Positions 1 through 64,000 of a stretch of 64,000 bases of DNA are shown here, piece by piece (within the stretch, counting starts at the first letter, position 1; the number at the start of each line of letters is the position of its first letter). A model generated the notes under the pieces. It had not been told where the DNA came from. It was given only the letters and a program-made list of their open reading frames with translations, and did no database searches. The stretch covers positions 1 to 64,000 of the forward strand of contig JAPOVP010000162.1 of NCBI GenBank assembly GCA_026708085.1, in the 5' to 3' direction. This DNA comes from Caldilineaceae bacterium (GTDB taxonomy: Bacteria; Chloroflexota; Anaerolineae; Caldilineales; Caldilineaceae). A program made the position numbers and the translations under genes.

Positions 1-80
1 GGCGTTGCGGGGGCGGAGCCCCCGCACAAGGGAGGCCGCTTGCGGCCGACCGCCCAGAACTGCAGTGGTCAGTGGTCAGA
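1..80 (+). repeat. Dispersed two-hairpin repeat, copy 1
   Basis: This GC-rich segment opens with GGCGTTGCGG, has a perfect 8-bp hairpin at 7-25 (arms GCGGGGGC and GCCCCCGC, loop GGA), then ACAAGGGAGG, a second hairpin (GGCCGC/GCGGCC) and the tail AACTGCAGTGGTCAGTGGTCAG. A second copy lies at 31716-31810. The first hairpin differs between copies by a compensatory C-G to G-C swap, so the paired structure is kept. No protein is supported here. The left edge of the element may lie outside the window. Confidence 0.75.
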
Positions 81-268
81 GAATGCGCATCGTCTGCCTC
101 AGAGCTTCAGAGGGACGGGACATGGCCCTGTTGCGACCCGATGTATACGAGAGTTCGGCGCCATTTGGGGATGGACTCGCGTGGGCGTTCCTCTTGACCA
201 GCGGCCAGTCACTACAGTAGAATGCGCCGAAACGGCTGGAAGCATTCCCACAACCAGGAGAGCGGAGC

Positions 269-1651
269 ATGGCAGAGTACCAAGACTATCTTGAGTCTAA
301 CCAGGAACGGTTTGTAGAAGAGTTGATTGAATTCCTGCGTATTCCCAGCATTTCAGCTCTGCCCGAACGCGCCAAGGACGTGGCGCGCGCCGGACACTGG
401 GTCGCTCGGCGACTGACGGCCGCGGGCGTGGAGAACGTAGAGGTGCTGCCTACGGAAGGCCACCCCGTCGTCTACGGTGACTGGTTGCACGCGCCGGGCA
501 AGCCTACAGTACTCATCTACGGCCACTTCGACGTGCAGCCGGTCGATCCGGTTGAACTGTGGACAAACCCACCTTTTGAGCCCACAATCAGAGAGGACCG
601 GGTCTATGCTCGCGGGGCATCTGACGACAAAGGAAACATGCTGGCCCCAATCCTTGCGGTTGAGGCACTACTGCAAAGCGAGGGTGCCTTACCGGTTAAT
701 CTGAAGCTCTGTTTCGAAGGCCAGGAGGAGATCGGCAGTCCACATATTCCCGATTTCATGCCGCCACACAGGGAGCGCTTTGCCAGTGACCTTGCTGTCA
801 GCGCCGATGGCGGGCAGTTCAGCGAGACCGAGCCGATCCTGCTCATGTCGCTGCGGGGCGTATGCGGACTGCAGATTGATGTACATGGTGCATCGTCAGA
901 CCTCCACTCCGGGTTACATGGGGGCCGTATCCAGAATCCGATTCACGCTCTGACCCAGATTCTGGGTTCGTTGCGCAGGGCCGACGGCTCGGTAGCCGTT
1001 GAGGGCTTCTATGATGAAGTGGTGGAGCTAACGGCCGAAGAGCGCGCTGCAGTCGCCCGTGTTCCATTTGACGGGGACAACTATCTTGAGGGGCTCGGAC
1101 TGACGGAGGAGTTTGGTGAACCGGGATACACGAACCGTGAACGCGGCTGGGTTCGACCAACGTTGGAGATGAACGGTATCTGGGGGGGCTTCCAGGAAGA
1201 GGGGATCAAGACAGTGCTTCCCAACTCTGCACACGCCAAAATCACCTGCCGCCTGGTAGCCAACCAGGATCCCGCCCGCATCATCGAACTGCTGACGGAA
1301 CATATCACACAGAATGCGCCGCAGGGCGTGACGGTCTCGGTGACGCCGCTGTCGATTTTAGGTCGACCTTACAGCATATCAGCAGACCACTGGGGCAACA
1401 GGGTCGCGTCCGCAGTGCTGAAAGAGATGTACGGCCGTGAGCCCTACCAGACCCGAAGCGGCGGCAGCATCCCCATCACAGGTGTGTTTCAGGAACAGCT
1501 GGGAGTGGACACGATCAGTTTTGGATTCGGCATCGAAGACGAGAATTACCATGCTCCGGACGAGTTTTTCCGCCTGGCCAGTTTCCGCAAGGGACAGGCT
1601 GCCTATTGCAAATTGCTGCACAAACTTGGGGAGTCGTCGCCACAAGGCTGA
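269..1651 (+). CDS. M20 family dipeptidase
   Basis: This is a cytosolic zinc metallopeptidase of the M20/M25/M40 family, most like the dipeptidase branch that hydrolyses small peptides. The first metal/catalytic motif YGHFDVQPVDP is near residues 90-100, followed by ARGASDDKG with a metal-binding Asp. EGQEEIGS carries the general-base glutamates. A central dimerisation domain (SSDLHSGLHGG) follows, and the late HAPDEF supplies the C-terminal metal ligand. At 460 aa it has the full family length. AGGAGAGCGG just before the ATG is a good ribosome binding site. It stands alone, convergent with the DUF212 gene. Family is certain; the substrate is not visible. Confidence 0.93.
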   Translation: MAEYQDYLESNQERFVEELIEFLRIPSISALPERAKDVARAGHWVARRLTAAGVENVEVLPTEGHPVVYGDWLHAPGKPTVLIYGHFDVQPVDPVELWTNPPFEPTIREDRVYARGASDDKGNMLAPILAVEALLQSEGALPVNLKLCFEGQEEIGSPHIPDFMPPHRERFASDLAVSADGGQFSETEPILLMSLRGVCGLQIDVHGASSDLHSGLHGGRIQNPIHALTQILGSLRRADGSVAVEGFYDEVVELTAEERAAVARVPFDGDNYLEGLGLTEEFGEPGYTNRERGWVRPTLEMNGIWGGFQEEGIKTVLPNSAHAKITCRLVANQDPARIIELLTEHITQNAPQGVTVSVTPLSILGRPYSISADHWGNRVASAVLKEMYGREPYQTRSGGSIPITGVFQEQLGVDTISFGFGIEDENYHAPDEFFRLASFRKGQAAYCKLLHKLGESSPQG

Positions 1652-1680
1652 GATGGAAACGAAGGGGGTTCAGCAGCTAT

Positions 1681-2127
1681 TCAGGAGGCGAATTGAAACC
1701 ACAATACTGTGTAGAGAATGCCGATTAGCGCGCCGACGTACACCTCCGTAGGTGAGTGGCCGATCAGTTCCTTCAACTCCTCTTCGCTGACGGGCTGACC
1801 GGTGAAGAGCTCGCGCAGGATTTGATTCAGGACCTTGGCCTGCTTCCCGGCGGCTTGGCGCACACCGGTGGCGTCGTACATGACGACCAGAGCGAAGATA
1901 GCGGCCAAAGCGAAGATGTCGCTGCGGGGACCGGAGCGATAGCCGATGGCGGAGACCAGACTACAGACCATAGCGGCATGGCTGCTGGGCATACCCCCCG
2001 CACGGGCCAGCACGCGCAGGTCGAAGTCGCGCCGCAAAACCCATTCAAATAGAAATTTGTAGAGTTGCACGAGCAGACCGGCGGTCAGAGGAAGCCAGAT
2101 GATGGAACTGTTACCCAGTAGTTGCAT
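1681..2127 (-). CDS. Divergent PAP2 family membrane protein (DUF212)
   Basis: This 148-aa integral membrane protein belongs to the DUF212 family, a distant branch of acid phosphatase/vanadium haloperoxidase-like proteins. The conserved GGMPSSHAA segment lies near residues 44-52 and GHSPTEV near 128-134; these are the family's phosphate-site-like motifs. Hydrophobic segments are visible near residues 7-27, 53-62, 72-85 and 131-146. It follows xseB with 4 bases between them, so the two are probably co-transcribed. The enzymatic role of this branch is unproven. Confidence 0.85.
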   Translation of the reverse strand: MQLLGNSSIIWLPLTAGLLVQLYKFLFEWVLRRDFDLRVLARAGGMPSSHAAMVCSLVSAIGYRSGPRSDIFALAAIFALVVMYDATGVRQAAGKQAKVLNQILRELFTGQPVSEEELKELIGHSPTEVYVGALIGILYTVLWFQFAS

Positions 2128-2131
2128 CTGT

Positions 2132-2383
2132 CTACGGGTCCGACGTGTCGCTCAACTCGGTCAGGGTGCCGTCCGGCTCCCATTTCCTGACTCGCAGCTC
2201 AGCCTTTTCGAGTAGAACTCCACAGCGTGCGGCCAGTTTCACACCTGCTTCATACAGGTCCAGTGAATCGGCGAGGGGTAGATCGGCGGCTTCAAGACGC
2301 TCCAGGATCGATTGCAGCTGGGCGTAGCTTTCTTCATACGGGAGTTCGGCGGCCTGATCGGATCCGCTGTTCTGATTTTCCAT
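2132..2383 (-). CDS. xseB: Exodeoxyribonuclease VII small subunit
   Basis: XseB is the small subunit of exonuclease VII, which degrades single-stranded DNA with the XseA large subunit. The core YEESYAQLQSILERLEAADLPL, then SLDLYEAG, is the typical helical hairpin. I place the start at the internal ATG at 2383, giving 83 aa (normal for the family): AAGGAAGG sits directly before it, while the ATG at 2416 has no ribosome binding site and overlaps a likely -10 element. XseA is not in the window. It probably forms a transcription unit with the DUF212 gene downstream. Confidence 0.88.
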   Translation of the reverse strand: MENQNSGSDQAAELPYEESYAQLQSILERLEAADLPLADSLDLYEAGVKLAARCGVLLEKAELRVRKWEPDGTLTELSDTSDP

Positions 2384-2417
2384 TTCCTTCCTTTCGGTAC
2401 CAGCCAATTCTGGCATC

Positions 2418-2426
2418 AGTATACCA
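2418..2426 (-). promoter_or_regulatory. Possible extended -10 promoter of xseB
   Basis: On the minus strand, TGG followed directly by TATACT forms an extended -10 (TGn) element about 35 bases before the preferred xseB start. No good -35 is seen at the usual distance. This site overlaps the alternative upstream ATG and is one reason for choosing the internal start. Confidence 0.35.
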
Positions 2427-2606
2427 GAGGCAGCAGAGGTTTCGGCAATGGAGATGCGGGCCCTAAGATCCTACTATTGTTCGTGCCGGAACTGGCCCAT
2501 GGCAGGTGATAGGCGGTAGAATCTGGCGACGGCACATCAGATGACTTCGACAATAATTCGGTGGCCATCTTCGAGAAAGAGGGCGGCCAGGAACAAGGGT
2601 TGAACG

Positions 2607-3464
2607 ATGGAGGACCAGATGGTCGACAACGGCAAATTTCGACCGGCGGTAGTGATTCTTGAGCCGGACCTGTTTTTCTCGGTCAGGTTGGAGGACGTGG
2701 TGCGAGCGGCGGGAGGCGAACCGTTCACTATCGATGAAGCGGACCAATTTGTAGCTGCCGTTGCGCGTACCTTCCCGGTACTGGCACTGCTTGATCTGAA
2801 GTCTCCCGGAGACTGGGAAGCAGCTGTCCGCCAGTGCAAGGTCAAGCCGCACACGCGCCTGGTTCCGATCTATGCTTTCGGCAGCCATGTTGACGTTGAG
2901 ACGCTGAAGCGCGCGCGCAGGGCCGGGGCAGATCATGCCTGGGCGCGCAGCCGTATGATGGAGGAGTTGGTGTCGGTGGTTGACCGGCACATACACCCTC
3001 CGGTTCGTCATCCGGAAGGCTGGGACGACCTGCCAGGCCGCGCGGCGGTGGCCGGGCTGCTTGCCTTCAACATGGGACAGTACTTCGAACAGCACGAGTA
3101 TCTGGAGCTGGCGTGGAACGAGGAAACGCGTGAGGTACGGGACCTGTACCAGGGCATCTTGCAGGTCGGGGTAGCCTTTCTTCAGATGGAGCGAAGCAAC
3201 CGGCGGGGCGCACTGAAGATGTTTCGCCGCGGTCTGCCGAAGCTGCGGGGTGTGGCCAACGTGTGCCAGGGGATCGAGGTAGGGGCATTTCGTGCGGCTT
3301 CCGAGCAGATTCATCGCGAGCTGTCTGAGCAAGGACCCGAGGAACCTGTCCTGGCACCCGGGACTTCTTTTCCCAATGTGGAGTTTGACAACCCTTATGA
3401 GGCAGCCACGCCTGAAGATCTTGGGATTATCCTACCAGGTGAAGGAGAAGAAGATTCGGCTTGA
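2607..3464 (+). CDS. Receiver-like domain fused to DUF309
   Basis: This 285-aa protein has two parts. Residues 12-125 look like a response-regulator receiver: an acidic pocket at VVILEPDLF, a candidate phospho-acceptor Asp in LALLDLKSP, and a late KRARRAGADH helix. Residues about 150-220 are a DUF309 helical domain, including NMGQYFEQHEYLELAW, YQGILQVGVAFLQMERSNRRGA and MFRRGLPKL. The tail is acidic. DUF309 proteins have no settled function. The fusion suggests a phospho-regulated or pseudo-receiver-controlled helical bundle, which is inference. The gene stands alone. Confidence 0.75.
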   Translation: MEDQMVDNGKFRPAVVILEPDLFFSVRLEDVVRAAGGEPFTIDEADQFVAAVARTFPVLALLDLKSPGDWEAAVRQCKVKPHTRLVPIYAFGSHVDVETLKRARRAGADHAWARSRMMEELVSVVDRHIHPPVRHPEGWDDLPGRAAVAGLLAFNMGQYFEQHEYLELAWNEETREVRDLYQGILQVGVAFLQMERSNRRGALKMFRRGLPKLRGVANVCQGIEVGAFRAASEQIHRELSEQGPEEPVLAPGTSFPNVEFDNPYEAATPEDLGIILPGEGEEDSA

Positions 3465-3556
3465 GAAGAAGCAACATCCCTTAAGCCGACTGGTATTTGC
3501 TTTCCCGAAATGGGTTAAGGGGGGAAACTTTTCGGAGGGGGGCGTACCCCCAAGCG

Positions 3557-3886
3557 CTACTCCTTCAGATCTGCCCTGCGACCGTGCCGCGACAGGTAAA
3601 GCGTTGCGGCTGGGAACTTATGGTTGCTGAGCAGGAGGCCCCGTTCCTCCAGCCCCCGGACTTCCTGTTCCGGGACCTGGGCGGCGTCACCGCAAAGAGG
3701 ATGGAGACGGTATTCCTTTCCGCCGTCCAGATAGCGGTGGGACTTCAGGGTGGCGCCGTCCAGCAGCGATCGCAGAATATGTTTCTGCACGGGGGAAAGT
3801 CCTCTTTGAGGCGAAGGAGGTCTGAGGGTCCTGCTTGCGGCCAACAGGCTTTGGCGCAACTTCGCAGCGGTGGAGCGAAGATTCAT
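3557..3886 (-). CDS. Small conserved-looking protein, unknown
   Basis: I do not recognise this 109-aa basic protein. The central part SPVQKHILRSLLDG, then KSHRYLDGGKEYRLHPL, then VRGLEERGLL resembles a small winged-helix-like fold with a following strand, but this is only an impression. Its ATG overlaps the stop of the 68-aa gene upstream (ATGA), which argues for translational coupling and for both being real. It is the last gene of the minus-strand run that begins with the SufR-like regulator. Confidence 0.5.
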   Translation of the reverse strand: MNLRSTAAKLRQSLLAASRTLRPPSPQRGLSPVQKHILRSLLDGATLKSHRYLDGGKEYRLHPLCGDAAQVPEQEVRGLEERGLLLSNHKFPAATLYLSRHGRRADLKE

Positions 3887-4089
3887 CCCAGCTGGTGGAC
3901 GTGCTCTTGCAGCTTGCGCTGGCTGATCTTTATGTACCGATCAGCTCTGACCTGGGCCATCTCCTCGTCTGTCAGACGCAAGCGCAGAATGTCGAGAGCG
4001 TCTTCGGGGCTCTGGCCGTAGGCAAGTTTTTTCTTGCCATTCTTCAAGTCGAACAGGTACATGTAGTGGGGATTGGAAAAGCTGCTCAT
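3883..4089 (-). CDS. Small protein, unknown, coupled to its neighbour
   Basis: This 68-aa protein has a compact, plausible amino-acid makeup: HYMYLFDLKNGKKKLAYG, then EDALDILRLRLTDEEMAQV, then a basic helical end. It starts 4 bases after the radical-SAM gene and its stop overlaps the start of the next gene, so it sits inside a tightly packed operon. I do not know a family for it. The context suggests an accessory to the radical-SAM enzyme, but nothing in the sequence shows this. Confidence 0.55.
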   Translation of the reverse strand: MSSFSNPHYMYLFDLKNGKKKLAYGQSPEDALDILRLRLTDEEMAQVRADRYIKISQRKLQEHVHQLG

Positions 4090-4092
4090 CGG

Positions 4093-5565
4093 TCAGGCCT
4101 TGACCAGCGCCTGCTGGTACATTCCGTCATAGCCCCGTTGCCGCTGCTCCTCTGACAGACCGCGATTCACCTCCGCATCGTACTTTCCGGCCAGCAGTTC
4201 GCGGTAGAAGCCGTAGTTGACGCCCTTAACTTTTTCATCGTCCGGGAATCGGTGATAGTTGTCCTTGCTCATCAGGCTTTTTCCCTCGGCGATCAGCTGG
4301 AAGCCCAGTGCCGAGCCAGGGTAGGGGGCGTAGTAGGAGATGGACGGGAACACACGCTTCATGCGTTTGAGCATGCGCATCGTTTTGAAGGCGTCCTCGT
4401 CGGTTTCGCCCGGTATGCCGAGCATGATGTTCGACCAGAAGACAGGCGGCTCTTTCCCTTCCGCTATCATCTCATCCCCCAGGCGGTTGACCAGATCGAT
4501 GGCGAAGTTATTGTCCTCCTCGGTGCATTCCTTATTGAGCAGCTTCAGAATGCGGTCACTTCCAGACTCAAAGCCGATCGAGATGAGGTTCCAGTTGGTC
4601 TCGCGCACCAAGGCGGTGAACAGGTCGGGCCACTGGCGCACGGTGTCGGCGCGGCCGGCTGCCCAGTATGGCCACAGTTTATTGGCGCGGCGGGGGTACT
4701 GTTCGATCCATTCCTGCAGCCACTTGGGGTTCTGGAAGAACATTGAGTCGTGGATCACCACTGAGCCCACTCCGTACTTCTCGTCGAGCTCGTTGAGTTC
4801 GTCAATGATCATGGAAACGGGGCGACGTCCCATGTTGGGGATATAGGATGCCTCATTGCAGAAAACGCATTGCCAAGGGCAGACTCTGCTGGTGATGATG
4901 GTGGCGACAGGCGGGGGTCCCCAGCCGCACTCCGGCTCCATCGGCCAGTTGAAGTTACGCTCCAGCTTCAGGGCGCGCACAGCCCTCCTCGGCCGGGCAT
5001 TGGCGAGCGCTTCCTTCCAGTTGGCGGGTTTGGGCCAAAGCTCGCGGTCAATCTGCGGCCAGTCGGCCATAGAACGGGAGCCCTGCCCGAGGAACACTCT
5101 CGGAAAGCTCCCAGGGTCCCGAACCAGGTCGAGTATGACTTCTTCACCGGCCCCCTGGCAAATCTTGTCGAAGGCCTCGACCTCGGCCATTTCATCCGGC
5201 GCGACCGTCGCGTGCATGCCGCCGGCCAGTACGAGGCCATCGGGGTTGATCTCCTTGAAGATCCGGGCAGCCTTAAGAGCGACAGGAAAGGTGTAGCTGC
5301 GCACGTTCATCAGGGCCATCTTGTAGCCGCGAAGTTTGGGCGCCAGCTGCTCCCACGAGGTGACGGCCCGCGTGGAAACGATGTCGGTCTGCAGGCCGTT
5401 CTGGTGCATGATGGTGCGCAAGAGACCGAGCCCGTGGTCCTGCCATTGCTCGTGGGGACCCTGTGGGTACACCAAGTCACCCAGATCGCCCAGGTCTATC
5501 CAGATGATGTCGCTCTCACGTTTCCCGCTACCTTGCCAGTTCAACTTCAACAAATGCTCCTCCAA
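4093..5565 (-). CDS. B12-binding-domain radical SAM protein
   Basis: This 490-aa enzyme has an N-terminal cobalamin-binding-like Rossmann region (about 20-150, with LVLAGGMHATVAPDEM and CQGAGEE) and a radical SAM barrel whose 4Fe-4S ligands are C229, C233 and C236 in CPWQCVFC. Later segments (LISIGFESGSDRILKLLNK; SNIMLGIPGETDED) are the typical SAM-binding parts of the BchE/hopanoid/methyltransferase-like class. The substrate cannot be read from the sequence. It follows a rhodanese and Fe-S genes on the same strand, which fits a need for Fe-S and sulfur supply. Confidence 0.88.
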   Translation of the reverse strand: MEEHLLKLNWQGSGKRESDIIWIDLGDLGDLVYPQGPHEQWQDHGLGLLRTIMHQNGLQTDIVSTRAVTSWEQLAPKLRGYKMALMNVRSYTFPVALKAARIFKEINPDGLVLAGGMHATVAPDEMAEVEAFDKICQGAGEEVILDLVRDPGSFPRVFLGQGSRSMADWPQIDRELWPKPANWKEALANARPRRAVRALKLERNFNWPMEPECGWGPPPVATIITSRVCPWQCVFCNEASYIPNMGRRPVSMIIDELNELDEKYGVGSVVIHDSMFFQNPKWLQEWIEQYPRRANKLWPYWAAGRADTVRQWPDLFTALVRETNWNLISIGFESGSDRILKLLNKECTEEDNNFAIDLVNRLGDEMIAEGKEPPVFWSNIMLGIPGETDEDAFKTMRMLKRMKRVFPSISYYAPYPGSALGFQLIAEGKSLMSKDNYHRFPDDEKVKGVNYGFYRELLAGKYDAEVNRGLSEEQRQRGYDGMYQQALVKA

Positions 5566-5656
5566 CTTTCAATACGGACCGAGTCAGATCCCTCGATATT
5601 GCCGACTCTCGGCATGTCGCCAGCTCTCCGATCGCCTGAAAAGGCAATGGGATGTT

Positions 5657-6028
5657 TTACATACTGGCATATTTGCCGACCGACTCATCGATTTCGTCGG
5701 CCCAGGCATCGATGCCCCCCGCCATACTGACAGCATTAGACCAGCCCTGTTGGCGCAGAAAGACGGTCACCTGCGCGCTGCGCAGTCCTTTGTGACAGAA
5801 CAGGACCACGTCCAAATCCTTGTCCTGGCGCAAGTCCTCCGGTAAGGCGTCGAGACGCCGTTGGCGAAGCTCGCTCAAAGGCATGTTGATGAAATCTCCG
5901 TCAGGGAGACTGGCCAGTTCAAGTTCATTCAGTTCACGCACGTCGACCAGCAGGAATTCAGTATCGTCCTTTTGTTTTGCGGCGACGTCGTGCACGGTGA
6001 CTTCCGGAGCGCCATACGGATTGGGCAT
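5657..6028 (-). CDS. Rhodanese-like sulfurtransferase
   Basis: This is a single-domain rhodanese of 123 aa. The active-site loop CHKGLRS places the catalytic cysteine at residue 78, and the N-terminal FLLVDVRELNE and C-terminal GGIDAWADE are the usual flanking motifs. Such proteins carry persulfide sulfur. Between DUF2203 and the radical-SAM gene, downstream of an A-type Fe-S carrier and MoaA, it may feed sulfur to cluster or cofactor assembly. That role is inferred from position only. Confidence 0.9.
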   Translation of the reverse strand: MPNPYGAPEVTVHDVAAKQKDDTEFLLVDVRELNELELASLPDGDFINMPLSELRQRRLDALPEDLRQDKDLDVVLFCHKGLRSAQVTVFLRQQGWSNAVSMAGGIDAWADEIDESVGKYASM

Positions 6029-6115
6029 CGTCTTGACTCACGTTTTCTTGTTTCTGCTGTCAAGGAAAATGAAAAGGGAAAAAGTGCTGGGGGCGGGGAT
6101 TCACCCGAATTGTAT

Positions 6116-6508
6116 TCAGAAGTCCTCGGGATCAATAGGTTGACGGCCACCGAAACCGGCGTTGACGTCATGCCAGAATGAGAGATCCTCTTCGCCGTGT
6201 TTCCAACAGAGATAGACTTCGCGCCCGTTGCGAATAGACAGGAAATCAATGAGACCCATGTCGATATCCTTCACCAGGATTCCCATCTTCAGGATACCCT
6301 TTACTCCTGTTTCCAGTTTATCAAATTGGGAGTAGACGGATCCTGCGGCGACGTTGCCGCCGTTGTGGGCAGCCTTCTGCAGCACGGGCCAGATTTCGGG
6401 ACGCAGACGGAGGATCTCACTGCGCGCCTCCTGAACCTGGGACATCAGGGCCTTTACGACTGGAAGCGCAGCTCTTGCCTCTTTCAATGTGTAATAGCGG
6501 GCCTGCAT
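6116..6508 (-). CDS. DUF2203 family protein
   Basis: This 130-aa protein fits DUF2203: it begins with YTLKEARAALPVVKALM, continues with a long helix, then KGILKMGILVKDIDMGLIDF, and ends in YLCWKHGEEDLSFWHDVNAGFGGRQPI. The family has no established function. It often appears beside Fe-S or tRNA genes; here it lies between the A-type carrier and the rhodanese in one minus-strand run. Confidence 0.85.
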   Translation of the reverse strand: MQARYYTLKEARAALPVVKALMSQVQEARSEILRLRPEIWPVLQKAAHNGGNVAAGSVYSQFDKLETGVKGILKMGILVKDIDMGLIDFLSIRNGREVYLCWKHGEEDLSFWHDVNAGFGGRQPIDPEDF

Positions 6509-6631
6509 AGCACTCCAACCCGGTCAGGGCAAAGCGGTCAGACCAGGCTGCCCGCCCGTTATTGCGACGGGCAACCTGTCCATTTGAGGACTCTACTTTG
6601 CCTCTGCCGACTCACATCTTTGGGTCAGCGG

Positions 6632-7048
6632 CTAGTGGCCGCAGCCGCTGCCGCAGCCCGCGCCGGCCGCCGCGCCGGCAGGGGCGCCACTGGTGCGGAA
6701 GCTGCTCCCGCAACCGCACGAGCTTACGGCATTGGGGTTTTCGATGTGAAATCCGCCGCCCATCAGGTTGTCTATGTAGTCGATGCTGGAGCCGCCAACA
6801 TAGAAGAAACTGGTCGGGTCGACGACAACGCGCAGGCCGAACTGCTCAAAGACCTGATCGGCTTCCTGGATGTCGTCATCAAAGGTCATGCCGTACTGCA
6901 TGCCTCCACAGCCGCCGCCCTTGACAAAGACTCGCAACGCGTGCGACTCCCGCAGGCCCTTCTGTTCGAGGATACCGCCCAGTTTCTCGGCTGCGGTCTC
7001 GGTAAGTGAAATCGTCTTTGTCGCCGTGTCGGTCAGAGTAATGTCCAT
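6632..7048 (-). CDS. A-type iron-sulfur carrier (HesB/IscA/ErpA)
   Basis: A-type carriers hand 2Fe-2S or 4Fe-4S clusters to target enzymes. The three conserved cysteines are present: one in GGGCGGMQYGM (near residue 49) and two in the CGCG motif near residues 113-115. Family members normally end just after CGCG-SSF. This one continues for about 20 residues of Gly/Ala with two more cysteines and a terminal His (CGSGCGH). The operon gives likely clients: MoaA and the B12/radical-SAM enzyme. Which of ErpA, IscA or SufA it corresponds to is not decidable. Confidence 0.92.
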   Translation of the reverse strand: MDITLTDTATKTISLTETAAEKLGGILEQKGLRESHALRVFVKGGGCGGMQYGMTFDDDIQEADQVFEQFGLRVVVDPTSFFYVGGSSIDYIDNLMGGGFHIENPNAVSSCGCGSSFRTSGAPAGAAAGAGCGSGCGH

Positions 7049-7204
7049 CAGAGTCTCCTTAAGGATGTTGATAAAACTGACTTGATTTCACGATTGGAAC
7101 TTCGTCGTTTGCACAGGTATTCAGGCCCATGTTCGGACCGGGAGTAAACCTGCTCTCACTTTTCAACTTTGACGGAACCAGATACAGCCCCAGTCTGCTC
7201 CCAA

Positions 7205-8335
7205 TCAACCACCGATCTGGTTCATGGCCCGATCTTCGGCGAAGACGCCTGAAGCCAGTCCGTGGCCCCACGGTTTATGAAACGCGCCTTCTTTCATCAG
7301 TGAACGAATCTTATCGAAATCAGCTCCACCGCGCAAGGGGGACAGCAGGTCGACCTCGTCATCGCGAAGAAGACAGAGCCGCAGTTTTCCGTCTGCGGTC
7401 AGACGCACGCGGCCGCAGCCCTGGCAGAAAGGTTCTGTGACGCTACTGATGAACCCAAGCGTGCCGGCAGCTCCAGGGATCCGAAATGGACGGCTCGGAT
7501 CGACGAAGTCGTAGCTGGCCTCTTCAAGCTCGCCGAAGACCGACTCGACCCTCTGGCGGATCTCTCTGAACGAGACGACGTGGCTTAGCTGGAAGTCGCT
7601 GACCTCTCCAAACGGCATCAACTCGATGAAGCGGACTTCCCAGTCGTTTTCCATCGTCAGACCGGCCAGATCGATGACGTCCTCCTCGTTAAAGCCGCGG
7701 GTAACGACACAGTTCAATTTGATAGGACGCAACGCGGCTCTTTCGGCGGCCTCGATGCCGCGCCAGACGTCATCGATATCACCCCAGCGCGTAATGCGGC
7801 GGAAGCGGTCAGGATCGATGGTATCGATGCTGATGTTCACCCTATTCAGCCCGGCATCTGCAAGAGGCTGCGCAAGCTCCTGCAGGAGCAGTGCATTGGT
7901 GGTCATGGCCACGTCGCGAATGCCGGGAACATTGGAAATCCGGTGCACCAAGTCCACTACGCCAGGGCGAATTGTCGGTTCGCCGCCGGTCAGGCGTATC
8001 TTGTCCACGCCGAGGCTGGCGGCGACATTGACCAGAAAGATGATCTCGTCGTCCGACATCAACTCGTGACGGGGACGGAACTGCATTATTTCAGGCATAC
8101 AATATACGCAGCGCAAATTGCAGGCGTCGGTCAGACTTATGCGCAAATAGCGGACGCGGCGGCCATAGCTATCGTGGGTCGGCTCTGTCATCGCTGCCAG
8201 TGCCTCGGCGCCCGGCGGAGGGGACAGAGTTACGCTGCCATATTTAGTCCGATGTTTCTGCCCGTTCTGCCCGACCGCTGCCGCTTCGGCCAAGGGCAGT
8301 TCCTGCAGATTGGGATTGCGTAGTGTCGTCGGCAT
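7205..8335 (-). CDS. moaA: GTP 3',8-cyclase MoaA
   Basis: MoaA makes the first intermediate of molybdopterin from GTP using two 4Fe-4S clusters. The N-terminal cluster ligands are C72, C76 and C79 in CNLRCVYC. The C-terminal cluster motif is CQGCGRVRLTADGKLRLC, and the protein ends in the required Gly-Gly. About 50 residues precede the conserved DSYGRRVRYLRIS; the ATG at 8191 would give a more normal length, but neither start has a strong ribosome binding site. It lies between the SufR-like regulator and the A-type carrier. No other moa genes are in the window. Confidence 0.95.
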   Translation of the reverse strand: MPTTLRNPNLQELPLAEAAAVGQNGQKHRTKYGSVTLSPPPGAEALAAMTEPTHDSYGRRVRYLRISLTDACNLRCVYCMPEIMQFRPRHELMSDDEIIFLVNVAASLGVDKIRLTGGEPTIRPGVVDLVHRISNVPGIRDVAMTTNALLLQELAQPLADAGLNRVNISIDTIDPDRFRRITRWGDIDDVWRGIEAAERAALRPIKLNCVVTRGFNEEDVIDLAGLTMENDWEVRFIELMPFGEVSDFQLSHVVSFREIRQRVESVFGELEEASYDFVDPSRPFRIPGAAGTLGFISSVTEPFCQGCGRVRLTADGKLRLCLLRDDEVDLLSPLRGGADFDKIRSLMKEGAFHKPWGHGLASGVFAEDRAMNQIGG

Positions 8336-8369
8336 ACTTGCAGATTTCCAATGAGGACCGTTTTTCTAG

Positions 8370-9029
8370 TCAGAGTATCAGTTCAACATTCTGTATTCCG
8401 GACACAGGTTCTGCGGTACCAACCTGCACACGAAAACTGCAACAACTCTGACCGTCAGCAATGGCCTGATCGAGCTCGCAATTCTGTCCACTGAGAGATT
8501 CCACGAGCGCCAGGTCCATGCAACAAAGTTCCTTGTGCTCAGCGGCCACCCCTGTGTAGGGACAGTTGTGCATATGCAGCATACCTGTAGCCGGCTCCCA
8601 CTGGGACAGGTACCCTCTTTCGTTGAGAAAGGTGACGACTCTGTCCATTCGTTCATCCAGTCTTTCATTTGCAGGGCAGTCAAGCACAACCGGCTGTGCC
8701 ATCTCCTGCGCCAACTTCCGAAAGCAGCCATCGATCTTGTCAGGTGGAAGCATCTGCTTCATCTGGCGAACGACGCCAGCAGTGAGCAGAGCAAAATTGT
8801 CCGGGAAATGCGCATCGGCATTCGCAGTCAATGAGTAAAGTTGCTGCGGACGGCCCACCTTACGCCGGCCCTCGGCTTTGGACACCGTGATCAGGTTGTC
8901 CGACAGAAGGATGTCGAGATGATACCTTACCGATATCGGTGCCAGGTCCAAGCGTTCAGCCAGCGCTCCGACCGAAGTCTGGCCGTCTTGTTTAAGTATT
9001 TCCAAAATGCGACTGCGGACGGTCTGCAC
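8370..9029 (-). CDS. SufR-like iron-sulfur sensing transcription regulator
   Basis: Residues 1-65 form a winged helix (ILEILKQDGQTSVGALAERL; PISVRYHLDILLSDNLI; GRPQQLYSLT). The C-terminal half holds eight cysteines, of which C156, C169/C170, C184 and C196/C197 are spaced about 12-14 residues apart, as in SufR-type repressors that bind a Fe-S cluster. It is the first gene of the Fe-S/MoaA run, which fits control by cluster status. The GTG start has GGAG nine bases upstream. A promoter and a 24-bp palindrome lie before it. SufR versus another cysteine-rich ArsR/DeoR-like regulator cannot be settled by eye. Confidence 0.82.
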   Translation of the reverse strand: MQTVRSRILEILKQDGQTSVGALAERLDLAPISVRYHLDILLSDNLITVSKAEGRRKVGRPQQLYSLTANADAHFPDNFALLTAGVVRQMKQMLPPDKIDGCFRKLAQEMAQPVVLDCPANERLDERMDRVVTFLNERGYLSQWEPATGMLHMHNCPYTGVAAEHKELCCMDLALVESLSGQNCELDQAIADGQSCCSFRVQVGTAEPVSGIQNVELIL

Positions 9030-9068
9030 GAGAGTGCTCCAAGAGTTCGACTAAGCACGTTCACTCCT

Positions 9069-9097
9069 ATTTTAGCAGAACCGAAGGGCCGTGTCAA
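9069..9097 (-). promoter_or_regulatory. Sigma-70 type promoter of the SufR-like/moaA operon
   Basis: On the minus strand TTGACA (9097-9092) is followed by exactly 17 bases and TAAAAT (9074-9069). It matches consensus 11 of 12 positions. Transcription would start near 9062, leaving a leader of about 33 bases before the GTG at 9029. Confidence 0.8.
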
Positions 9098-9100
9098 ACA

Positions 9101-9124
9101 TTTTTATGAATAAATTCATAAAAA
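9101..9124. promoter_or_regulatory. Perfect 24-bp palindrome next to the operon promoter
   Basis: The arms TTTTTATGAAT and ATTCATAAAAA are exact inverted repeats of 11 bases around a 2-base AA spacer. The site lies 3 bases upstream of the -35 element at 9097-9092, in an AT-rich island of a GC-rich genome. ATGAA-TTCAT half sites are typical of ArsR/SmtB-like winged-helix operators, so self-regulation by the neighbouring gene is the simplest reading; activation from this position is also possible. Confidence 0.7.
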
Positions 9125-9743
9125 ACTATTACGGAAGCCTCGGAGAGCTTGGTTCAGGCTTTGGAAGGCCCCCCTGAAGGCATTTCGTACGGCAACATGA
9201 CACAGTCTCTTGTCGGGATAGAGAGGCTCGATTCCCGGCCAAGATGCTGTAGCGTACACCAGCTGTTCAACAATGACCTTACTTCAGTGTTTAGACTCTC
9301 ATGGAACGGCCCACTTTGCAGGGCAGTCGCACCTTTTTGGGATAGAATTTTCCAGAGATCGTCAGTGTTCCAACCTGCACGGAAAGGTTCGGGAGAAATG
9401 CCGGTTTGGGCGCTTTTCTGTCTGCGCAAGAGGTTGAGAGCTGTTCGGCGCAAAGTGGTCAAGTTATGCTGCGCATGAAAGCCTTGGGCGCTGATGCGCG
9501 CATTTCATTCATCGTGGACCGTTTGTCTTGATGGTGGGTCACTGGCTTTCTCGTCTGTGTGTTGGACGAGAGCTTATGAGCGTTTACGAGTGTTTGCGTG
9601 ATGTCTTAACCAAAGCACATGAAAATTGTTCGATGGGCTGTGATGAGGGATTCGCCGGTGCGCGTGGGCGCGTACGAGGTCAAACGAGAGATGTACAAGA
9701 GTTGTGCGTCCGGTGAAATTGTGGGACGAGATTAGCGTCAAGT

Positions 9744-9803
9744 GTCGGGTCATGTCGGGTCATGTCGGGTAAAGTAGGCTTAAGTCGGGTAAAGTAGGGC
9801 GAA
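9744..9803 (+). repeat. Array of six 10-bp repeats (GTCGGGTCAT type)
   Basis: Units begin at 9744, 9754, 9764, 9774, 9784 and 9794, exactly 10 bp apart. The first two are GTCGGGTCAT, then GTCGGGTAAA and a diverged GTAGGCTTAA, then GTCGGGTAAA and GTAGGGCGAA. The spacing is close to one helical turn, so a protein bound to each unit would sit on one DNA face. The period is not a multiple of 3 and no coding frame is supported. Confidence 0.85.
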
Positions 9804-9978
9804 ATTTTTTTCTCTGGTTCTTGTTGTCGTTACCCTTTTGCATCAGTCTTTGCGCGACCGGAGCCTGTTCCCGGTTCTGGCAAGTTCTCTACGATGCTCA
9901 TCCACTGCTCTAACAGACGACAGATTCATGCCGGATAGCTGGCGATAGGGGGCAGGGCATCGGGTCCGGACGGTTTGG

Positions 9979-10025
9979 GTCGGGTTATGTCGGGTCAGGT
10001 CGCGTCAGGTCGGGTCAGAGCGGGC
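9979..10025 (+). repeat. Second array of 10-bp repeats (GTCGGGTCAG type)
   Basis: Units begin at 9979 (GTCGGGTTAT), 9989 (GTCGGGTCAG), 9999 (GTCGCGTCAG) and 10009 (GTCGGGTCAG), with a degenerate fifth at 10019. The core GTCGGGT is the same as in the array at 9744-9803, but the last three bases of the unit differ (CAG rather than CAT or AAA). Confidence 0.85.
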
Positions 10026-10260
10026 AGTTTTCCTTGTTCTGGTCTTTTGCGCTTGACTGCGAGCACCATTCCTCGCCGTTTTCGTTGATTTACGGGCAGT
10101 TCACAGACTTGCAAGGGCCCTGCCTCGTCTTTGGATTCCCAGCTAGCGGGCGTCACGGCTTCATGACAGTACGCTCTCAGCAATGCCTATTCGAATTTTG
10201 GAACTGGGGTATTATATCACCGCTTTTGGTGCGATTGCCCTGGCCCACTGTGAAGAAACC

Positions 10261-10289
10261 TTGACGAGTCTTGCGGTTTAAGTTACCAT
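10261..10289 (+). promoter_or_regulatory. Possible promoter in the gene-poor region
   Basis: TTGACG, 17 bases, then TACCAT. The spacing is ideal and the -35 matches 5 of 6 positions. The next plus-strand gene starts about 390 bases downstream, so this would imply a long leader or an unrecognised small RNA. Confidence 0.35.
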
Positions 10290-10675
10290 GCCGCCTAGCC
10301 TCCGCGGGTACAGGTCAACATTGCATACTTTCGATTCTGAATCCGGAACACACTGATAGTTCCTACTGCGAAACTCTCCTTCTCACAAGCTGTACAGGCA
10401 TAAGGCATGGTTTTGCGCTGCTCCACTTTCTTCTTGTTTTTCAGGCGATTAAAAGGATGGTTTCCAGGTACCTCCGTTTGCCAAGAAAACTGCAACAGGG
10501 GCCAAAGACTTTAGCGGGGTTCTGAATTGCTGCTGCACGGCGGAACATATCGTGGTTCATGTGCGTCGAATGTAATAGGCTGTCCTATCGGCAGGACGTT
10601 GAGTCCAAGGAAGACAGCCCATTGATAACCCTTTTGACGTCCAACTGAACTCGATTCAATTGTCGTCAGCCAATC

Positions 10676-11476
10676 ATGAAAGAATTCGCTATGTCTACCC
10701 AGATTTATGGCAACATCGTCCATCGAGTACTCAGCCTTATCTATCTGAACTCACGTCTGCTCCGTAGTTTTTCAATTGCTCTACTTCTAGCGCTGGGCGT
10801 TGTGGTCATTTGCGCCGCGCCCACATTTGCGGAATCTCCCCCTTCCCCCAATGTGCTGGTCGACGACTACGTCTCTGTCCCAAAGGACGGTAGTGTGGAT
10901 GTCGAGGTACTGGGCAACGATACAATCCCCGAATTTAGCAGCTTTGATTTCACGGGTCCCGAGTTCGGAAGGATTACTTCATTTACCAGCAATGCCTTCA
11001 GGAAGTTTCTATCGTTCAACTACAGGCCCAACAGGAATTACGTGGGCCAAGACAGCTTCTATTATCTGGTCTCTGACGACGCCGGGCGGACTTTACACGC
11101 CGCCGTCCACATAACTGTGTACGCTGAACTTGATTGCGCGACCTGCCTTATCAGACACACAGCCACGCCGATCAACATAACGATAGGCGGAGACGGTGCC
11201 TTCAACTTCCATTTCATTGGCGATGAGGGTGTCAAGAGTGGGCCTGTCCTCCCTTCTGTGCGAGAATTGGCCGAAATGTACACGCCTGACTCGGGCAACA
11301 TCGTCCTGTCCAGCGGCGAGAACACAGTTTCCGGCGCACCGGTTGTCATCAGCTATCTGTCGGCCGAGCAAGTCCTGCACGTGAACACATCGTATCTTGA
11401 CCGCCATAACGGCTCAATGAAACCCTACATTTTCGTCATCAACCAGGATAACGAGGCGTCGCACTGGGAGTGGTAA
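10676..11476 (+). CDS. Secreted protein with a bacterial Ig/cadherin-like domain
   Basis: A signal peptide is visible (hydrophobic stretch about 30-50 ending ...PTFAES). Residues 60-145 match the tandem adhesion-domain pattern DDYVSVPKDGSVDVEVLGND ... FNYRPNRNYVGQDSFYYLVSDDAGR, as in Big_9/cadherin-like domains of surface adhesins. Only one such repeat is present. The remaining 120 residues (CATCLIRHTATPINIT; then FVINQDNEASHWEW at the end) are not recognised. A second in-frame ATG at 10691 is an equally plausible start. A small surface or secreted binding protein is the likely reading. Confidence 0.65.
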   Translation: MKEFAMSTQIYGNIVHRVLSLIYLNSRLLRSFSIALLLALGVVVICAAPTFAESPPSPNVLVDDYVSVPKDGSVDVEVLGNDTIPEFSSFDFTGPEFGRITSFTSNAFRKFLSFNYRPNRNYVGQDSFYYLVSDDAGRTLHAAVHITVYAELDCATCLIRHTATPINITIGGDGAFNFHFIGDEGVKSGPVLPSVRELAEMYTPDSGNIVLSSGENTVSGAPVVISYLSAEQVLHVNTSYLDRHNGSMKPYIFVINQDNEASHWEW

Positions 11477-11746
11477 CAGGGTCCGGCTGACTGGTAACTG
11501 TCGTTTTGGATCTCAGGCAGCGGCTGGTCGCCGGTCGTAACCCGTGCAAAGTATCCAACTGGCAAAACACGCAACCATGGTGAATGTCCGCGAAGCGGGA
11601 AAGGAGGTGCGCACAAGATCTGGGGCAGGTTGGTTGTAGCAGTTGGCGCAAAACTGTTTGCTGCCAAGAAGGAAGTATGGCCGTTCGCAGTGACGGGTTA
11701 TATTTCGTCAGACGACACGGCCCAACCCGATTGAAAAGGGGGAAAG

Positions 11747-13120
11747 ATGTCAGACACGCGAAATTCTCACCAGAAGATGAGTCGCCGCAGCTTCTTACAC
11801 GCAATGGCAGTAGGCGCAGGGGGCGCTGCCCTGGCCGCATGTGTCGTGCCTGAAGGCGCAATGCCGGCTGCACAAGAAGCAGCCGCACCTGCGCAAGAGA
11901 ACCTCCCGATCATCTATTGGTCTATGTTCGGCCTGCAGGAGGCCGCGCAGGCGCAGAACCAGGTCGAGCGCTTTAACGAGCAGACCGGCGAAAACGCCAT
12001 TTTCATGTCGATCGGCTGGGGCAACGTCACTCAGAAGGCCCAGGTCGCGATCCAGGGCGGCAATCCGCCCGACATGGTCTCGCTGTGGTCACAGGCCTAT
12101 ACGTGGGGTCCTCGCGGGCTTCTCCTTCCGCTGGAGGACTACGCCGAACGGGACGGCTTTGACGGCGCGGGTTGGTCCAAACCGGCGTGGGATGCTCTCT
12201 GGTCGGAAGGCCACCTTTGGGGCACAGGGCATACACTTAACGTCTTTGCCCTGCACAGCAACGACACGCTCCTGGAAGAGGGCGGGTTCAGTGCAGACAG
12301 CCCGCCCGAATCCTTCGCCGATCTGGACGTGATGGCGGAGGCGCTTACAACTCACGATGACGACGGCAACATCACCCGGTTGGGCTTCCTACCCTGGCTC
12401 CGATCGGGCAGCCTCTGGCACTGGGGCTGGGCCAACGGCGCACAGTTCTACGATGAGGATACCGACACAATTACGGCGGGATCCGAGGAGGCATTGCTCT
12501 ATACGCTTGAATGGTTCAAGTCTTACGCGGATAAGTTCGACATTGAAAAGATAGACCGCTACGTTTCAGGCTTCGGCAACCGCAGTTCGCTGACCGAGGA
12601 TCCCTGGTACGTCGACAAGATCGTCTTGCAGATCGACGGCAGCTGGAAGCGGAGCTGGATTCCGCGCTATGCACCGGACCTTGATTACTCGGTATTCAAG
12701 TCCCCATATGGCCCGGGATACACTGAACCGACAAGCCTAGTTGAGATTGGCGCGATGTTCAACGTTCCCAACGGCGCCAAGAATCCGGACGGTGGCTGGC
12801 AGCTGGCCCACTTCATGGCGGGCAAGCAGCAGCAGATCGAGTTCGGCAACCTGGTAGGAGACGTTCCGCCTCTGAACGAGGCCGCTCGCGATCCAGAGTT
12901 TCTCAATTCACTGCCATTCAACGAGCTCTATGTCGAGCTGACCGAGTCGGAGGGCGGCCGCGCGTGGCCGCGCATTCCGGTTCTGGAGCAGTATAAGACT
13001 GAAATCCGACGGCTCCAGGACGAGGTCATTCACGGCCAGATCGATCCGCAGCAGGGTCTGGACGATATGACTGCCAAGCTGCAGCAGGAACTTAACGACT
13101 TCCGCCAGCAGGTCAGCTAA
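11747..13120 (+). CDS. ABC transporter sugar-binding lipoprotein (Tat type)
   Basis: This is an extracellular solute-binding protein of family 1 for carbohydrate uptake. The N-terminus has a twin-arginine motif (SRRSFLHAM) followed by a lipobox ending at C32 (ALAAC), so it is probably exported folded and lipid-anchored. The mature part has the family's pattern (YWSMFGLQEAAQAQNQVERFNEQTG; GGNPPDMVSLWSQAYTW; MFNVPNGAKNPDGGWQLAHFM). GGGGGAAAG stands directly before the ATG. It leads the importer operon. The sugar is unknown; the downstream GH42 gene suggests a galactoside. Confidence 0.92.
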   Translation: MSDTRNSHQKMSRRSFLHAMAVGAGGAALAACVVPEGAMPAAQEAAAPAQENLPIIYWSMFGLQEAAQAQNQVERFNEQTGENAIFMSIGWGNVTQKAQVAIQGGNPPDMVSLWSQAYTWGPRGLLLPLEDYAERDGFDGAGWSKPAWDALWSEGHLWGTGHTLNVFALHSNDTLLEEGGFSADSPPESFADLDVMAEALTTHDDDGNITRLGFLPWLRSGSLWHWGWANGAQFYDEDTDTITAGSEEALLYTLEWFKSYADKFDIEKIDRYVSGFGNRSSLTEDPWYVDKIVLQIDGSWKRSWIPRYAPDLDYSVFKSPYGPGYTEPTSLVEIGAMFNVPNGAKNPDGGWQLAHFMAGKQQQIEFGNLVGDVPPLNEAARDPEFLNSLPFNELYVELTESEGGRAWPRIPVLEQYKTEIRRLQDEVIHGQIDPQQGLDDMTAKLQQELNDFRQQVS

Positions 13121-13143
13121 TCGAGGCGTCCCCAGGCACGAAA

Positions 13144-13175
13144 TCCCGGCGGGCTGACCTGTCAGCCCGCCGGGA
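13144..13175 (+). promoter_or_regulatory. Intercistronic hairpin between binding protein and permeases
   Basis: A perfect 14-bp inverted repeat (arms TCCCGGCGGGCTGA and TCAGCCCGCCGGGA) with a CCTG loop fills the gap between the two genes. No T-run follows. Hairpins at this place in sugar importer operons stabilise the upstream transcript or partly stop transcription, giving more binding protein than permease. That role is inferred. Confidence 0.75.
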
Positions 13176-13192
13176 GACGGGAGAAGGCGGTC

Positions 13193-14095
13193 ATGAAACT
13201 TGGACTAACGCGACAGGAACGCCGTCGCCTGCGAATCGGCGTCCTGTTTGCGCTACCCTGGATCATTGGATTCCTGAGTTTTACGATTTTCCCGGTCGCC
13301 TACTCCTTCTACTACAGTCTCAATGTGTTTACGACTTTCGGGCAGCCCCTTCACTGGGTCGGACTGAGCAACTACGTCAAATTATTCAACGACGATCTCT
13401 TTTGGGTCTCACTTTACAATACGATGTACATGGTGGTGTTCGGTGTTTCATTTCACATCGTCCTGGCCATCATTCTCGGGCTCCTGCTCAATCAGAACCT
13501 TCGCGGCGTGTCGATATACAGAACCGTCTACTATATACCGACGATTGTCCCGATTGTCGCGACTTCGGTGCTGTGGATGTGGGTGTTCAACCCTGAATTC
13601 GGCCTGATCAACTCTGCGCTAAGCGTAATAGACGTTCACGGCCCGGGGTGGCTGACCGACCCCGTCCTGTCGAAGCCGTCGTTGATTCTGATGGGCGTAT
13701 GGACGATCGGTGGTACTTTGGTGATCTTCCTGGCCGGCCTGCAGGACATTCCACAGCATCTCTTCGATGCGGCGATGATCGATGGTGCGGGGGCCGTACA
13801 GAGGATAAGAAACGTTACCCTTCCGATGCTGTCCCCGGTAATTTTCTTCAACGTAATCATGGGCGTCATCAGCGGATTCCAGATTTTCGCCCAGGCTTTT
13901 ATCATGACCAGGGGCGGTCCCCTGGACACGACCTTGTTCTACGCCTACTACCTTTATCAGAACGCATTTGAGTTTTTTCAGATGCCCTATGCTTCGGCCA
14001 TGGCCTGGATCCTGTTCCTTGTCGTGATGGGAACGACGCTGATCATTTTTCGCAGTTCGGCTCGATTGGTTTACTACGAAGGCGAGGAGCGATAG
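13193..14095 (+). CDS. ABC sugar permease (MalF/LacF type)
   Basis: This 300-aa protein is one of the two membrane subunits of the importer. It shows an N-terminal membrane segment (FALPWIIGFLSFTIFPVAYSF), several further helices and the inner-membrane EAA loop (LFDAAMIDGAGAVQRIRNVTLPML) that contacts the ATPase. It lies 72 bases after the binding-protein gene and 4 bases before the second permease. No ATPase gene is in this operon, so a shared MsmK/UgpC-like ATPase encoded elsewhere is likely. Confidence 0.93.
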   Translation: MKLGLTRQERRRLRIGVLFALPWIIGFLSFTIFPVAYSFYYSLNVFTTFGQPLHWVGLSNYVKLFNDDLFWVSLYNTMYMVVFGVSFHIVLAIILGLLLNQNLRGVSIYRTVYYIPTIVPIVATSVLWMWVFNPEFGLINSALSVIDVHGPGWLTDPVLSKPSLILMGVWTIGGTLVIFLAGLQDIPQHLFDAAMIDGAGAVQRIRNVTLPMLSPVIFFNVIMGVISGFQIFAQAFIMTRGGPLDTTLFYAYYLYQNAFEFFQMPYASAMAWILFLVVMGTTLIIFRSSARLVYYEGEER

Positions 14096-14099
14096 GGCC

Positions 14100-14999
14100 G
14101 TGAGCCGGACAACTACCACACTTAAGCGGCAACAACAGGTAGGCGCAGCCGGCTTTGGCGGCCTCTCGAGGACGCAGCGCGAGTCTTTGAGCCATTCAGC
14201 CAGTCATGTCGGTCTCTTCCTGGTGGGTCTACTGTTCTTTCTACCCTTCTTCTGGCTTGTATCTACCTCACTGAAGGATTTGGACCAGATCTTCACGCTG
14301 CCTCCCGTATGGATTCCCGATCCGTTTCGATGGCAGAACTATCCAGAATCACTGAGCTACTTTCCGTTCCTTCAGCAGCTGCGCAACACGCTGGTTATAG
14401 CAGTTTCCGCTGTATTTCTGACGGTAATCTCAAGTTCTCTGGTCGCGTACAGTTTCTCGCGGCTGCGGTGGCATGGCCGCGACATCCTGTTCTTTGCCAT
14501 GCTTTCGACGATGATGCTGCCCTACCAGGTCACGATGATACCGCTCTTCATCATGTTTCGGAGTCTCGGCTGGGTCAATACGCTTCTGCCGCTGATCGTG
14601 CCCCATGCATTTGGTGTTCCCTTTTTCATTTTCCTGCTGCGCCAGTTTTTTCTCAGCTTGCCCAGAGACCTGGACGACGCCGCCATTATTGACGGCTGCT
14701 CGGAATTCGGCGTCCTATGGAGAGTCATACTCCCACTGGCAAAGCCGGCCCTGGCTACGGTGGCGCTTTTTCAGTTCCTTGGAAGCTGGAATGACTTTAT
14801 CGGGCCGCTGATCTACCTGAACGATCCCAGCAAGTACACACTCTCCCTGGGCATCCAGGTCTTTGTCAGTACCGTAGGCGTCCAATGGGGCTGGATGATG
14901 GCGGTAACTACAGTGCTGACAGTGCCGGTGATCGTCCTCTTCTTCTTTACGCAAAGAACTTTCATCCAGGGAATCGCTCTCACCGGCATCAAGGGGTGA
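14100..14999 (+). CDS. ABC sugar permease (MalG/LacG type)
   Basis: This is the second membrane subunit, 299 aa from a GTG start that closely follows the first permease. Visible are an N-terminal helix (VGLFLVGLLFFLPFFWLV, then STSLKDLDQIF), the EAA loop (LDDAAIIDGCSEFGVLWRVILPLAKPAL), and the typical C-terminal end (FFFTQRTFIQGIALTGIKG). The pair with the preceding gene forms the channel for the sugar taken up by the Tat-exported binding protein. Confidence 0.93.
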   Translation: MSRTTTTLKRQQQVGAAGFGGLSRTQRESLSHSASHVGLFLVGLLFFLPFFWLVSTSLKDLDQIFTLPPVWIPDPFRWQNYPESLSYFPFLQQLRNTLVIAVSAVFLTVISSSLVAYSFSRLRWHGRDILFFAMLSTMMLPYQVTMIPLFIMFRSLGWVNTLLPLIVPHAFGVPFFIFLLRQFFLSLPRDLDDAAIIDGCSEFGVLWRVILPLAKPALATVALFQFLGSWNDFIGPLIYLNDPSKYTLSLGIQVFVSTVGVQWGWMMAVTTVLTVPVIVLFFFTQRTFIQGIALTGIKG

Positions 15000-15068
15000 A
15001 CTTCCCGCAGTTTCTGCTACGGGACTCACACCTGGTCTCGCTTCAAATCCCGCCCAAAGGAGACTCTC

Positions 15069-17057
15069 TTGCCCAGAAAAAATGGCATTCTGATTGGCAC
15101 GCATTACGAGTATCCGTTCGGCGGTATGGCTACGCGCCCGGAATGGCTGCCGCAAGGAGAGGATGACTGGCGCCGGGACCTGGAGATGATCAAGGATACC
15201 GGCTTCGACTCTATCCGCATTCGCATCGGCCTAGACTGCAGTCTCGACGAAGTGGGCCGGCTGCTGGACATCTGCCAGGAACTCGACATCGGCGTCCTGT
15301 TCGGATTCGCAACTTTCTATGTTCACAATAGCTTCATTGAGGCGTTTCCCGATGCCAAGGTGATTGACAGGAACGGCGTTGCCTACCCGCAGCATGAACA
15401 TGATTTCAGCTGGCAACGGGCCTGCATCAATCATCCCGAATACCGCAGGCAGCGGGACCAACTCCTGGCCGACTGCGCCACGCGCTTTGCTACGCACGCG
15501 GCAATCATTGACTGGGACGTCCACAACGAACCCAGTATCGGCCCGGGTGACCATTCCTGTTACAACCCGCATACGTTGGACCAGTACCGCGAGGATCTGG
15601 CGGCGCGATTCTCTTCGATTTCGCAGGTAAACGAGCGATGGGGAACCGATTTCGAAGAGTTCGCCGCGGTGAAGCCGCCGACGGAAGCGGAAACGGACAC
15701 AGGCAGCTTCTGGCGCGACTGGCGGGAGTTCATCGCCCGCAATCTGAATGAATTCCTGCTGGGAGGCATCAACATCATCAAACAGCACGCCCCGGGTGTG
15801 CGCGCAAGTTTCAACTATACCGACCCGTATCACATTCAGCGCAACGGCCAGGACTGGTGGATTCTACCGCAACTGGACTACGCGTCGTCGAGCCACTACT
15901 GGGGATCGGGGCCACGAACGGGTGCAGAGGCTGGTTCAAGGATCGCTCTACTCAAGGCGCTGGCTCCCGGCTCCCAGGCATGGTTGACCGAGTGTCAGGG
16001 GGGACCTTTCCGGTCGGACATCCTGTGGCGAGGCATAAACATAGATGCTGAGGTAAACCAGGTCTTCAGCTACGCCAGTCACGCCCACTACTTCTACCGC
16101 TGGGACCCGTTGATGTCGGGTCCGGAGCCGTGGATCAACCACATGGTCGACGCCGACGAATACGACACGGAAAGACGGCTGGCAACCAAGCGGGTCATCG
16201 CGGACCTGCGGCGCTACGAAGATTTGATTGCGGCCGGCGACACAGTGCCAGCCCGGGTCGGCATCTATTTGACAAGAGAAATGGTATGGGCGGCCAACGC
16301 ACGTGCGGCGCCACTGAGTGACGCGGTGGTAGGTCTCTATGCGCTCTTCATGGATCTTGGCTACGAGGTAACCTTTGTTCCCCATAGCTTCGATGCCGAT
16401 TGCGAACTGGAAGTGGTGGCAGTGCCCTTCTCGCTGGGAATCTCTGCCGAGGAGGGGAAGGCTTTCCGAAGCTACATGGAGCAGGGCGGCAGGGTAATCG
16501 CCGAACTGCCGATGACAAATCTGGCAGAGTGCCAGCAGGTGGGTGAGCAACTTGGCTTGGCTTGCCGTGAGTGGATTCGCCCAATATACTTCATCGCAGG
16601 GTGGAGTGTGAACGATTCTGAAGGTAATTTCGGCGGCTTTGCCTTTCACGATCAGGTGCTCCTGGACGACTATATGGGGCAACCTATCGCGACTTTCCGC
16701 GACAGCGGCGAGCCGGCCCTGATAGGCACTGGCCCCGAAGGCCGTCTCCTGATCCCTACATTCGCGCTGGGCCGCTCCTATTTTTCTTCGCTCCACCGAG
16801 GATTGCGGCGGCTGATAAAGGGCTGGCTTCCCGAAACACTGGCCCCCGATGTTACAATTCAGGGCGTGCCCGACGAATACCGGTCATTGGTCGAGGCCCG
16901 TCTGGTAGAGAGCGACCGCGGCAATCTGCTATTCCTCATCAATCGATCCGGGTACGACTGGGAGGTGGAGGTGCAGCCCAGGGGCTATCAGCCCGAAAAG
17001 GTACGGCTTCCGACACACGGCGCCACACACAGGCTCGTTCGCAGAACAGGTCATTAG
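15069..17057 (+). CDS. Glycoside hydrolase family 42-type beta-galactosidase
   Basis: This 662-aa enzyme starts at TTG with AAAGGAG seven bases upstream. The barrel opens with IGTHYEYPFGG and GFDSIRIRIG. DWDVHNEPS holds the likely acid/base Glu, and WLTECQGGPF the likely nucleophile Glu. A trimerisation-like middle domain (YALFMDLGYEVTFVP; VAVPFSLGISAEEGKAF) and a small C-terminal beta domain follow, as in GH42. No signal peptide is seen, so it acts in the cytosol on sugar brought in by the importer just upstream. Exact linkage specificity is unknown. Confidence 0.85.
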   Translation: MPRKNGILIGTHYEYPFGGMATRPEWLPQGEDDWRRDLEMIKDTGFDSIRIRIGLDCSLDEVGRLLDICQELDIGVLFGFATFYVHNSFIEAFPDAKVIDRNGVAYPQHEHDFSWQRACINHPEYRRQRDQLLADCATRFATHAAIIDWDVHNEPSIGPGDHSCYNPHTLDQYREDLAARFSSISQVNERWGTDFEEFAAVKPPTEAETDTGSFWRDWREFIARNLNEFLLGGINIIKQHAPGVRASFNYTDPYHIQRNGQDWWILPQLDYASSSHYWGSGPRTGAEAGSRIALLKALAPGSQAWLTECQGGPFRSDILWRGINIDAEVNQVFSYASHAHYFYRWDPLMSGPEPWINHMVDADEYDTERRLATKRVIADLRRYEDLIAAGDTVPARVGIYLTREMVWAANARAAPLSDAVVGLYALFMDLGYEVTFVPHSFDADCELEVVAVPFSLGISAEEGKAFRSYMEQGGRVIAELPMTNLAECQQVGEQLGLACREWIRPIYFIAGWSVNDSEGNFGGFAFHDQVLLDDYMGQPIATFRDSGEPALIGTGPEGRLLIPTFALGRSYFSSLHRGLRRLIKGWLPETLAPDVTIQGVPDEYRSLVEARLVESDRGNLLFLINRSGYDWEVEVQPRGYQPEKVRLPTHGATHRLVRRTGH

Positions 17058-17195
17058 GGCTACTTCGCCGAGAGGGCTACCAGACCCAGAGCCAAAACCG
17101 TGAGATCCTCAGGCGCCGGTCTCGACGTCCGGAGCGAGCATTGAAGGAAACGTTTTGATCGAGTCTTAGAACATACCATTCAGAGGGAGAGAGGA

Positions 17196-18302
17196 ATGGA
17201 GACAAGAGCAGCTGTAGTGTATGAGCACGACGCTCCAGTCGTAGTTGAAAGGCTGACACTGGACGATCCCAAAGAGAACGAGGTCCTGTTACGCATGGGA
17301 GCCAGTGGCGTATGTCATTCCGATCTGTCGGTTGTCAACGGAACGATCTACTATCCCCCACCTGTTGCGCTAGGCCACGAGGGGGCCGGTATCGTTGAAC
17401 GGATAGGCGCCAATGTCTCCTATGTCAAGCCGGGCGACCACGTCATACTGTCGTTCGTGACTTACTGTGAACAGTGCGCGATGTGCGAGACGGGCAGGGT
17501 CTGTCTCTGCCGGGGCATCGAGGCGCGCAAAGGCTACCTGCTGGACGACACCTGCCGATTGCACAACGCCACAGGCCAGGACATACCGCAGATGTCGCGC
17601 ATCGCCACCATGTCAGAATTGGCGGTGGTCCCCGAACAGGCTTTGATCAAGATTGACCCGGGCTATCCACTGGACCGGGCGGCATTAGTCGGGTGCGGCG
17701 TTACGACCGGCGTGGGCGCTGTGCTGAGAACGGCGAAAGTTGAGGCTGGAAGTACGGTGGCCGTTATCGGGACGGGAGGAGTTGGCCTGAATGCCGTGCA
17801 AGGGGCAAAGATAGCCGACGCTGAGCGCATCATTGCAGTTGACCTGGTCGAAAAGAAATTGGATTTCGCTCGCCAGTTTGGCGCGACCGACACGGTAAAC
17901 GGTTCAGAAGTGGACCCTGTGGAGGCTGTCAGAGAGATGACAGGCGGACTGGGGGTGGACTACGCCTTTGAGGCGATCGGCAGTTCAGTAACGATCAGGC
18001 AGGCCTTCGATATGGTCCGGCCGGCCGGGACAGCCGTGGCCATTGGACTTGCGCGCCATGATGATACCGTGCCGATTCCTCCTCAGGAGCTGATTTGGAG
18101 TGAGAAAAGCCTGCTTGGCTCATATTACGGAACGTCACGTCCGCGGGTGGATATGCCCGAATACCTTCGTCTCTATGATGAAGGGAAGCTCATGCTCGAC
18201 GAGTTGATCACGCAGACCTACCGGTTGGAGCAGATCAACGACGCCTTTGCCGACATGGAAGCAGGAAAAAACGCACGCGGGATCCTGGCGTTGGATGTGT
18301 AG
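17196..18302 (+). CDS. Zinc-dependent alcohol dehydrogenase (MDR superfamily)
   Basis: This 368-aa oxidoreductase has the catalytic zinc motif GVCHSDL, the GHEGAGIVERIG signature, the structural-zinc lobe CEQCAMCETGRVCLC, and a Rossmann fold with VAVIGTGGVGLNAVQGAK. It resembles class III-type medium-chain alcohol dehydrogenases. AGAGGGAGAGAGG lies just before the ATG. It is the last plus-strand gene after the sugar importer and GH42 gene and may act on a product of that pathway, though a separate role is equally possible. Confidence 0.88.
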   Translation: METRAAVVYEHDAPVVVERLTLDDPKENEVLLRMGASGVCHSDLSVVNGTIYYPPPVALGHEGAGIVERIGANVSYVKPGDHVILSFVTYCEQCAMCETGRVCLCRGIEARKGYLLDDTCRLHNATGQDIPQMSRIATMSELAVVPEQALIKIDPGYPLDRAALVGCGVTTGVGAVLRTAKVEAGSTVAVIGTGGVGLNAVQGAKIADAERIIAVDLVEKKLDFARQFGATDTVNGSEVDPVEAVREMTGGLGVDYAFEAIGSSVTIRQAFDMVRPAGTAVAIGLARHDDTVPIPPQELIWSEKSLLGSYYGTSRPRVDMPEYLRLYDEGKLMLDELITQTYRLEQINDAFADMEAGKNARGILALDV

Positions 18303-18341
18303 AACAAGCCTTCCCGCTGACCAACATGTGATTTGCCGCTT

Positions 18342-20801
18342 TTACGTTTCCTCTTCCGGCGGCAAGCCGATCAGGTCCAACGACTTCCACGCAGCGCACT
18401 CGATTAGCCACCGTTCTTTCAGATTGACAGGCAGCGTGCCGGTACTCAACCGGTGCGCTGTCGCCGGGCTGCATCGCAGTTCCACGCCGAAGCTGCGTGT
18501 ATTTCGTTCGGCCTTGGTCACGCGTTGGCGAAGATTACCCAGGCCGGCAGCGGCCGCGTAAATCTCCGCCTCGGTGTTGTCACCCTCGCTAACGGTACCT
18601 GTTTTGACGTCGGTCATGCCATCCTGCAACCGAGTCAGCTGCCAGCGCCATTGCCTGGCAGAGATTTCCTCAGATTCTGCGGCGAATACGTTCAAGGAGA
18701 AGTCGGCCTGGCTGGCAAAGGCATCCCGGTAGAACTGATATACTGTTCGAAAGCTGCGACTGAACTGTGCAGGGGGCAGGTCGCGGCGAGCCTGGCTGCC
18801 ATAGCCGCGGCTGGATAGTCGCTCGTCCAGAATGGCCACAACGCCGCGATCGGCCGTCCGCCGGATCAGGCGGCCGAATCCCTGCTTCAGCGAGAGCGTC
18901 ATCAATGGGACCATATACTTTCTGAAGCTGCTGCCCTCCTCGATCTCTTCAAGGGCGTTCGTACGGGCCTCATGAAGAGGGTCGCTCGGCGTGGGAAACG
19001 GCAGCTTGTCGAGAACGACCAGGCTCAAGTCGTCGCCAGGCAGGTCGACACCTTCCCAAAAGGACTTGGTCGCCAGCAGAACGCTGTGCGGTGTATTGCG
19101 AAACCAGTCGAGGAGCAGATTGCGGGGGCGTTGACCCTGGGCCCGCAGAGGCCAAGCGACGTCATTCATCCTCTCATGGACCTGCTGCAGACCGTTCCAG
19201 CTGGTAAAGAGACACAAGGCCCGACCCCGGCTCACGTTGAGAAGGCGCACGATCTCAGCCGCGACGGCATCGTAGAACGGGTCTTTGTCTCGCCAATTGA
19301 AGGCGGGCAGTGCGGGCTGATAGAGGAGGGCTTGTTGCGAGTAGTCGAATGCAGGATCTGCGACGAGCTCCAACGGGTCGCCGGTCACACCACATCTGCC
19401 CTTGAAGAGCTCGAAGCTGCCTTCAGTTGCCAGGGTGGCACTTGTGCAGATTACAGTTTGATCCTCCCCATCAAAGAGGTGCCGGGCAAGGTCTCGGGAC
19501 GGATCGATCGGTGCGGCATGGAGACGAAGCCTCAGGCGGCGAGAGCCTCTTATCCTTTCGGCATAGCGTACAGTAAGGTCGTCCTTCGAGCTGCTTGCCA
19601 CCGCCTTTAGTTTGCCTGCCAGAGAACCTAGCCCCTTCACCGCCAGTTCATAGTTGGCTTCCTCTTCGGATTCCTCGGTAGAGAGGGGCGGGTGGTCCCC
19701 TTCGTTCTGGCGACGGAAAGGGTTGGCTTGGCGCATTTCGTCCTGCAATGCACGCAAGTCACCTGCCAGCCTATTTAGCTCATGCAGATCTGAATCTATT
19801 CGATAGATACCTTGATCCGAAATCTGTTCAACTTCGGCAAATGCCATTCCGTTTTGCAGCACCAAGTCGTCGAGCCGCTCATCTTCCAGGTACTTTCTGA
19901 AGATAGCTCCCGCCAGTAGCTGTTCCAAGGCATAGTTTGAAGATTCTTCCTCAAAAACTGAGGTAGCTGTGTTTTCCAGCTGGTGCGCTTCGTCAATTAC
20001 GTAAATTGCAGCTTCGGGTAGAATCGCCTGTCCCATCTCTCCCAACTCCAGAGCGTTGAGCAGGAGGTGGTGATTGGTGATGATCACCTGCGCCCTGCGC
20101 GCCTTGTCGCGCATCTGATTCACAAAGCAGTTGTCGTTGAAGTGAAGGCAACTGCGGCCGATGCAGTCGTCGGGAAAACTAACGACCCGCGGCCTCAGGT
20201 CGCTTTTAAGGACAAAAGGCAGGTCGTCTACATCACCACTGTCGGTGCCGTCAAGCCATTTTCGCAGGAAGGCGACCTGCTCTTCCTCTCTGTCAAGAAG
20301 GGCAAGCCGGCCTCTCTCCATCGCCTCCTTCTCCCACTTGTATGTGCAAATGTAGCTATTGCGTCCCTTGACGACGACGGCGTCAATCGGTCGATCCAGC
20401 GCTCCGCTCAAGAAGGGGATATCCTTACGAAACAGCTGGTCTTGCAGGGATTTGTTTGCGGTGGCGACGACTACTGTGCACTCGCTTAGAATTGCGGGGA
20501 GCAAGTATGCTATCGACTTTCCCGTTCCGGTTGGGGCCTCGATCAGCGCGGGACGCTTTTCCAGGATCGCTCTTTTGACGACCTCAGCCATTGCCAACTG
20601 GCCCGGTCTCAGCTCGTAGTCCTCCATGACAGAGGACAAAGTACCGGAAGCGCCAAAATAGGCGTCAAGTTCTGTAGTGGTCAGGGGGGAAGGTTGGCTT
20701 TCGCCGTCATCACTGCCATAGCCCCCCGTGTCTTCTTTTGCCACAATCTGATGGAGGTCGCTTGGCGACTCGGTAGGGTAACCCAGTTCGAAGGATTCCA
20801 T
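18342..20801 (-). CDS. dinG: DinG-family ATP-dependent DNA helicase
   Basis: This 819-aa superfamily 2 helicase resembles XPD/DinG. Walker A is TGTGKS (91-96), the DEAH box is at 270-273, and four cysteines (C152, C213, C218, C225) lie between them as ligands for the 4Fe-4S cluster that defines this group. Helicase C-terminal motifs include LLATKSFWEGVDLPGDDL and QGFGRLIRRTADRG. It unwinds 5'-overhang DNA and R-loops during repair in known members. Unlike the Firmicutes form, no N-terminal exonuclease domain is present. It stands alone, convergent with the alcohol dehydrogenase. Confidence 0.92.
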   Translation of the reverse strand: MESFELGYPTESPSDLHQIVAKEDTGGYGSDDGESQPSPLTTTELDAYFGASGTLSSVMEDYELRPGQLAMAEVVKRAILEKRPALIEAPTGTGKSIAYLLPAILSECTVVVATANKSLQDQLFRKDIPFLSGALDRPIDAVVVKGRNSYICTYKWEKEAMERGRLALLDREEEQVAFLRKWLDGTDSGDVDDLPFVLKSDLRPRVVSFPDDCIGRSCLHFNDNCFVNQMRDKARRAQVIITNHHLLLNALELGEMGQAILPEAAIYVIDEAHQLENTATSVFEEESSNYALEQLLAGAIFRKYLEDERLDDLVLQNGMAFAEVEQISDQGIYRIDSDLHELNRLAGDLRALQDEMRQANPFRRQNEGDHPPLSTEESEEEANYELAVKGLGSLAGKLKAVASSSKDDLTVRYAERIRGSRRLRLRLHAAPIDPSRDLARHLFDGEDQTVICTSATLATEGSFELFKGRCGVTGDPLELVADPAFDYSQQALLYQPALPAFNWRDKDPFYDAVAAEIVRLLNVSRGRALCLFTSWNGLQQVHERMNDVAWPLRAQGQRPRNLLLDWFRNTPHSVLLATKSFWEGVDLPGDDLSLVVLDKLPFPTPSDPLHEARTNALEEIEEGSSFRKYMVPLMTLSLKQGFGRLIRRTADRGVVAILDERLSSRGYGSQARRDLPPAQFSRSFRTVYQFYRDAFASQADFSLNVFAAESEEISARQWRWQLTRLQDGMTDVKTGTVSEGDNTEAEIYAAAAGLGNLRQRVTKAERNTRSFGVELRCSPATAHRLSTGTLPVNLKERWLIECAAWKSLDLIGLPPEEET

Positions 20802-20837
20802 AGTTACACCTTAGCACACTTGTGCGAACAGTGCAAA

Positions 20838-20874
20838 AGAAAAACGCCCTCGTTCGGTGAACTGAGGGCGTCTT
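20838..20874 (-). terminator. Rho-independent terminator after the LysM-fasciclin gene
   Basis: An 8-bp stem (20844-20851 with 20864-20871, ACGCCCTC/GAGGGCGT) and a 12-base loop are followed on the minus strand by TTTTTCTTTTG. It ends the transcript of the gene at 20915-22777. The other strand also has CTTTT after the stem, so it may act in both directions. Confidence 0.8.
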
Positions 20875-20914
20875 TTGACTGATTTGTGTACGTTAACCTT
20901 AGCCGGCGATGGGC

Positions 20915-22777
20915 CTATTGTGAACTGTTTTCATCCGGGTCCGGCAATAGCTGGTGGATGAAATGAATGACCCCGTTGGATGCCTCGACATCGGCCGTCA
21001 CGATGCTGATTCCTTCGACTGCGAGAGAGCCGTCATCGCTTGTACTGATGCCGATCGTCCCCCCATGGAGCGTGGTAAGTGAAGTTTGCGCCGCAAGGTC
21101 AGAGGCTTTCAGCTTTCCGGACACGACATGGTACCTGAGAGTGTCGGCCAGAAGTTCCGAGTCGGCCATCAGCATGTCCAGCCTGGCTTCAGGCAGCGAG
21201 GCAAAGGCGGCGTTGGTCGGGGCGAAGATGGTATAGGGGCCGCCGTCGGCTATGGATGTTGTCAAGCCGGCCAGATCCAGAGCCAGGAGCAATATGTCCA
21301 ACTGTTCATAGTCTTCGGCGACTTCGATGAGATCGTCCTCCATCATACCAGCATCACTGGTAGGCTCCGGCATAGCCGTTGCAGCCGGCGTTGCGGTAGA
21401 AGTTGCCTCCGGCATGGCCGTTGCTGCGGGCATTGCCGTCGCGGTTGCCCCAGGCATGGCGTCTGCAGTAGGAGTAGGGGTCGCTGCCGCTGTGGGGTCA
21501 GCCGTCGCAACTGGTGTGGGAACTGCCCCTGCAAGATAGGCGTCGGCATCGGCCTGAGATGGGATCGTCAAGACGTCGCCAACTTCAATGAGGTCGCAGT
21601 TCGACAGCGAGTTTGCCGTGCAGATCGAAGACCAGTAGCCTGTGCTGCCGTAGGCTTGTGCGGAGATGGTGCCCAGTGTATCGCCCTCCTGCACGGTGTA
21701 GGTAGCGCCCTGGGAAATCTCAGTTCCGGTTGCCGCGGATGAGGAAGCGGCGCCCGCGGCGGGCTGCTGGACGACCACCCTGTCACCTTCAACCTGTTCT
21801 CCGGAATCATCGAGGAAAAGTATGTTCTCGCCCTGCAGCGTGTAGGAAAAGGGCATGGTCGTGTCGTTGTAGGTAACCAGCGCCACGATATCACCTACGT
21901 CTTCGATGCCAATTTGGGCAACTTTGCGCTTGATGCCATCCATGGATTCAAGGGAACCGGTAGCAAAGACACTTTCAGAAGGGGGTGCGGCATTGATGTA
22001 ACGGTCAAATCCAGACAGTTTGAAGACGTAGAAGCCGGCGTTTTCGTCGATCAGATGGCTGTCTTGTGGATCGTACGACATCTTGATGGTCACCGGCAGT
22101 CCCGTGTCTACAACTGATATTCCGAGGTAGTGTTTTGCGAACTGCTCATTCAGCTCTCCTCTGACCCAGGTCGACCTGATTGCGCTTGTTGTCACCGCGG
22201 CCTGCGGGGTTGCGGCAGAGGTCGCGGCTGCCTGAAGCCCGGCCGAGGCAGGCGTGGAGGTCGCGGGATCAGCAGGCGTGCTACCACTTACAACCTGTTC
22301 TCCTGATTCATCGACAAAGCGGACATTTTCTCCCGTCAGCGTATAGGAGAGGTCCATCGTCGTATCATTGTAGACAACGATGGTAACGATGTCGGAGGCA
22401 TCGTCAGCGCCAATCTGGGTTGCCTTCCGTTTGACGCCGTCCATCGATTCCTGAGTGCCTGTCCTGAAAGCGGTGTCAGAGGGGGGTGCGGCGTTTATGT
22501 AGCGGTCGAAGCCGGATTGCTTGAAAACATAGAAGCCGGAGTTTTCGTCCAGCGTGTGGCTGTGCTGCGGCTGGTAGTCCATCTTTATCGTAACAGGTTG
22601 TGTAGTATCAATGACCTGCAGACCAAGGTAGTGCTTAGCGAACTGTTCGTTCAACTGCCCGCTTACCGTCGACGATTCGACGGAACCCTGTGCAGTCAAG
22701 GCGTAAGGGCCTGCTACGAGAATCAGCGCCAGAATTGCAGCGAGGCAAACATAACGCCATGAGTTTCTTAAATGCAT
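20915..22777 (-). CDS. Exported LysM-fasciclin protein with a duplicated domain
   Basis: I start at the ATG at 22777 because GGAGGG lies seven bases before it. The 620-aa product has a signal peptide (YVCLAAILALILVAGPYALTAQG). Two copies of an unrecognised domain of about 125 residues follow (about 39-162 and 205-329), each with LNEQFAKHYLG, ENxGFYVFKxSGFDRYINAAPPS and ESMDGxKRK. Then come a LysM domain (YTVQEGDTLGTISAQAYG, about 359-405), a Thr/Ala/Pro-rich linker (about 415-475) and a C-terminal FAS1 domain (TIFAPTNAAFASLPEARLDML). LysM binds peptidoglycan; FAS1 is adhesive. A cell-wall-held adhesion protein is inferred. Confidence 0.8.
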   Translation of the reverse strand: MHLRNSWRYVCLAAILALILVAGPYALTAQGSVESSTVSGQLNEQFAKHYLGLQVIDTTQPVTIKMDYQPQHSHTLDENSGFYVFKQSGFDRYINAAPPSDTAFRTGTQESMDGVKRKATQIGADDASDIVTIVVYNDTTMDLSYTLTGENVRFVDESGEQVVSGSTPADPATSTPASAGLQAAATSAATPQAAVTTSAIRSTWVRGELNEQFAKHYLGISVVDTGLPVTIKMSYDPQDSHLIDENAGFYVFKLSGFDRYINAAPPSESVFATGSLESMDGIKRKVAQIGIEDVGDIVALVTYNDTTMPFSYTLQGENILFLDDSGEQVEGDRVVVQQPAAGAASSSAATGTEISQGATYTVQEGDTLGTISAQAYGSTGYWSSICTANSLSNCDLIEVGDVLTIPSQADADAYLAGAVPTPVATADPTAAATPTPTADAMPGATATAMPAATAMPEATSTATPAATAMPEPTSDAGMMEDDLIEVAEDYEQLDILLLALDLAGLTTSIADGGPYTIFAPTNAAFASLPEARLDMLMADSELLADTLRYHVVSGKLKASDLAAQTSLTTLHGGTIGISTSDDGSLAVEGISIVTADVEASNGVIHFIHQLLPDPDENSSQ

Positions 22778-23046
22778 CGATTCCCTCCAGATTCCCGTAC
22801 AGTATGAAAGTCGGCCTTCCAAACTGCCGAATGCGAAAGCTCTACATCGATTTTAGGGCACGGCCCCGGAATACGGATTCGTTTCGGAGACTTTGCTCGT
22901 ATTCTGTCCAGTTTATCTAATTCCCAGGCCAAATCCCAACAGCATTGTGCCTGCTATCGGCTTCACTTCCCTTCATTTTAGCCAGCCGAGACAGTCTTGT
23001 GGCGCGACCGTAGGCACAACGGATTGCAATCGTTGAATTACTATCG

Positions 23047-25938
23047 CTACGACTGGCGTCTCACGACCAAGTGGTGGCAGGGCTTGTTACTATTCTCGTC
23101 GGTACGATGCGGTACGAGGATCGGGGAGCCGCTCGGATTGCCATTGGGGTCAAGGACCTGCAGGGTGAAACTCTGGGGGGCGTCGCGACCGTAGATCGGG
23201 AAATCGAACCGTCCGGCGTCGCCGGCGCCGCTCTTGGAGACTGTTTGATATGTGTTGTCCCAAGCGTCGACCAATCGAATCGTCACTCCGGGGAGCGCGA
23301 CGCCCCTATTGTCGACGGCCTGTCCCATCACGTACTGTCCCGGGCACTGGTCATCATGCCAGAGACGGTCAAGGATGAACCGGTGAGATCCCAGGAAGTC
23401 TGAACTACTCACATCTGACAGTTGTCCGCTTGAGAAGACTTCAGGCGAATTGAGAATGGCGGCGCTGGCAAAGTCGATTCCGACCGACAATCCCGTGTAG
23501 GCGGCCATCAGTTCCATCTCGTCGCACCGGCCCAGATAGACCGGAAATCCCCGCCCCAGATTCCACAGAAGCGCGCCTCTCCTGTCTCTTAACTGCCTGC
23601 CCTCGTCGACGGCATCAGTGTCTCCCTCATCTTTCGACCAACAGTTCTGGCAACTGGTGAGGGCATCCTGTGGTAAACCGAAAGAGTCCGGCAGGGCCAG
23701 AAGAGCGCGGCGCGCACCTTCCTGGTGACCACAGTAGCCAAGAAGGCGAGTTTCGAGGCCTGCACCGGTTTGCCGCTGCAAGTAGACAGGAGCAGAAGGG
23801 ATGAACTCGACGCTGTCTGCGAGAGGGAGTGCTTTGTTGAACTGAAGTTCAGCGTCATTTTCATTGCCATCTTCCACCGGGCCGTCCATGCCGAATTTGC
23901 CGAGGGCATCCAGCCAAGTTGAGCTGAAGGCCTCGCCGCCGCCCTGCCTGCAGGTCAGCCCGGGTGGGCAGACATCCAGAAGTTTCACACCATTGCTACC
24001 CTGAAACTCCCAGTCGGAATCTGCAGACGGGGCGCTCAGGACGTCAAGAAGTGCCGGCTCTGCGAGGACAGTGCGCATGAACTCGTTCCAAACCGGTGCG
24101 GCCGCGCCGGCTCCGGTTGCATTGCGCATAGGGCGGCCGTCGGTGTTGCCCACCCATACGCCAGCAAGCAGATGGCGTGTAAATCCCATCGTCCAGGCAT
24201 CGCGATTGTTGTCAGTAGTACCTGTCTTTGCCGCGGCGGGCCGGCTCAGCGTCAACAGACTACCGGCGCCAAACATGGGTACGCGTGCCGGGTCATCGCT
24301 GAGAATGTCTGTAACCAGTGAAGCGGCGGCGTCAGAGATTACGGGCACGCCTTCAGTCGAGCCGTCATCGAGCAGCGTTTGGCCCTGACCATCAGTGATC
24401 GTGAGGACAAATCGTGGAGGTTGGTAAACACCCTGATTGGCGATTGTGTGGTAGGCGGCTGCCAGATCCAGCAGGGTAACCTCGCCTCCCCCTAAGGTCA
24501 GACTCAGACCATACCAGTCGGTGCCCCGATGCAGGCTATTGACGCCCATACTGCGAGCAGTTTCCAACATGCGTTCGACACTTACGGCGTCCAACAGTTT
24601 GACCGCCGGGACGTTGTAGCTATTGGCGAGCGCTGCCCGCGCAGTTACGGGCCCGTGGAACTCACGGTCATAGTTTGCTGGCTCGTATTGCTCGATCGTG
24701 CTGATTGTATAGGTGATGGGCGTGTCCCAAATGACCGTTGCCGGGCTTATGAGGTTGTCATTGAAGGCAGTAGCGTAGAGTAGCGGCTTGATTGCACTGC
24801 CCGGTTGCCGAGGGCTGACTGCGACATTGACCTGGCCGTCGATCTCCTCATTCCGGTAATCTGCGCTGCCGACCATGGCCAGAATCTCTGCCGTCCCGGG
24901 CTTGAGAGCGACGAGCGCCCCATTGTTCATGTCGAAGCGGGTTTGTAGAGCCGCTACTTGCCGGGAGACGACCTGCTGGGCCGTTTCCTGTAATGCCATG
25001 TCGACAGTTGTGTAGATATGCAGTCCTGCCCGCCGAACAAAACCCTCGCCCAGGGAACTGTCGAGTTCACGGACTACGTAGTCGACAAAATGCGGGGCAA
25101 AGGGTGAGTGAATCTCCGGGGACCCGCCCAGTTCGACTTCTGCGGCAAATACTGCATTTGCTTGGTCAAGCGACAGGAATCCGTGTCGTACCATGAGCGA
25201 AAGGACCGTCCTTTGGCGCTCCTTGGCAGACGCGAAGTCATCAAACAGGTCAAAACGGGCCGGAGACTGGGGGATACCAGCTATCAGCGTTGCCTCGGCC
25301 AGGTTCAGGTCGGCTGCCGGCTTGCCAAAGTAGGTGCGGGCGGCCGCTTGCGGGCCGTAGGCAAGGTTGCCGTAGTTGAGGAGATTCAGATACAGTTCGA
25401 GAAGCTCTTCTTTGGTGTAGGTCCGAGTCAGTTCGCTCGCAAGTCCGGCCTCCGCGATTTTGCGATCGAAAGTCTGATCGTATCGTTCCTCGGACCCCAG
25501 AAACAGATTGCGCGCCAGCTGCATGGTAATCGTACTTGCCCCGGAGACAATCTGGCCCTGCTCGACATTCTGGAGCGCGGCACCGGCGATGCGAACCGGG
25601 TCCACACCTGGATTGGTGAAGAAGGTTGCGTCTTCGGTTGCAATGGTTGCGTTGATCAGGTGCGGGGAAATCCGGTCCAACGAGACCCATTCGCGACGGC
25701 CCTCACCGATTAGTTCGGCAAGCAACTCCCCATTGCGGTCGTACACGAATGTAGTTTGAAAGACACGGGGAAGGGGACCGGGCTGGTAGATCTGGAGATA
25801 GGCTTCGGCAACATCGGACAGGGAAATGGCCGGCCTTCGTCCTACAGCGCCGCGGCGGGAGCCGCAGCCAGCCAGGACAAGCGTCAGCAGCAGAAGGAAC
25901 AGAAACAATGTGCGCCGTTCGAATGGAAGTCCAGGCAT
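23047..25938 (-). CDS. Class A penicillin-binding protein, copy A
   Basis: This bifunctional peptidoglycan synthase has a GT51 glycosyltransferase (about 60-230; catalytic Glu in ATEDATFF near 102; SGASTITMQLARNLFLG) and a transpeptidase with S381-x-x-K, S440-Y-N and K571-T-G. The N-terminus is unusual: the hydrophobic segment ends in a lipobox (LAGC, C25), so it could be a lipoprotein rather than a typical membrane-helix PBP. The C-terminal 250 residues hold a Cys-containing region and a carboxypeptidase-regulatory-like beta domain (VDNRGVALPGVTIRLVDAWD). It is a tandem paralogue of the next gene upstream. Confidence 0.93.
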   Translation of the reverse strand: MPGLPFERRTLFLFLLLLTLVLAGCGSRRGAVGRRPAISLSDVAEAYLQIYQPGPLPRVFQTTFVYDRNGELLAELIGEGRREWVSLDRISPHLINATIATEDATFFTNPGVDPVRIAGAALQNVEQGQIVSGASTITMQLARNLFLGSEERYDQTFDRKIAEAGLASELTRTYTKEELLELYLNLLNYGNLAYGPQAAARTYFGKPAADLNLAEATLIAGIPQSPARFDLFDDFASAKERQRTVLSLMVRHGFLSLDQANAVFAAEVELGGSPEIHSPFAPHFVDYVVRELDSSLGEGFVRRAGLHIYTTVDMALQETAQQVVSRQVAALQTRFDMNNGALVALKPGTAEILAMVGSADYRNEEIDGQVNVAVSPRQPGSAIKPLLYATAFNDNLISPATVIWDTPITYTISTIEQYEPANYDREFHGPVTARAALANSYNVPAVKLLDAVSVERMLETARSMGVNSLHRGTDWYGLSLTLGGGEVTLLDLAAAYHTIANQGVYQPPRFVLTITDGQGQTLLDDGSTEGVPVISDAAASLVTDILSDDPARVPMFGAGSLLTLSRPAAAKTGTTDNNRDAWTMGFTRHLLAGVWVGNTDGRPMRNATGAGAAAPVWNEFMRTVLAEPALLDVLSAPSADSDWEFQGSNGVKLLDVCPPGLTCRQGGGEAFSSTWLDALGKFGMDGPVEDGNENDAELQFNKALPLADSVEFIPSAPVYLQRQTGAGLETRLLGYCGHQEGARRALLALPDSFGLPQDALTSCQNCWSKDEGDTDAVDEGRQLRDRRGALLWNLGRGFPVYLGRCDEMELMAAYTGLSVGIDFASAAILNSPEVFSSGQLSDVSSSDFLGSHRFILDRLWHDDQCPGQYVMGQAVDNRGVALPGVTIRLVDAWDNTYQTVSKSGAGDAGRFDFPIYGRDAPQSFTLQVLDPNGNPSGSPILVPHRTDENSNKPCHHLVVRRQS

Positions 25939-26178
25939 GCGTCTTCGCAGTCTCCATAGGTGCTGGTGAGTTCCTAAACTGTGGCGTCTACGCCACTACC
26001 TGGATATGACGGGGCCAAATCGTGGAGTTTGCGCCTCGTTTCTGCAAACGTAGAGATGCAGCGTTCCGGTTCCTCGCAAACGGCAAGGTAAGGCAGTTGT
26101 GCATTGAATCTTTGCGCACGGCACTGAGATTCCGTGTCGCGTTTGTCAATCTGTATAGCCAGCGACTGAACGGGTCGC

Positions 26179-29100
26179 CTACTCGAACGGGTTCTGGTAG
26201 ATTTCCAGGTTTTCAGGGATATGCAATAGATCGCCCGGACGCAATATGAAGTATGGCCGGATCGCGTTTGGATTGGCGGCGCGGAGCAGGCTGATCGGGA
26301 TGTCGTACTTTGCGGCAATGTTGACCCAGGAGTCACCCGACTTCACTTCGTGAATCATGCTTTCTTCATGAAGCCGAATTGGGATTGCGCGGGGCAAGAG
26401 CAGGCGCTCCCCGGTAAGCGAACCCTCTACATGTAAGTTAGCATTTCGCAGAACGCTTTCGGGCAAGCCGTGGGCGCGGGCCAGTCCCGCCCAGCTGTCA
26501 CCGGATCGGGCGGTATAATATCGCAGGTTTGAACACGAACCCAGTGATACCGGAATGCCCTTTTGCATGCTGTACGATAGCAGCCTGAACTTTTCGATTT
26601 CCGTAAAGGGAATGTACACCAAGTCCTCCCTGTATTCGGGAGGGGGCGTATTCAAGCCTTCGTTTTCCTCATCAACCTGAATCTCCGGCATAGGCCGAAG
26701 CGGCCTACCCACAGTGGAGTAGCCGGGGGGAAACGCAAGACCGACCCAGCTTGAGATTCGAAGTAGAGAACGGGTCTCCGGGACAGTGTTCGTTCTGCCG
26801 CCGTTGGCAGCTCCTGCAGACTCGTCCACGATACAGTAGGACAGGTCCTCAAAATCGTTTGCGCGTGCGAAATGGGTCGGCAAGGACCTGCCGGTGACAA
26901 CGGTTCCTGCAAGGAGGCCATTTCCTCTTGTTTTACTCAGCCAGCTGGAGGTGAAGTACTCGCCTCCAGTGCGGCAGCGCACGGCCGGGGGACAGTCGGG
27001 CAGTTGGACGACGGAACCCGGTGCTTCGAACGACCATAGGTTTGGGTCATCGGGGGCTCCAATAAGCTCCCTCATCCCCTTGTCAGCAATCACCGCCTCC
27101 ATGAAGTTGTGCCAGAGCGGCGCTGCGCCGGCGGCACCGCTATTGCCCCACATGGTAGTGCCGTCACTGTTTCCGGTCCATACGCCAGCCACCAGATATT
27201 TCGTGAAGCCAACGGTCCAGTTGTCCTTGAAGTTTGTGGTCGTACCGGTCTTGGCGGCGGCTGGACGGCTCAGATTGAGTCTGCTGTTTGCGCCAAAGGC
27301 CGGTTTCCTAGCTTCGTTGTCGCTCAAAATGTCGGTGATTTGGAAAGCTACGCCATCAGAAATTATGCGCTTCTGCTCGACAGGAGGCGGAGACCGATAG
27401 CGGCCCAAATCATCGACCATGAACATGGCGAATTGGGGCGGAGAAAAGAGTCCCTGATTGGCAAAAGTGCGGAAGGCGTTTGTCAGCTCCAGGAGCGACA
27501 CTTCGCCCGCCCCAAGGGACAGACTCAGGCCGTAGCTGTCCGGTTCCCGCGTAAAACTTGTGATGCCGAACTCTTCCGCTTTGGAAACCAGGCGCGCATT
27601 GCCCAGAGATGCCAGAAGTTTTACGGCGGGAACATTGTAGCTGTTGGCGAGGGCAGTACGAACTGTAACCGGTCCGTGGAAAGTTCGATCATAGTTCCGG
27701 GGACTATAGAAGTACCCCATGCCCACGGGATAGGCCGTTGGCGTATCCCAAATGACTGTGGCGGGTGATATCAAGTCCTGGGAAAGTGCTGCCGCATAGA
27801 GAATCGGTTTGAAGGAACTTCCGGGCTGCCTCAGGCTGACCGACAGATTCACCTGCCCGGCGTCCTCCTCATTGAAGTCGACACCGCCGACCATCGCCAG
27901 GACTTCGCCGGTCTGCGGCTGGATAGCCACAAGCGCACCATTCGTCATTCGGTAGGCTTCTCCTACCTTGTCGATCCAAGCTTTCAGCTCCTGTTCAGCC
28001 AGCACTTGCATCGGCATATCCAGCGAAGTGATGATATGCATACCGGACCGGCGCATCTTCCACCGCCCATTTTCGATGCCCAGGGCTTGGGCCATCCGCC
28101 TCTCCAGAGCTTTCTCTACATAGAGTACGAAGTGGGGCGCCAGATATTCCTTCTCTTCCGAGCTGCCGATCAGGAAAATTTCCTCCTCAAAAATGGCATC
28201 GGACTTTTCCTGGGACAGGAATTCATGGCGCACGAGCAGGTCCAGGACGACTCGCTGCCGCTGTTTGGCGGCAGGGTAGTTTGCAAACAGGTCAAATGAT
28301 GCTGGCTGCTGGGGCACGCCAGCCAGAATGGTCGCTTCGGCCCAGTTCAGATCGATGGCGCTCTTGCCAAAATAGACCTGCGCCGCCGCTTCCGGCCCGT
28401 AGGCCAGATGACCATAGTTAACAAGGTTGAGATAGATTTCAAGCAGTTCTTCCTTGTTGAACAGAATGGTCAGGTCGTGGGCCAGCCCAATTTCGAGGAA
28501 TTTCCGATCGATAGTCTGTTCAAATCGTTCTTCCGGTTCAAGAAAGAGATTGCGCGCCAGCTGCATGGTAATGGTGCTGGCGCCTGAGGCGATCGATTGC
28601 GTCTGTACGTTCTGAATTGCCGCGCCGACGATCCGACGGCTGTCCACGCCGCGGTTGGTGAAGAATGAAGCGTCCTCGGTAGCGACTGTGGCTGAAATCA
28701 GGGCAGGAGAAATCTGGTCAAGAGTGACCCAGGTGCGCCGCCCTTCCTCGAAGAACTCTGCGAGAAGGACGCCATTCCGATCGTAAACGCGTGTCGTCTC
28801 AAAGAGTTTCGGCAGACTGCCGTTGGGCTGGTACTGCTGCAAGTAATGTTCGACGACCGTCTTGATGGATCCTTTGGGGCGCGGGCCCAGTCTCCCAGGC
28901 ACGAGCTCGTCCAGCGGAGGGGCCTCAAATTGGTCGAAACCGAACGGGATATTCTGCAGTCCCAGCTCCGCTTCCTCAGAATCTTCGCCTGAACAGCCTG
29001 CCGCGAAGAGCGCGGCCACCACGAGAAGAACTGCGATTGCGGCACGCCGTATGCTTGCACTCCCCACCGAGTTACCTGACTTATTCAAAGTAGAGTATAG

Positions 29101-29217
29101 AGAATAGCATTCGGACATTGAAGAGGGACCCTTCCTAGAGCAAACTAGACATTCTCTATCTTCTGCAACATCACACCGCAAATCGGGGCAAATTTCCGTC
29201 CCAGTAATTTCCTTCAT
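26179..29217 (-). CDS. Class A penicillin-binding protein, copy B, with two LysM domains
   Basis: This 1012-aa paralogue of the neighbouring PBP has the same GT51 (ATEDASFFTNRGVDSRRI) and transpeptidase motifs (GSSFKP, ANSYNVPAVK, AAKTGTT). It also has a lipobox-like N-terminus (FAAGC, C75). Its C-terminus differs: two LysM repeats (YTARSGDSWAGLARAHGLPE; HEVKSGDSWVNIAAKYDIPI) would hold it on the wall. The first 33 residues are Cys-rich and poorly conserved-looking; the ATG at 29118 is an alternative start. The same order and pattern point to a tandem duplication followed by tail replacement. Confidence 0.92.
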   Translation of the reverse strand: MKEITGTEICPDLRCDVAEDRECLVCSRKGPSSMSECYSLYSTLNKSGNSVGSASIRRAAIAVLLVVAALFAAGCSGEDSEEAELGLQNIPFGFDQFEAPPLDELVPGRLGPRPKGSIKTVVEHYLQQYQPNGSLPKLFETTRVYDRNGVLLAEFFEEGRRTWVTLDQISPALISATVATEDASFFTNRGVDSRRIVGAAIQNVQTQSIASGASTITMQLARNLFLEPEERFEQTIDRKFLEIGLAHDLTILFNKEELLEIYLNLVNYGHLAYGPEAAAQVYFGKSAIDLNWAEATILAGVPQQPASFDLFANYPAAKQRQRVVLDLLVRHEFLSQEKSDAIFEEEIFLIGSSEEKEYLAPHFVLYVEKALERRMAQALGIENGRWKMRRSGMHIITSLDMPMQVLAEQELKAWIDKVGEAYRMTNGALVAIQPQTGEVLAMVGGVDFNEEDAGQVNLSVSLRQPGSSFKPILYAAALSQDLISPATVIWDTPTAYPVGMGYFYSPRNYDRTFHGPVTVRTALANSYNVPAVKLLASLGNARLVSKAEEFGITSFTREPDSYGLSLSLGAGEVSLLELTNAFRTFANQGLFSPPQFAMFMVDDLGRYRSPPPVEQKRIISDGVAFQITDILSDNEARKPAFGANSRLNLSRPAAAKTGTTTNFKDNWTVGFTKYLVAGVWTGNSDGTTMWGNSGAAGAAPLWHNFMEAVIADKGMRELIGAPDDPNLWSFEAPGSVVQLPDCPPAVRCRTGGEYFTSSWLSKTRGNGLLAGTVVTGRSLPTHFARANDFEDLSYCIVDESAGAANGGRTNTVPETRSLLRISSWVGLAFPPGYSTVGRPLRPMPEIQVDEENEGLNTPPPEYREDLVYIPFTEIEKFRLLSYSMQKGIPVSLGSCSNLRYYTARSGDSWAGLARAHGLPESVLRNANLHVEGSLTGERLLLPRAIPIRLHEESMIHEVKSGDSWVNIAAKYDIPISLLRAANPNAIRPYFILRPGDLLHIPENLEIYQNPFE

Positions 29218-29463
29218 GGTCCTTCTGCTCTCCGTGAGTTCACCAGGCCGGTCAGGCCTCGAAAACGCTCAACATGTGCTAATTTCATGCACGTATTAGG
29301 GAGACGAGTATCTTCCCGCTCTACATGTGAATCACAAGAGCGGGGCCGCACTCTAAATTGTAACACACCGTTAATCTCTACAAACGCGAAGAACAGAAAA
29401 CGCGGAAAAGAAAAGTTAAATGACAGTTACAAATAGACTGCAATGGATTGACTTTGGCGTCAA

Positions 29464-29490
29464 ACAAGAAAACCGCTCGAATGAGCGGTT
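29464..29490 (-). terminator. Terminator of the tRNA-Cys transcript
   Basis: A perfect 8-bp stem (arms AACCGCTC at 29471-29478 and GAGCGGTT at 29483-29490, loop GAAT on the plus strand) is followed on the minus strand by TTTTCTTGTTTG. It begins 2 bases after the tRNA 3' end. Confidence 0.85.
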
Positions 29491-29492
29491 AA

Positions 29493-29563
<71 letters not shown>

Positions 29564-29593
29564 GCACAACCTGCAGGAATCAACTCGCAAACG

Positions 29594-29622
29594 ATCGTAT
29601 CAGGCCTGCAAAGCATTGTCAA
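29594..29622 (-). promoter_or_regulatory. Promoter of tRNA-Cys
   Basis: On the minus strand TTGACA (29622-29617), exactly 17 bases, then TACGAT (29599-29594). The start would be near 29587, about 24 bases before the tRNA 5' end. The -35 overlaps that of a divergent plus-strand candidate promoter. Confidence 0.8.
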
Positions 29623-29645
29623 ATCAGGCAGGTCGGGGTTATCCT
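29616..29645 (+). promoter_or_regulatory. Candidate promoter of the cold-shock gene
   Basis: TTGTCA, 18 bases, then TATCCT, ending 46 bases before the ATG at 29692. Its -35 shares bases 29617-29621 with the -35 of the divergent tRNA-Cys promoter, so the two could compete for polymerase. Confidence 0.45.
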
Positions 29646-29691
29646 CTAACTGATTGCTCCGAAAAGGACTCAGTTCAGGAAAGTCCCTACA

Positions 29692-30051
29692 ATGTCGTCT
29701 TCAGATGAAATGATCATTTGTGAACGTTGCGGTGTCACATTTCTTTGGACGCTGGAAGACAAACGAAGTGGGAGTGAAGGACAGAAGCCTCCCTCACTTT
29801 GCCCGGGTTGCAGTTTTCTTCTACCTGCCGGCAAGCGGGAACGCGGCCTGGTGAAATGGTACAGCCCAAGCAGGAATTACGGCTTCATTTCTCGTTCAAA
29901 TGGTGCCGACCTCTTTGCCCACCGTTCCCGCTTCGAGGATGTTGCGCGCCTGCGACCTGGTGACCTGGTTGAATTTGCAGTTGAGGAGACCGAGAAGTGC
30001 GACGCTGCGGTAGAAGTTAGGCTACTTTCCAGACAGCCTAAAAGCACGTAA
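29692..30051 (+). CDS. Cold-shock domain protein with N-terminal zinc ribbon
   Basis: Residues 9-42 carry two CxxC pairs (CERCGVTF and CPGCSFLL), a likely zinc ribbon. Residues 49-112 are a cold-shock domain: RGLVKWYSPSRNYGFISRSNGADLFAHRSRF includes the RNP1-like YGFIS and RNP2-like DLFAH motifs for single-stranded nucleic acid. Typical CspA proteins have about 70 residues and no zinc ribbon; this two-part form has 119. A role in RNA binding or translation control is likely. It may share a promoter region with tRNA-Cys. Confidence 0.88.
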   Translation: MSSSDEMIICERCGVTFLWTLEDKRSGSEGQKPPSLCPGCSFLLPAGKRERGLVKWYSPSRNYGFISRSNGADLFAHRSRFEDVARLRPGDLVEFAVEETEKCDAAVEVRLLSRQPKST

Positions 30052-30088
30052 TTTGCCCTCCACTCGACCGGCCGGTAGTCCGATAGAG

Positions 30089-31228
30089 CTAGTGCTCGCT
30101 TGACACTGTGTTTCCCGTCAGCTCATCGAAAAGATTGTCGTATGCTCTGGCTACGACCGGCCAGGTGTAGGCTTTTCGCACTGCTCGCTGTAGTGAAGGC
30201 GGGGCAGGCCGGGGCATATCCAGGCGCCGACACGCCTTGGCGAAGAGGTCTTCTTCGTTGGAGTAAATACAGGCTGCGTGCAGTTCGGCCGGAATCAGTT
30301 CAGGGTAGCTGAGTCGGTTCGGGAGGAGTGGGAACGCCCCGGCCTGGACCGCTTCTAGAATGCTGATTCCGAAGAATTCGTGCTCCGCCGTACTTATGAC
30401 AAGGTCCGACTTTTTCAGCAACTCCAGGTAAGCCTTTCTCGACGGTAGGAAACCCCAATGTTCGATTCGATGCGCGAGGCGAGACGCGGCCTCGTCAAAC
30501 TCAGCCGGCACTTTTCGGAAGTTCTCTCCCGCTACCGCCAGTTTAAATTCGCGTCCGGTCTCCTCAAGCTTATACAGCAGGTTGAAGAAAAGGTCCGGAC
30601 GTTTGTCATACTCCCAGCGCTGATTCCACAGAATTAACGGCGTCCAGATTCCGGCGCGACAGCGATTCTCCTCCTGCAGGTCGATGCCGACCGGCATCAC
30701 TCGCGTGCGGGACTCTACTTTCTCTATGAGGTGCAGATGGTTGTAGTCGGGAAAGTGTTTGAGCAGGTTTGGTAGTTCCCCGAACCAGCTGCGACGATGG
30801 AATTCGGAGTTGAAAAGGACCTGATCGGCGCAGAGCTGACTCAGCCAGTTGATCATTGCATAGGTCAGATCAGGCTTTTCACCGGGGCGCCAAGGGTAGG
30901 TCAGCTGGTTCTCATGCATATAGAGAACGGTCCTGGTTCGAGGCGGCAGCTTTCCACGCATCAATGCGAGCCACGCCGATAGATTCGTCATGTCGGTGGC
31001 GAGTACTAGGTCAGGCGGCGGACCGAGGTCAGCTGCCATCGTCTGCGATGCAAGTTCAATTGCGCCCCCTTGCATTCGCCATTTCCAGAATCGGCCGGCA
31101 AGAGTAAAGAGTTGAACCGAATGACGGCTGTGGGCCTGAAAGCCCTCAGCCCAAGCTTTGTGGCTCCCGGTGTTGTAGGGAGAAAGAAGCCAAACTTCAG
31201 ATGTTTGCGAAGAGACTGATTTCGTCAT
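30089..31228 (-). CDS. tRNA-queuosine mannosyltransferase-like glycosyltransferase (DUF3524)
   Basis: This 379-aa protein fits the DUF3524/GTDC1 group. The N-terminal domain begins [19 protein letters not shown] and includes [18 protein letters not shown] and the hallmark [11 protein letters not shown] (near 104-114), then [16 protein letters not shown]. The C-terminal half is a GT4-like domain ([44 protein letters not shown]). In animals the homologue adds mannose to queuosine in tRNA-Asp; bacterial members are predicted to do so. The position next to tRNA-Cys is probably coincidental. Confidence 0.85.
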
Positions 31229-31534
31229 CGATCAGTAGCTTACTTGTAGGCAAGCAGTAGGCAACGGCGGGGAAAGCGGGCCGGATTGCCCTAAACGGCC
31301 AAACAGTACCGGAGCTGCCATCTTGGCGCGAAACATTCACATTTGGAGAGACCCGACCTGGAAGACGTCGAGTCACCTTTACTCAAGACACATTCCAAAG
31401 GTACCTCAGTCTGAGACTTCATTCAATTCCCCACCTGTATGGGGTGCACTCCAAATTTGGGGTGGGAAAAGTCCGGCGGGGATATCATGGCAGTGGCGGC
31501 TAAAGTTTTTGCCGACTCTTGGAGAGACTCAGGG

Positions 31535-31640
31535 CAGGTGCCAGGGCCGGCCCTATCGCGGGGCGGTTGATTGGAGGGCGTTCAATGGCAGGCACAAGGC
31601 CCGCCCCTACAGGGACATGCCGGGACCGACGGGACGCGGG
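31535..31640 (-). repeat. GC-rich intergenic repeat (GTAGGGGCGGGCCTTGTGCC type)
   Basis: Read on the minus strand this contains GTAGGGGCGGGCCTTGTGCC, then CGCCCTCCAATCAACCGCCC and a CGCGATAGGGCCGGCCCTGG segment. Sequences of this kind are scattered in many bacterial genomes and often give spurious proteins containing VGAGLVPA, which is seen here too. There is one copy in this window, so the repeat call rests on recognition rather than on a second copy. Confidence 0.55.
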
Positions 31641-31715
31641 TTTGCGAAACTCTTTCGATTGGACACCTGTCACCAATGTCGACACTCTGTCGGCGAGGCA
31701 TGTTGTAGGAGGGGG

Positions 31716-31810
31716 GGCGTTGCGGGGGGGAACCCCCCGCACAAGGGAGGGCCGACGGCCCGACCGCCCTGAACTGCAGTGGTCAGTGGTTGGAGGTCAG
31801 CGGTCAGAGA
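31716..31810 (+). repeat. Dispersed two-hairpin repeat, copy 2
   Basis: This matches window positions 1-80 along its length: GGCGTTGCGG, a hairpin (31722-31729 with 31733-31740, GCGGGGGG/CCCCCCGC, loop GAA), ACAAGGGAGG, a second hairpin GGGCC-GAC-GGCCC, then CGACCGCCCTGAACTGCAGT, GGTCAGTGG and GTCAGCGGTCAGAGA. Compared with copy 1, both stems differ in sequence yet stay paired. Confidence 0.8.
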
Positions 31811-31989
31811 CGGCGACTTCCATCCGTCAGAGTTGGTCGCGGACCGACCACGGCATAATCGCCGCCCGAGAATAGCGAGAGTTCGCCCCCGTTTTGGGAT
31901 GTACACCCTGTGTGCGGACCTCCCACGACGACAGGCAAGGCCGAACTAAACATGCCTATGGGCGCGGGCATCCAGAAATGAAATTTCAC

Positions 31990-32018
31990 TTTGCGGGAAA
32001 AAACGCCTATGCTATAAT
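31990..32018 (+). promoter_or_regulatory. Promoter of the bifunctional nuclease gene
   Basis: A perfect -10 TATAAT (32013-32018) has TTTGCG/TTGCGG about 16-17 bases upstream. It lies 105 bases before the ATG at 32123. Confidence 0.6.
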
Positions 32019-32122
32019 CCGAATCGGGCCGGTAGGGAGATTGAGCCCAGGCCGGCCACCTTCGGCGATACAGTGGGAGATACCCGGAAACGGGTTCAGC
32101 ATTCCGTGTACAGGAGTATGGG

Positions 32123-32641
32123 ATGATTGAGGTTGTAATCGACAGCGTGCGCGTAAGTCTGATGTCCCAGCACAGAATTGTGGTATTGCGGGAAGAGAAC
32201 GGCGAAAGATATCTCCCCATTTGGATTGGTCCCTTTGAAGCCGATGCGATCACAATACAACTTCAGGGCATTGAAGTCGTAAGGCCAATGACTCACGATC
32301 TGCTTCGACAGATCACGGAATCGCTTGACGGCGAGATCACACATGTCGTGATTAGCGACCTGCAGAACGAGACTTTTTTCGCCGAAATTGTTCTAGAGGC
32401 CAACGGCGAGACGGTGGAGATCGACAGCCGGCCCAGCGATGCCGTCGCACTGGCAGTTCGAGTTGATGTACCGATATACGTTGCTGAGGAAGTGATGGAG
32501 CGGGCCGGTATGCAGCCGGAAGAGGAGTTAGGCGTCCTGAGCCAGGGCCCTGACGGCGTCGAGGAGGAGGTTGGAGAAACCGGCGACGAGGACCTGGACG
32601 TCTTCCGCGACTTCATTGAAGGACTCGACATCGACAATTAA
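32123..32641 (+). CDS. Bifunctional nuclease family protein (DUF151)
   Basis: This 172-aa protein fits the BFN family: [53 protein letters not shown] and [25 protein letters not shown]. Plant members have DNase and RNase activity; bacterial functions are unsettled. The C-terminal 40 residues are strongly acidic. It lies 256 bases before dnaB on the same strand and may be co-transcribed, but the gap is long. Confidence 0.9.
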
Positions 32642-32897
32642 GGGGGTCTGATTGAGGGGTCCGTCGACCACGGTAATGGTGGACCGGCGGATGGGGACAG
32701 GGGCTGCGCAATCGCAACTGAAGGAAATCAAGACGGCGGCGGGGTCGCATCCAAGCGGTTCTCGCCGTTTTTTTCTCACTTGCTTTCCACGGGCCCAACA
32801 TTTTCACTGCATTCTTTGCACCTGGCAAAAGGTCTAGGCGAAAAAGCATTTTGGTCTTGCCCGGCCAGGACCACGAGCCCTTCTTTACGATACAAAG

Positions 32898-34877
32898 ATG
32901 AGCGAAACTATCGAAGCAACGGTCAAGACGACTCCGGCCAATGTTGAAGCCGAACAGGCAGTGCTCGGTTCACTACTGATCGATCCGGATGCGATAGTAA
33001 ATGTCTCCACTACGCTTCGCGACGTAGACTTCTATCGCGAGCCGCACCAGTGGATATTCAGGGCCTTGCTGGCTCTTCATGAAAGGCGTGAACCGGCTGA
33101 TTTCGTCACCCTTGTCGACGAACTGGAGAGGAACGAACAGCTGGAGGAGATCGGTGGCCCCGCCTATATCACGCAACTGATCAACAGTACGCCGACGGCG
33201 ATATATGTGGACTACTATGCGCGCATCGTTGAGCGCACGGCCACGCTGCGGCGCCTGATCGGCGCGGCCAACCAGATCGCTGAACTCGCCTATGACGAAA
33301 GCAACGATGTCAACGAAGTTGTCGACAGGGCCGAGGCGATAATTCTCGGTGTCAGTGAAAGCCGCATCCACCGAGACCTGACGCCGGTTGCGCGCGTGCT
33401 GGATGAAGTCGTCGACCAGATTGATTTCCTGGCCCGCAATCAGAACCGGCTGATGGGTGTGCCTACCGGCTTCGTTCTTCTTGATAAGATGCTGGGGGGT
33501 TTCCAGAAGAGCGATTTAATAATTGTGGCCGGCCGGCCGGGGATGGGCAAGTCAAGCCTTGGGCTGTCAATTGCACAGAATGCCGCCCGCCGCTACAACG
33601 CACGCGTTGCGGTTTTCAGCCTGGAGATGAGCAGCGAGCAGGTTGTACAACGTCTTCTCTCTATCGAGACCGCGATCGACAGCCATCGCCTGCGCATGGG
33701 TCAGATCGATGAGGAGGAATGGCCGATCCTGGTCGAGGCCGCCAATACACTCGCCGGTACCAACATTTTTATCGATGACACGCCCGGCGCCACGGTGATG
33801 GAGATTCGTACGAAGTCGCGGCGACTCTATGCCGAACGCGGCATCGACCTTATTGTTGTCGACTACATGCAACTCATGTCCGGAGGAGGAAGTGGCATGA
33901 GAGGCGAGAATCGTCAGCAGGAGATCAGTTTTATCAGTCGTTCGCTCAAAGGGCTGGCCAGAGAGCTCAACGTACCGGTTATCGCACTAAGTCAGTTGAG
34001 CCGGGCCGTCGAAACACGGGCGAACAACAAGCCGGTACTCTCCGATCTGCGTGAAAGCGGCTGTCTTAGTGGCGATACCGTAGTCTACCTGCCTGAAATA
34101 GGCATGTCGTGCCCGATACGGGACCTGGTGCATCGCCGAGGCTTCCAGATCGCCGCCCTGGACCGTGCGCGGCCCGGTCTAGTACCCGCCGCAGTGAGCA
34201 ACGCTTTCCGCACTGGTACGAAGCCGGTTCACCGCATCACAACAGAACTGGGCAACTCCATACGAGCAACCGCCAATCACAAGTTTCTTTCCGAAGAGGG
34301 CTGGAAACGCCTGGACGCACTGCGCATAGGGGAGTGCATCGCCACGACAGATGAGGCGGCGCTGCATGCGGTCGCCCTCGAACTTGAACAGGCTGTCGGG
34401 GCCTTCAAAGACCAAAAATTCGGGTCCGCCGCCGCTCAGACTGCGTACATGCGCGTTGCAGACGTGCCAGGGGGGCTCTGGGATCGTCAATCGAATCCTG
34501 AGGCCGACGCCACAGGTCTTCCATTTCCAACCGCGGCCGCGCATGTCGAGACTACAGCGACTGGTGTATGTTGGGACAGGGTTGTTTCCATTGAGGCCGA
34601 TGGCTTCGATGACGTCTACGACCTGACGGTACCTGTTTACCATAATTTCACAGCCAACAGTTTCATTGTCCACAACTCGATCGAACAGGATGCCGATGTC
34701 GTCGTTTTCGTTTATCGCGAAGATTACTACGATGAAGAAACGGAACGGCAAAATATTGCAGACCTGATGGTGGCCAAGCACCGGCACGGTACGACGGGGA
34801 CGGTCAGTCTCTATTTTCGTAAGGAACTCACCCAGTTCCGCGATCTGGAGCTGAGACGGGAGGACCTGGACTATTGA
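32898..34877 (+). CDS. dnaB: Replicative DNA helicase DnaB with a mini-intein
   Basis: DnaB unwinds DNA at the fork as a hexamer. The N-terminal domain begins [20 protein letters not shown], and the RecA-like ATPase has GRPGMGKSS (Walker A) and [13 protein letters not shown] (Walker B). The 659-aa frame contains a 205-aa intein at residues 389-593, between SDLRESG and [16 protein letters not shown], leaving a normal 454-aa helicase after splicing. The insertion point is the one used by the Synechocystis DnaB intein. DnaD-like and DnaC-like genes follow, forming a helicase and loader cluster. Confidence 0.97.
34062..34676 (+). mobile_element. Mini-intein in DnaB (residues 389-593)
   Basis: The element starts at Cys389 ([11 protein letters not shown], block A), has a block B with [15 protein letters not shown], block F ([12 protein letters not shown]), and ends with the block G sequence FIVHN followed by Ser of the host protein. 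Cys1, the TxxH of block B, the penultimate His and the terminal Asn are all present, so splicing should work. No LAGLIDADG or HNH endonuclease is present; about 60 residues of low-complexity linker replace it. It cannot move by itself. Confidence 0.95.
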
Positions 34878-35033
34878 CAGGTGTCTTCGGCGAGGCGATT
34901 GCAGTACCGAGCCTTCTGCTGAACACAAGTGGGCGGCATCCTGGATACGTTTGGATAGATTGAGCGTTTCCCTGGCAATGAAACGCCAGGCCCTGAGTGT
35001 CCTGATGGTTGCTCCCATGCAGACCAGCGGGCG

Positions 35034-35813
35034 GTGAGAAAGGCGAACGGTAGTAGACGGATAGGCGGAGGTGAAGTGGCCCAACAGCTGCACGGCTTTG
35101 TGGGTTTCCCTGACCAAGATATGCTGGCCGTTGTGGTGCCAGACCTGTTTTTCGTCGACCTCCTCCCGCAGATAGACGACCTCGCGGAGCTGAAGCTGAC
35201 CGTCTACTTCTTCTGGTTGCTGAATGAGCAGGAAGGGCCGCTGAGGTTTGTACGAGGAGACGACCTACGCGGCGATGAGACGCTGTTGAACGGCCTGAGC
35301 CTGGAAAGCGAGTTGCGCGGTCCTCTGGATGTTCTCGAAGACGCGCTTGAGCGCGCGGTCGCACGCAATACACTGATCCGTATGGAGGTCGACACCGGTC
35401 CGCCCGGCGAGGGCAAGAACAGCGGCGGCCGAGGCCGGAAGAGGAGAGAGGGGGCTGCTTCGGCTGACGGTCATCCTGCGGTCGAGGACTGGTACTTTTT
35501 GAATACGGCAAAAGGTCGGCAGTCGGTAGCCGCGATCCGCCAAGGCCGGTTGGCTGAGTTGCGAGGGATTGTGCCGGAGGAAGCCAGGCTCCACGTGGAG
35601 CGACCAAATGTCTTCGTACTCTACGAGCAGAACTTCGGACTGATGACAGCAATGATCGCCGATCAACTCAGGGACATGGAAAAAAGCTACCCTCCTGACT
35701 GGATCATCGAAGCCATGGAGATCTCTCTGCTCAACAACAAACGCCATCTGAATTACATCAGGGGGATATTGAGAAGATGGGAGACGGAGGGCAAAGACGA
35801 AGGCTATGGATGA
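35034..35813 (+). CDS. DnaD-domain primosome protein
   Basis: This 259-aa protein starts at GTG. The first part has a winged-helix-like N-terminal domain ([24 protein letters not shown]). After a basic Gly/Arg linker (about 125-150) comes a C-terminal DnaD/DnaB_2 domain ([52 protein letters not shown]). In Firmicutes DnaD remodels origin DNA and helps load the helicase. Its stop overlaps the start of the loader gene by 8 bases, so both are translated together. Confidence 0.88.
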
Positions 35814-37317
35814 GTTGAACGACCTGTTGCGGGGTTTGACGGAGGGGATGAACGGCGGTTCGGGCCCGCAGGGCCGGGAATCCGGGAATCAGCAGTTCCT
35901 TCCTGGGACTGGCGCCAGGCCAGGACGGGACCGTCCGGCACCGCCGAATCTGCCCTCGCGTTCGGAACGTCTGGGCAGTAACCAGGTCAGTCCATGTCCG
36001 GAATGCGGCGGTGCGGGCTTTCTCATATACGACCTGCCACTGGGCCATCCCGAATACGGGAAGCCGGTGCCTTGCCGCTGCAAGATGGACGATCGCCGAA
36101 CGCGACGGCGCCGCCGCTTCAAGGATGTTCACAATCTGGACGCGCTGGCTCGATTCACATTCGAAAATTTCAATACGAATCTTACCTATCTCCCGGTCCA
36201 TAAACGTGACAGCCTTGTAAGGGCGTATGACGCGGCACACGAATTTGCGCTGAAGCCCGACCGTTGGCTACTGTTCACCGGCACTTATGGATGCGGGAAG
36301 ACCCACCTCGCCGCGGCCATCGCCAACCACCGCGTTGAGAATGATCAGTCAGCTACCTTCGTCGTCGTACCCGATCTGTTGGACCACCTGCGATCTACTT
36401 TCGGCCCCAGCAGCGAAGCAAGCTATGATGACCTCTTTGACGAAGTTCGAAACACGGCCGTTCTTATCCTTGACGATCTTGGAGTCCAGGTCGAAAGTCC
36501 TTGGGCGCAGGAGAAGATGTTTCAGATTCTCAATGACCGGTACAACAGACAGTTGCCAACTGTCTTGACGACAAATCAGCGACTCGGAGACCTGGACCAG
36601 CGCCTTCGCAGCAGGCTTCAAGACCAAGATCTCGTAATAAACATTCCGATACTTGCGACGGACTATCGAGTCGGCGCGAACCCGGGTCAAGGCGACCTGA
36701 GTACACTTTCCTTTCACGCAAATCAAACGTTCGAGAAGTTTGAAGTTCAGCAGCGCAACAGTAATGCACAGGCTAGCTCCAGTCTGCGAAGAGCCAAGGA
36801 AGCGGCGGAGGCGTTTGCCGCTAGCCGTAGTGGCTGGTTCGTGCTATTGGGTTCCAGTGGCGTTGGCAAAACCCATTTGGCTGCGGCGATTTCGAATGCT
36901 TTGCGTGCCGACGGGGTAGATGACATTATGTTCGTAGTTGTCCCAGACCTTCTCGATTACCTGCGGGCGGCCTTCAATCCCCAGTCGCCAGTACCTTACG
37001 ATCGTCGTTTTGACGAACTGAAGCGTACTCCGATGCTCGTTCTGGATGACCTTGGAACCGAGAGCGCAACTCCGTGGGCCAAAGAGAAGCTGTTTCAGCT
37101 CCTCAATTACCGTTACACTGCTCTGCTGCCCACTGTCTTAACAACCAGCCTTGCGAAGGATAGATTGGAACCCTGGCTGCGCACTCGCATCAGTGATGCG
37201 TTCCGCTGTCAGGTGATTACTATTGAGGCGTCCAACTTTGGCGGCAGCGCCGATCAGACGGATTCTCAACAGCTTAGGCGGCCCCAGGGACGACCAAGTG
37301 GGAAGGTCCAATATTAG
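35806..37317 (+). CDS. DnaC-like helicase loader with two AAA+ domains
   Basis: This 503-aa protein has an N-terminal zinc site (C64, C67, C90, C92) and then two AAA+ ATPase domains of the DnaC/DnaI type. Domain 1 has Walker A GTYGCGKT (159-166) and Walker B ILDDLG (221-226). Domain 2 has GSSGVGKT (349-356) and VLDDLG (412-417). Both have a VVPDLLD motif after Walker A and an arginine-finger-like LRSR/LRTR. Loaders normally have one AAA+ domain in about 250-310 residues. Its place after dnaB and dnaD supports a loading role. Confidence 0.9.
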
Positions 37318-37438
37318 GAAAGGGAAATTGACCGCTTGCTTATGGCCAGACAGCGTATGATACAATTTATTGGCCCTTTTTCCTCCGTTATATCCTTGTG
37401 CCTTTTTTCCTATCGATATGAACAGGGGGATCCGTTCA

Positions 37439-38350
37439 ATGCGCTGGCTACGCCTGTCGACCTTCTTGATTGCAGTCCTGCTTATCGCCGCGTGCGGCTC
37501 GCGAGGCGCGTCTGTGGAGCCTGCCCTTCCGACTAACACGCCGGTACCGACATTTACCTCCACGCCGGTCGGCCCGGCTCCCGCGGCGGGCGGAGGACAG
37601 GTCAGTTCGCAGACACCGTCTCAAACTGCGGCTACGCCTGTACCGCCTGAGGCGACTGTGACACCCGAGGCCCCAATGGTCACGATTGGCAACGTGCTGA
37701 TGAACGTGCGGGGAGGTCCCGGCACCAACTACAACGTGATCGGCACGGCTTCACCTGGTCAGCGGTTTCAGATTACTGGAAAGAATCCGGGACTCGGGGA
37801 CTGGTGGCAGATTGACTTTGGAGGGCAGACAGGATGGGTCTTCGGCCAGCTGGTTACGGCCACGAACGCTGAGACTGTGCAAGTGGCCCTGGTCATCCCG
37901 GCTCCGCCACCCCCGACTGCCACGCCGATCCCGCCGACACCCGTTCCTGTGCCGACGCAGCCTCCTGCGCCGCGTTTTCCGTATTCTTTGGTGAGTCAAG
38001 GTAACTGTAACGCCCATTCAGCAATCAGTTTCTTTAGTGGTTACGTACGCGACGTCAATAACAACCCGGTAAACGAAGTGTGCGTGCACATCGCGTTCCA
38101 CGGGCCCAGAAACACCAAGTGTACCGGTTGTGGAGACGAGGCGGGAAAGTGGGGCTTCACACCCTTCGGACAGGGGACCGGTTCAGGGACCACTGTAGAG
38201 ATCTATGTTGTCAATTGCCCTGCGGGAGTGCCGAGGGACCGCGGGCTGTCAGGTTCGGCGACAGGACCCCTGTCACCGATTTCCGAGAAATGGACCAAAA
38301 CCCTCAGCGGAGGTCTGACCTGTAATGACATAACATTCAGGAAAAACTAG
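37439..38350 (+). CDS. SH3b-domain lipoprotein
   Basis: I start at the ATG at 37439, which has AGGGGGA upstream; ATGs at 37418 and 37370 are alternatives without such a site. The signal ends in a lipobox (LLIAAC). A Thr/Pro-rich linker leads to a bacterial SH3 domain (VTIGNVLMNVRGGPGTNYNVIGTASPGQRFQI ... WWQIDFGGQTGWVFGQLV). A second Pro-rich linker follows and then a Cys-containing C-terminal beta domain (ISFFSGYVRDVNNNPVNEVCVHI) similar in style to carboxypeptidase-regulatory domains. SH3b domains bind peptidoglycan. A surface-anchored envelope protein is likely. Confidence 0.82.
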   Translation: MRWLRLSTFLIAVLLIAACGSRGASVEPALPTNTPVPTFTSTPVGPAPAAGGGQVSSQTPSQTAATPVPPEATVTPEAPMVTIGNVLMNVRGGPGTNYNVIGTASPGQRFQITGKNPGLGDWWQIDFGGQTGWVFGQLVTATNAETVQVALVIPAPPPPTATPIPPTPVPVPTQPPAPRFPYSLVSQGNCNAHSAISFFSGYVRDVNNNPVNEVCVHIAFHGPRNTKCTGCGDEAGKWGFTPFGQGTGSGTTVEIYVVNCPAGVPRDRGLSGSATGPLSPISEKWTKTLSGGLTCNDITFRKN

Positions 38351-38699
38351 GGCTCCGGTCGAAAGGCATCTTGCCTTTTGCGCTGAATTTCCATGGTTGC
38401 CAGATACTTCCTGCGAGTAGGCTTCAACTTACTGCTGGGGGAGCCGGAAAGAACCGCTGCCTTCCAGATTGTAAGCTACCGTTGCCTGGCATTTGTGGTG
38501 GATCAGAAAAGGGGGACGGCGGGAGCGACTGGGTTTGAAAGAGAAATCGAACTCACACAGTCCTAGGGCCAAGGTACCCGGACGGTTGACATAGAAGGGA
38601 TTCAGTGCGCTTAGCTCTGCATGTAGCGTACCGCGGACGGCACAGCCCTGGACGGACGTTGATGACACTCTTAGCCACCTGAATAGCACCTCGAGCACT
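38351..38699. other. Intergenic region between the SH3b and glycosidase genes
   Basis: A small stem-loop (AAAGGCA-TCT-TGCCTTT, 38362-38378) follows the SH3b gene and may be a weak terminator. TTGACA occurs near 38586-38591, but no good -10 follows at 16-18 bases. An 89-codon minus-strand frame is present, without a ribosome binding site or known motif, and I do not call it. Confidence 0.4.
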
Positions 38700-39980
38700 G
38701 TGAAACGCGCTGTACGTGAAACTCTGATTCTCTGGGCCGGCCTGCTGCTGTGCGGCGGACTGGCCCTTTTGCTATTGTCGCTGAGCCCTGGCCGCCGGTG
38801 GATGGGTTCTCAGACGGGTGAAGCGGACTTTCTGCCTCAGGTCAAAGGGATGACCGATTTGGCAGGAGGGATGTTACGCCCGCGGCTGCAGCTTGCCCCG
38901 CCAAGTGCTATGGAACATGCCGACGTCTCTCCATTCGGTGTGAATGTGTTTCTTGAGCAGGAGGTCGAAACGTCCAAACGCGAGCGAGCCGTACAACTGG
39001 CTGCGCAGGCCGGTTTCAAGTGGTTGCGCCAGGAGTTTCCGTGGGAGGACATTGAGGTACACGGCAAAGGCGACTTTGAAGACCGCCGTCATGAGCCGGC
39101 GCGCTCCGCCTGGGAAAAGTACGATCACATCGTCGCTCTCGCCAATCAGTACGACATACACCTGATCGTCAGGATCTCCAATCCCCCGGCCTGGAGCCGT
39201 GCGGAAGGCAACGATGCCGGTTCGTATGCGCCACCCGACAGCTACCAGGACTTCGCCGATTTCGCGGGCGCCGTAGCCGACCGCTACCGAGGCCGCGTTC
39301 AGTTCTACCAGCTGTGGAACGAGCCAAATATCTACCCGGAATGGGGCAACTTCCCCATTGATCCGGAAGCTTACGTCGAACTGCTCAAGGCGGGCGCCGA
39401 TGCGATCCGTACGGTCGATCCCGATGCCGTAATCATTGCCGGCGCCCTGGCGGCGACCGTCGACATGGACGGGACCACAGTACCCGGGCGCAGCTTTTCC
39501 GACCTGCTCTTCCTGCAGAGAATGTACGATGCCGGCGCGGCGCCCTACTTCGATGTTATGGCGACACAGGGCTATGGACTCTGGTCAGGGCCGACCGACC
39601 GGCGCATGCACCCACGGGTAATGAATTTTGGCCGACCTCAGTATGTTCGCGATCTGATGGTCGCCAACGGGGACGGGCACAAGCCAATCTGGATAAGCGA
39701 GATGAACTGGAACGCGGCCCCGGCAGACGTCGAACCGCGATATGGAAGAGTCAGCCTCGAAGAACAGTCGAGAAACCTGCCCCTGGCCTATGAACGCATC
39801 ATTGATGACTGGCCCTGGCTGGGCGTCGCCAACGTCTGGTATCTGAAGCGCGCCACCGACCTCTGGGAGCAGAATCGACAACCGGAGGCGTACTTTCGTC
39901 TCCTGGCGCCGGACTTCACCCCGGAGCCGGTCTATGAATCGGTCAGGGCATTCATTGCCGGCGTGGGCGGTCAAGACTGA
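38700..39980 (+). CDS. Membrane-anchored glycoside hydrolase (GH39/GH5-like clan)
   Basis: This 426-aa protein has an N-terminal membrane segment (LILWAGLLLCGGLALLLLSL) and a TIM-barrel glycosidase fold. YQLWNEPNIYPEW carries the acid/base Glu and KPIWISEMNW the likely nucleophile Glu. Strand motifs such as FKWLRQEFPWEDIE and IHLIVRISNPPAW fit the GH-A clan, closest to GH39-like members. The GTG start has no strong ribosome binding site. The next gene, a GT39 enzyme, follows 3 bases later, so both probably act on cell-surface glycans. Confidence 0.8.
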   Translation: MKRAVRETLILWAGLLLCGGLALLLLSLSPGRRWMGSQTGEADFLPQVKGMTDLAGGMLRPRLQLAPPSAMEHADVSPFGVNVFLEQEVETSKRERAVQLAAQAGFKWLRQEFPWEDIEVHGKGDFEDRRHEPARSAWEKYDHIVALANQYDIHLIVRISNPPAWSRAEGNDAGSYAPPDSYQDFADFAGAVADRYRGRVQFYQLWNEPNIYPEWGNFPIDPEAYVELLKAGADAIRTVDPDAVIIAGALAATVDMDGTTVPGRSFSDLLFLQRMYDAGAAPYFDVMATQGYGLWSGPTDRRMHPRVMNFGRPQYVRDLMVANGDGHKPIWISEMNWNAAPADVEPRYGRVSLEEQSRNLPLAYERIIDDWPWLGVANVWYLKRATDLWEQNRQPEAYFRLLAPDFTPEPVYESVRAFIAGVGGQD

Positions 39981-39983
39981 ACT

Positions 39984-42428
39984 ATGTTGAAGATGACGGC
40001 GCGCCCATGTCACTTGCGCTGCGCCATCTTCGTCTTCATTCTGGCGCTTGCCGTCTTCCTGCGCTTCTATTGCCTCACCTGCTCCTCGCTCTGGCACGAC
40101 GAAGGCAACTCCTGGGCCGTGGCGCAGCGCGGCCTCGATCAAATTGCCAGAGACGCCGCGGCCGATATTCATCCGCCTGGCTACTACTACCTGCTGAAGC
40201 TCTGGGCAGGTCCGTTTGGTTTCTCGGCTTGGGGGATACGCAGCTTTTCCGCACTGTCCGGCATCCTCACCGTGGCAGTGGTCTACCTTATCGGGCGGGA
40301 GATGGCCGCAGGCGCCATAGACAACCGTAACGAAATTGCGCTCTTCGCCTCTTTTTTGGCCGCCGTGAATCCCTTTCAAGTCTTCTACAGCCAGGAAGCG
40401 CGCATGTACACGCTGCTGGCCCTGGAAGGTACGGCGTTGATGTGGGCGGTCCTCGCTATGGGAAGACGTGTGGCGGCGCAGGGTTTGAGCCCGGCTGTGG
40501 CCAGATTTGCTGCACTTTATGTTCTGGCAGCCGCGGCCGGACTGTGGACACATTACTTCTTTGCCGTACTGGTAGCCGCGGCTATCGGGACCGCCATCTG
40601 GTGGTTGATGGGCAGTGGGCGGCAGCTTTCTGTAGATGGCCGGGCATTTGGCGACATTTCCGAGATCGTAGGAGGAGTTTCAGATCGAAGGAAGCCCTTC
40701 GTCTTGTTTCTGATTCTGAACCTCCTCGGGCTGCTGGCCTACTCGCCCTGGCTACCAACCGGCATTGAGCGGCTCCTCAGTTGGCCCTCTCAACAGGGTT
40801 TCATCGGTTCACTCGAAGGGCTGCGTCTGACGTTGCAGACCCTTGTCGCCGGCACGATCCGCACAGGACCAGAACTGGGTTGGGGATGGCTTCTGCTGGT
40901 CATGATCTTGCCCATTTGCGGGCTGTGGCGGTTGCGGCGCGGTAATTGCGGCGCGGCCCTGCTTCTCTGGCTTCTGCTGCCTTTTGGGGCAATGTTCGGT
41001 TTTGGTTTAGTCAACCCTTCTTTTCTGAAATTCCTGCTGATATTGTCCCCGGCCTGGTGCCTTGCCGTAGCTGCCTTTCCCGGGTGTTTCCGTACTCAAT
41101 CACTGTCGCTAAGCACTTTGGGCAGGTTTTCTGTTGCGGAAAGCCGGGAAGGGCGGGGAGTTGAAACAGGTATTGGACTGCCACTCTCGACTGCGGCTGC
41201 AGGCTTCGTCGGCGTTCTGGCAGTCGTCCTCGCCGCGATCGCGCTACCTCCCTACTACGCGGACCCGGCGGCGCGGGACAATTACGCCGGCATTGCCCGA
41301 ACGGTGGCTGCAATGGGAGACGCGAAACAGGACCTTGTGGTTCTCAACGCGCCCGGTCAGGGGGATGTTTGGCGCTTCTACGATGTCGCAGTTGACTTGC
41401 TCCCGCTGCCTGCACAGAGACCCCCGGACCGAGCCCTTACGGAGGAGACTCTGGAAAGGGAAACAGCGGGCCGTCGGCAGATCTTCGCCGTCTTTTGGGC
41501 AACGGATCAGTCCGATCCGGAGAGAATCGTCGAGAACTGGTTGGGAAGTCATGCCTTCAAAGGATGGGAAAGCTGGCAAGGAAATGTGCGCTTTGCGACC
41601 TACTCCATGCCACTTGACCTAAATTGTTCGGCCCTGGCAGAGCCTCACGCTTTCGACGACGTTGCTGAGCTGTTCGAGTTTTGCCTGTCAGATGGCCCGC
41701 TGGCGGGGGGTGATACCCTCATGGTGGGGCTGCGCTGGCGAGCCCTCAGGACGCCAGACCGGCGGCTTAAGGTAACGGTGCAGCTGCTGGATGGCCGCGG
41801 ACAGGTGGTAGTACAGCGGGACGGCGAACCGGCAGGCGAGTCACTCCCAACTAGCGCTTGGCAAAGGGACCAAGTCGTCGTTGACAATCATGGCCTTTCC
41901 CTCCCGTTTGGAACGCCTCCAGGCGACTACCGGTTGATTGTCGCAGTCTATGATGCCGAGACCGGGTCGCGGCTTTCCGCCAGCAATGGGGACGCCGTCG
42001 AGCTCGCGCAACCGACACTTATCCGTAAAGAGCAACCGTTGCCAAATTCTGTCGTTCCTATCCCACATCGCAAGAGACTCGACTTTGCACAGTTGAAAGC
42101 CATTGGATTCGACTTCCATCGCAAGTCTTTTGCCCATGCGCCTGCGACGCCTCTAGGTGCTGGTGACATGCTCCAGGTCACGCTCTACTGGCAGGCGCCT
42201 TCACCTCTGCCCCTATCCTGGCCGGAAGATATGTCAATGCGGCTTCTCCTAGGCGATCAGTCGGTTGAGGAACCCTTGGCAGGGGGTAGCTACCCAACCA
42301 GCCTGTGGCGCGCCGGCGAACTGGTCCGAAGCACTTTCGAAATCACCTTCGATGGTTTGGATCCCGTGCTCTGGCTGGAAGTTGGGGACACTCGAAAGCG
42401 CTTGGGCCGGATTCCCGTTAGGGAGTGA
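39984..42428 (+). CDS. GT39 family membrane glycosyltransferase
   Basis: This 814-aa integral membrane protein has the GT39/ArnT/PMT N-terminal signature: a first helix, then SSLWHDEGNSWAVAQRGL with the catalytic-type Asp-Glu, followed by DIHPPGYYYLLKLW and GIRSFSALSGILTVAVVYLIGREM. About ten helices extend to near residue 420. The last 300 residues are soluble and extracytoplasmic, with two beta-rich domains (LMVGLRWRALRTPDRRLKVTVQLLDG; MLQVTLYWQAPSPLPLSW) that look like repeats of each other. It transfers sugars from lipid carriers; the acceptor is unknown. It is coupled to the upstream glycosidase. Confidence 0.88.
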   Translation: MLKMTARPCHLRCAIFVFILALAVFLRFYCLTCSSLWHDEGNSWAVAQRGLDQIARDAAADIHPPGYYYLLKLWAGPFGFSAWGIRSFSALSGILTVAVVYLIGREMAAGAIDNRNEIALFASFLAAVNPFQVFYSQEARMYTLLALEGTALMWAVLAMGRRVAAQGLSPAVARFAALYVLAAAAGLWTHYFFAVLVAAAIGTAIWWLMGSGRQLSVDGRAFGDISEIVGGVSDRRKPFVLFLILNLLGLLAYSPWLPTGIERLLSWPSQQGFIGSLEGLRLTLQTLVAGTIRTGPELGWGWLLLVMILPICGLWRLRRGNCGAALLLWLLLPFGAMFGFGLVNPSFLKFLLILSPAWCLAVAAFPGCFRTQSLSLSTLGRFSVAESREGRGVETGIGLPLSTAAAGFVGVLAVVLAAIALPPYYADPAARDNYAGIARTVAAMGDAKQDLVVLNAPGQGDVWRFYDVAVDLLPLPAQRPPDRALTEETLERETAGRRQIFAVFWATDQSDPERIVENWLGSHAFKGWESWQGNVRFATYSMPLDLNCSALAEPHAFDDVAELFEFCLSDGPLAGGDTLMVGLRWRALRTPDRRLKVTVQLLDGRGQVVVQRDGEPAGESLPTSAWQRDQVVVDNHGLSLPFGTPPGDYRLIVAVYDAETGSRLSASNGDAVELAQPTLIRKEQPLPNSVVPIPHRKRLDFAQLKAIGFDFHRKSFAHAPATPLGAGDMLQVTLYWQAPSPLPLSWPEDMSMRLLLGDQSVEEPLAGGSYPTSLWRAGELVRSTFEITFDGLDPVLWLEVGDTRKRLGRIPVRE

Positions 42429-42763
42429 GTTTTGCGAGTCAGTTGCGAGTGCAATCTTTTGGAGAAACCGCCAGGGAAGGCTGCCTGGATGGATGTGGGC
42501 CTTCCACAGTTGGGCCGATTGCGGATGCCATAGGCGGGCGAGGATGGTGTCAGGATTTCAGATGCGTTCGCCCTGAACGCCGATCTGCTTTCCTTTGACA
42601 AGGCGCTATGCGCATAGTACGATAGTGCCCGTTGAAAACTGTGTCCCGAATCTGGGGTCACACCGGGCCCGGGCCGCTCAAGAAAGGCAGTGCCCGGCTC
42701 TGCAATGCGCTCAGGCCTTGTCTATCAGGGCCGGGGCGATGGGGTAGGAAAGGACTTTGCCCG
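42429..42763. other. Upstream region of the HxlR-type regulator
   Basis: The region holds a promoter at 42595-42623 and leaves a leader of about 134 bases before the preferred ATG. No small gene is seen in the leader, and nothing else was recognised. Confidence 0.5.
42595..42623 (+). promoter_or_regulatory. Promoter with an operator-like palindrome in its spacer
   Basis: TTGACA (42595-42600), 17 bases, then TACGAT (42618-42623). The spacer contains the perfect 12-bp palindrome CTATGCGCATAG at 42606-42617, directly abutting the -10. A palindrome between -35 and -10 is a classic repressor site; the HxlR-type regulator downstream is the natural candidate. Confidence 0.75.
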
Positions 42764-43144
42764 ATGCGGATGCCAGCCCATCCAGTCATTCTTCCGGATG
42801 AGTTGCCCTGCCCAGTAGAAGCAGCCGCGCAAATTATAGGTAGGAAGTGGTCGCTCCAGATCGTGCACCGCCTTCTCAATGCGAGCAGCAAACGTTTTTG
42901 TGAACTGCAGGAAGAGTTGGGAGGCGTGAATCCGAGCACGCTCAGCAGCAGACTAAAGATGTTAGAGGACGAAGGCCTGGTCACACGCGAGCAGGTCAGT
43001 TCAGTCCCACCGCACGTAGAGTACAGTTTGACGGACAAGGGACGCGAACTGGCCCCTGTAATCGCTGAAATATCCGACTGGAGCCAGCGCTGGATTTGCA
43101 GTGAGGACGGGCAAGTTGCAGAGGGGCAGTTGAGAGCGGAGTAG
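42764..43144 (+). CDS. HxlR family transcription regulator
   Basis: This is a winged-helix regulator of about 126 aa from the ATG at 42764, which has AGGAAAGG upstream; longer in-frame starts lack one. The HxlR pattern is clear: CPVEAAAQIIGRKWSLQIVHRLL with the conserved Cys, FCELQEELGGVNPSTLSSRLKMLEDEGLVTRE, and YSLTDKGRELAPVI. Such regulators sense redox or aldehyde stress through the cysteine in some members. The MBL-fold gene follows 36 bases later and is the likely target, with autoregulation at the palindromic promoter. Confidence 0.9.
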   Translation: MRMPAHPVILPDELPCPVEAAAQIIGRKWSLQIVHRLLNASSKRFCELQEELGGVNPSTLSSRLKMLEDEGLVTREQVSSVPPHVEYSLTDKGRELAPVIAEISDWSQRWICSEDGQVAEGQLRAE

Positions 43145-43180
43145 CAACTTCAGAAGCATGAAAGAAGGAGAGCGGCGAGC

Positions 43181-43834
43181 ATGTTGATTGCAGGTCTCAC
43201 AGTTGGACTGCTGCAAGAAAACTGCTACATTCTGGGGTGTGAGGATACGCAGTGCGGCGTAATCATCGATCCAGGGGACAGCGCCCGGGCCATCCTAAAC
43301 GAAGTCGATGAAATGGGTTTGACGATCGAGAAGATTATCAACACGCACTCCCACTTCGACCACGTTTTGGCGGTGAACGCAGTGCGAGCTGCAACGGGAG
43401 CCACTTTTCATCTGCATCGCGAAGATCTTCCCATTTTGCGGGCGGCTCCTGAGCGGGTTCGAGAGTGGCTTGGGGCCAGCGTCGACCCAATCGACGAACC
43501 AGACCAGTTCTTGCGGCAAGGTCAAGAAATTGAATTCGGCTCGGAGGCGCTGGAAATCCGCTTCACGCCCGGTCATTCGCCCGGGCACGTCGTTTTCGTT
43601 GACCACGAGAACGAGCAGGTCTTCGCCGGAGATACGCTCTTTCGCGGCAGTATAGGACGTTTCGACCTGCCGCTGGCGGACGGCCCGACACTCCTTCACA
43701 GCATTCAGAACCAGTTGCTTTCGCTTCCCGACAACTATGTTGTTTACCCTGGCCACGGTGAGGCGACGACTATCGGCGCAGAACGAGAGACCAATCCCTT
43801 TGTGGGCAGGACGGCCGCGTTCTCCTTCACATGA
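43181..43834 (+). CDS. MBL-fold metallohydrolase (glyoxalase II-like)
   Basis: This 217-aa enzyme has the metal-binding motif THSHFDHV (near 46-53), the downstream HSPGHVVF and GDTLFRGSIGRFDLP, and a final PGHGEATTIGAE. This is the glyoxalase II-like branch that hydrolyses thioesters or related compounds. GAAAGAAGGAGAGCGG is a strong ribosome binding site. It follows the HxlR regulator, which would fit a response to reactive aldehydes or thiol stress; this is inference. Confidence 0.92.
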   Translation: MLIAGLTVGLLQENCYILGCEDTQCGVIIDPGDSARAILNEVDEMGLTIEKIINTHSHFDHVLAVNAVRAATGATFHLHREDLPILRAAPERVREWLGASVDPIDEPDQFLRQGQEIEFGSEALEIRFTPGHSPGHVVFVDHENEQVFAGDTLFRGSIGRFDLPLADGPTLLHSIQNQLLSLPDNYVVYPGHGEATTIGAERETNPFVGRTAAFSFT

Positions 43835-43850
43835 CCTACTGGAGAGTGCA

Positions 43851-44207
43851 ATGACGACATTGGCAAATGGCTTGCAGAGACTCTGGGGAAGGCAGAAGAG
43901 TCGCCCCCGTACAGTTGAAACGGACGCTGAGAGCAGTTCCGCAACTACGGGCGGGTCGGTGTCTCAGGAGCCGGTCGTGGTTTGGCAGGCCGCCAACCCG
44001 ATGGAGGCGCAGATTGTAAGAGGACGCCTGCAGAGCGCAGGCATTCCAGCGATCGTCCAGGGTGAAGCCATGGGCCGGATCTACGGGTTCATCTACGGCG
44101 GGCTGGCGGAGCGCGACGTACTGGTGCCTGCTCCTTTAGCCGCATCAGCCGAGGAGATCCTTGCTGAGGAGGTCGATTGGGACCTGGAGAGCGGGGACAC
44201 TGCATAG
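43851..44207 (+). CDS. DUF2007 family protein
   Basis: From the ATG at 43851 this gives 118 aa. After a basic, Ser-rich N-terminus comes the DUF2007 core: VVWQAANPMEAQIVRGRLQSAGIPAIVQGEAMGRIYG, then ERDVLVPAPLAASAEEIL. The family is predicted to be signal-transducing or to bind a small ligand; there is no proven role. It starts 17 bases after the MBL gene and is followed by a possible terminator. Confidence 0.8.
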   Translation: MTTLANGLQRLWGRQKSRPRTVETDAESSSATTGGSVSQEPVVVWQAANPMEAQIVRGRLQSAGIPAIVQGEAMGRIYGFIYGGLAERDVLVPAPLAASAEEILAEEVDWDLESGDTA

Positions 44208-44250
44208 TCGGAGTCCGGTGTCCCTGCGTGAAGGGCCCAAGCTTTGGCGG

Positions 44251-44282
44251 CTTTGCCCTGGCCATACGGGGCAAAGGTTTTG
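44251..44282 (+). terminator. Possible terminator after the DUF2007 gene
   Basis: An 8-bp stem (CTTTGCCC with GGGCAAAG) around a 10-base loop is followed by GTTTTGT. The T-run is short, so it may be only partly effective. It separates the HxlR-MBL-DUF2007 unit from ccmE. Confidence 0.5.
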
Positions 44283-44335
44283 TACCCTTGCACTTGGTTT
44301 GAGAGTAGATAGACAGCGATTCAGGTGGAAACCAG

Positions 44336-44848
44336 ATGACTGAAGAGTCTCCAATACAGGACGAACTCAACGAAGAAGAGCTTTGGGATGGTCCCATCCC
44401 GGCGAGGTTGGCCCGCAAGCGAACCGGCATCAAGCCCCAGTTCCTGGTGGCCGGACTTCTGTTGGTTGGGGTTATCATTTCGCTGATGGTCTATGGGCTG
44501 ACCACGGCCAAAGCGTACTGGTTAACCGTTGACGAGGTACATCAGAAGGGCGACTCTCTGGTATCGCAGCGCCTGAGGGTAAACGGCGTAGTCGTCGAAG
44601 GCAGTGAGGACTGGAACGCAGAAGAGGTGACCCTTCGCTTCAAGATAGAGGACGAAGAAAACCCCGGCCGTCAGCTCTCAATTGTCCACTACGAACCGCG
44701 GCCGGATAATTTCCATCGGGCCGCATCGGTCATCGTGGAGGGAGAGCTTCTGCAGGGGGGGGTCATAGAGGCCGATGTACTGCTACTCAAGTGTCCTAGC
44801 CGGTATGAGGAGTCTCCTGAAGATATACTGCTTCAGGCTGCCAATTGA
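44336..44848 (+). CDS. ccmE: Heme chaperone CcmE, cysteine (CxxxY) variant
   Basis: CcmE binds heme covalently outside the membrane and passes it to the cytochrome c ligase. The 170-aa protein has one membrane helix (36-55) and the OB-fold domain (LRVNGVVVEGS; TLRFKIEDEE; VIVEGELLQGGVIEADVLLLKC). The usual heme-binding HxxxY is replaced: C153 and Y157 form CPSRY at exactly that place. This cysteine form is known from Desulfovibrio and some archaea. AGGTGG lies eight bases before the ATG. It is the first gene of the maturation locus. Confidence 0.9.
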   Translation: MTEESPIQDELNEEELWDGPIPARLARKRTGIKPQFLVAGLLLVGVIISLMVYGLTTAKAYWLTVDEVHQKGDSLVSQRLRVNGVVVEGSEDWNAEEVTLRFKIEDEENPGRQLSIVHYEPRPDNFHRAASVIVEGELLQGGVIEADVLLLKCPSRYEESPEDILLQAAN

Positions 44849-44962
44849 TTCGCGCCGTACCAGCTTGGGCAGGTAGTGTCACCCGACTGCAGGCCGTTGG
44901 CTTCTCTCTTCCTCTTTGATTCAATGGTGTACAGGATCAGCCCGTAGTCGGAAAGACAACGA

Positions 44963-46849
44963 TTGTACTGCAAAAGGTCTGCCTGTGCACTTCTACTGAT
45001 GGCCTCTATCGTAGCATTCTTCGTGACGCTGATGACGGACAGCCTTAACGCGCAAGAATCCCCTCCGTCTTACGATCCGCAGCAGGTTCCTGTTCCACAA
45101 CGTCCTCCTGTTGCCGGGTTGGCCAAGGAATCCTACACACAGAACTGTGCTCCCTGCCATGGGGCAAGCGGCGACGGCGACGGACCGGCCGGTGCTGCTG
45201 CCGACCCGACTGTCTTTTCGGACCCTGCTGAGGTCTGGGAGCGTTCGCCGGCCGAACTGTTCTTCGTTACCAAGTTCGGCCGAATAGAGAACCTGATGCC
45301 TCCGTGGCGCAACAGTATGAGCGACGAGCAGATCTGGCAGGTAGTCTACTATGCGTGGAACCTGCATACGGACGAGAAGGAGGTCGCGGAAGGAGGGGAG
45401 ATGTATGCCCAGTCGTGCCTTGCATGCCACGGCGAAGGCGGCCGCGGAGACGGTCCGGAGTCTGGGCCAGGGGTGCCCGATTTTGCCGCGCAGGACCCGA
45501 TGATCTTTCTCAGTCAGGCAGAGCTGGAAGGGCGCTGGCGAGAGTCCCATCCGGAACTCGGTTCTGACTGGTCAGCTGCTGCGAAGCAGGGGGTCCTCGA
45601 ATACATTCGCAGCTTTAGCTATCAACCGAAATGGGCGCCATTCGATGTCACCGGTCCTGGTAGAATCACAGGCCAGCTTTTCCAGGGTACGCAGGATGGG
45701 CCCGCGCTGCATCAGACGGAGGTCACACTAAATGTTTACCAGCAGACCAACTTGGTGACGACGAGAATCTCACCCATCGGAGCCGACGGCAGTTTTGAAT
45801 TCGAGAATCTGCCTGTGGACGAAGGCTTCTATTTTCTGGTTGAGACCGAGCACCGAAATGTCCGGTACACTTCCCCGATCCTGGCGTTCAGCGGTCCCGA
45901 TTTCACTGAAGGCCGGACCGGCCCGGATCGTATCAGTACAACCTTACCCGTTTTTGAAACGACTACCGACCCGGACGGCCTGCATGTTACGCGAGCCAAC
46001 TGGATTATCGAACATGAACCGGGAAACCTGCTCATCGGACAGCTGTACACCTTTGGGAACCGCAGCGGCCGCACTTTCACGGGCATTGATAGTGAGCTGT
46101 TTGACGTGCCGGTGACCCTGGCTGTCCCATTGCCGGAAGGCGCGCTGGAAGTAGAAATCCAGGACGGGATGGTGGGCGAGGCCTATCGAATGGACCAGCA
46201 GACTCTCTACGATACGCGTCCTGTCCTTCCCGGGCCAGGCTCGCGCCAGATCTTTATCCGATTTCGTCTGCCATATGCTGGAGAGTCCGCGCGGTCAAGT
46301 TTTCCCGTCCCTTACGAAACCGAACTGTTGAACCTCCTTGTGGCCGACCTGCCGGGGTTGGAAGTCGACTTCACGGTTGAAGGGGAGTCACTAGAGTTCG
46401 CAGGGGAGGAAACTGTTCAGGGCGTCCTCTTCCACCTCTGGAGCGCACCGTTTTCAGGTGACCAGCCCGTTGTCCTCTCGCTGCGCGGCCTTATCGCCGC
46501 CGGCGGGAGCGACCCCAGGCCTGCCAGAAACACGCAGCCAGGCCGAGAGTTGCCAGTTTCCGCACCGCCACTTGATTTCCGCATTCCCCTGGCGTTCGGC
46601 GGAGCTGTCACAGTCGTGCTGCTCGCCTCTCTTCTGCTATTCGTCCACCGTGAAAGAACCAGAAGCCCGCTGACAGCAGAGCAGCTTGCAGCCCGTGGCG
46701 AAGAACTGATAGACAGTATTGCGCGGTTGGACGATCTGTATGCTCTGGGGGAGCTGGAAGAGGGTGACTGGAGGAAGAAGAGGGCTGAGTTGAAGAGAGA
46801 GCTGATCGACATTGCACTGGCAGAAAGTAAGCTGCGAGCGACGGAATGA
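44963..46849 (+). CDS. Diheme cytochrome c with C-terminal membrane anchor
   Basis: This 628-aa protein starts at TTG; an ATG at 44999 is an alternative. After a signal peptide come two c-type heme sites, CAPCH (C62, C65, H66) and CLACH (C152, C155, H156), with MPPW as a likely axial Met region. The middle (about 210-540) is a large beta-rich extracytoplasmic part with a carboxypeptidase-regulatory-like beginning. A membrane helix (LAFGGAVTVVLLASLLLFV) is near 565, then a cytoplasmic coiled region. Its stop overlaps the ccmA start, so it is part of the operon. An electron-transfer role or a client of the locus is likely. Confidence 0.88.
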   Translation: MYCKRSACALLLMASIVAFFVTLMTDSLNAQESPPSYDPQQVPVPQRPPVAGLAKESYTQNCAPCHGASGDGDGPAGAAADPTVFSDPAEVWERSPAELFFVTKFGRIENLMPPWRNSMSDEQIWQVVYYAWNLHTDEKEVAEGGEMYAQSCLACHGEGGRGDGPESGPGVPDFAAQDPMIFLSQAELEGRWRESHPELGSDWSAAAKQGVLEYIRSFSYQPKWAPFDVTGPGRITGQLFQGTQDGPALHQTEVTLNVYQQTNLVTTRISPIGADGSFEFENLPVDEGFYFLVETEHRNVRYTSPILAFSGPDFTEGRTGPDRISTTLPVFETTTDPDGLHVTRANWIIEHEPGNLLIGQLYTFGNRSGRTFTGIDSELFDVPVTLAVPLPEGALEVEIQDGMVGEAYRMDQQTLYDTRPVLPGPGSRQIFIRFRLPYAGESARSSFPVPYETELLNLLVADLPGLEVDFTVEGESLEFAGEETVQGVLFHLWSAPFSGDQPVVLSLRGLIAAGGSDPRPARNTQPGRELPVSAPPLDFRIPLAFGGAVTVVLLASLLLFVHRERTRSPLTAEQLAARGEELIDSIARLDDLYALGELEEGDWRKKRAELKRELIDIALAESKLRATE

Positions 46850-47526
46850 CCGAACGCACCGCGCCGCTCATCCGTTGCGAGCACGTAGAGAAGCGCTTCG
46901 GACACAAACGGGTACTGCGTGACGTCTCCTTCACGGTTGCGGAAGGGGAAGTGCTGTCACTGCTGGGCGCTAACGGGTCGGGAAAAACGACCCTTCTGCG
47001 GATCATTTCAGCACTAGTAAGGCCGGACAAGGGAGAGGTGTGGCTGGGACCGGTTCCCCTTTCCTCGGCCGCAGTTGAGATCCGCCGCTACATCGGCGTT
47101 GTCGCTCACGCCCCTCTTCTGTACGACCGGCTCACTGGCCTTGAAAATCTAGATTTCTACGCACGGCTTTACGATCTGGCGGAGCCTCAGAAGCGTATAG
47201 AGAAGCTGCTGCGGACTATGGATCTCTGGCACTGGCGGGATGATGCAGTGCGAACCTATAGCCGTGGAATGTCACAGCGGCTGGCAATTGCCAGAGCGCT
47301 CCTGCACGATCCCCCCGTCGTCATACTTGACGAGCCGGATGCCGGCCTCGATCGTCAAGGCGTTCAGCTGCTGAGCGAGCTCTTGGCGCAGTTGCGTTCG
47401 AGAGGCCGTGCGGTATTTGCTACAACGCACAACCTGGAACATGCAAAGAACTGGAGCGACCGGGTCTTTGAACTGCGGTCCGGGCATCTGCATCAGATCG
47501 AGTTTCCGGATCGTATAGAACATTGA
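46846..47526 (+). CDS. ccmA: Heme exporter ATP-binding subunit CcmA
   Basis: CcmA is the ATPase of the CcmABCD complex that releases heme-loaded CcmE. The 226-aa protein has Walker A GANGSGKTT, the signature YSRGMSQRLAIARAL, Walker B VVILDEPDAG and a switch His (ATTHNLEH). The ATG overlaps the stop of the cytochrome gene by 4 bases. CcmB follows 34 bases later. Confidence 0.93.
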   Translation: MTERTAPLIRCEHVEKRFGHKRVLRDVSFTVAEGEVLSLLGANGSGKTTLLRIISALVRPDKGEVWLGPVPLSSAAVEIRRYIGVVAHAPLLYDRLTGLENLDFYARLYDLAEPQKRIEKLLRTMDLWHWRDDAVRTYSRGMSQRLAIARALLHDPPVVILDEPDAGLDRQGVQLLSELLAQLRSRGRAVFATTHNLEHAKNWSDRVFELRSGHLHQIEFPDRIEH

Positions 47527-47560
47527 TGAGGATAGACAGACTTTCCTTTTCGGGCTTTCA

Positions 47561-48319
47561 ATGGCGGGCTTCCATGGGGGCTCTTGCGTAATGATGGCGG
47601 AGCTTTCAGGGGCAGAGCGTGTTCGCAGCAGAGAGGGGGGATTTGGAGCATACCTGCGTCGCGTATGGGCTGTGGCGGGAAAAGATATCCGTGCTGAGAT
47701 GCGGTCGAAGGAGGTCGTGGGAACGGTGGCAGCCTTTGCCCTATTGGCCGCTGTCGTATTCGGGTTGGCGTTCGACTTGCGGGTCCCCCGGCCCGAGCTG
47801 GTGGTACCGGGCATCCTGTGGGTGATCGTCCTGTTTGCGGGGGTGTTGGGACTGCACCGTTCATTTGGTTCTGAAGTGGAAAGAGGCACTTTGGCCGGAC
47901 TGCTGTTGGCCCCGATGGAACGGTCGGCGATATATCTGGGCAAGGCTGCCGCGAACCTGATTTACTTCCTGACTGTTGAGGCCCTCCTTGTGCCCACCCT
48001 GCTTATCCTGTTTGACGTCAATCTGCTAAAGCCGTTCATTCTGCTGGGATTGCTACTGGGTACTGTCGGATATGTGGGCGTCGGAACTCTTTTCGCCGCG
48101 CTGACATCACGTAACAGAGCCAGAGAGACCCTTCTGCCCGTTCTGTTGCTGCCGGTTCTCGCCCCCCTCTTCATTTCGGGAGTCGGGCTGACGTCTGTCA
48201 TACTAGATGGGCGGACGAGCGCCGAAGCGTGGCCGTGGGTTGGGATCATCGGCCTCTATGATGCCCTTGTTTTCGCTATCGCATTTTTCTTGGTCGATGT
48301 AATCTGGGAACAGATGTGA
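47561..48319 (+). CDS. ccmB: Heme exporter membrane subunit CcmB
   Basis: CcmB is the membrane partner of CcmA. The conserved N-terminal part AGKDIRAEMRSKEVV is followed by six helices, with FGSEVERGTLAGLLLAPMERSAIYLGKAAANL in the first cytoplasmic loop. The length of 252 aa includes about 10-20 extra N-terminal residues; ATGs at 47591 and 47594 are alternative starts and none has a strong ribosome binding site. It lies between ccmA and ccmC. Confidence 0.92.
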   Translation: MAGFHGGSCVMMAELSGAERVRSREGGFGAYLRRVWAVAGKDIRAEMRSKEVVGTVAAFALLAAVVFGLAFDLRVPRPELVVPGILWVIVLFAGVLGLHRSFGSEVERGTLAGLLLAPMERSAIYLGKAAANLIYFLTVEALLVPTLLILFDVNLLKPFILLGLLLGTVGYVGVGTLFAALTSRNRARETLLPVLLLPVLAPLFISGVGLTSVILDGRTSAEAWPWVGIIGLYDALVFAIAFFLVDVIWEQM

Positions 48320-48341
48320 CACATTCTGACGGAACCATTCA

Positions 48342-49079
48342 ATGAGCGCGCTCTTAAGACCAACAACCACCGACCGCTGGTTCATGCCCCTCTTGGTATT
48401 CGACGCCATAGCAGGTCTAGCGATGGTCGCTGTAATGTGGGCAGGGCTACTCTATGCCGGTGACGCGGTTAATCTTGCCGGCGTTGAGCAGGTGGCCCAG
48501 CGTATCTTCTATTTTCACATTGGGAGCAATATCGCCGCGCTTCTGGGCTTTCTTGGGTCGGTGGTTGGCAGCATCGGTTATCTGGTAAGCCGGCGCATGG
48601 TGTGGGACCGCTGGGCGGCGGCGAGTGTTGAAATTGGCACGGTTTTTGGGATCCTTGTGCTTCTTTCAGGTGCAATCTGGGCCAAACCTGCCTGGAATAC
48701 GTTTTGGATTTGGGATCCCCGCCTTACGACCTCAACGATCACCGTTCTGATTTACATCGCTTACATGCTATTCCGAAACGGATTCGAGGACCCCGAGACA
48801 CGAGCCCGCTTCGCCGGCGTCTACGCTATGTTCGCTTTTTTGAGCGTTCCCCTTACTTACTATAGTGCGCGCCTATTCCGATCGATCCATCCAATCGTCT
48901 TCGACGGCGGCAACGAGGAAGCACAGGGGGGGTTTGCCATCGGCCCTACGATGGGACAGACGCTTACTTTAGCCATGATCGGTTTCGCATTACTCTTCTT
49001 GGCTTTACTGTTCCATAGAGTCCGGCAGTTGGCGTTTGAGGACCGCCTCAATGCAGTACGGGAGCGTGTTAACGAATGA
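48342..49079 (+). CDS. ccmC: Heme-handling protein CcmC
   Basis: CcmC loads heme onto CcmE. The 245-aa protein has six helices, the tryptophan-rich heme-handling motif in the form AWNTFWIWDPRLTTS, and two candidate axial histidines, in FYFHIGSNIAA and SIHPIVFDGG. Its stop overlaps the start of the small ccmD gene (ATGA). Confidence 0.93.
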   Translation: MSALLRPTTTDRWFMPLLVFDAIAGLAMVAVMWAGLLYAGDAVNLAGVEQVAQRIFYFHIGSNIAALLGFLGSVVGSIGYLVSRRMVWDRWAAASVEIGTVFGILVLLSGAIWAKPAWNTFWIWDPRLTTSTITVLIYIAYMLFRNGFEDPETRARFAGVYAMFAFLSVPLTYYSARLFRSIHPIVFDGGNEEAQGGFAIGPTMGQTLTLAMIGFALLFLALLFHRVRQLAFEDRLNAVRERVNE

Positions 49080-49219
49080 TCTATCTGGCATCGGTGTTGA
49101 TCCTGCTGTGGCTCTTTGTGGGAGGCTACCTTGTGTTTATGCTGGTTCGCCAGCGGACGATGGAGAAGGCGTTGCGTTCACTGGAGGAGAGGCTTCAAGA
49201 CCGAGAACAGGGTGGGTGA
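49076..49219 (+). CDS. ccmD: CcmD-like small membrane protein
   Basis: This 47-aa gene overlaps ccmC by 4 bases. It begins MIYLASVLILLWLFVGGYLV, one membrane helix, followed by a basic and then charged helical tail (RQRTMEKALRSLEERL). CcmD is a small single-helix protein required to release holo-CcmE from CcmABC. Size, topology and position all fit; sequence conservation in CcmD is weak, so the call rests mainly on context. Confidence 0.8.
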   Translation: MIYLASVLILLWLFVGGYLVFMLVRQRTMEKALRSLEERLQDREQGG

Positions 49220-49362
49220 GGGGCCGCAAGTACGAGTCAGCAGTTGGTAAGATTGTTTACTTCCTGCGTAACCTTAGTGCCATAGAATGGGGAAGGAAAA
49301 AAGAGGCGTTGCCCACGGAACAAGAGCGGGCAGCATGATGCAGTATACAGGTTGAAGATACG

Positions 49363-50289
49363 GTGCAAGAGATTTCAAGAGTTGGAAACGTAGGAACAGG
49401 AAATCTGTCCAGGGCCCCAGAGCAGGCGCAGGCCAGGCGTACCAGCACTTTCTTACATTCGCTTGCCTTCGTCATTGGATTTGGGGCCATATTCACGCTG
49501 CTCGGTTCTGCCGCAGGGCTCTTGGGTCAGAGCTTGAACTCCTATCTGCCTCTCATTCAGCGGCTCGGGGCCATCCTGCTGGCAATCTTTGGGTTGACTA
49601 CCCTGGGGATTATTGGCTGGATAGTCAATCGAGTTCGGGCAAACGGGAGGCTTATCGCAAATCCGGCAGTGGCCGCGCTCGTGGACATATTAGGATTTCT
49701 CAATGCCCTAATGTATACCGAGCGCCGCGTGACCGAACTTCACAAGGTAAAGCGAGGCTGGGGATACCTCAGCAGCGCGTTGATGGGAGTGAGTTTCAGT
49801 GCCGGCTGGGTACCTTGTGTCGGCCCGATTCTGGCCAGCATCCTATTCCTGGCAAGTGACAGCGCCACGGCAGTGCAGGGGGCTCTCCTCCTGGCCATAT
49901 ACAGCCTGGGGCTTGGTCTGCCGTTCCTGATTACCGGAGCCGCCTTCAGCCGGGCGACTGAAATTCTCCGCCGGCTCAACCGGCACGCCAATATTGTCAG
50001 TCTCGTCAGCGGTGTTTTTCTTCTCTACGTGGCCTGGCTGCTCTGGGCCGACCAGTTGACAATGTTGACGACACAGTTTGCGTTCCTGAATCAGTGGGTT
50101 TTCCTGCTGGAGGAGGCGCTATCGTCGTCAATCGGCGTCAATGCGGTCTTCAGCGCCGGGGCGCTAAACGCCGCCCCCCTGGCCTTCATTGCAGGCATTA
50201 TCAGTTTCATCAGCCCCTGCGTACTGCCTCTTATTCCGGCATATATCGGGTATCTGAGCGGCGCTGCGCTCTCCGGGGCCCGGAGCTGA
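49363..50289 (+). CDS. ccdA: CcdA-like thiol-reductant transporter with permuted order
   Basis: CcdA carries electrons across the membrane to thioredoxin-like proteins. The 308-aa product starts at GTG with a polar N-terminus, then HSLAFVIGFGAIFTLLGSAAGLLG (usual helix 2), SFSAGWVPCVGPILASILFLA with C152, and later helices. The segment LAFIAGIISFISPCVLPLIPAYIGYLSG with C286 is at the C-terminus. In ordinary CcdA this segment is helix 1 and comes first. Both working cysteines are thus present in reversed order. The upstream 140 bases do not encode another copy. It precedes the thioredoxin-like gene by 17 bases. Confidence 0.85.
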   Translation: MQEISRVGNVGTGNLSRAPEQAQARRTSTFLHSLAFVIGFGAIFTLLGSAAGLLGQSLNSYLPLIQRLGAILLAIFGLTTLGIIGWIVNRVRANGRLIANPAVAALVDILGFLNALMYTERRVTELHKVKRGWGYLSSALMGVSFSAGWVPCVGPILASILFLASDSATAVQGALLLAIYSLGLGLPFLITGAAFSRATEILRRLNRHANIVSLVSGVFLLYVAWLLWADQLTMLTTQFAFLNQWVFLLEEALSSSIGVNAVFSAGALNAAPLAFIAGIISFISPCVLPLIPAYIGYLSGAALSGARS

Positions 50290-50306
50290 GATCGAGAGAG
50301 GTCCCG

Positions 50307-50900
50307 ATGAAGCAGACTTTGGTTGTGGCAATGGTGGTCGCAGTTGCATTTCTTCTGACTGCCTGTGCGACGGCGGCGCCAGGAGAGAACGCCTCTGACG
50401 CATTCAACCTCACGCCGCTTGAACAGTTCCCTGACGAACTAGGGAACGGCTTCCCGGTGGCAAATCTGGTCCAGGAGGGAAGCCCGGATGTGGGAGAGAT
50501 TGCGCCAAACTTCGCCTTTTTCCTCGCCGACGGTCGGGGGGCAGATTTAGCCTCACTGCAAGGCAAGCCTATAGTGCTTAATTTCTGGGCCACGTGGTGC
50601 GGTCCTTGCCGGGCCGAAATGCCTGACCTGGTCGCGCTTCACGAAAGCGATTCCGATCTTGTCGTGCTCGAAGTTAACGTCGGGGAAGCGCTGTCAGCGG
50701 TCGAAGAGTTTGCCACTGAGTTCGGGATGAACATGACCGTCGTCCTGGATGAAGAAGACTTGATTCGCCGTGCCTACCAAGTTCGCAACATGCCGACGAC
50801 GGTTTTCATCCGGGCCGACGGCACAATCGGTGCTCGCTGGCCTGGCTTCCTGGCCGGAGAGCAGCTGAATGACCTCGTCCAGCAGATCAAGACCCAGTGA
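50307..50900 (+). CDS. TlpA/ResA/CcmG-type thioredoxin lipoprotein
   Basis: The true start is the ATG at 50307 with GAGAGAGG before it; a longer in-frame extension overlaps ccdA and is not real. The 197-aa product has a lipobox (LLTACA), then a thioredoxin fold with the active site FWATWCGPCRAEMPDL and a cis-Pro in NMPTTVF. Such proteins keep apocytochrome CxxCH thiols reduced. Electrons would come from the CcdA-like protein encoded just upstream. Confidence 0.92.
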   Translation: MKQTLVVAMVVAVAFLLTACATAAPGENASDAFNLTPLEQFPDELGNGFPVANLVQEGSPDVGEIAPNFAFFLADGRGADLASLQGKPIVLNFWATWCGPCRAEMPDLVALHESDSDLVVLEVNVGEALSAVEEFATEFGMNMTVVLDEEDLIRRAYQVRNMPTTVFIRADGTIGARWPGFLAGEQLNDLVQQIKTQ

Positions 50901-50909
50901 GCAGTTGAC

Positions 50910-51185
50910 ATGCAGGTTACACTGTTTACTAAAGAGAACTGCCAGCTGTGCGACGCGATCAAGTATGAACTGCTGGACTTGCAGGCCGAATACGAGTTTG
51001 AAATGAATGAGGCGTTTGTGGACTCCAAGTCAGAAGCCCGTGCGGTAGCGAAAGAGCGCGTCCCGCATGTTCAAATCGAACTAGAGGGGCAGGTCATCAG
51101 TCACTTCGCGTTTCCGGTAAATCAGGTTGAACTGCGACGCGCCATTCGTAACGAAATGATGAAGCGGTCGGAGCGGCAAGGGTGA
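50910..51185 (+). CDS. Glutaredoxin-like protein (DUF836 type)
   Basis: This 91-aa cytosolic protein has the pattern VTLFTKENCQLCDAIKYELLDL with a CQLC active-site-like pair (C11, C14), and VPHVQIELEGQVIS with the cis-Pro. It starts 9 bases after the thioredoxin lipoprotein, in the same unit, and probably takes part in thiol handling. Its partner is not evident. Confidence 0.85.
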   Translation: MQVTLFTKENCQLCDAIKYELLDLQAEYEFEMNEAFVDSKSEARAVAKERVPHVQIELEGQVISHFAFPVNQVELRRAIRNEMMKRSERQG

Positions 51186-51850
51186 GCCCGTCGGTGGACT
51201 CGGGGGGCCAGGAGCAGGCAGAGGGTAGAGTACAGACTGCGATCGCCCGTGGAGTAGACGGCGGTGTACTCTGGATTGCCCGGCACTGGCTGGCACTATT
51301 TAACGTTGTGGTTGCCTTCTATCTGCTGCTGCCGTTGGCGGCGCCTGCACTGGCTCGTTCAGGCCTTACGACGCCGGCATCTCTGATCTACTCAGTCTAC
51401 TCTGCGACCTGTCACCAACTGCCCGAGCGCAGCTATTTCCTCTTCGGTGAACAGCCATTTTACAGCCTGGCATCTCTAGAAACGAGCGGGCTGGCCGAAA
51501 GCCAGGGACTCTTCGAACGCCGTGCCTTCCGAGGCAACGAGACCACCGGTTACAAGATAGCAGTTTGTCAACGGGATGTGGCCATCTACGGATCGGTCGT
51601 GCTGGCCGGCTTGCTCTTCGGCATCCTCCGGGGACGAGCACGTACGATCAGTTTCAAGTACTATCTTGTACTGCTGATCCCAATAGCACTTGACGGCCTA
51701 ACGCAGCTGTTTGGGCTGCGCGAGAGCAACTGGTGGCTGCGCACAATTACGGGGGCCCTTTTCGGCGGGGCATCGGTGTGGCTTGCCTATCCATACATCG
51801 AAGCGGCGATGGGGGATGTTGTGCGGTCAGAGGAGATGCGTTTACGTTAG
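51182..51850 (+). CDS. DUF2085 membrane protein
   Basis: The GTG start overlaps the stop of the glutaredoxin-like gene. The 222-aa product has about four membrane helices and the DUF2085 motifs SVYSATCHQLPERSYFLFG, GYKIAVCQRDVAIYG and PIALDGLTQLFGLRESNWWLR. The two conserved Cys (CHQLPER, CQRD) suggest metal or redox chemistry; the function is unknown. It ends the cytochrome maturation run. Confidence 0.85.
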   Translation: MSPSVDSGGQEQAEGRVQTAIARGVDGGVLWIARHWLALFNVVVAFYLLLPLAAPALARSGLTTPASLIYSVYSATCHQLPERSYFLFGEQPFYSLASLETSGLAESQGLFERRAFRGNETTGYKIAVCQRDVAIYGSVVLAGLLFGILRGRARTISFKYYLVLLIPIALDGLTQLFGLRESNWWLRTITGALFGGASVWLAYPYIEAAMGDVVRSEEMRLR

Positions 51851-52242
51851 GTTGCCTCTGTCAGTTCGGCGGCAGAGGGTAGGCGGGGTTCTCTGCCGAA
51901 GATTGCATCGAACTACTCGACGGGCAGCAGATAGTCAGCTGACAAACGTCCCACAGTACAGAAAGCTACACCCTCTCGCACCAGGCTCAGAATCCAAGAA
52001 TACGTCCACATCGCTATCTGGCAAGAATCGTTCCCCCCTCCCAGAGCACAGTAGGGACGAACGAACTATTGGATTGCGTCGACAAGCGTCTGCAACCCGG
52101 ATTTTCGGTACGTTCATCCGCGCCATAAGGCGGCCTACAAGGCCAACAGAGAACCATTTCTGCGGAGTCGCCTCTCGGAGTGGCAAGACTGTCGTTCTGC
52201 GTGTATCCGGTCGATCGGAGTCCTGGCCGTCGCCATGGGCAA
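51851..52242. other. Intergenic region between DUF2085 and the Dam-type gene
   Basis: Both flanking genes end here (convergent). An 8-bp hairpin (CGGCAGAG 51870-51877 with CTCTGCCG 51891-51898) follows the DUF2085 stop without a T-run. I see no other feature; the open frames lack motifs and start sites. Confidence 0.45.
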
Positions 52243-53190
52243 TCAGTAGTTTGCGATTAGCAGCTCTGTGATAGGGCCGCGTTTTGCCCCGTTACTGTTG
52301 ATCTTGCGGCTGGCGGAAACCTTGTGGATGCTGAACCCGGCGTAAAGATCTTCAAAAAAGCTATCTTCGGGGTTCTCGTTATGGGGGTCCGAGTTGCTTA
52401 GCATCAGTTTGGCGCCAACGTTTCCCAACTCCTGGTAGAAGTGCGCCAGTCGTTTCTGCTCTTCGTCGCCGAAAGGGTTTCTGTAGAATGAGTTGAAGCT
52501 GGCAGTCTTGCTGATTGGGCGGTAAGGCGGATCCAGATAGACGAAGGTTTTTTCGTCCACGAATTCCCTACAGGCCGTGAAGTCCCCAAACCGGATATCC
52601 GTGTTTCGGAGCGAACTTGAGACCGAGCGCAGATTCGCCGCGTCGCAGATTCTGGGATTCTTGTAGTTGCCGTGTGGCACATTGAATTCGCCATTTGAAT
52701 TGACGCGGTAGAGGCCGTTAAAGCAGGTGCGATTCAGAAATATGAGGCGCGCGACATGCCCGGCATCCTCGTCCGGCGCGGTTTCCGAAGCTAAGGGCCT
52801 TCGCTGATTAAACATCTTCCGCGTTTCGTAGAAGAACTCGCTACGTCCATCAACATCGAGGGGTTGGTATAAGCGTTCTATCGCCTGAAGCCGCTCAATC
52901 AACAGTTCGACCTGTTGCCTGATAGTGCGGTAGGCGAGAACCAGGTCTTCATTCATGTCGGAGATGAAGAACTCATCTACGCCAAAACTGTTTGAGATCT
53001 GAAAGAAGACCGCGCCTCCGCCAATAAAGGGTTCGGCATACTTTGTGAGGCTTCCCTCCCACAGACCAGGAGGGAGGTGCTGCCCAATTTGTGAAAGAAG
53101 TTGCCCTTTGCCACCGGCCCACTTGAGAAAGGGTTTTGCCTTTGGCCCCGGCGGAGGCGCAAAGGAAAACTGCGGTTGCTTTGGATGCAT
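52243..53190 (-). CDS. Dam-type DNA adenine methyltransferase (D12 class)
   Basis: This 315-aa N6-adenine methyltransferase has the class alpha order: motif X/I region PFLKWAGGKGQLLSQI, EPFIGGGAVFF (SAM binding), and motif IV DPPY in TFVYLDPPYRPIS, with NRTCFNGLYRVNSNGEFNVPHG between. The target recognition region cannot be read. No restriction enzyme gene is adjacent, so it may be a solitary methylase with a regulatory or repair role, or the remains of a mobile unit. Confidence 0.9.
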   Translation of the reverse strand: MHPKQPQFSFAPPPGPKAKPFLKWAGGKGQLLSQIGQHLPPGLWEGSLTKYAEPFIGGGAVFFQISNSFGVDEFFISDMNEDLVLAYRTIRQQVELLIERLQAIERLYQPLDVDGRSEFFYETRKMFNQRRPLASETAPDEDAGHVARLIFLNRTCFNGLYRVNSNGEFNVPHGNYKNPRICDAANLRSVSSSLRNTDIRFGDFTACREFVDEKTFVYLDPPYRPISKTASFNSFYRNPFGDEEQKRLAHFYQELGNVGAKLMLSNSDPHNENPEDSFFEDLYAGFSIHKVSASRKINSNGAKRGPITELLIANY

Positions 53191-53282
53191 ACAAATCGAG
53201 CCCAGCCGGACTGTTGGAAATCAAGAGCGGTCCTTCCATTATCGCACACACGATCCGCCAGTTCAATGGTCGTCAACGGACC

Positions 53283-55454
53283 TTACGCGGGCCGCACTGC
53301 AACTTCATCGCTCATTACTCTCCCTTCTTCGACAACCAATGCAATCCCCCCTCCTGCAAGTATGTTGTCGGTCACGTCAAAGAGAGCATCGTCGAGATTG
53401 TCGATAAAGCCTCGCAGCCGATCGTCTTTAGCTTGTAGAGCAAAAACGTGGCTATCGCCGTATTCCCATGGGAAGTCCGCCTCGGCCAGAACAGTGTCAC
53501 CGTCAAGAGCCCGTATGAGACGGGCAACTCCACGGCCTTCGTCCGTTCGGGAAAGCAACAGGGCGTAGTAGCGGCGCATCCCCTGCACTCTAGCCGCGAT
53601 GCCAGCAGAGCTACAGAGGTGAAGGGTGATTTCTGACTTTACTTGGTAGTCACGCCATTCTCTGGTTCCCGTCATCAGCAGGCCGCGGCCTCGGTTCTGG
53701 ACAAGCCGGAATGACTCCGGCCACCAGAAGTCGTAGCCGTCCACGCCGTTGACCCAAGCACGTCTCCACATCAGAGGGAAGGACTCGTCCCAGAGGCGTC
53801 GATCGAGAGGCGTGTCCGGGCGGCAGAAGGTTACGTCGGGTTCTCCCGTCCAAGTAAGGTAGTCCAAGAAGATCGTGCCTTTCGTACGTTCGTCGCTTTG
53901 AACGGCCACACCGATTTCGGCGACTGGCTCGTTTCCGGCCCCATCCAACGTCCACTTGAATGTATGACGTTCACCTGGCTGGAGCCTGTGGGCCGGTCCG
54001 GCCTCGAGGGTCAGTTCGTCGTCCAAGGAACGGAACCTGCGCAGATACAGACTTACGTCCACGGCATGTTCGTTGGCGGAGTCGGCCTCCAGTGCGGCTG
54101 AAACGGTCTGTCCGGGGTAGATGGACGGGGAAGCAAGCAGTGCGTAACCCCGCCGCTCAAAGTAGTCGGCAGTCTCCTTTGAAGGGATAAAGGTAGAGGT
54201 AGCAGCGCGGGCCGGGCGTCCCGTTGCGACGCCCTCGTATTGGAGAGCCAGACTGCGGCTGCCCGACTGGCTGTGGGCGGGCACGTTTTCAATGGTGAGT
54301 GTGCCGCGGCTGTCAACGCCTTCGTCGGCCATGAAGCCTTGAACAGAGCCTGGCAGTTCGAAGTGGTAACGGGCGCCATTCTTGGGCGTGTGCAGGGGCT
54401 CCTGAAACAGTGCGCGCCCGACGTTGGCCACGTGCAGACTCTCGGTTACGGCATCGGTGATGGCCCTTCCCCCGTCGGCGGTTGGCAGATATAACCGGTC
54501 AGACACTGGCCCGCGAAAGTCCGGGCCATCCTCAAGACCGGCGAGCCCGTTCTTGATTCCCAGGAGACAGCCAACGTTGCCGGAATTGCAGTCAGTGTCC
54601 CAACCGCTGGTGTTAACGATCATCAGCGACTTCTGGAAACTGTCGTCGCCGTGGAGAAGGGCATGGATGATGAGCGCGTGATTGGGCACCATGTGGCAGT
54701 TGCCACCGAACTTGTCGTAGCCAAAGTTGGCGGCGATCTGCTCGCGCGTTGCGCGCCAGTCATCTCCGTGGCGCGCATGCCACTCCCGAATCCGGTCGAT
54801 CATTGCGCGAATGAGGGAGTTTTCGGGAATGACTGTCAGGCCGGTATCGATAAGTTTCTGGATATCCGTTTCAACAAAGGCCTGGGCTTCCATGGCGGCC
54901 AGCACCTGCGCGCCATGAATGGCGACGCCATCGTGGGAGACACTGGCGGCCCGCCGCGCCAGTTCGGCAGCCAGCTCAGGGTCACCGGGCGCGACCATGG
55001 CCCAGCCGTCAATGAAGATCTGGGCCCCGATCTGCTCAGCCACGACCTGGCCGTTCAGGGCCATCGAACCGCTCTCCGGGGCGGGAGTGCCTTCTTTCAG
55101 ACGCAGATAAGCTGTATGCTCGGAAGAGTTTCCCATCCCTCCCCACCACAGGATCGTGCGTTCTTCGATAATATAGTTCAGCCAGCTCTGCCCGATCTGC
55201 GCAGCGGAGATCGCCCGACTGTTGCCATAGTCGGGTAGGGCGCGCAGAAAGGTGAATGTGCCGGAAATGTCGTCGTCGGTGACGATAAGCGGCACATCCA
55301 AATGCTCGTGGACGTAGTAGTTGATTTCGCCAAACTGTTCATTCAGCACTTCATAACTCCAGCCTTCAAAAGGCCTCCCCAGATAGACGCCGATCAGCTT
55401 ACCCAGTACGCCGGCGTAGACTCGTTCGGTATAGTCGCTTGGAATAGACATCAA
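53283..55454 (-). CDS. ADP-ribosylglycohydrolase family protein with C-terminal beta domains
   Basis: Residues 1-330 match the ADP-ribosylglycohydrolase fold: GVLGKLIGVYLGRPFEG, VTDDDISGTFTFLRAL (metal-binding Asp cluster), GGMGNSSEH and TSGWDTDCNSGNVGCLLGI (second metal motif). These enzymes remove ADP-ribose from proteins or act on related N-glycosides. The remaining 390 residues form at least two beta-rich domains, the last (ITLHLCSSAGIAARVQGMRRYYALLLSR ... DRLRGFIDNL) resembling a LamG/DUF1080-like sugar-binding fold. No signal peptide is seen. Known family members are about 300-350 aa, so this is an extended form, more likely a carbohydrate-related hydrolase. Confidence 0.85.
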   Translation of the reverse strand: MMSIPSDYTERVYAGVLGKLIGVYLGRPFEGWSYEVLNEQFGEINYYVHEHLDVPLIVTDDDISGTFTFLRALPDYGNSRAISAAQIGQSWLNYIIEERTILWWGGMGNSSEHTAYLRLKEGTPAPESGSMALNGQVVAEQIGAQIFIDGWAMVAPGDPELAAELARRAASVSHDGVAIHGAQVLAAMEAQAFVETDIQKLIDTGLTVIPENSLIRAMIDRIREWHARHGDDWRATREQIAANFGYDKFGGNCHMVPNHALIIHALLHGDDSFQKSLMIVNTSGWDTDCNSGNVGCLLGIKNGLAGLEDGPDFRGPVSDRLYLPTADGGRAITDAVTESLHVANVGRALFQEPLHTPKNGARYHFELPGSVQGFMADEGVDSRGTLTIENVPAHSQSGSRSLALQYEGVATGRPARAATSTFIPSKETADYFERRGYALLASPSIYPGQTVSAALEADSANEHAVDVSLYLRRFRSLDDELTLEAGPAHRLQPGERHTFKWTLDGAGNEPVAEIGVAVQSDERTKGTIFLDYLTWTGEPDVTFCRPDTPLDRRLWDESFPLMWRRAWVNGVDGYDFWWPESFRLVQNRGRGLLMTGTREWRDYQVKSEITLHLCSSAGIAARVQGMRRYYALLLSRTDEGRGVARLIRALDGDTVLAEADFPWEYGDSHVFALQAKDDRLRGFIDNLDDALFDVTDNILAGGGIALVVEEGRVMSDEVAVRPA

Positions 55455-55550
55455 ATTGCTCCTTGATGATGCGCGTCTTGTCTCAGGCGCCGTTGGCGGA
55501 CAGTTCCTTCATGTGAGTTGTGCATGCCAGGCGTATTCCGCCCATTTACC

Positions 55551-57365
55551 TCATTCGCAGAAAGGCAGTCCAGTGTCGATGAGATCGCTGTCGCTAACTT
55601 GATAAAGCGTCTGAGGAAGGCATCCTCCAAGAAGGTTGCCGGCCAGTCGCAGCGTTCTCAAGTTGGCGATTTCTCCCAATTCATCGGGGACTGTCCCCGT
55701 CAGTTCATTCTTGCTGAGACCCAGCTCCCTCAGGCTGGACATTGAGCCCAGAGCGGCGGGAATCTGTTGCGTCAACCGGTTTCGGTCAAGCAGTAACGAG
55801 CGAAGGTCTTCGAGCGCGCCGAACGCGGCGGGGATTCCCCCCGTCAGCTTGTTTGCAGCCAGATCCAACTGGCGAAGATTCTCGAGCGCGCTCAACCCGG
55901 GGGGAACTTCGCCTGTCAGTTCATTGCCGTTCAGCCGCAATTCTTTCAGGTCCAGTAGATTCTCCAGCGACGAAGGGATCTCCCCAGTCAGCTCATTACC
56001 GTCGAGACGAAGCCATTGGAGTTTGGCGAGGGCGCCCAGTTCCCGTGGAATCTCTCCTGAGAGACGATTGTTGTGAAGGTGCAGCCATTCAAGGTCAGCC
56101 AGCGTACCCAAGACACCTGGTATCTGCCCGGTTAACTGGTTTCCCTGAAGGTCCAGTCCTTCCAGGAAGAATAGGTTGCTTAACTCCGAGGGGATTTCGC
56201 CGGTCAGACGGTTGTCTGCGAGGCCCAGTTCCCGCAGTTTGCTGAGGCCTGTAAGCTCAGTCGGAATCTCACCTGCCAGTCGATTATCACTGAGCCTAAG
56301 CCACTCCAGGCTGAAGAGCGCGCTCAGTTCGACAGGAACCGGACCAGACAGTCTGTTGTCGGAGAGATCCAACTCACGCAGGTTGGTCAGCTTTCCCAGT
56401 TCAGTCGGAATGGGGCCAGAAAGGCTGTTTCCGTCGAGCCTCAGCCATGCCAGATTGGTAAGCGCAGCCAGCTCGGCAGGGATGGGTCCAGCCAGGTCGT
56501 TGTCGAACAGGTGTAGCCAATCCAGATGCGTGAGATCACCCAGCTCAGGGGGAATGTGACCGGAAAGATGATTCTTCTGTAGGCCCAAACCCTCCAGATT
56601 TTGCAGCAGGCCCAGTTCTGCCGGGATTACACCCTCCAGATGGTTGCCATCGAGTCGAAACCACTCCACGCTGGCAAGTCCGCCAAGAGTTGAAGGGATA
56701 CTACCGGTCAGCTGGTTCCTGTGAAGACCCAGTCCCTGCAGGTTGTTTAGTGCGCCAAGAGTCTCTGGAATCGTGCCGGTCAGTCGATTGCCATCCAGGC
56801 GAAGCCAGATCAGTTTGGAGAGCGCGCCGAGCTCCCTGGGTATGATTCCAGTCAGGTGGTTCTCGTGAAGGCCAAGACCTTGCAGTTCAATCAGGGCGCT
56901 CAGCCCAAAAGGGATATTTCCGGTAAGCCGGTTGTCGTACAGCCATAGCCATTCAAGGTTTTCCAGCCTGCCGAGCTCCGCCGGAATCTTGCCTGTCAGA
57001 CGATTGCCGTGAAGCCATAGCCCTTCAAGTTCGGTTAGGGAGCCCAGCGAAGGCGGCAACTCGCCCGTCAAACCTCTGCCATCGAGCCGAATCTCGGTCA
57101 CGCGAAGCGGCGTCGATTCCGTGTCGATACCGACGCCCTCCCAGTCTTCGATTGATTGTTGCGCACTCCAATTCAGGGTAGCCTGGCCTGCAAGTCTATC
57201 CCTGAAGCTGAGAAGCAAGGCGCAGTCATCGACCAGTTCGACATTGTCCGCAGGGTTCTTCACGGCGATGCCGTTGGAACAGAGCGCCTTTTCCAGCTGC
57301 CCAGTTGTGAAGTCACATCCGGTTGCCATGAGAGAGGCCATCGCAGCCATACACAGAATCTGCAT
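55551..57365 (-). CDS. Plant-type leucine-rich-repeat lipoprotein (21 repeats)
   Basis: I start at the ATG at 57365 because it gives a clean signal peptide (MQILCMAAMASLMATGC) with a lipobox-like end. A cap like that of plant LRR receptors follows (DDCALLLSFRDRL ... LNWSAQQSIEDWEGVGI). Then 21 consecutive 24-residue repeats of the form LxxLxLxxNxLTGxIPxxLGxLxx run to near the end. The protein is probably lipid-anchored outside the cell and binds protein or glycan partners. There is no kinase or membrane helix after the repeats. Confidence 0.93.
   Translation of the reverse strand: MQILCMAAMASLMATGCDFTTGQLEKALCSNGIAVKNPADNVELVDDCALLLSFRDRLAGQATLNWSAQQSIEDWEGVGIDTESTPLRVTEIRLDGRGLTGELPPSLGSLTELEGLWLHGNRLTGKIPAELGRLENLEWLWLYDNRLTGNIPFGLSALIELQGLGLHENHLTGIIPRELGALSKLIWLRLDGNRLTGTIPETLGALNNLQGLGLHRNQLTGSIPSTLGGLASVEWFRLDGNHLEGVIPAELGLLQNLEGLGLQKNHLSGHIPPELGDLTHLDWLHLFDNDLAGPIPAELAALTNLAWLRLDGNSLSGPIPTELGKLTNLRELDLSDNRLSGPVPVELSALFSLEWLRLSDNRLAGEIPTELTGLSKLRELGLADNRLTGEIPSELSNLFFLEGLDLQGNQLTGQIPGVLGTLADLEWLHLHNNRLSGEIPRELGALAKLQWLRLDGNELTGEIPSSLENLLDLKELRLNGNELTGEVPPGLSALENLRQLDLAANKLTGGIPAAFGALEDLRSLLLDRNRLTQQIPAALGSMSSLRELGLSKNELTGTVPDELGEIANLRTLRLAGNLLGGCLPQTLYQVSDSDLIDTGLPFCE
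55596..57107 (-). repeat. Tandem 72-bp coding repeats (21 LRR units)
   Basis: Twenty-one units of 24 codons encode the leucine-rich repeats. None is out of frame or broken. The units vary in sequence, so the array is old rather than a recent amplification. Confidence 0.9.
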
Positions 57366-57627
57366 TACTCTGGCAATTGATCCCCTGTGATTGCGCAAAT
57401 GGCATTTGCCACGTTCCGGGCACACGGTTTCTACTCCATATTCATTGTCGGGGATCAGCCCTATGAATGGTCAAAGGGAGAAAAAAGAAAGGCAGATTAT
57501 GGGGTGTGGAAGTCGAATTCAACTGGACCGATACTCTTGTTCCCCGAGACGGATGTGGTCCGAATCCTGCCTTGCCTGGACCTCACAAGGTTTACGTGTG
57601 ATCCTGCGCTTCTACGAAGAGAAAAGA

Positions 57628-58383
57628 CTACTCGTATTCAGGCCAGTAAAACTCTCGTCTGGTGGGATCGTCGTAGCCGTCCATCCATTCATTCCTCAGT
57701 CCTGGCGTCTTGATCGCCGCCTCGACGATAGCCCGGTTGAAGTCGCCAACCAGTTCATGCTGCAAATACTCGCTGACTGGCATCCACAGGCACTCGTCGA
57801 TCTCCCAGTCGTCACGTTCAATGGCATGGGTCAGCGGCGAGAGCCTGCAAATGAAGTAGATGTCCGATTTTCCATAGCGGTAACCATGCCAGTGCCGCCA
57901 GCAGACCACGGCCTCGAATTCTGTCTCGATCCCGGTCTCTTCAAGAACCTCACGCACGACAGCTGTAGCCAGGTGTTCGCCTGGATGGAGCGCGCCGCCG
58001 GGCAGTTTATAGTATGGACGTGACGATCCGCGATGCCTTTCTGAGACGACCAACAGCTCCCGGTTTTCGTTTATCACAACGCCCCCCGCTCCGATGTAGT
58101 GGGTTGCGTACCCTGGAACCAAGGCATCATCCTGAAGTTTGCGGACGAGCAAAACGTAGTTTGGCTCGGAATGATGGAATTCAAAGCCGGCCGCCGTGGA
58201 GATAGGAATGAAGGCGGCTCGTTCAATTGGAAGGTGTAGCCAGACGAGAAACCGGCCGTCCTGGATCCATTTCACCAGAGAAGAGGAGAGCCCTTGTTCG
58301 AAGGAATGCAGGTCGGAGGGCAGGTCTTCGGTATTGATCTCGATGCCGTTGAATCGGTTGACAGCGTGTGGCAAAATGTTCAT
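57628..58383 (-). CDS. NUDIX hydrolase
   Basis: This 251-aa protein has a complete Nudix box, GGALHPGEHLATAVVREVLEETG, near residues 137-160 with the catalytic REVLEE. About 95 residues precede the Nudix domain (FNGIEINTEDLPSDLHSFEQGL; KWIQDGRFLVWLHLPIERAAFIPI); this looks like the N-terminal region of NUDT6-type proteins. The substrate is unknown. AAGGTG lies before the ATG. Confidence 0.92.
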   Translation of the reverse strand: MNILPHAVNRFNGIEINTEDLPSDLHSFEQGLSSSLVKWIQDGRFLVWLHLPIERAAFIPISTAAGFEFHHSEPNYVLLVRKLQDDALVPGYATHYIGAGGVVINENRELLVVSERHRGSSRPYYKLPGGALHPGEHLATAVVREVLEETGIETEFEAVVCWRHWHGYRYGKSDIYFICRLSPLTHAIERDDWEIDECLWMPVSEYLQHELVGDFNRAIVEAAIKTPGLRNEWMDGYDDPTRREFYWPEYE

Positions 58384-58823
58384 CGGGTCACCTTTCGGGA
58401 AAGAGATTGCTTACCGGACCTGCGCCACTCCTGATAGACTGCGCCCGGCACAGTTGAAGAGTTCAGAAAGAAAAGGCACAATTCACTTGTTACCGTCTGG
58501 AGGATCGGTTTGCAACACAGAACGGATCCCAGCCGGAAGTATCCGAGTGTTCAGGAATAGTGATGGCAGGATTTGGGTCACGAATTTTACTTTATTCGAT
58601 CTATTTTAGTCGCCCAGGTTGCACAAATCAAGTTAAAGAAGGCGTATTTCTTTGACGGGGTATAGTAAAAAGACCTTCCTGGTGTGCTATTCTGGATTCG
58701 AGTTGCCGGGGTAGCCTACTCGCCCAAATATAGTAGGGGTGGGTCCTTTTGTACTGGCACACAGATTGCCGGCCCCCCTTTCCACATCTTCAGCCAAGGT
58801 AGAAGAGTACAGGAGAATGAGCT
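58384..58823. other. Divergent intergenic region, NUDIX and dienelactone hydrolase
   Basis: The 440-base gap must hold promoters for both divergent genes, but I cannot point to a convincing pair. An AT-rich part lies at about 58580-58680; TTGACG at 58652-58657 and TATAGT at 58661-58666 are too close together to form a promoter. No small gene is seen. Confidence 0.4.
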
Positions 58824-59576
58824 ATGTACACAACCGATCAGTATGAGGGAATGCTCGCAGAAACCGTCGCAATTCGCGGCGGAGACGGAGAACGAGTACT
58901 TGCTTACTGTGCCCGCCCTCTTGGGTCAGGCCCGTTTCCCGGCGTGGTATTGATCCACCATATGCCGGGGTGGGACGAATGGTACCGAGAGGCCACTCGC
59001 AGGTTCGCCCATCACGGATACGCGGCTATCTCTCCAAATCTGTATGAAAGATTCGGGCATGGTTCGCCAGAGGATGTTGCAGCGGCGGTACGGGCAGACG
59101 GCGGCGTGCCCGATGATCAGGCCGTTGCCGATCTGGAAGCTTCGATGCACCATTTGCGGGCCTTGCCCTACGTGAACGGAAAGATAGGTGTCTTTGGCAC
59201 TTGCTCCGGCGGTCGGCATGCGGTGCTCGTAGCGAGCCGCGTTACCGGCTTCGACGCGGTCGTCGACTGCTGGGGAGGCGGCGTAGTGATGCCGGATGAC
59301 CAGCTCACACCACAGAGACCTGTTGCTCCCATAGACTACACTGCCGACCTGGACTGTCCCGTCTTGGGTCTGTTCGGCGCCGAGGATCACAGCCCGACAA
59401 CGGCTGACGTCGCTGTACATGAAGAGGCCCTCAAGAAACATGGAAAGGAGTTCGAATTCCACATGTATGAGGGGGCGGGGCACGGCTTTTTCTACTACCA
59501 CCGGCCTAGCTATCGACAGGCCCAGGCCGTCGACGGTTGGGACAAGATCTGGGCGTTTCTTGGCCAGAAACTGTGA
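58824..59576 (+). CDS. Dienelactone hydrolase family protein
   Basis: This 250-aa alpha/beta hydrolase has the nucleophile elbow GTCSGGRH with the cysteine typical of dienelactone hydrolases, a later Asp in LFGAEDHSPTT, and the catalytic His in YEGAGHGFFYYHRPSYR. GVVLIHHMPGWDEWYREATRRFAHHGYAAI is the usual N-terminal part. It acts on cyclic esters or carboxyl substrates; the real one is not known. It is followed 50 bases later by a DUF6295-type gene. Confidence 0.92.
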   Translation: MYTTDQYEGMLAETVAIRGGDGERVLAYCARPLGSGPFPGVVLIHHMPGWDEWYREATRRFAHHGYAAISPNLYERFGHGSPEDVAAAVRADGGVPDDQAVADLEASMHHLRALPYVNGKIGVFGTCSGGRHAVLVASRVTGFDAVVDCWGGGVVMPDDQLTPQRPVAPIDYTADLDCPVLGLFGAEDHSPTTADVAVHEEALKKHGKEFEFHMYEGAGHGFFYYHRPSYRQAQAVDGWDKIWAFLGQKL

Positions 59577-59641
59577 AATTGAACTGTTAACTGGGGAATA
59601 GACAGACAAAAGAGGCATTTCATGACATGGGGAAAGAAATC

Positions 59642-59923
59642 ATGTGTACGATGATAGTTCAAAAGGTCTCTGTTGATGGGTTTGGCAAAGGCGCCGACGG
59701 CTGGTTTGACATGAACCAGGCGAACGTCAGCTGGGATCACCCCTTCCATGCACCGGAGGAACACGCCCTCAACATTGACTTCGTCAATGAGAGCTACGGG
59801 CCCGGCGCCCGCGTGGCAGTAGAGTTAAGCGTCGAAGGGGCACGCCAGCTGGTGGAGACGATTCAGTCCGTACTTGTGGAAGCTGAGAATCGAGGGCTAA
59901 TCGGGGATGAGGCTCCGGGCTAG
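59642..59923 (+). CDS. DUF6295 family protein
   Basis: From the ATG at 59642 (GGGGAAAG upstream) the product has 93 aa and begins MCTMIVQKVSVDGFGKGADGWFDM, then ANVSWDHPFHAPEEHALNIDFVN. This matches my recollection of the DUF6295 family. Conserved Cys, Asp and His residues could bind metal. The upstream ATG at 59627 would add five residues. No function is known; association with dienelactone hydrolase suggests a small-molecule role. Confidence 0.7.
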   Translation: MCTMIVQKVSVDGFGKGADGWFDMNQANVSWDHPFHAPEEHALNIDFVNESYGPGARVAVELSVEGARQLVETIQSVLVEAENRGLIGDEAPG

Positions 59924-60008
59924 TCAAGCAGCCGGAAAGGGTAGGCGTGCGGCGGAGCCACGCCTTCATTCCACTAGGTGGTGTCCGGCGATCCAGCCGG
60001 GGAGCCGT

Positions 60009-61253
60009 TCAGTCCCGGTAGGGGTCGTACTCGTTTTCGCCGGCCATGGCCACGCCTAACGGCCTGAGCGTATGGAGAATGCGAATCGTGTTACGGTGAT
60101 GTTCCAACACTTCTGGCAGGCGCTTGTAGGCCTGGGGCGCCTCGTCCGTTCCCGCCCCACGCAACGTCGCTCCTATCTTCCGGACCGAGTCCAGCATTTG
60201 CTCGCGGTGGATCTGCCCTGCCTTCACCTGGATTTTGCGCCCTTTCTTCCAACGGAAGCGGCCGGCAGCCTGCGTGCGCGACATCAGGCGGCCCGCACCG
60301 TGGACGGTCGAATAGAGCGCCATTTGGCCTTCCTGGCTTTCGACGCCCTCGAGGACGACCGATGTGTCTCCCATCGAGCCGCCTACAAAACCCTTCTGCC
60401 CCGGGAATGCCGGTGTTGCTCCTTTGCGCGTGACCCATAGCTCTTGGCCGCGGTGCTCCTCCTTCCAGGCGAAATTGTGGTGGTTGTGAATCTCTTCGAC
60501 GATCTTGGCGCCCAGCAGCCTGGCGACCCGATTGCAGACCCAGTTTCTCCCCGCGTAGGCATAGCGGCCAGCCAAGAGCATACAGGCCAGGTACTCCTGT
60601 CCCAGGTCTGAGTCGATTTCCAAGAGGCTTGGAACGACATCCAAGGCGCTTCGGCGGCGCCGGGACCTCTTTTTTCCAGTAGGTGCGGGCTCCTGTTGGA
60701 CATCCCGCCCGCGGTCGGCCGCCTTCATGAAGTGGGTGGCGAGGCGGTGGCCCAGTCCCCTTGACCCAAAGTGGGCGCCAATCCAGATGCGGCTTTTCTC
60801 ATCTTCGAAAATGTCGACGTAGTGATTGCCGCTGCCGACTGTTCCCAGCTGCTCGGCTGCCAGCTTTTTCAGACTATGGGCAACGGGCAGGTGCCACGCC
60901 GGATCATCGTCGAATAGCTGATGATCTACCCTCTCTTTGTTCTTGCGACCGATGCCAAAGGAGATCGTGCGCCAGACGTCATCCATGATCGTTTGAATGT
61001 TTGCTTTCACCTCACGCGCGGGGATATCCAGGCGAACGGCCTTGTTGCCGCAAGCGATATCGTAACCGACGCCGGCAGGATTCAGCTTGTCACGATAGGC
61101 GACAACGCCGCCGATGGGAACGGAATAGCCCAGATGGTGGTCGGCCATCAAGGCGACCGCCTCTGCTTCGCCGGCACAGTTGAGTATCTGGGCGACTGCG
61201 TTGTCCAGGGGATCGCCCCAGACGGGGATGTTTTGAATCAATTCAAAGGACAT
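60009..61253 (-). CDS. rtcB: RNA-splicing ligase RtcB
   Basis: RtcB joins RNA 2',3'-cyclic phosphate and 5'-OH ends with GTP and Mn2+. The 414-aa protein has VGYDIACGNKAVR (metal-binding Asp and Cys), LGTVGSGNHYVDIFED, HFGSRGLGH, HNHHNFAWKEEHRG, TRKGATPAFPGQKGFVGGSMGD and STVHGAGRLMSR with the guanylylated His. Length is normal, with no intein. The archease partner and an RtcR regulator are not in the window. Confidence 0.95.
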   Translation of the reverse strand: MSFELIQNIPVWGDPLDNAVAQILNCAGEAEAVALMADHHLGYSVPIGGVVAYRDKLNPAGVGYDIACGNKAVRLDIPAREVKANIQTIMDDVWRTISFGIGRKNKERVDHQLFDDDPAWHLPVAHSLKKLAAEQLGTVGSGNHYVDIFEDEKSRIWIGAHFGSRGLGHRLATHFMKAADRGRDVQQEPAPTGKKRSRRRRSALDVVPSLLEIDSDLGQEYLACMLLAGRYAYAGRNWVCNRVARLLGAKIVEEIHNHHNFAWKEEHRGQELWVTRKGATPAFPGQKGFVGGSMGDTSVVLEGVESQEGQMALYSTVHGAGRLMSRTQAAGRFRWKKGRKIQVKAGQIHREQMLDSVRKIGATLRGAGTDEAPQAYKRLPEVLEHHRNTIRILHTLRPLGVAMAGENEYDPYRD

Positions 61254-61323
61254 CGGTTCCTCAAAGTCAGGCGAGAGAATGCAGCAATAGAGCCTTGATG
61301 ATTAGTGGGGGATTCGGTCGCGG

Positions 61324-62433
61324 TCATGACGGCCTGACACCGCTGTAGACGCCCTCTGGGAGCGGAAGCGGGCGTTTGCAACTCGTGGTCAGTTCCACAT
61401 GCTGTCCTGTCTCAGATGCGACGTGAATTGCTTCCATAATTTCCAGCACATGAAGCGCCAGTTTGCCGCTTGCCCGATGCGGTTCCCCCTCAGCAGTGCT
61501 GACCGCCATATCGGCCGGACCTATACCCCGGCTGTTGCCGGCATGACCGAATCGCAGCGGCAAATCCCTCCAAGAATCGTCGTCGTACGTCCGAACCTGC
61601 AGCGGCCCGCCGAATGTGTTCGGATCGGGCAGGTTGAGCGTTCCCGTCGCACCGTACAACTCGATTCGGGGCAGGCCGGATGCCTGTGTATCGAAGGTGG
61701 TGATGATGGTGCCGATGGCGCCGCACTCGAAGTCGAGGACTCCTGTAACGTAGGTCGGCACCTCGACATCGATGATCTCACCTTTTCGCGGCTGGCTGAC
61801 GATCGTACGTTTCGACCAGGTAGCTCTACCTGAACCAGTTACGCGACACACCGGTCCGAGCAGATGAACCATAGCAGTCAGATAGTAGACGCCCATATCC
61901 AACATGGGGCCGCCGCCCGGCTTATAGAAGAAAGCTGGGTTGGCGTGCCAGTACTCGTGTCCACGGCTCATCATGAATGCGTTTACCGCCACCGGCGCGC
62001 CGATTTTTCCTTCATCCAGATAAAGTCGCGCCGACTGATGTCCGGCGCCGAGAAAAGTGTCCGGCGCACAGCCAATGCGAAGATTCCTGTCGGCGGCAAG
62101 CTCCACCAACGCCTTTCCTTCGGAAAAATTCGCTGCTAACGGCTTCTCGCTATAGACGGATTTTCCAGCCTCCAGTGCTGCCTTGCTGACAGGATAGTGA
62201 GCGGTAGGAGGTGTGAGGTTGAGAACAATATCGATATCCGGGGCTGCGTAAAGTTCGTCCAGAGACAATACGGTCAGGCCATACTTTTCCGACTGCGTTT
62301 GTGCTGCGGCCGGAATCATGTCGGCGCAGGCGACGATGTCGATCTCCGGCAGTTCACGGGCAACTTCAATGTATCTGCTGCTGATGATGCCGCAACCGAC
62401 CAGACCGATGCGCGCCGGCAGTTCCATCGTCAT
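61324..62433 (-). CDS. Gfo/Idh/MocA family oxidoreductase
   Basis: This 369-aa NAD(P)-dependent dehydrogenase has the Rossmann start RIGLVGCGIISSRYIEVARE, the EKPLAANFSEGKAL motif with the catalytic-type Lys, and GGGPMLDMGVYYLTAMVHLLG with Asp and a nearby Tyr. Family members oxidise sugars or inositols. The ThuA-like gene lies 50 bases upstream on the same strand, a frequent pairing in sugar metabolism operons. Confidence 0.93.
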   Translation of the reverse strand: MTMELPARIGLVGCGIISSRYIEVARELPEIDIVACADMIPAAAQTQSEKYGLTVLSLDELYAAPDIDIVLNLTPPTAHYPVSKAALEAGKSVYSEKPLAANFSEGKALVELAADRNLRIGCAPDTFLGAGHQSARLYLDEGKIGAPVAVNAFMMSRGHEYWHANPAFFYKPGGGPMLDMGVYYLTAMVHLLGPVCRVTGSGRATWSKRTIVSQPRKGEIIDVEVPTYVTGVLDFECGAIGTIITTFDTQASGLPRIELYGATGTLNLPDPNTFGGPLQVRTYDDDSWRDLPLRFGHAGNSRGIGPADMAVSTAEGEPHRASGKLALHVLEIMEAIHVASETGQHVELTTSCKRPLPLPEGVYSGVRPS

Positions 62434-62483
62434 TGCACTTTCTCCTGGAGCATACGTATAGCGGATGGAAGTCCTGGCCCGAT

Positions 62484-63134
62484 TCAGTCTCTCGCCGCCC
62501 AGACAATTCCCCTGCGCACGATCTCCCTGGCCTCGGGGACATCGAAATCTCTTGCCACATGCCCAAGCGAGCAGTAAAAGATTTTACCCTGTCCCCAACG
62601 GCGTTTCCACACGACCGGCATAACTGTCCCCTCGATCCAAGGCGCGTGGTCGCCGGAGAATGTCGTGGTGGCAAGCACCTCGTTGCTTGGGTCCACGTGC
62701 ATCAAGTACTGTTCGCTATGCATGGCAAAATCGCTTAGCCCCGCGGTTATCGGGTCACTGTGATCGACGATCTTCACCGTATAGTCGATGATATTTCCGG
62801 GGTGTGCCACCCATTGCCCGCCCACCATGAACTGATATTCGGTGTTCTGGCGAAAGGCGTCGGCCATTCCACCATGCCAGCCGGCAAAGCCGGCACCGTT
62901 TGCAATTGTGTCGAGAAGGCCCTTTTCCTGCTCCTTGGTGATGGAGCTCATCGTATAGACTTGCGTGATCACATCGTAGGCGGCCATACGCTCGGCGTCG
63001 GTGTAGACATCGAGCGAAGTTTCGACGTCCACGTCGAAACCCGCCTCTTCAATCAGCGGGGCGAATATATCCACGCACTGTTTTGGTTCGTGGCCTTCCC
63101 AGCCACCCCACATCATAAGCGATTTCTTCGCCAT
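62484..63134 (-). CDS. ThuA domain protein
   Basis: This 216-aa protein has the ThuA/class I glutamine amidotransferase-like fold: [32 protein letters not shown], then [14 protein letters not shown] and [18 protein letters not shown], and [24 protein letters not shown]. ThuA proteins act on disaccharides (3-keto derivatives) together with Gfo/Idh/MocA dehydrogenases such as the gene just downstream. AAGGAG lies ten bases before the ATG. Confidence 0.92.
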
Positions 63135-63478
63135 AGGATTGAAACTCCTTGTCGTTGAACTCTGTCTTGCGTTTCTCTCGCCGGATTATACCAGTTCACG
63201 GGGCGCCAGGTGGTGGCTTGCCGTCCCCAAAGGAATGCGGCAAGGAGGTGGTGCCTCCCTTCCTTCGCGGTGAATGCCGTGACGGCAAGTATAGCACCCG
63301 GACTGTGAAGTTACAATGAAATAGGCTGACTGAACTGGCAGGCCGCGCCCAGTTGGCGGAGGAAACTGGGCGCGTGCAGAACTGGCATTCTGCGCAACTC
63401 AGAGTCGCTGCAGCTTGGGGGTTTCGAATCGGCTCAGAACACGTTGACGTTTGTTCGGAAGTCAGTCTCCCAAGTGGT
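63135..63478. other. Intergenic region between ThuA and P450 genes
   Basis: Apart from the extended -10 promoter of the ThuA gene at 63185-63193, I see nothing recognisable. The P450 gene on the same strand ends just before this region at 63479. Confidence 0.45.
63185..63193 (-). promoter_or_regulatory. Extended -10 promoter of the ThuA-Gfo/Idh unit
   Basis: On the minus strand TGG is directly followed by a perfect TATAAT (63190-63185). No -35 is seen at 17 bases, as is usual with TGn-extended elements. It lies about 50 bases before the ThuA start. Confidence 0.5.
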
Positions 63479-64000
63479 TCAGCGCAGCTCGAACTGCAGT
63501 TCCATCCCGCCCTTCGGATGCAGGGTTATCTGCGGGTCCAGCTGGGCGACGTAGCCTTCCGGGATGCGGAGACGAAAGCGTTGGGCGATCGCGGCGGCGA
63601 CCAGAACACTTTCCGTAAGGGCGAAGCCTTCGCCGATGCACTGCCGCGGCCCTGCGCCGAAGGGTATATAGGAGAAGCGAGGACGGTCTTGATTGTTTGC
63701 CTGGCTAAAACGATCCGGATCGAACTCATGGGGCCGCGGCCAGAATTCGGGCATTCTGTGAGTAATGAAGGGACAGAGCGCGATCACTGCGTTCGCAGGT
63801 GTGGCAAAGCCGCCGATCACGTCGTCCTCGGCACACCATCGCGACAGGGCATAGGCAGGGGGAAACAGCCGCATGGTCTCGTCGATGACCTGGCGCGTGT
63901 ATACCAGATTGGGAATGTCCTCCACTGTGGGCAACCGACCGTTCAGGGTCCGGTCCACTTCATCATGGACCCTTGCCTCGATTTCGGGGTGTCTTCCCAG
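63479..64000 (-). CDS. Cytochrome P450, C-terminal part (cut by window end)
   Basis: The reading frame is open to the window edge and gives about 173 residues of the C-terminal half. Visible are the upstream RHPEIEARVHDEVDR, the ExxR motif in IDETMRLFPPAYALSR, the PERF-like DPDRFSQAN, and the heme-thiolate motif FGAGPRQCIGEGFA. This is a cytosolic bacterial P450 monooxygenase of unknown substrate. The N-terminal half and start are beyond the window. Confidence 0.93.
   Translation of the reverse strand: MGRHPEIEARVHDEVDRTLNGRLPTVEDIPNLVYTRQVIDETMRLFPPAYALSRWCAEDDVIGGFATPANAVIALCPFITHRMPEFWPRPHEFDPDRFSQANNQDRPRFSYIPFGAGPRQCIGEGFALTESVLVAAAIAQRFRLRIPEGYVAQLDPQITLHPKGGMELQFELR

Follow-up and report, generated by a model that had tools for sequence, protein, structure and literature searches.

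The ccdA gene of the window and its neighbors

We analyzed the first 64,000 nucleotides of contig JAPOVP010000162.1 from a Caldilineaceae bacterium, and this whole stretch is called the window. The ccdA gene of the window lies among genes of a ccm cluster, all on the forward strand:

44336..44848, +, ccmE (PF03100, 8.4e-22)
44963..46849, +, protein with two cytochrome c stretches (PF13442, PF00034)
46846..47526, +, ccmA-like ABC ATPase (PF00005; named ccmA by position)
47561..48319, +, ccmB (PF03379, 3.4e-26)
48342..49079, +, ccmC (PF01578, 7.3e-26)
49076..49219, +, ccmD-like small protein (TIGR04391, 22.5 bits, just below the cut-off of 24)
49363..50289, +, permuted ccdA, order TM2-TM3-TM4-TM5-TM6-linker-TM1 (GTG start, 308 aa)
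50307..50900, +, ResA/TlpA-like thioredoxin, the presumed electron acceptor of CcdA (PF00578, 2.6e-20)
50910..51185, +, glutaredoxin-like protein (PF05768, 3.1e-08)
51182..51850, +, DUF2085 membrane protein (PF09858, 1.8e-19), a neighbor in many relatives

The best NCBIfam match of the ResA/TlpA-like thioredoxin is ResA at 107.6 bits, below the cut-off of 170. Sixteen same-genus relatives were kept (L002-L017), and in each of them an ATG precedes the position of the window's ccdA start by one codon; the window has ACG at this place, and its frame starts at GTG.

Ordinary CcdA has six transmembrane helices, with one redox cysteine each in TM1 and TM4, and the marks of the family are the conserved cysteines of the PC.LP motif in TM1 and the PC.G motif in TM4. 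The segments of the window's protein, with all helix boundaries set by hand, are arranged as follows:

49363..49449, +, new N-terminal tail (residues 1-29), derived from what was the TM1-TM2 loop, predicted to be cytoplasmic from its loop charge
49450..49518, +, TM2 (residues 30-52), from alignment A1 and hydropathy
49558..49620, +, TM3 (residues 66-86), from alignment A1 and hydropathy
49774..49851, +, TM4 (residues 138-163), carrying GWVPCVGP, the motif of the second half, its cysteine invariant in alignments A3 and A2
49816..49818, +, Cys152 codon, within TM4
49876..49944, +, TM5 (residues 172-194), from alignment A1 and hydropathy
49987..50049, +, TM6 (residues 209-229), from alignment A1 and hydropathy
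50050..50172, +, linker (residues 230-270) between the former C- and N-termini, predicted to be periplasmic from its charge
50173..50238, +, moved TM1, now C-terminal (residues 271-292), carrying SPCVLPLIP, from identity to TM1 of the ordinary relative L181
50218..50220, +, Cys286 codon, within the moved TM1

The earlier note had described a protein in which the WVPCVGP segment comes first and the usual opening segment stands at the C-terminus, and the open reading frame and the alignment bear this out: WVPCVGP with Cys152 occupies residues 149-155, and SPCVLPLIPAYIGYLSG with Cys286 occupies residues 284-300, so that TM1 comes last and the collinear TM1-to-TM6 order is broken. Both cysteines, whose survival had also been pointed out, are invariant in 23 of 23 rows of A3 and in 34 of 34 rows of A2. 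The Pfam family DsbD_TM (PF02683) matches the protein in two stretches (E = 1.2e-18, 67.6 bits, cut-off 27.1) and matches 23 of the 23 A3 members at E 0.01. Judged by sequence, the window's CcdA is clearly a member of the DsbD_TM family that departs from it in helix order.

Match to ordinary CcdA and predicted topology

A search with a profile of 23 permuted proteins finds the solved CcdA 5VKV at E = 3.4e-44, and the match breaks into three cyclically shifted blocks: profile positions 257-288 correspond to 4-35 of 5VKV, 23-89 to 40-106, and 129-234 to 112-213. The ordinary relatives L181 and L189 also align to the permuted protein in cyclic block order. In the L001 open frame (316 residues), residues 34-244 are 48% identical to residues 66-246 of L181, and the 35-residue stretch 280-314 is 77% identical to residues 23-57 of L181, the N-terminal TM1 region. 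All parts are thus kept and their order is cyclically shifted relative to 5VKV, L181, and L189, as in a circular permutation. The window's CcdA has the same helices and the same two cysteine motifs as 5VKV (PF02683), but its order is shifted by one helix, and its ends are predicted to be cytoplasmic, not periplasmic.

The predicted topology draws on loop charges, counted over 17 Caldilineaceae rows with hand-set helix boundaries. The mean net charges are positive for the N-terminal tail (+1.5, range -2 to +4), the TM3-4 loop (+2.2), the TM5-6 loop (+3.9), and the C-terminal tail (+0.8), with some rows of the N-terminal tail and the TM3-4 loop negative, and they are zero or negative for TM2-3 (0.0), TM4-5 (-0.7), and the linker (-3.4). 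These values fit a topology with both ends inside and the linker outside. The earlier note had considered the arrangement workable provided that the ends lie on the proper sides of the membrane, which the loop charges suggest they would. The transmembrane domain of DsbD has the ordinary helix order. CcdA is described as this domain alone, performing the same trans-membrane electron transfer, whereas the homologue DsbD spans the membrane eight times and is flanked on either end by periplasmic domains (PMC4460558, excerpt). By analogy with DsbD, both ends of ordinary CcdA would be periplasmic. In our proposal, the linker would connect these two periplasmic ends, and the new break would lie in the cytoplasmic TM1-TM2 loop; every helix would thus keep its direction, and both new ends would be cytoplasmic.

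An AlphaFold model of the permuted CcdA is of medium quality (pLDDT 74.9, pTM 0.71), and its first Foldseek match in the PDB is 5VKV (probability 1.00, E = 0.054, TM-scores 0.42 and 0.55, the latter on the target), in a sequential alignment that cannot place the moved helix. The stretch of residues 225-270, which the earlier note had taken to be additional, consists of the end of TM6 and the linker, which corrects that detail. Judging from its position and from the appearance of the sequences (L074 compared with L077), it corresponds to the C-terminal tail of ordinary CcdA. This counterpart of the tail is longer in the window's family and runs on into TM1.

Conservation of the permuted gene and selection

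The genome of the window is a 193-contig assembly with an estimated contamination of 7.47%, which could point to a pseudogene or to an artefact arising from assembly, sequencing, or a frameshift. We searched 61 genomes (the window's own and 60 relatives) at a match threshold of 1e-10, and 56 of them matched; both motifs lie in one open reading frame, in the permuted order, at 30 of the 30 loci kept, with L020 cut by the contig at TM2. A class-wide search of 395 genomes at a threshold of 1e-5 gave 328 matched genomes, and the permuted order is unbroken in all 43 matched genomes of the window's family (f1). At least one f1 genome (G335) stands among the matchless genomes listed, with 47 matchless genomes beyond that list. 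The same order is present in the same-genus genomes G004, G012, and G015, each of which is a single contig.

For the analysis of selection, 13 genes were taken and 10 were compared with the window's gene (L006 and L013 were left out). The dN/dS ratio (omega) is 0.03-0.10 in 10 of 10 pairs of the window gene with same-genus genes, and the moved helix is conserved in the same pairs, with pN of 0.01-0.06 and pS of 0.31-0.65. The permuted frame contains no internal stop or frameshift. One DsbD_TM gene was found in each of the six same-genus genomes searched, the window's included. Because the order is kept in the family and in single-contig genomes, and because omega is 0.03-0.10, we reject an assembly error, a frameshift fusion, and a pseudogene, and leave them a negligible probability. 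Nor did an assembly error or a second ccdA joined by a frameshift appear, either of which the earlier note had named as fatal to its reading: the frame is intact, no second DsbD_TM gene was found in the genome, and no helix 1 relic was found beside the permuted genes. The circular permutation proposed in that note is thus supported by conservation across the family, single-contig genomes, and purifying selection, in addition to the cyclic match to 5VKV.

Distribution of the permuted order and a second cut point

We scanned a collection of 84,980 species and kept the best 80 loci, 23 of which are permuted and 57 ordinary. All 23 permuted loci come from genomes titled Caldilineaceae, Anaerolineae, Anaerolineales, Anaerolineaceae, Levilinea, Roseilinea, or Chloroflexi/Chloroflexota. 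Within the class, 40 loci outside f1, from 14 families, were picked for a permuted-looking row, and 40 of 40 proved permuted; a further 20 loci of mixed choice gave 16 ordinary, 3 permuted, and 1 cut off. The locus L191, cut by a contig end, was left unclassified. Six loci of family f28 (L209-L212, L214, and L215) are permuted, which brings the families of the class with the permuted order to at least 16 (the 14 families, f1, and f28). Outside the class, it occurs in f79 (four genomes) and f114 (three genomes).

Other phyla were searched with a profile of the junction (TM4 to TM6, linker, and TM1; 34 rows). The phylum set of an Acidobacteria genome (149 genomes searched, 33 matched) contains one genome with a permuted row (G774, L221), and so does the set around Clostridium beijerinckii (199 searched, 100 matched; G1007, L224). 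In the set around a Rhodobacterales genome (249 searched, 132 matched), no permuted row appeared among the matches listed. Both L221 and L224 were fetched and confirmed as permuted. L221 is nearest to ordinary CcdAs (44 to 54% over TM2-TM6), and a search of its family gave no other genome. L224 is nearest to permuted Anaerolineae proteins (61 to 64%), and it is probably a transfer or a mis-binned contig. The genome G748, titled Bacteroidetes, carries two permuted CcdAs closest to those of Anaerolineae and one ordinary CcdA (L134, L222, and L223), and it is perhaps a mislabelled bin.

A second arrangement, TM4-5-6-1-2-3, was found at L208 of G647 (family f123). In the taxonomic order of G647, which belongs to the same phylum as the window, 16 of 18 genomes matched and seven have this arrangement (G647 and six genomes of f134). 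The five contrast loci fetched from that taxonomic order (L232-L236) are all ordinary, and one of them, L233 of G1354, is an ordinary sister within f123. The two halves of the G647 gene (L225) are 62% and 63% identical to the ordinary f123 relative. According to the predicted topology, the second cut would fall in the cytoplasmic TM3-TM4 loop; both natural cuts therefore sit in loops assigned to the cytoplasm by the charge rule, and both join the ordinary ends. The permuted form is widespread and looks recurrent, with a second cut point, and this goes beyond what the earlier note had claimed.

Number of changes in helix order

Trees were built with the helix segments put into one order (about 160-200 columns) and with rows chosen by hand for spread; L078 was left out of A3 and of the 93-, 95-, and 94-row trees. 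Among the distinct rows, 62 of the 92 permuted and 31 of the 74 ordinary ones entered the 93-row tree, whose bootstrap had not settled. This tree contains seven order changes, five of them forced by starred branches, and placing all permuted rows in a single clade costs 170 log-likelihood units (AU p = 3.3e-42). The 95-row tree includes rows from other classes and was run without and with the TM1 columns: without TM1, there are 11 changes, 5 of them forced, and the single clade costs 190 units (AU p = 9.1e-63); with TM1, there are 10 changes, 6 of them forced, with both cuts counted together. A 94-row three-state tree has 11 changes, and at least six are forced by starred branches for the first cut alone. 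In this tree, the second-cut group is one clade (support 100/99) and joins its ordinary sister clade with 100/94.

The permuted rows fall into groups that were named after the tree was seen: A (Caldilineaceae, f24, and f35), B (f31, f19, and part of f4), C (f15 and f17, with a long loop), D (f28, f11, f20, f22, and a similar set), E (Roseilinea-like f4), F (f44), and G (f16). The AU test does not reject joining A with B (p = 0.31), F with G (p = 0.25), D with E (p = 0.48), or f79 with f114 (p = 0.30), and therefore each of these pairs can be one event; it rejects A+B+C (p = 0.0007) and D+E+F+G (p = 0.0045). Counted cautiously, the changes number about seven, one each for A+B, C, D+E, F+G, f79+f114, the second cut, and L221; some of them could be reversals, recombination, or transfer.

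As an alternative, we considered that CcdA was permuted just once, long ago, and that the ordinary order was then regained repeatedly or permuted and ordinary copies recombined within the same cells. Both forms do occur within some genomes, as in the single-contig G064 (f28), with permuted L211 and L212 and ordinary L213; the ordinary L181, L196, and L182 adjoin permuted groups in the trees and could be reversals, and gain and loss are indistinguishable from order changes counted on a tree. Against this alternative, L221, although seen in one genome only, lies in a starred clade whose nine other rows are ordinary, the second-cut clade has its own ordinary sister clade, and 263 of the 265 matched genomes in the three other phylum sets have no permuted row among the matches listed. 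A reversal would also itself be another permutation. We regard a single ancient event as unlikely, and consider it likely that the permutation of CcdA is a repeated move, made several and perhaps seven or more times. In all the cases observed, the move would join the periplasmic ends and cut at one of two cytoplasmic loops, and the family would thus hold close permuted and ordinary relatives.

Likely role and origin of the permuted CcdA

Larger or smaller parts of the ccm cluster accompany permuted ccdA at L061, L065, L070, L074, L151, and L160, and ordinary ccdA lies in the same cluster at L077, L181, L189, and L196. Because the same cluster surrounds both, permuted and ordinary ccdA can fill the same operon slot. 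In group E, ccmC was found beside L096, L168, and L179 and was not found beside L097 and L173. No ResA-like neighbor was found beside the permuted gene in the stretches fetched for L064-L066 and L070-L073, and the neighborhood of L208 gave only an ABC ATPase match.

It is possible that the permuted protein is real but has left cytochrome c maturation, for example, to serve other periplasmic thiol proteins. The seven f79/f114 loci (L201-L207) agree with such a role, and in the stretches fetched, none of them matched any of the eight other neighbor queries, including ccm and ResA-like genes. The window's gene, on the other hand, stands between the ccmD-like frame and the ResA-like gene, no other DsbD_TM gene was found in any of the six genus genomes, and both cysteines are invariant in A2 and A3. 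We find a change of role improbable, somewhat more so than a single ancient permutation. The context and the conservation make it most likely that the protein serves the Ccm system as its CcdA. CcdA reduces ResA with electrons from cytoplasmic thioredoxin (PMC3884852, excerpt). By analogy, the Cys152/Cys286 pair would most likely take electrons from cytoplasmic thioredoxin and pass them to the ResA-like protein encoded next door, which would keep apocytochrome c reduced for the Ccm system.

We put a probability of roughly 80% on the reading that the window's gene encodes a working, circularly permuted CcdA and that similar changes took place several times, mostly in Chloroflexota and once at the TM3-TM4 loop. 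The permuted gene may have arisen by tandem duplication, followed by fusion and trimming. An intermediate frame with helix 1 at both ends was not found among the surroundings of permuted genes, and no helix 1 relic (E < 1, same strand, within 1.5 kb) was found beside 152 permuted frames from partly redundant loci; the duplication route therefore has no direct trace. The repeats around the window's ccdA are short and scattered. A duplicated stretch near 49410 and 50270 had been noticed by eye and was dropped, as the repeat search gave no such pair.

Relation to known permutations

Natural circular permutation is well known for soluble proteins. A 2015 paper presented VKOR and DsbB as the first case in which distant helical membrane protein folds are related by circular permutation (PMC4555120, excerpt), and the authors of a 2020 paper wrote that they knew of no such observation for membrane proteins (PMC7162841, excerpt). 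VKOR and DsbB are the nearest precedent, as theirs is also a natural permutation between helical membrane thiol-disulfide electron carriers, with gene duplication and deletion proposed as the route (PMC4555120, excerpt). Theirs is described as an ancient event and connects two distant families, whereas the change in CcdA appears to recur within one family, and permuted and ordinary CcdA relatives share up to about 62-63% identity in each half. A literature search restricted to open-licence PMC papers found no paper on permuted CcdA.

The permuted CcdA thus represents a kind of change seldom reported for membrane proteins in a form conserved in many related bacteria. Because close permuted and ordinary relatives can be compared directly, the effects of helix order, insertion direction, and end position on membrane protein folding become testable, and the passage of a gene through permutation can also be traced. 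If the move has indeed been repeated, CcdA would show how permutation happens and why it is tolerated or favored. Annotation by collinear alignment may take permuted CcdAs for partial genes.

Variant forms and other genes of the window

A permuted ccdA frame at L072 (908-1921) has a tandem repeat of about 26 residues at the TM3-TM4 loop, which lengthens the loop. The permuted CcdA at L078 (frame 4872-5783) is without TM4 and its cysteine, either from an internal deletion or from a MAG error. In the ordinary L077 and L196 and the permuted L074 and L159-L166 alike, the TM3-TM4 loop is very long, with 108 to 144 residues separating the segments; the long loops that were read contain extra hydrophobic stretches. 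Elsewhere in the window, a DnaB helicase gene (32898-34877) has a match to an intein splicing domain (residues 397-593) inside its C-terminal helicase domain, and a gene for a D12-class N6-adenine DNA methyltransferase (52243-53190, - strand) adjoins the ccm cluster on the opposite strand.
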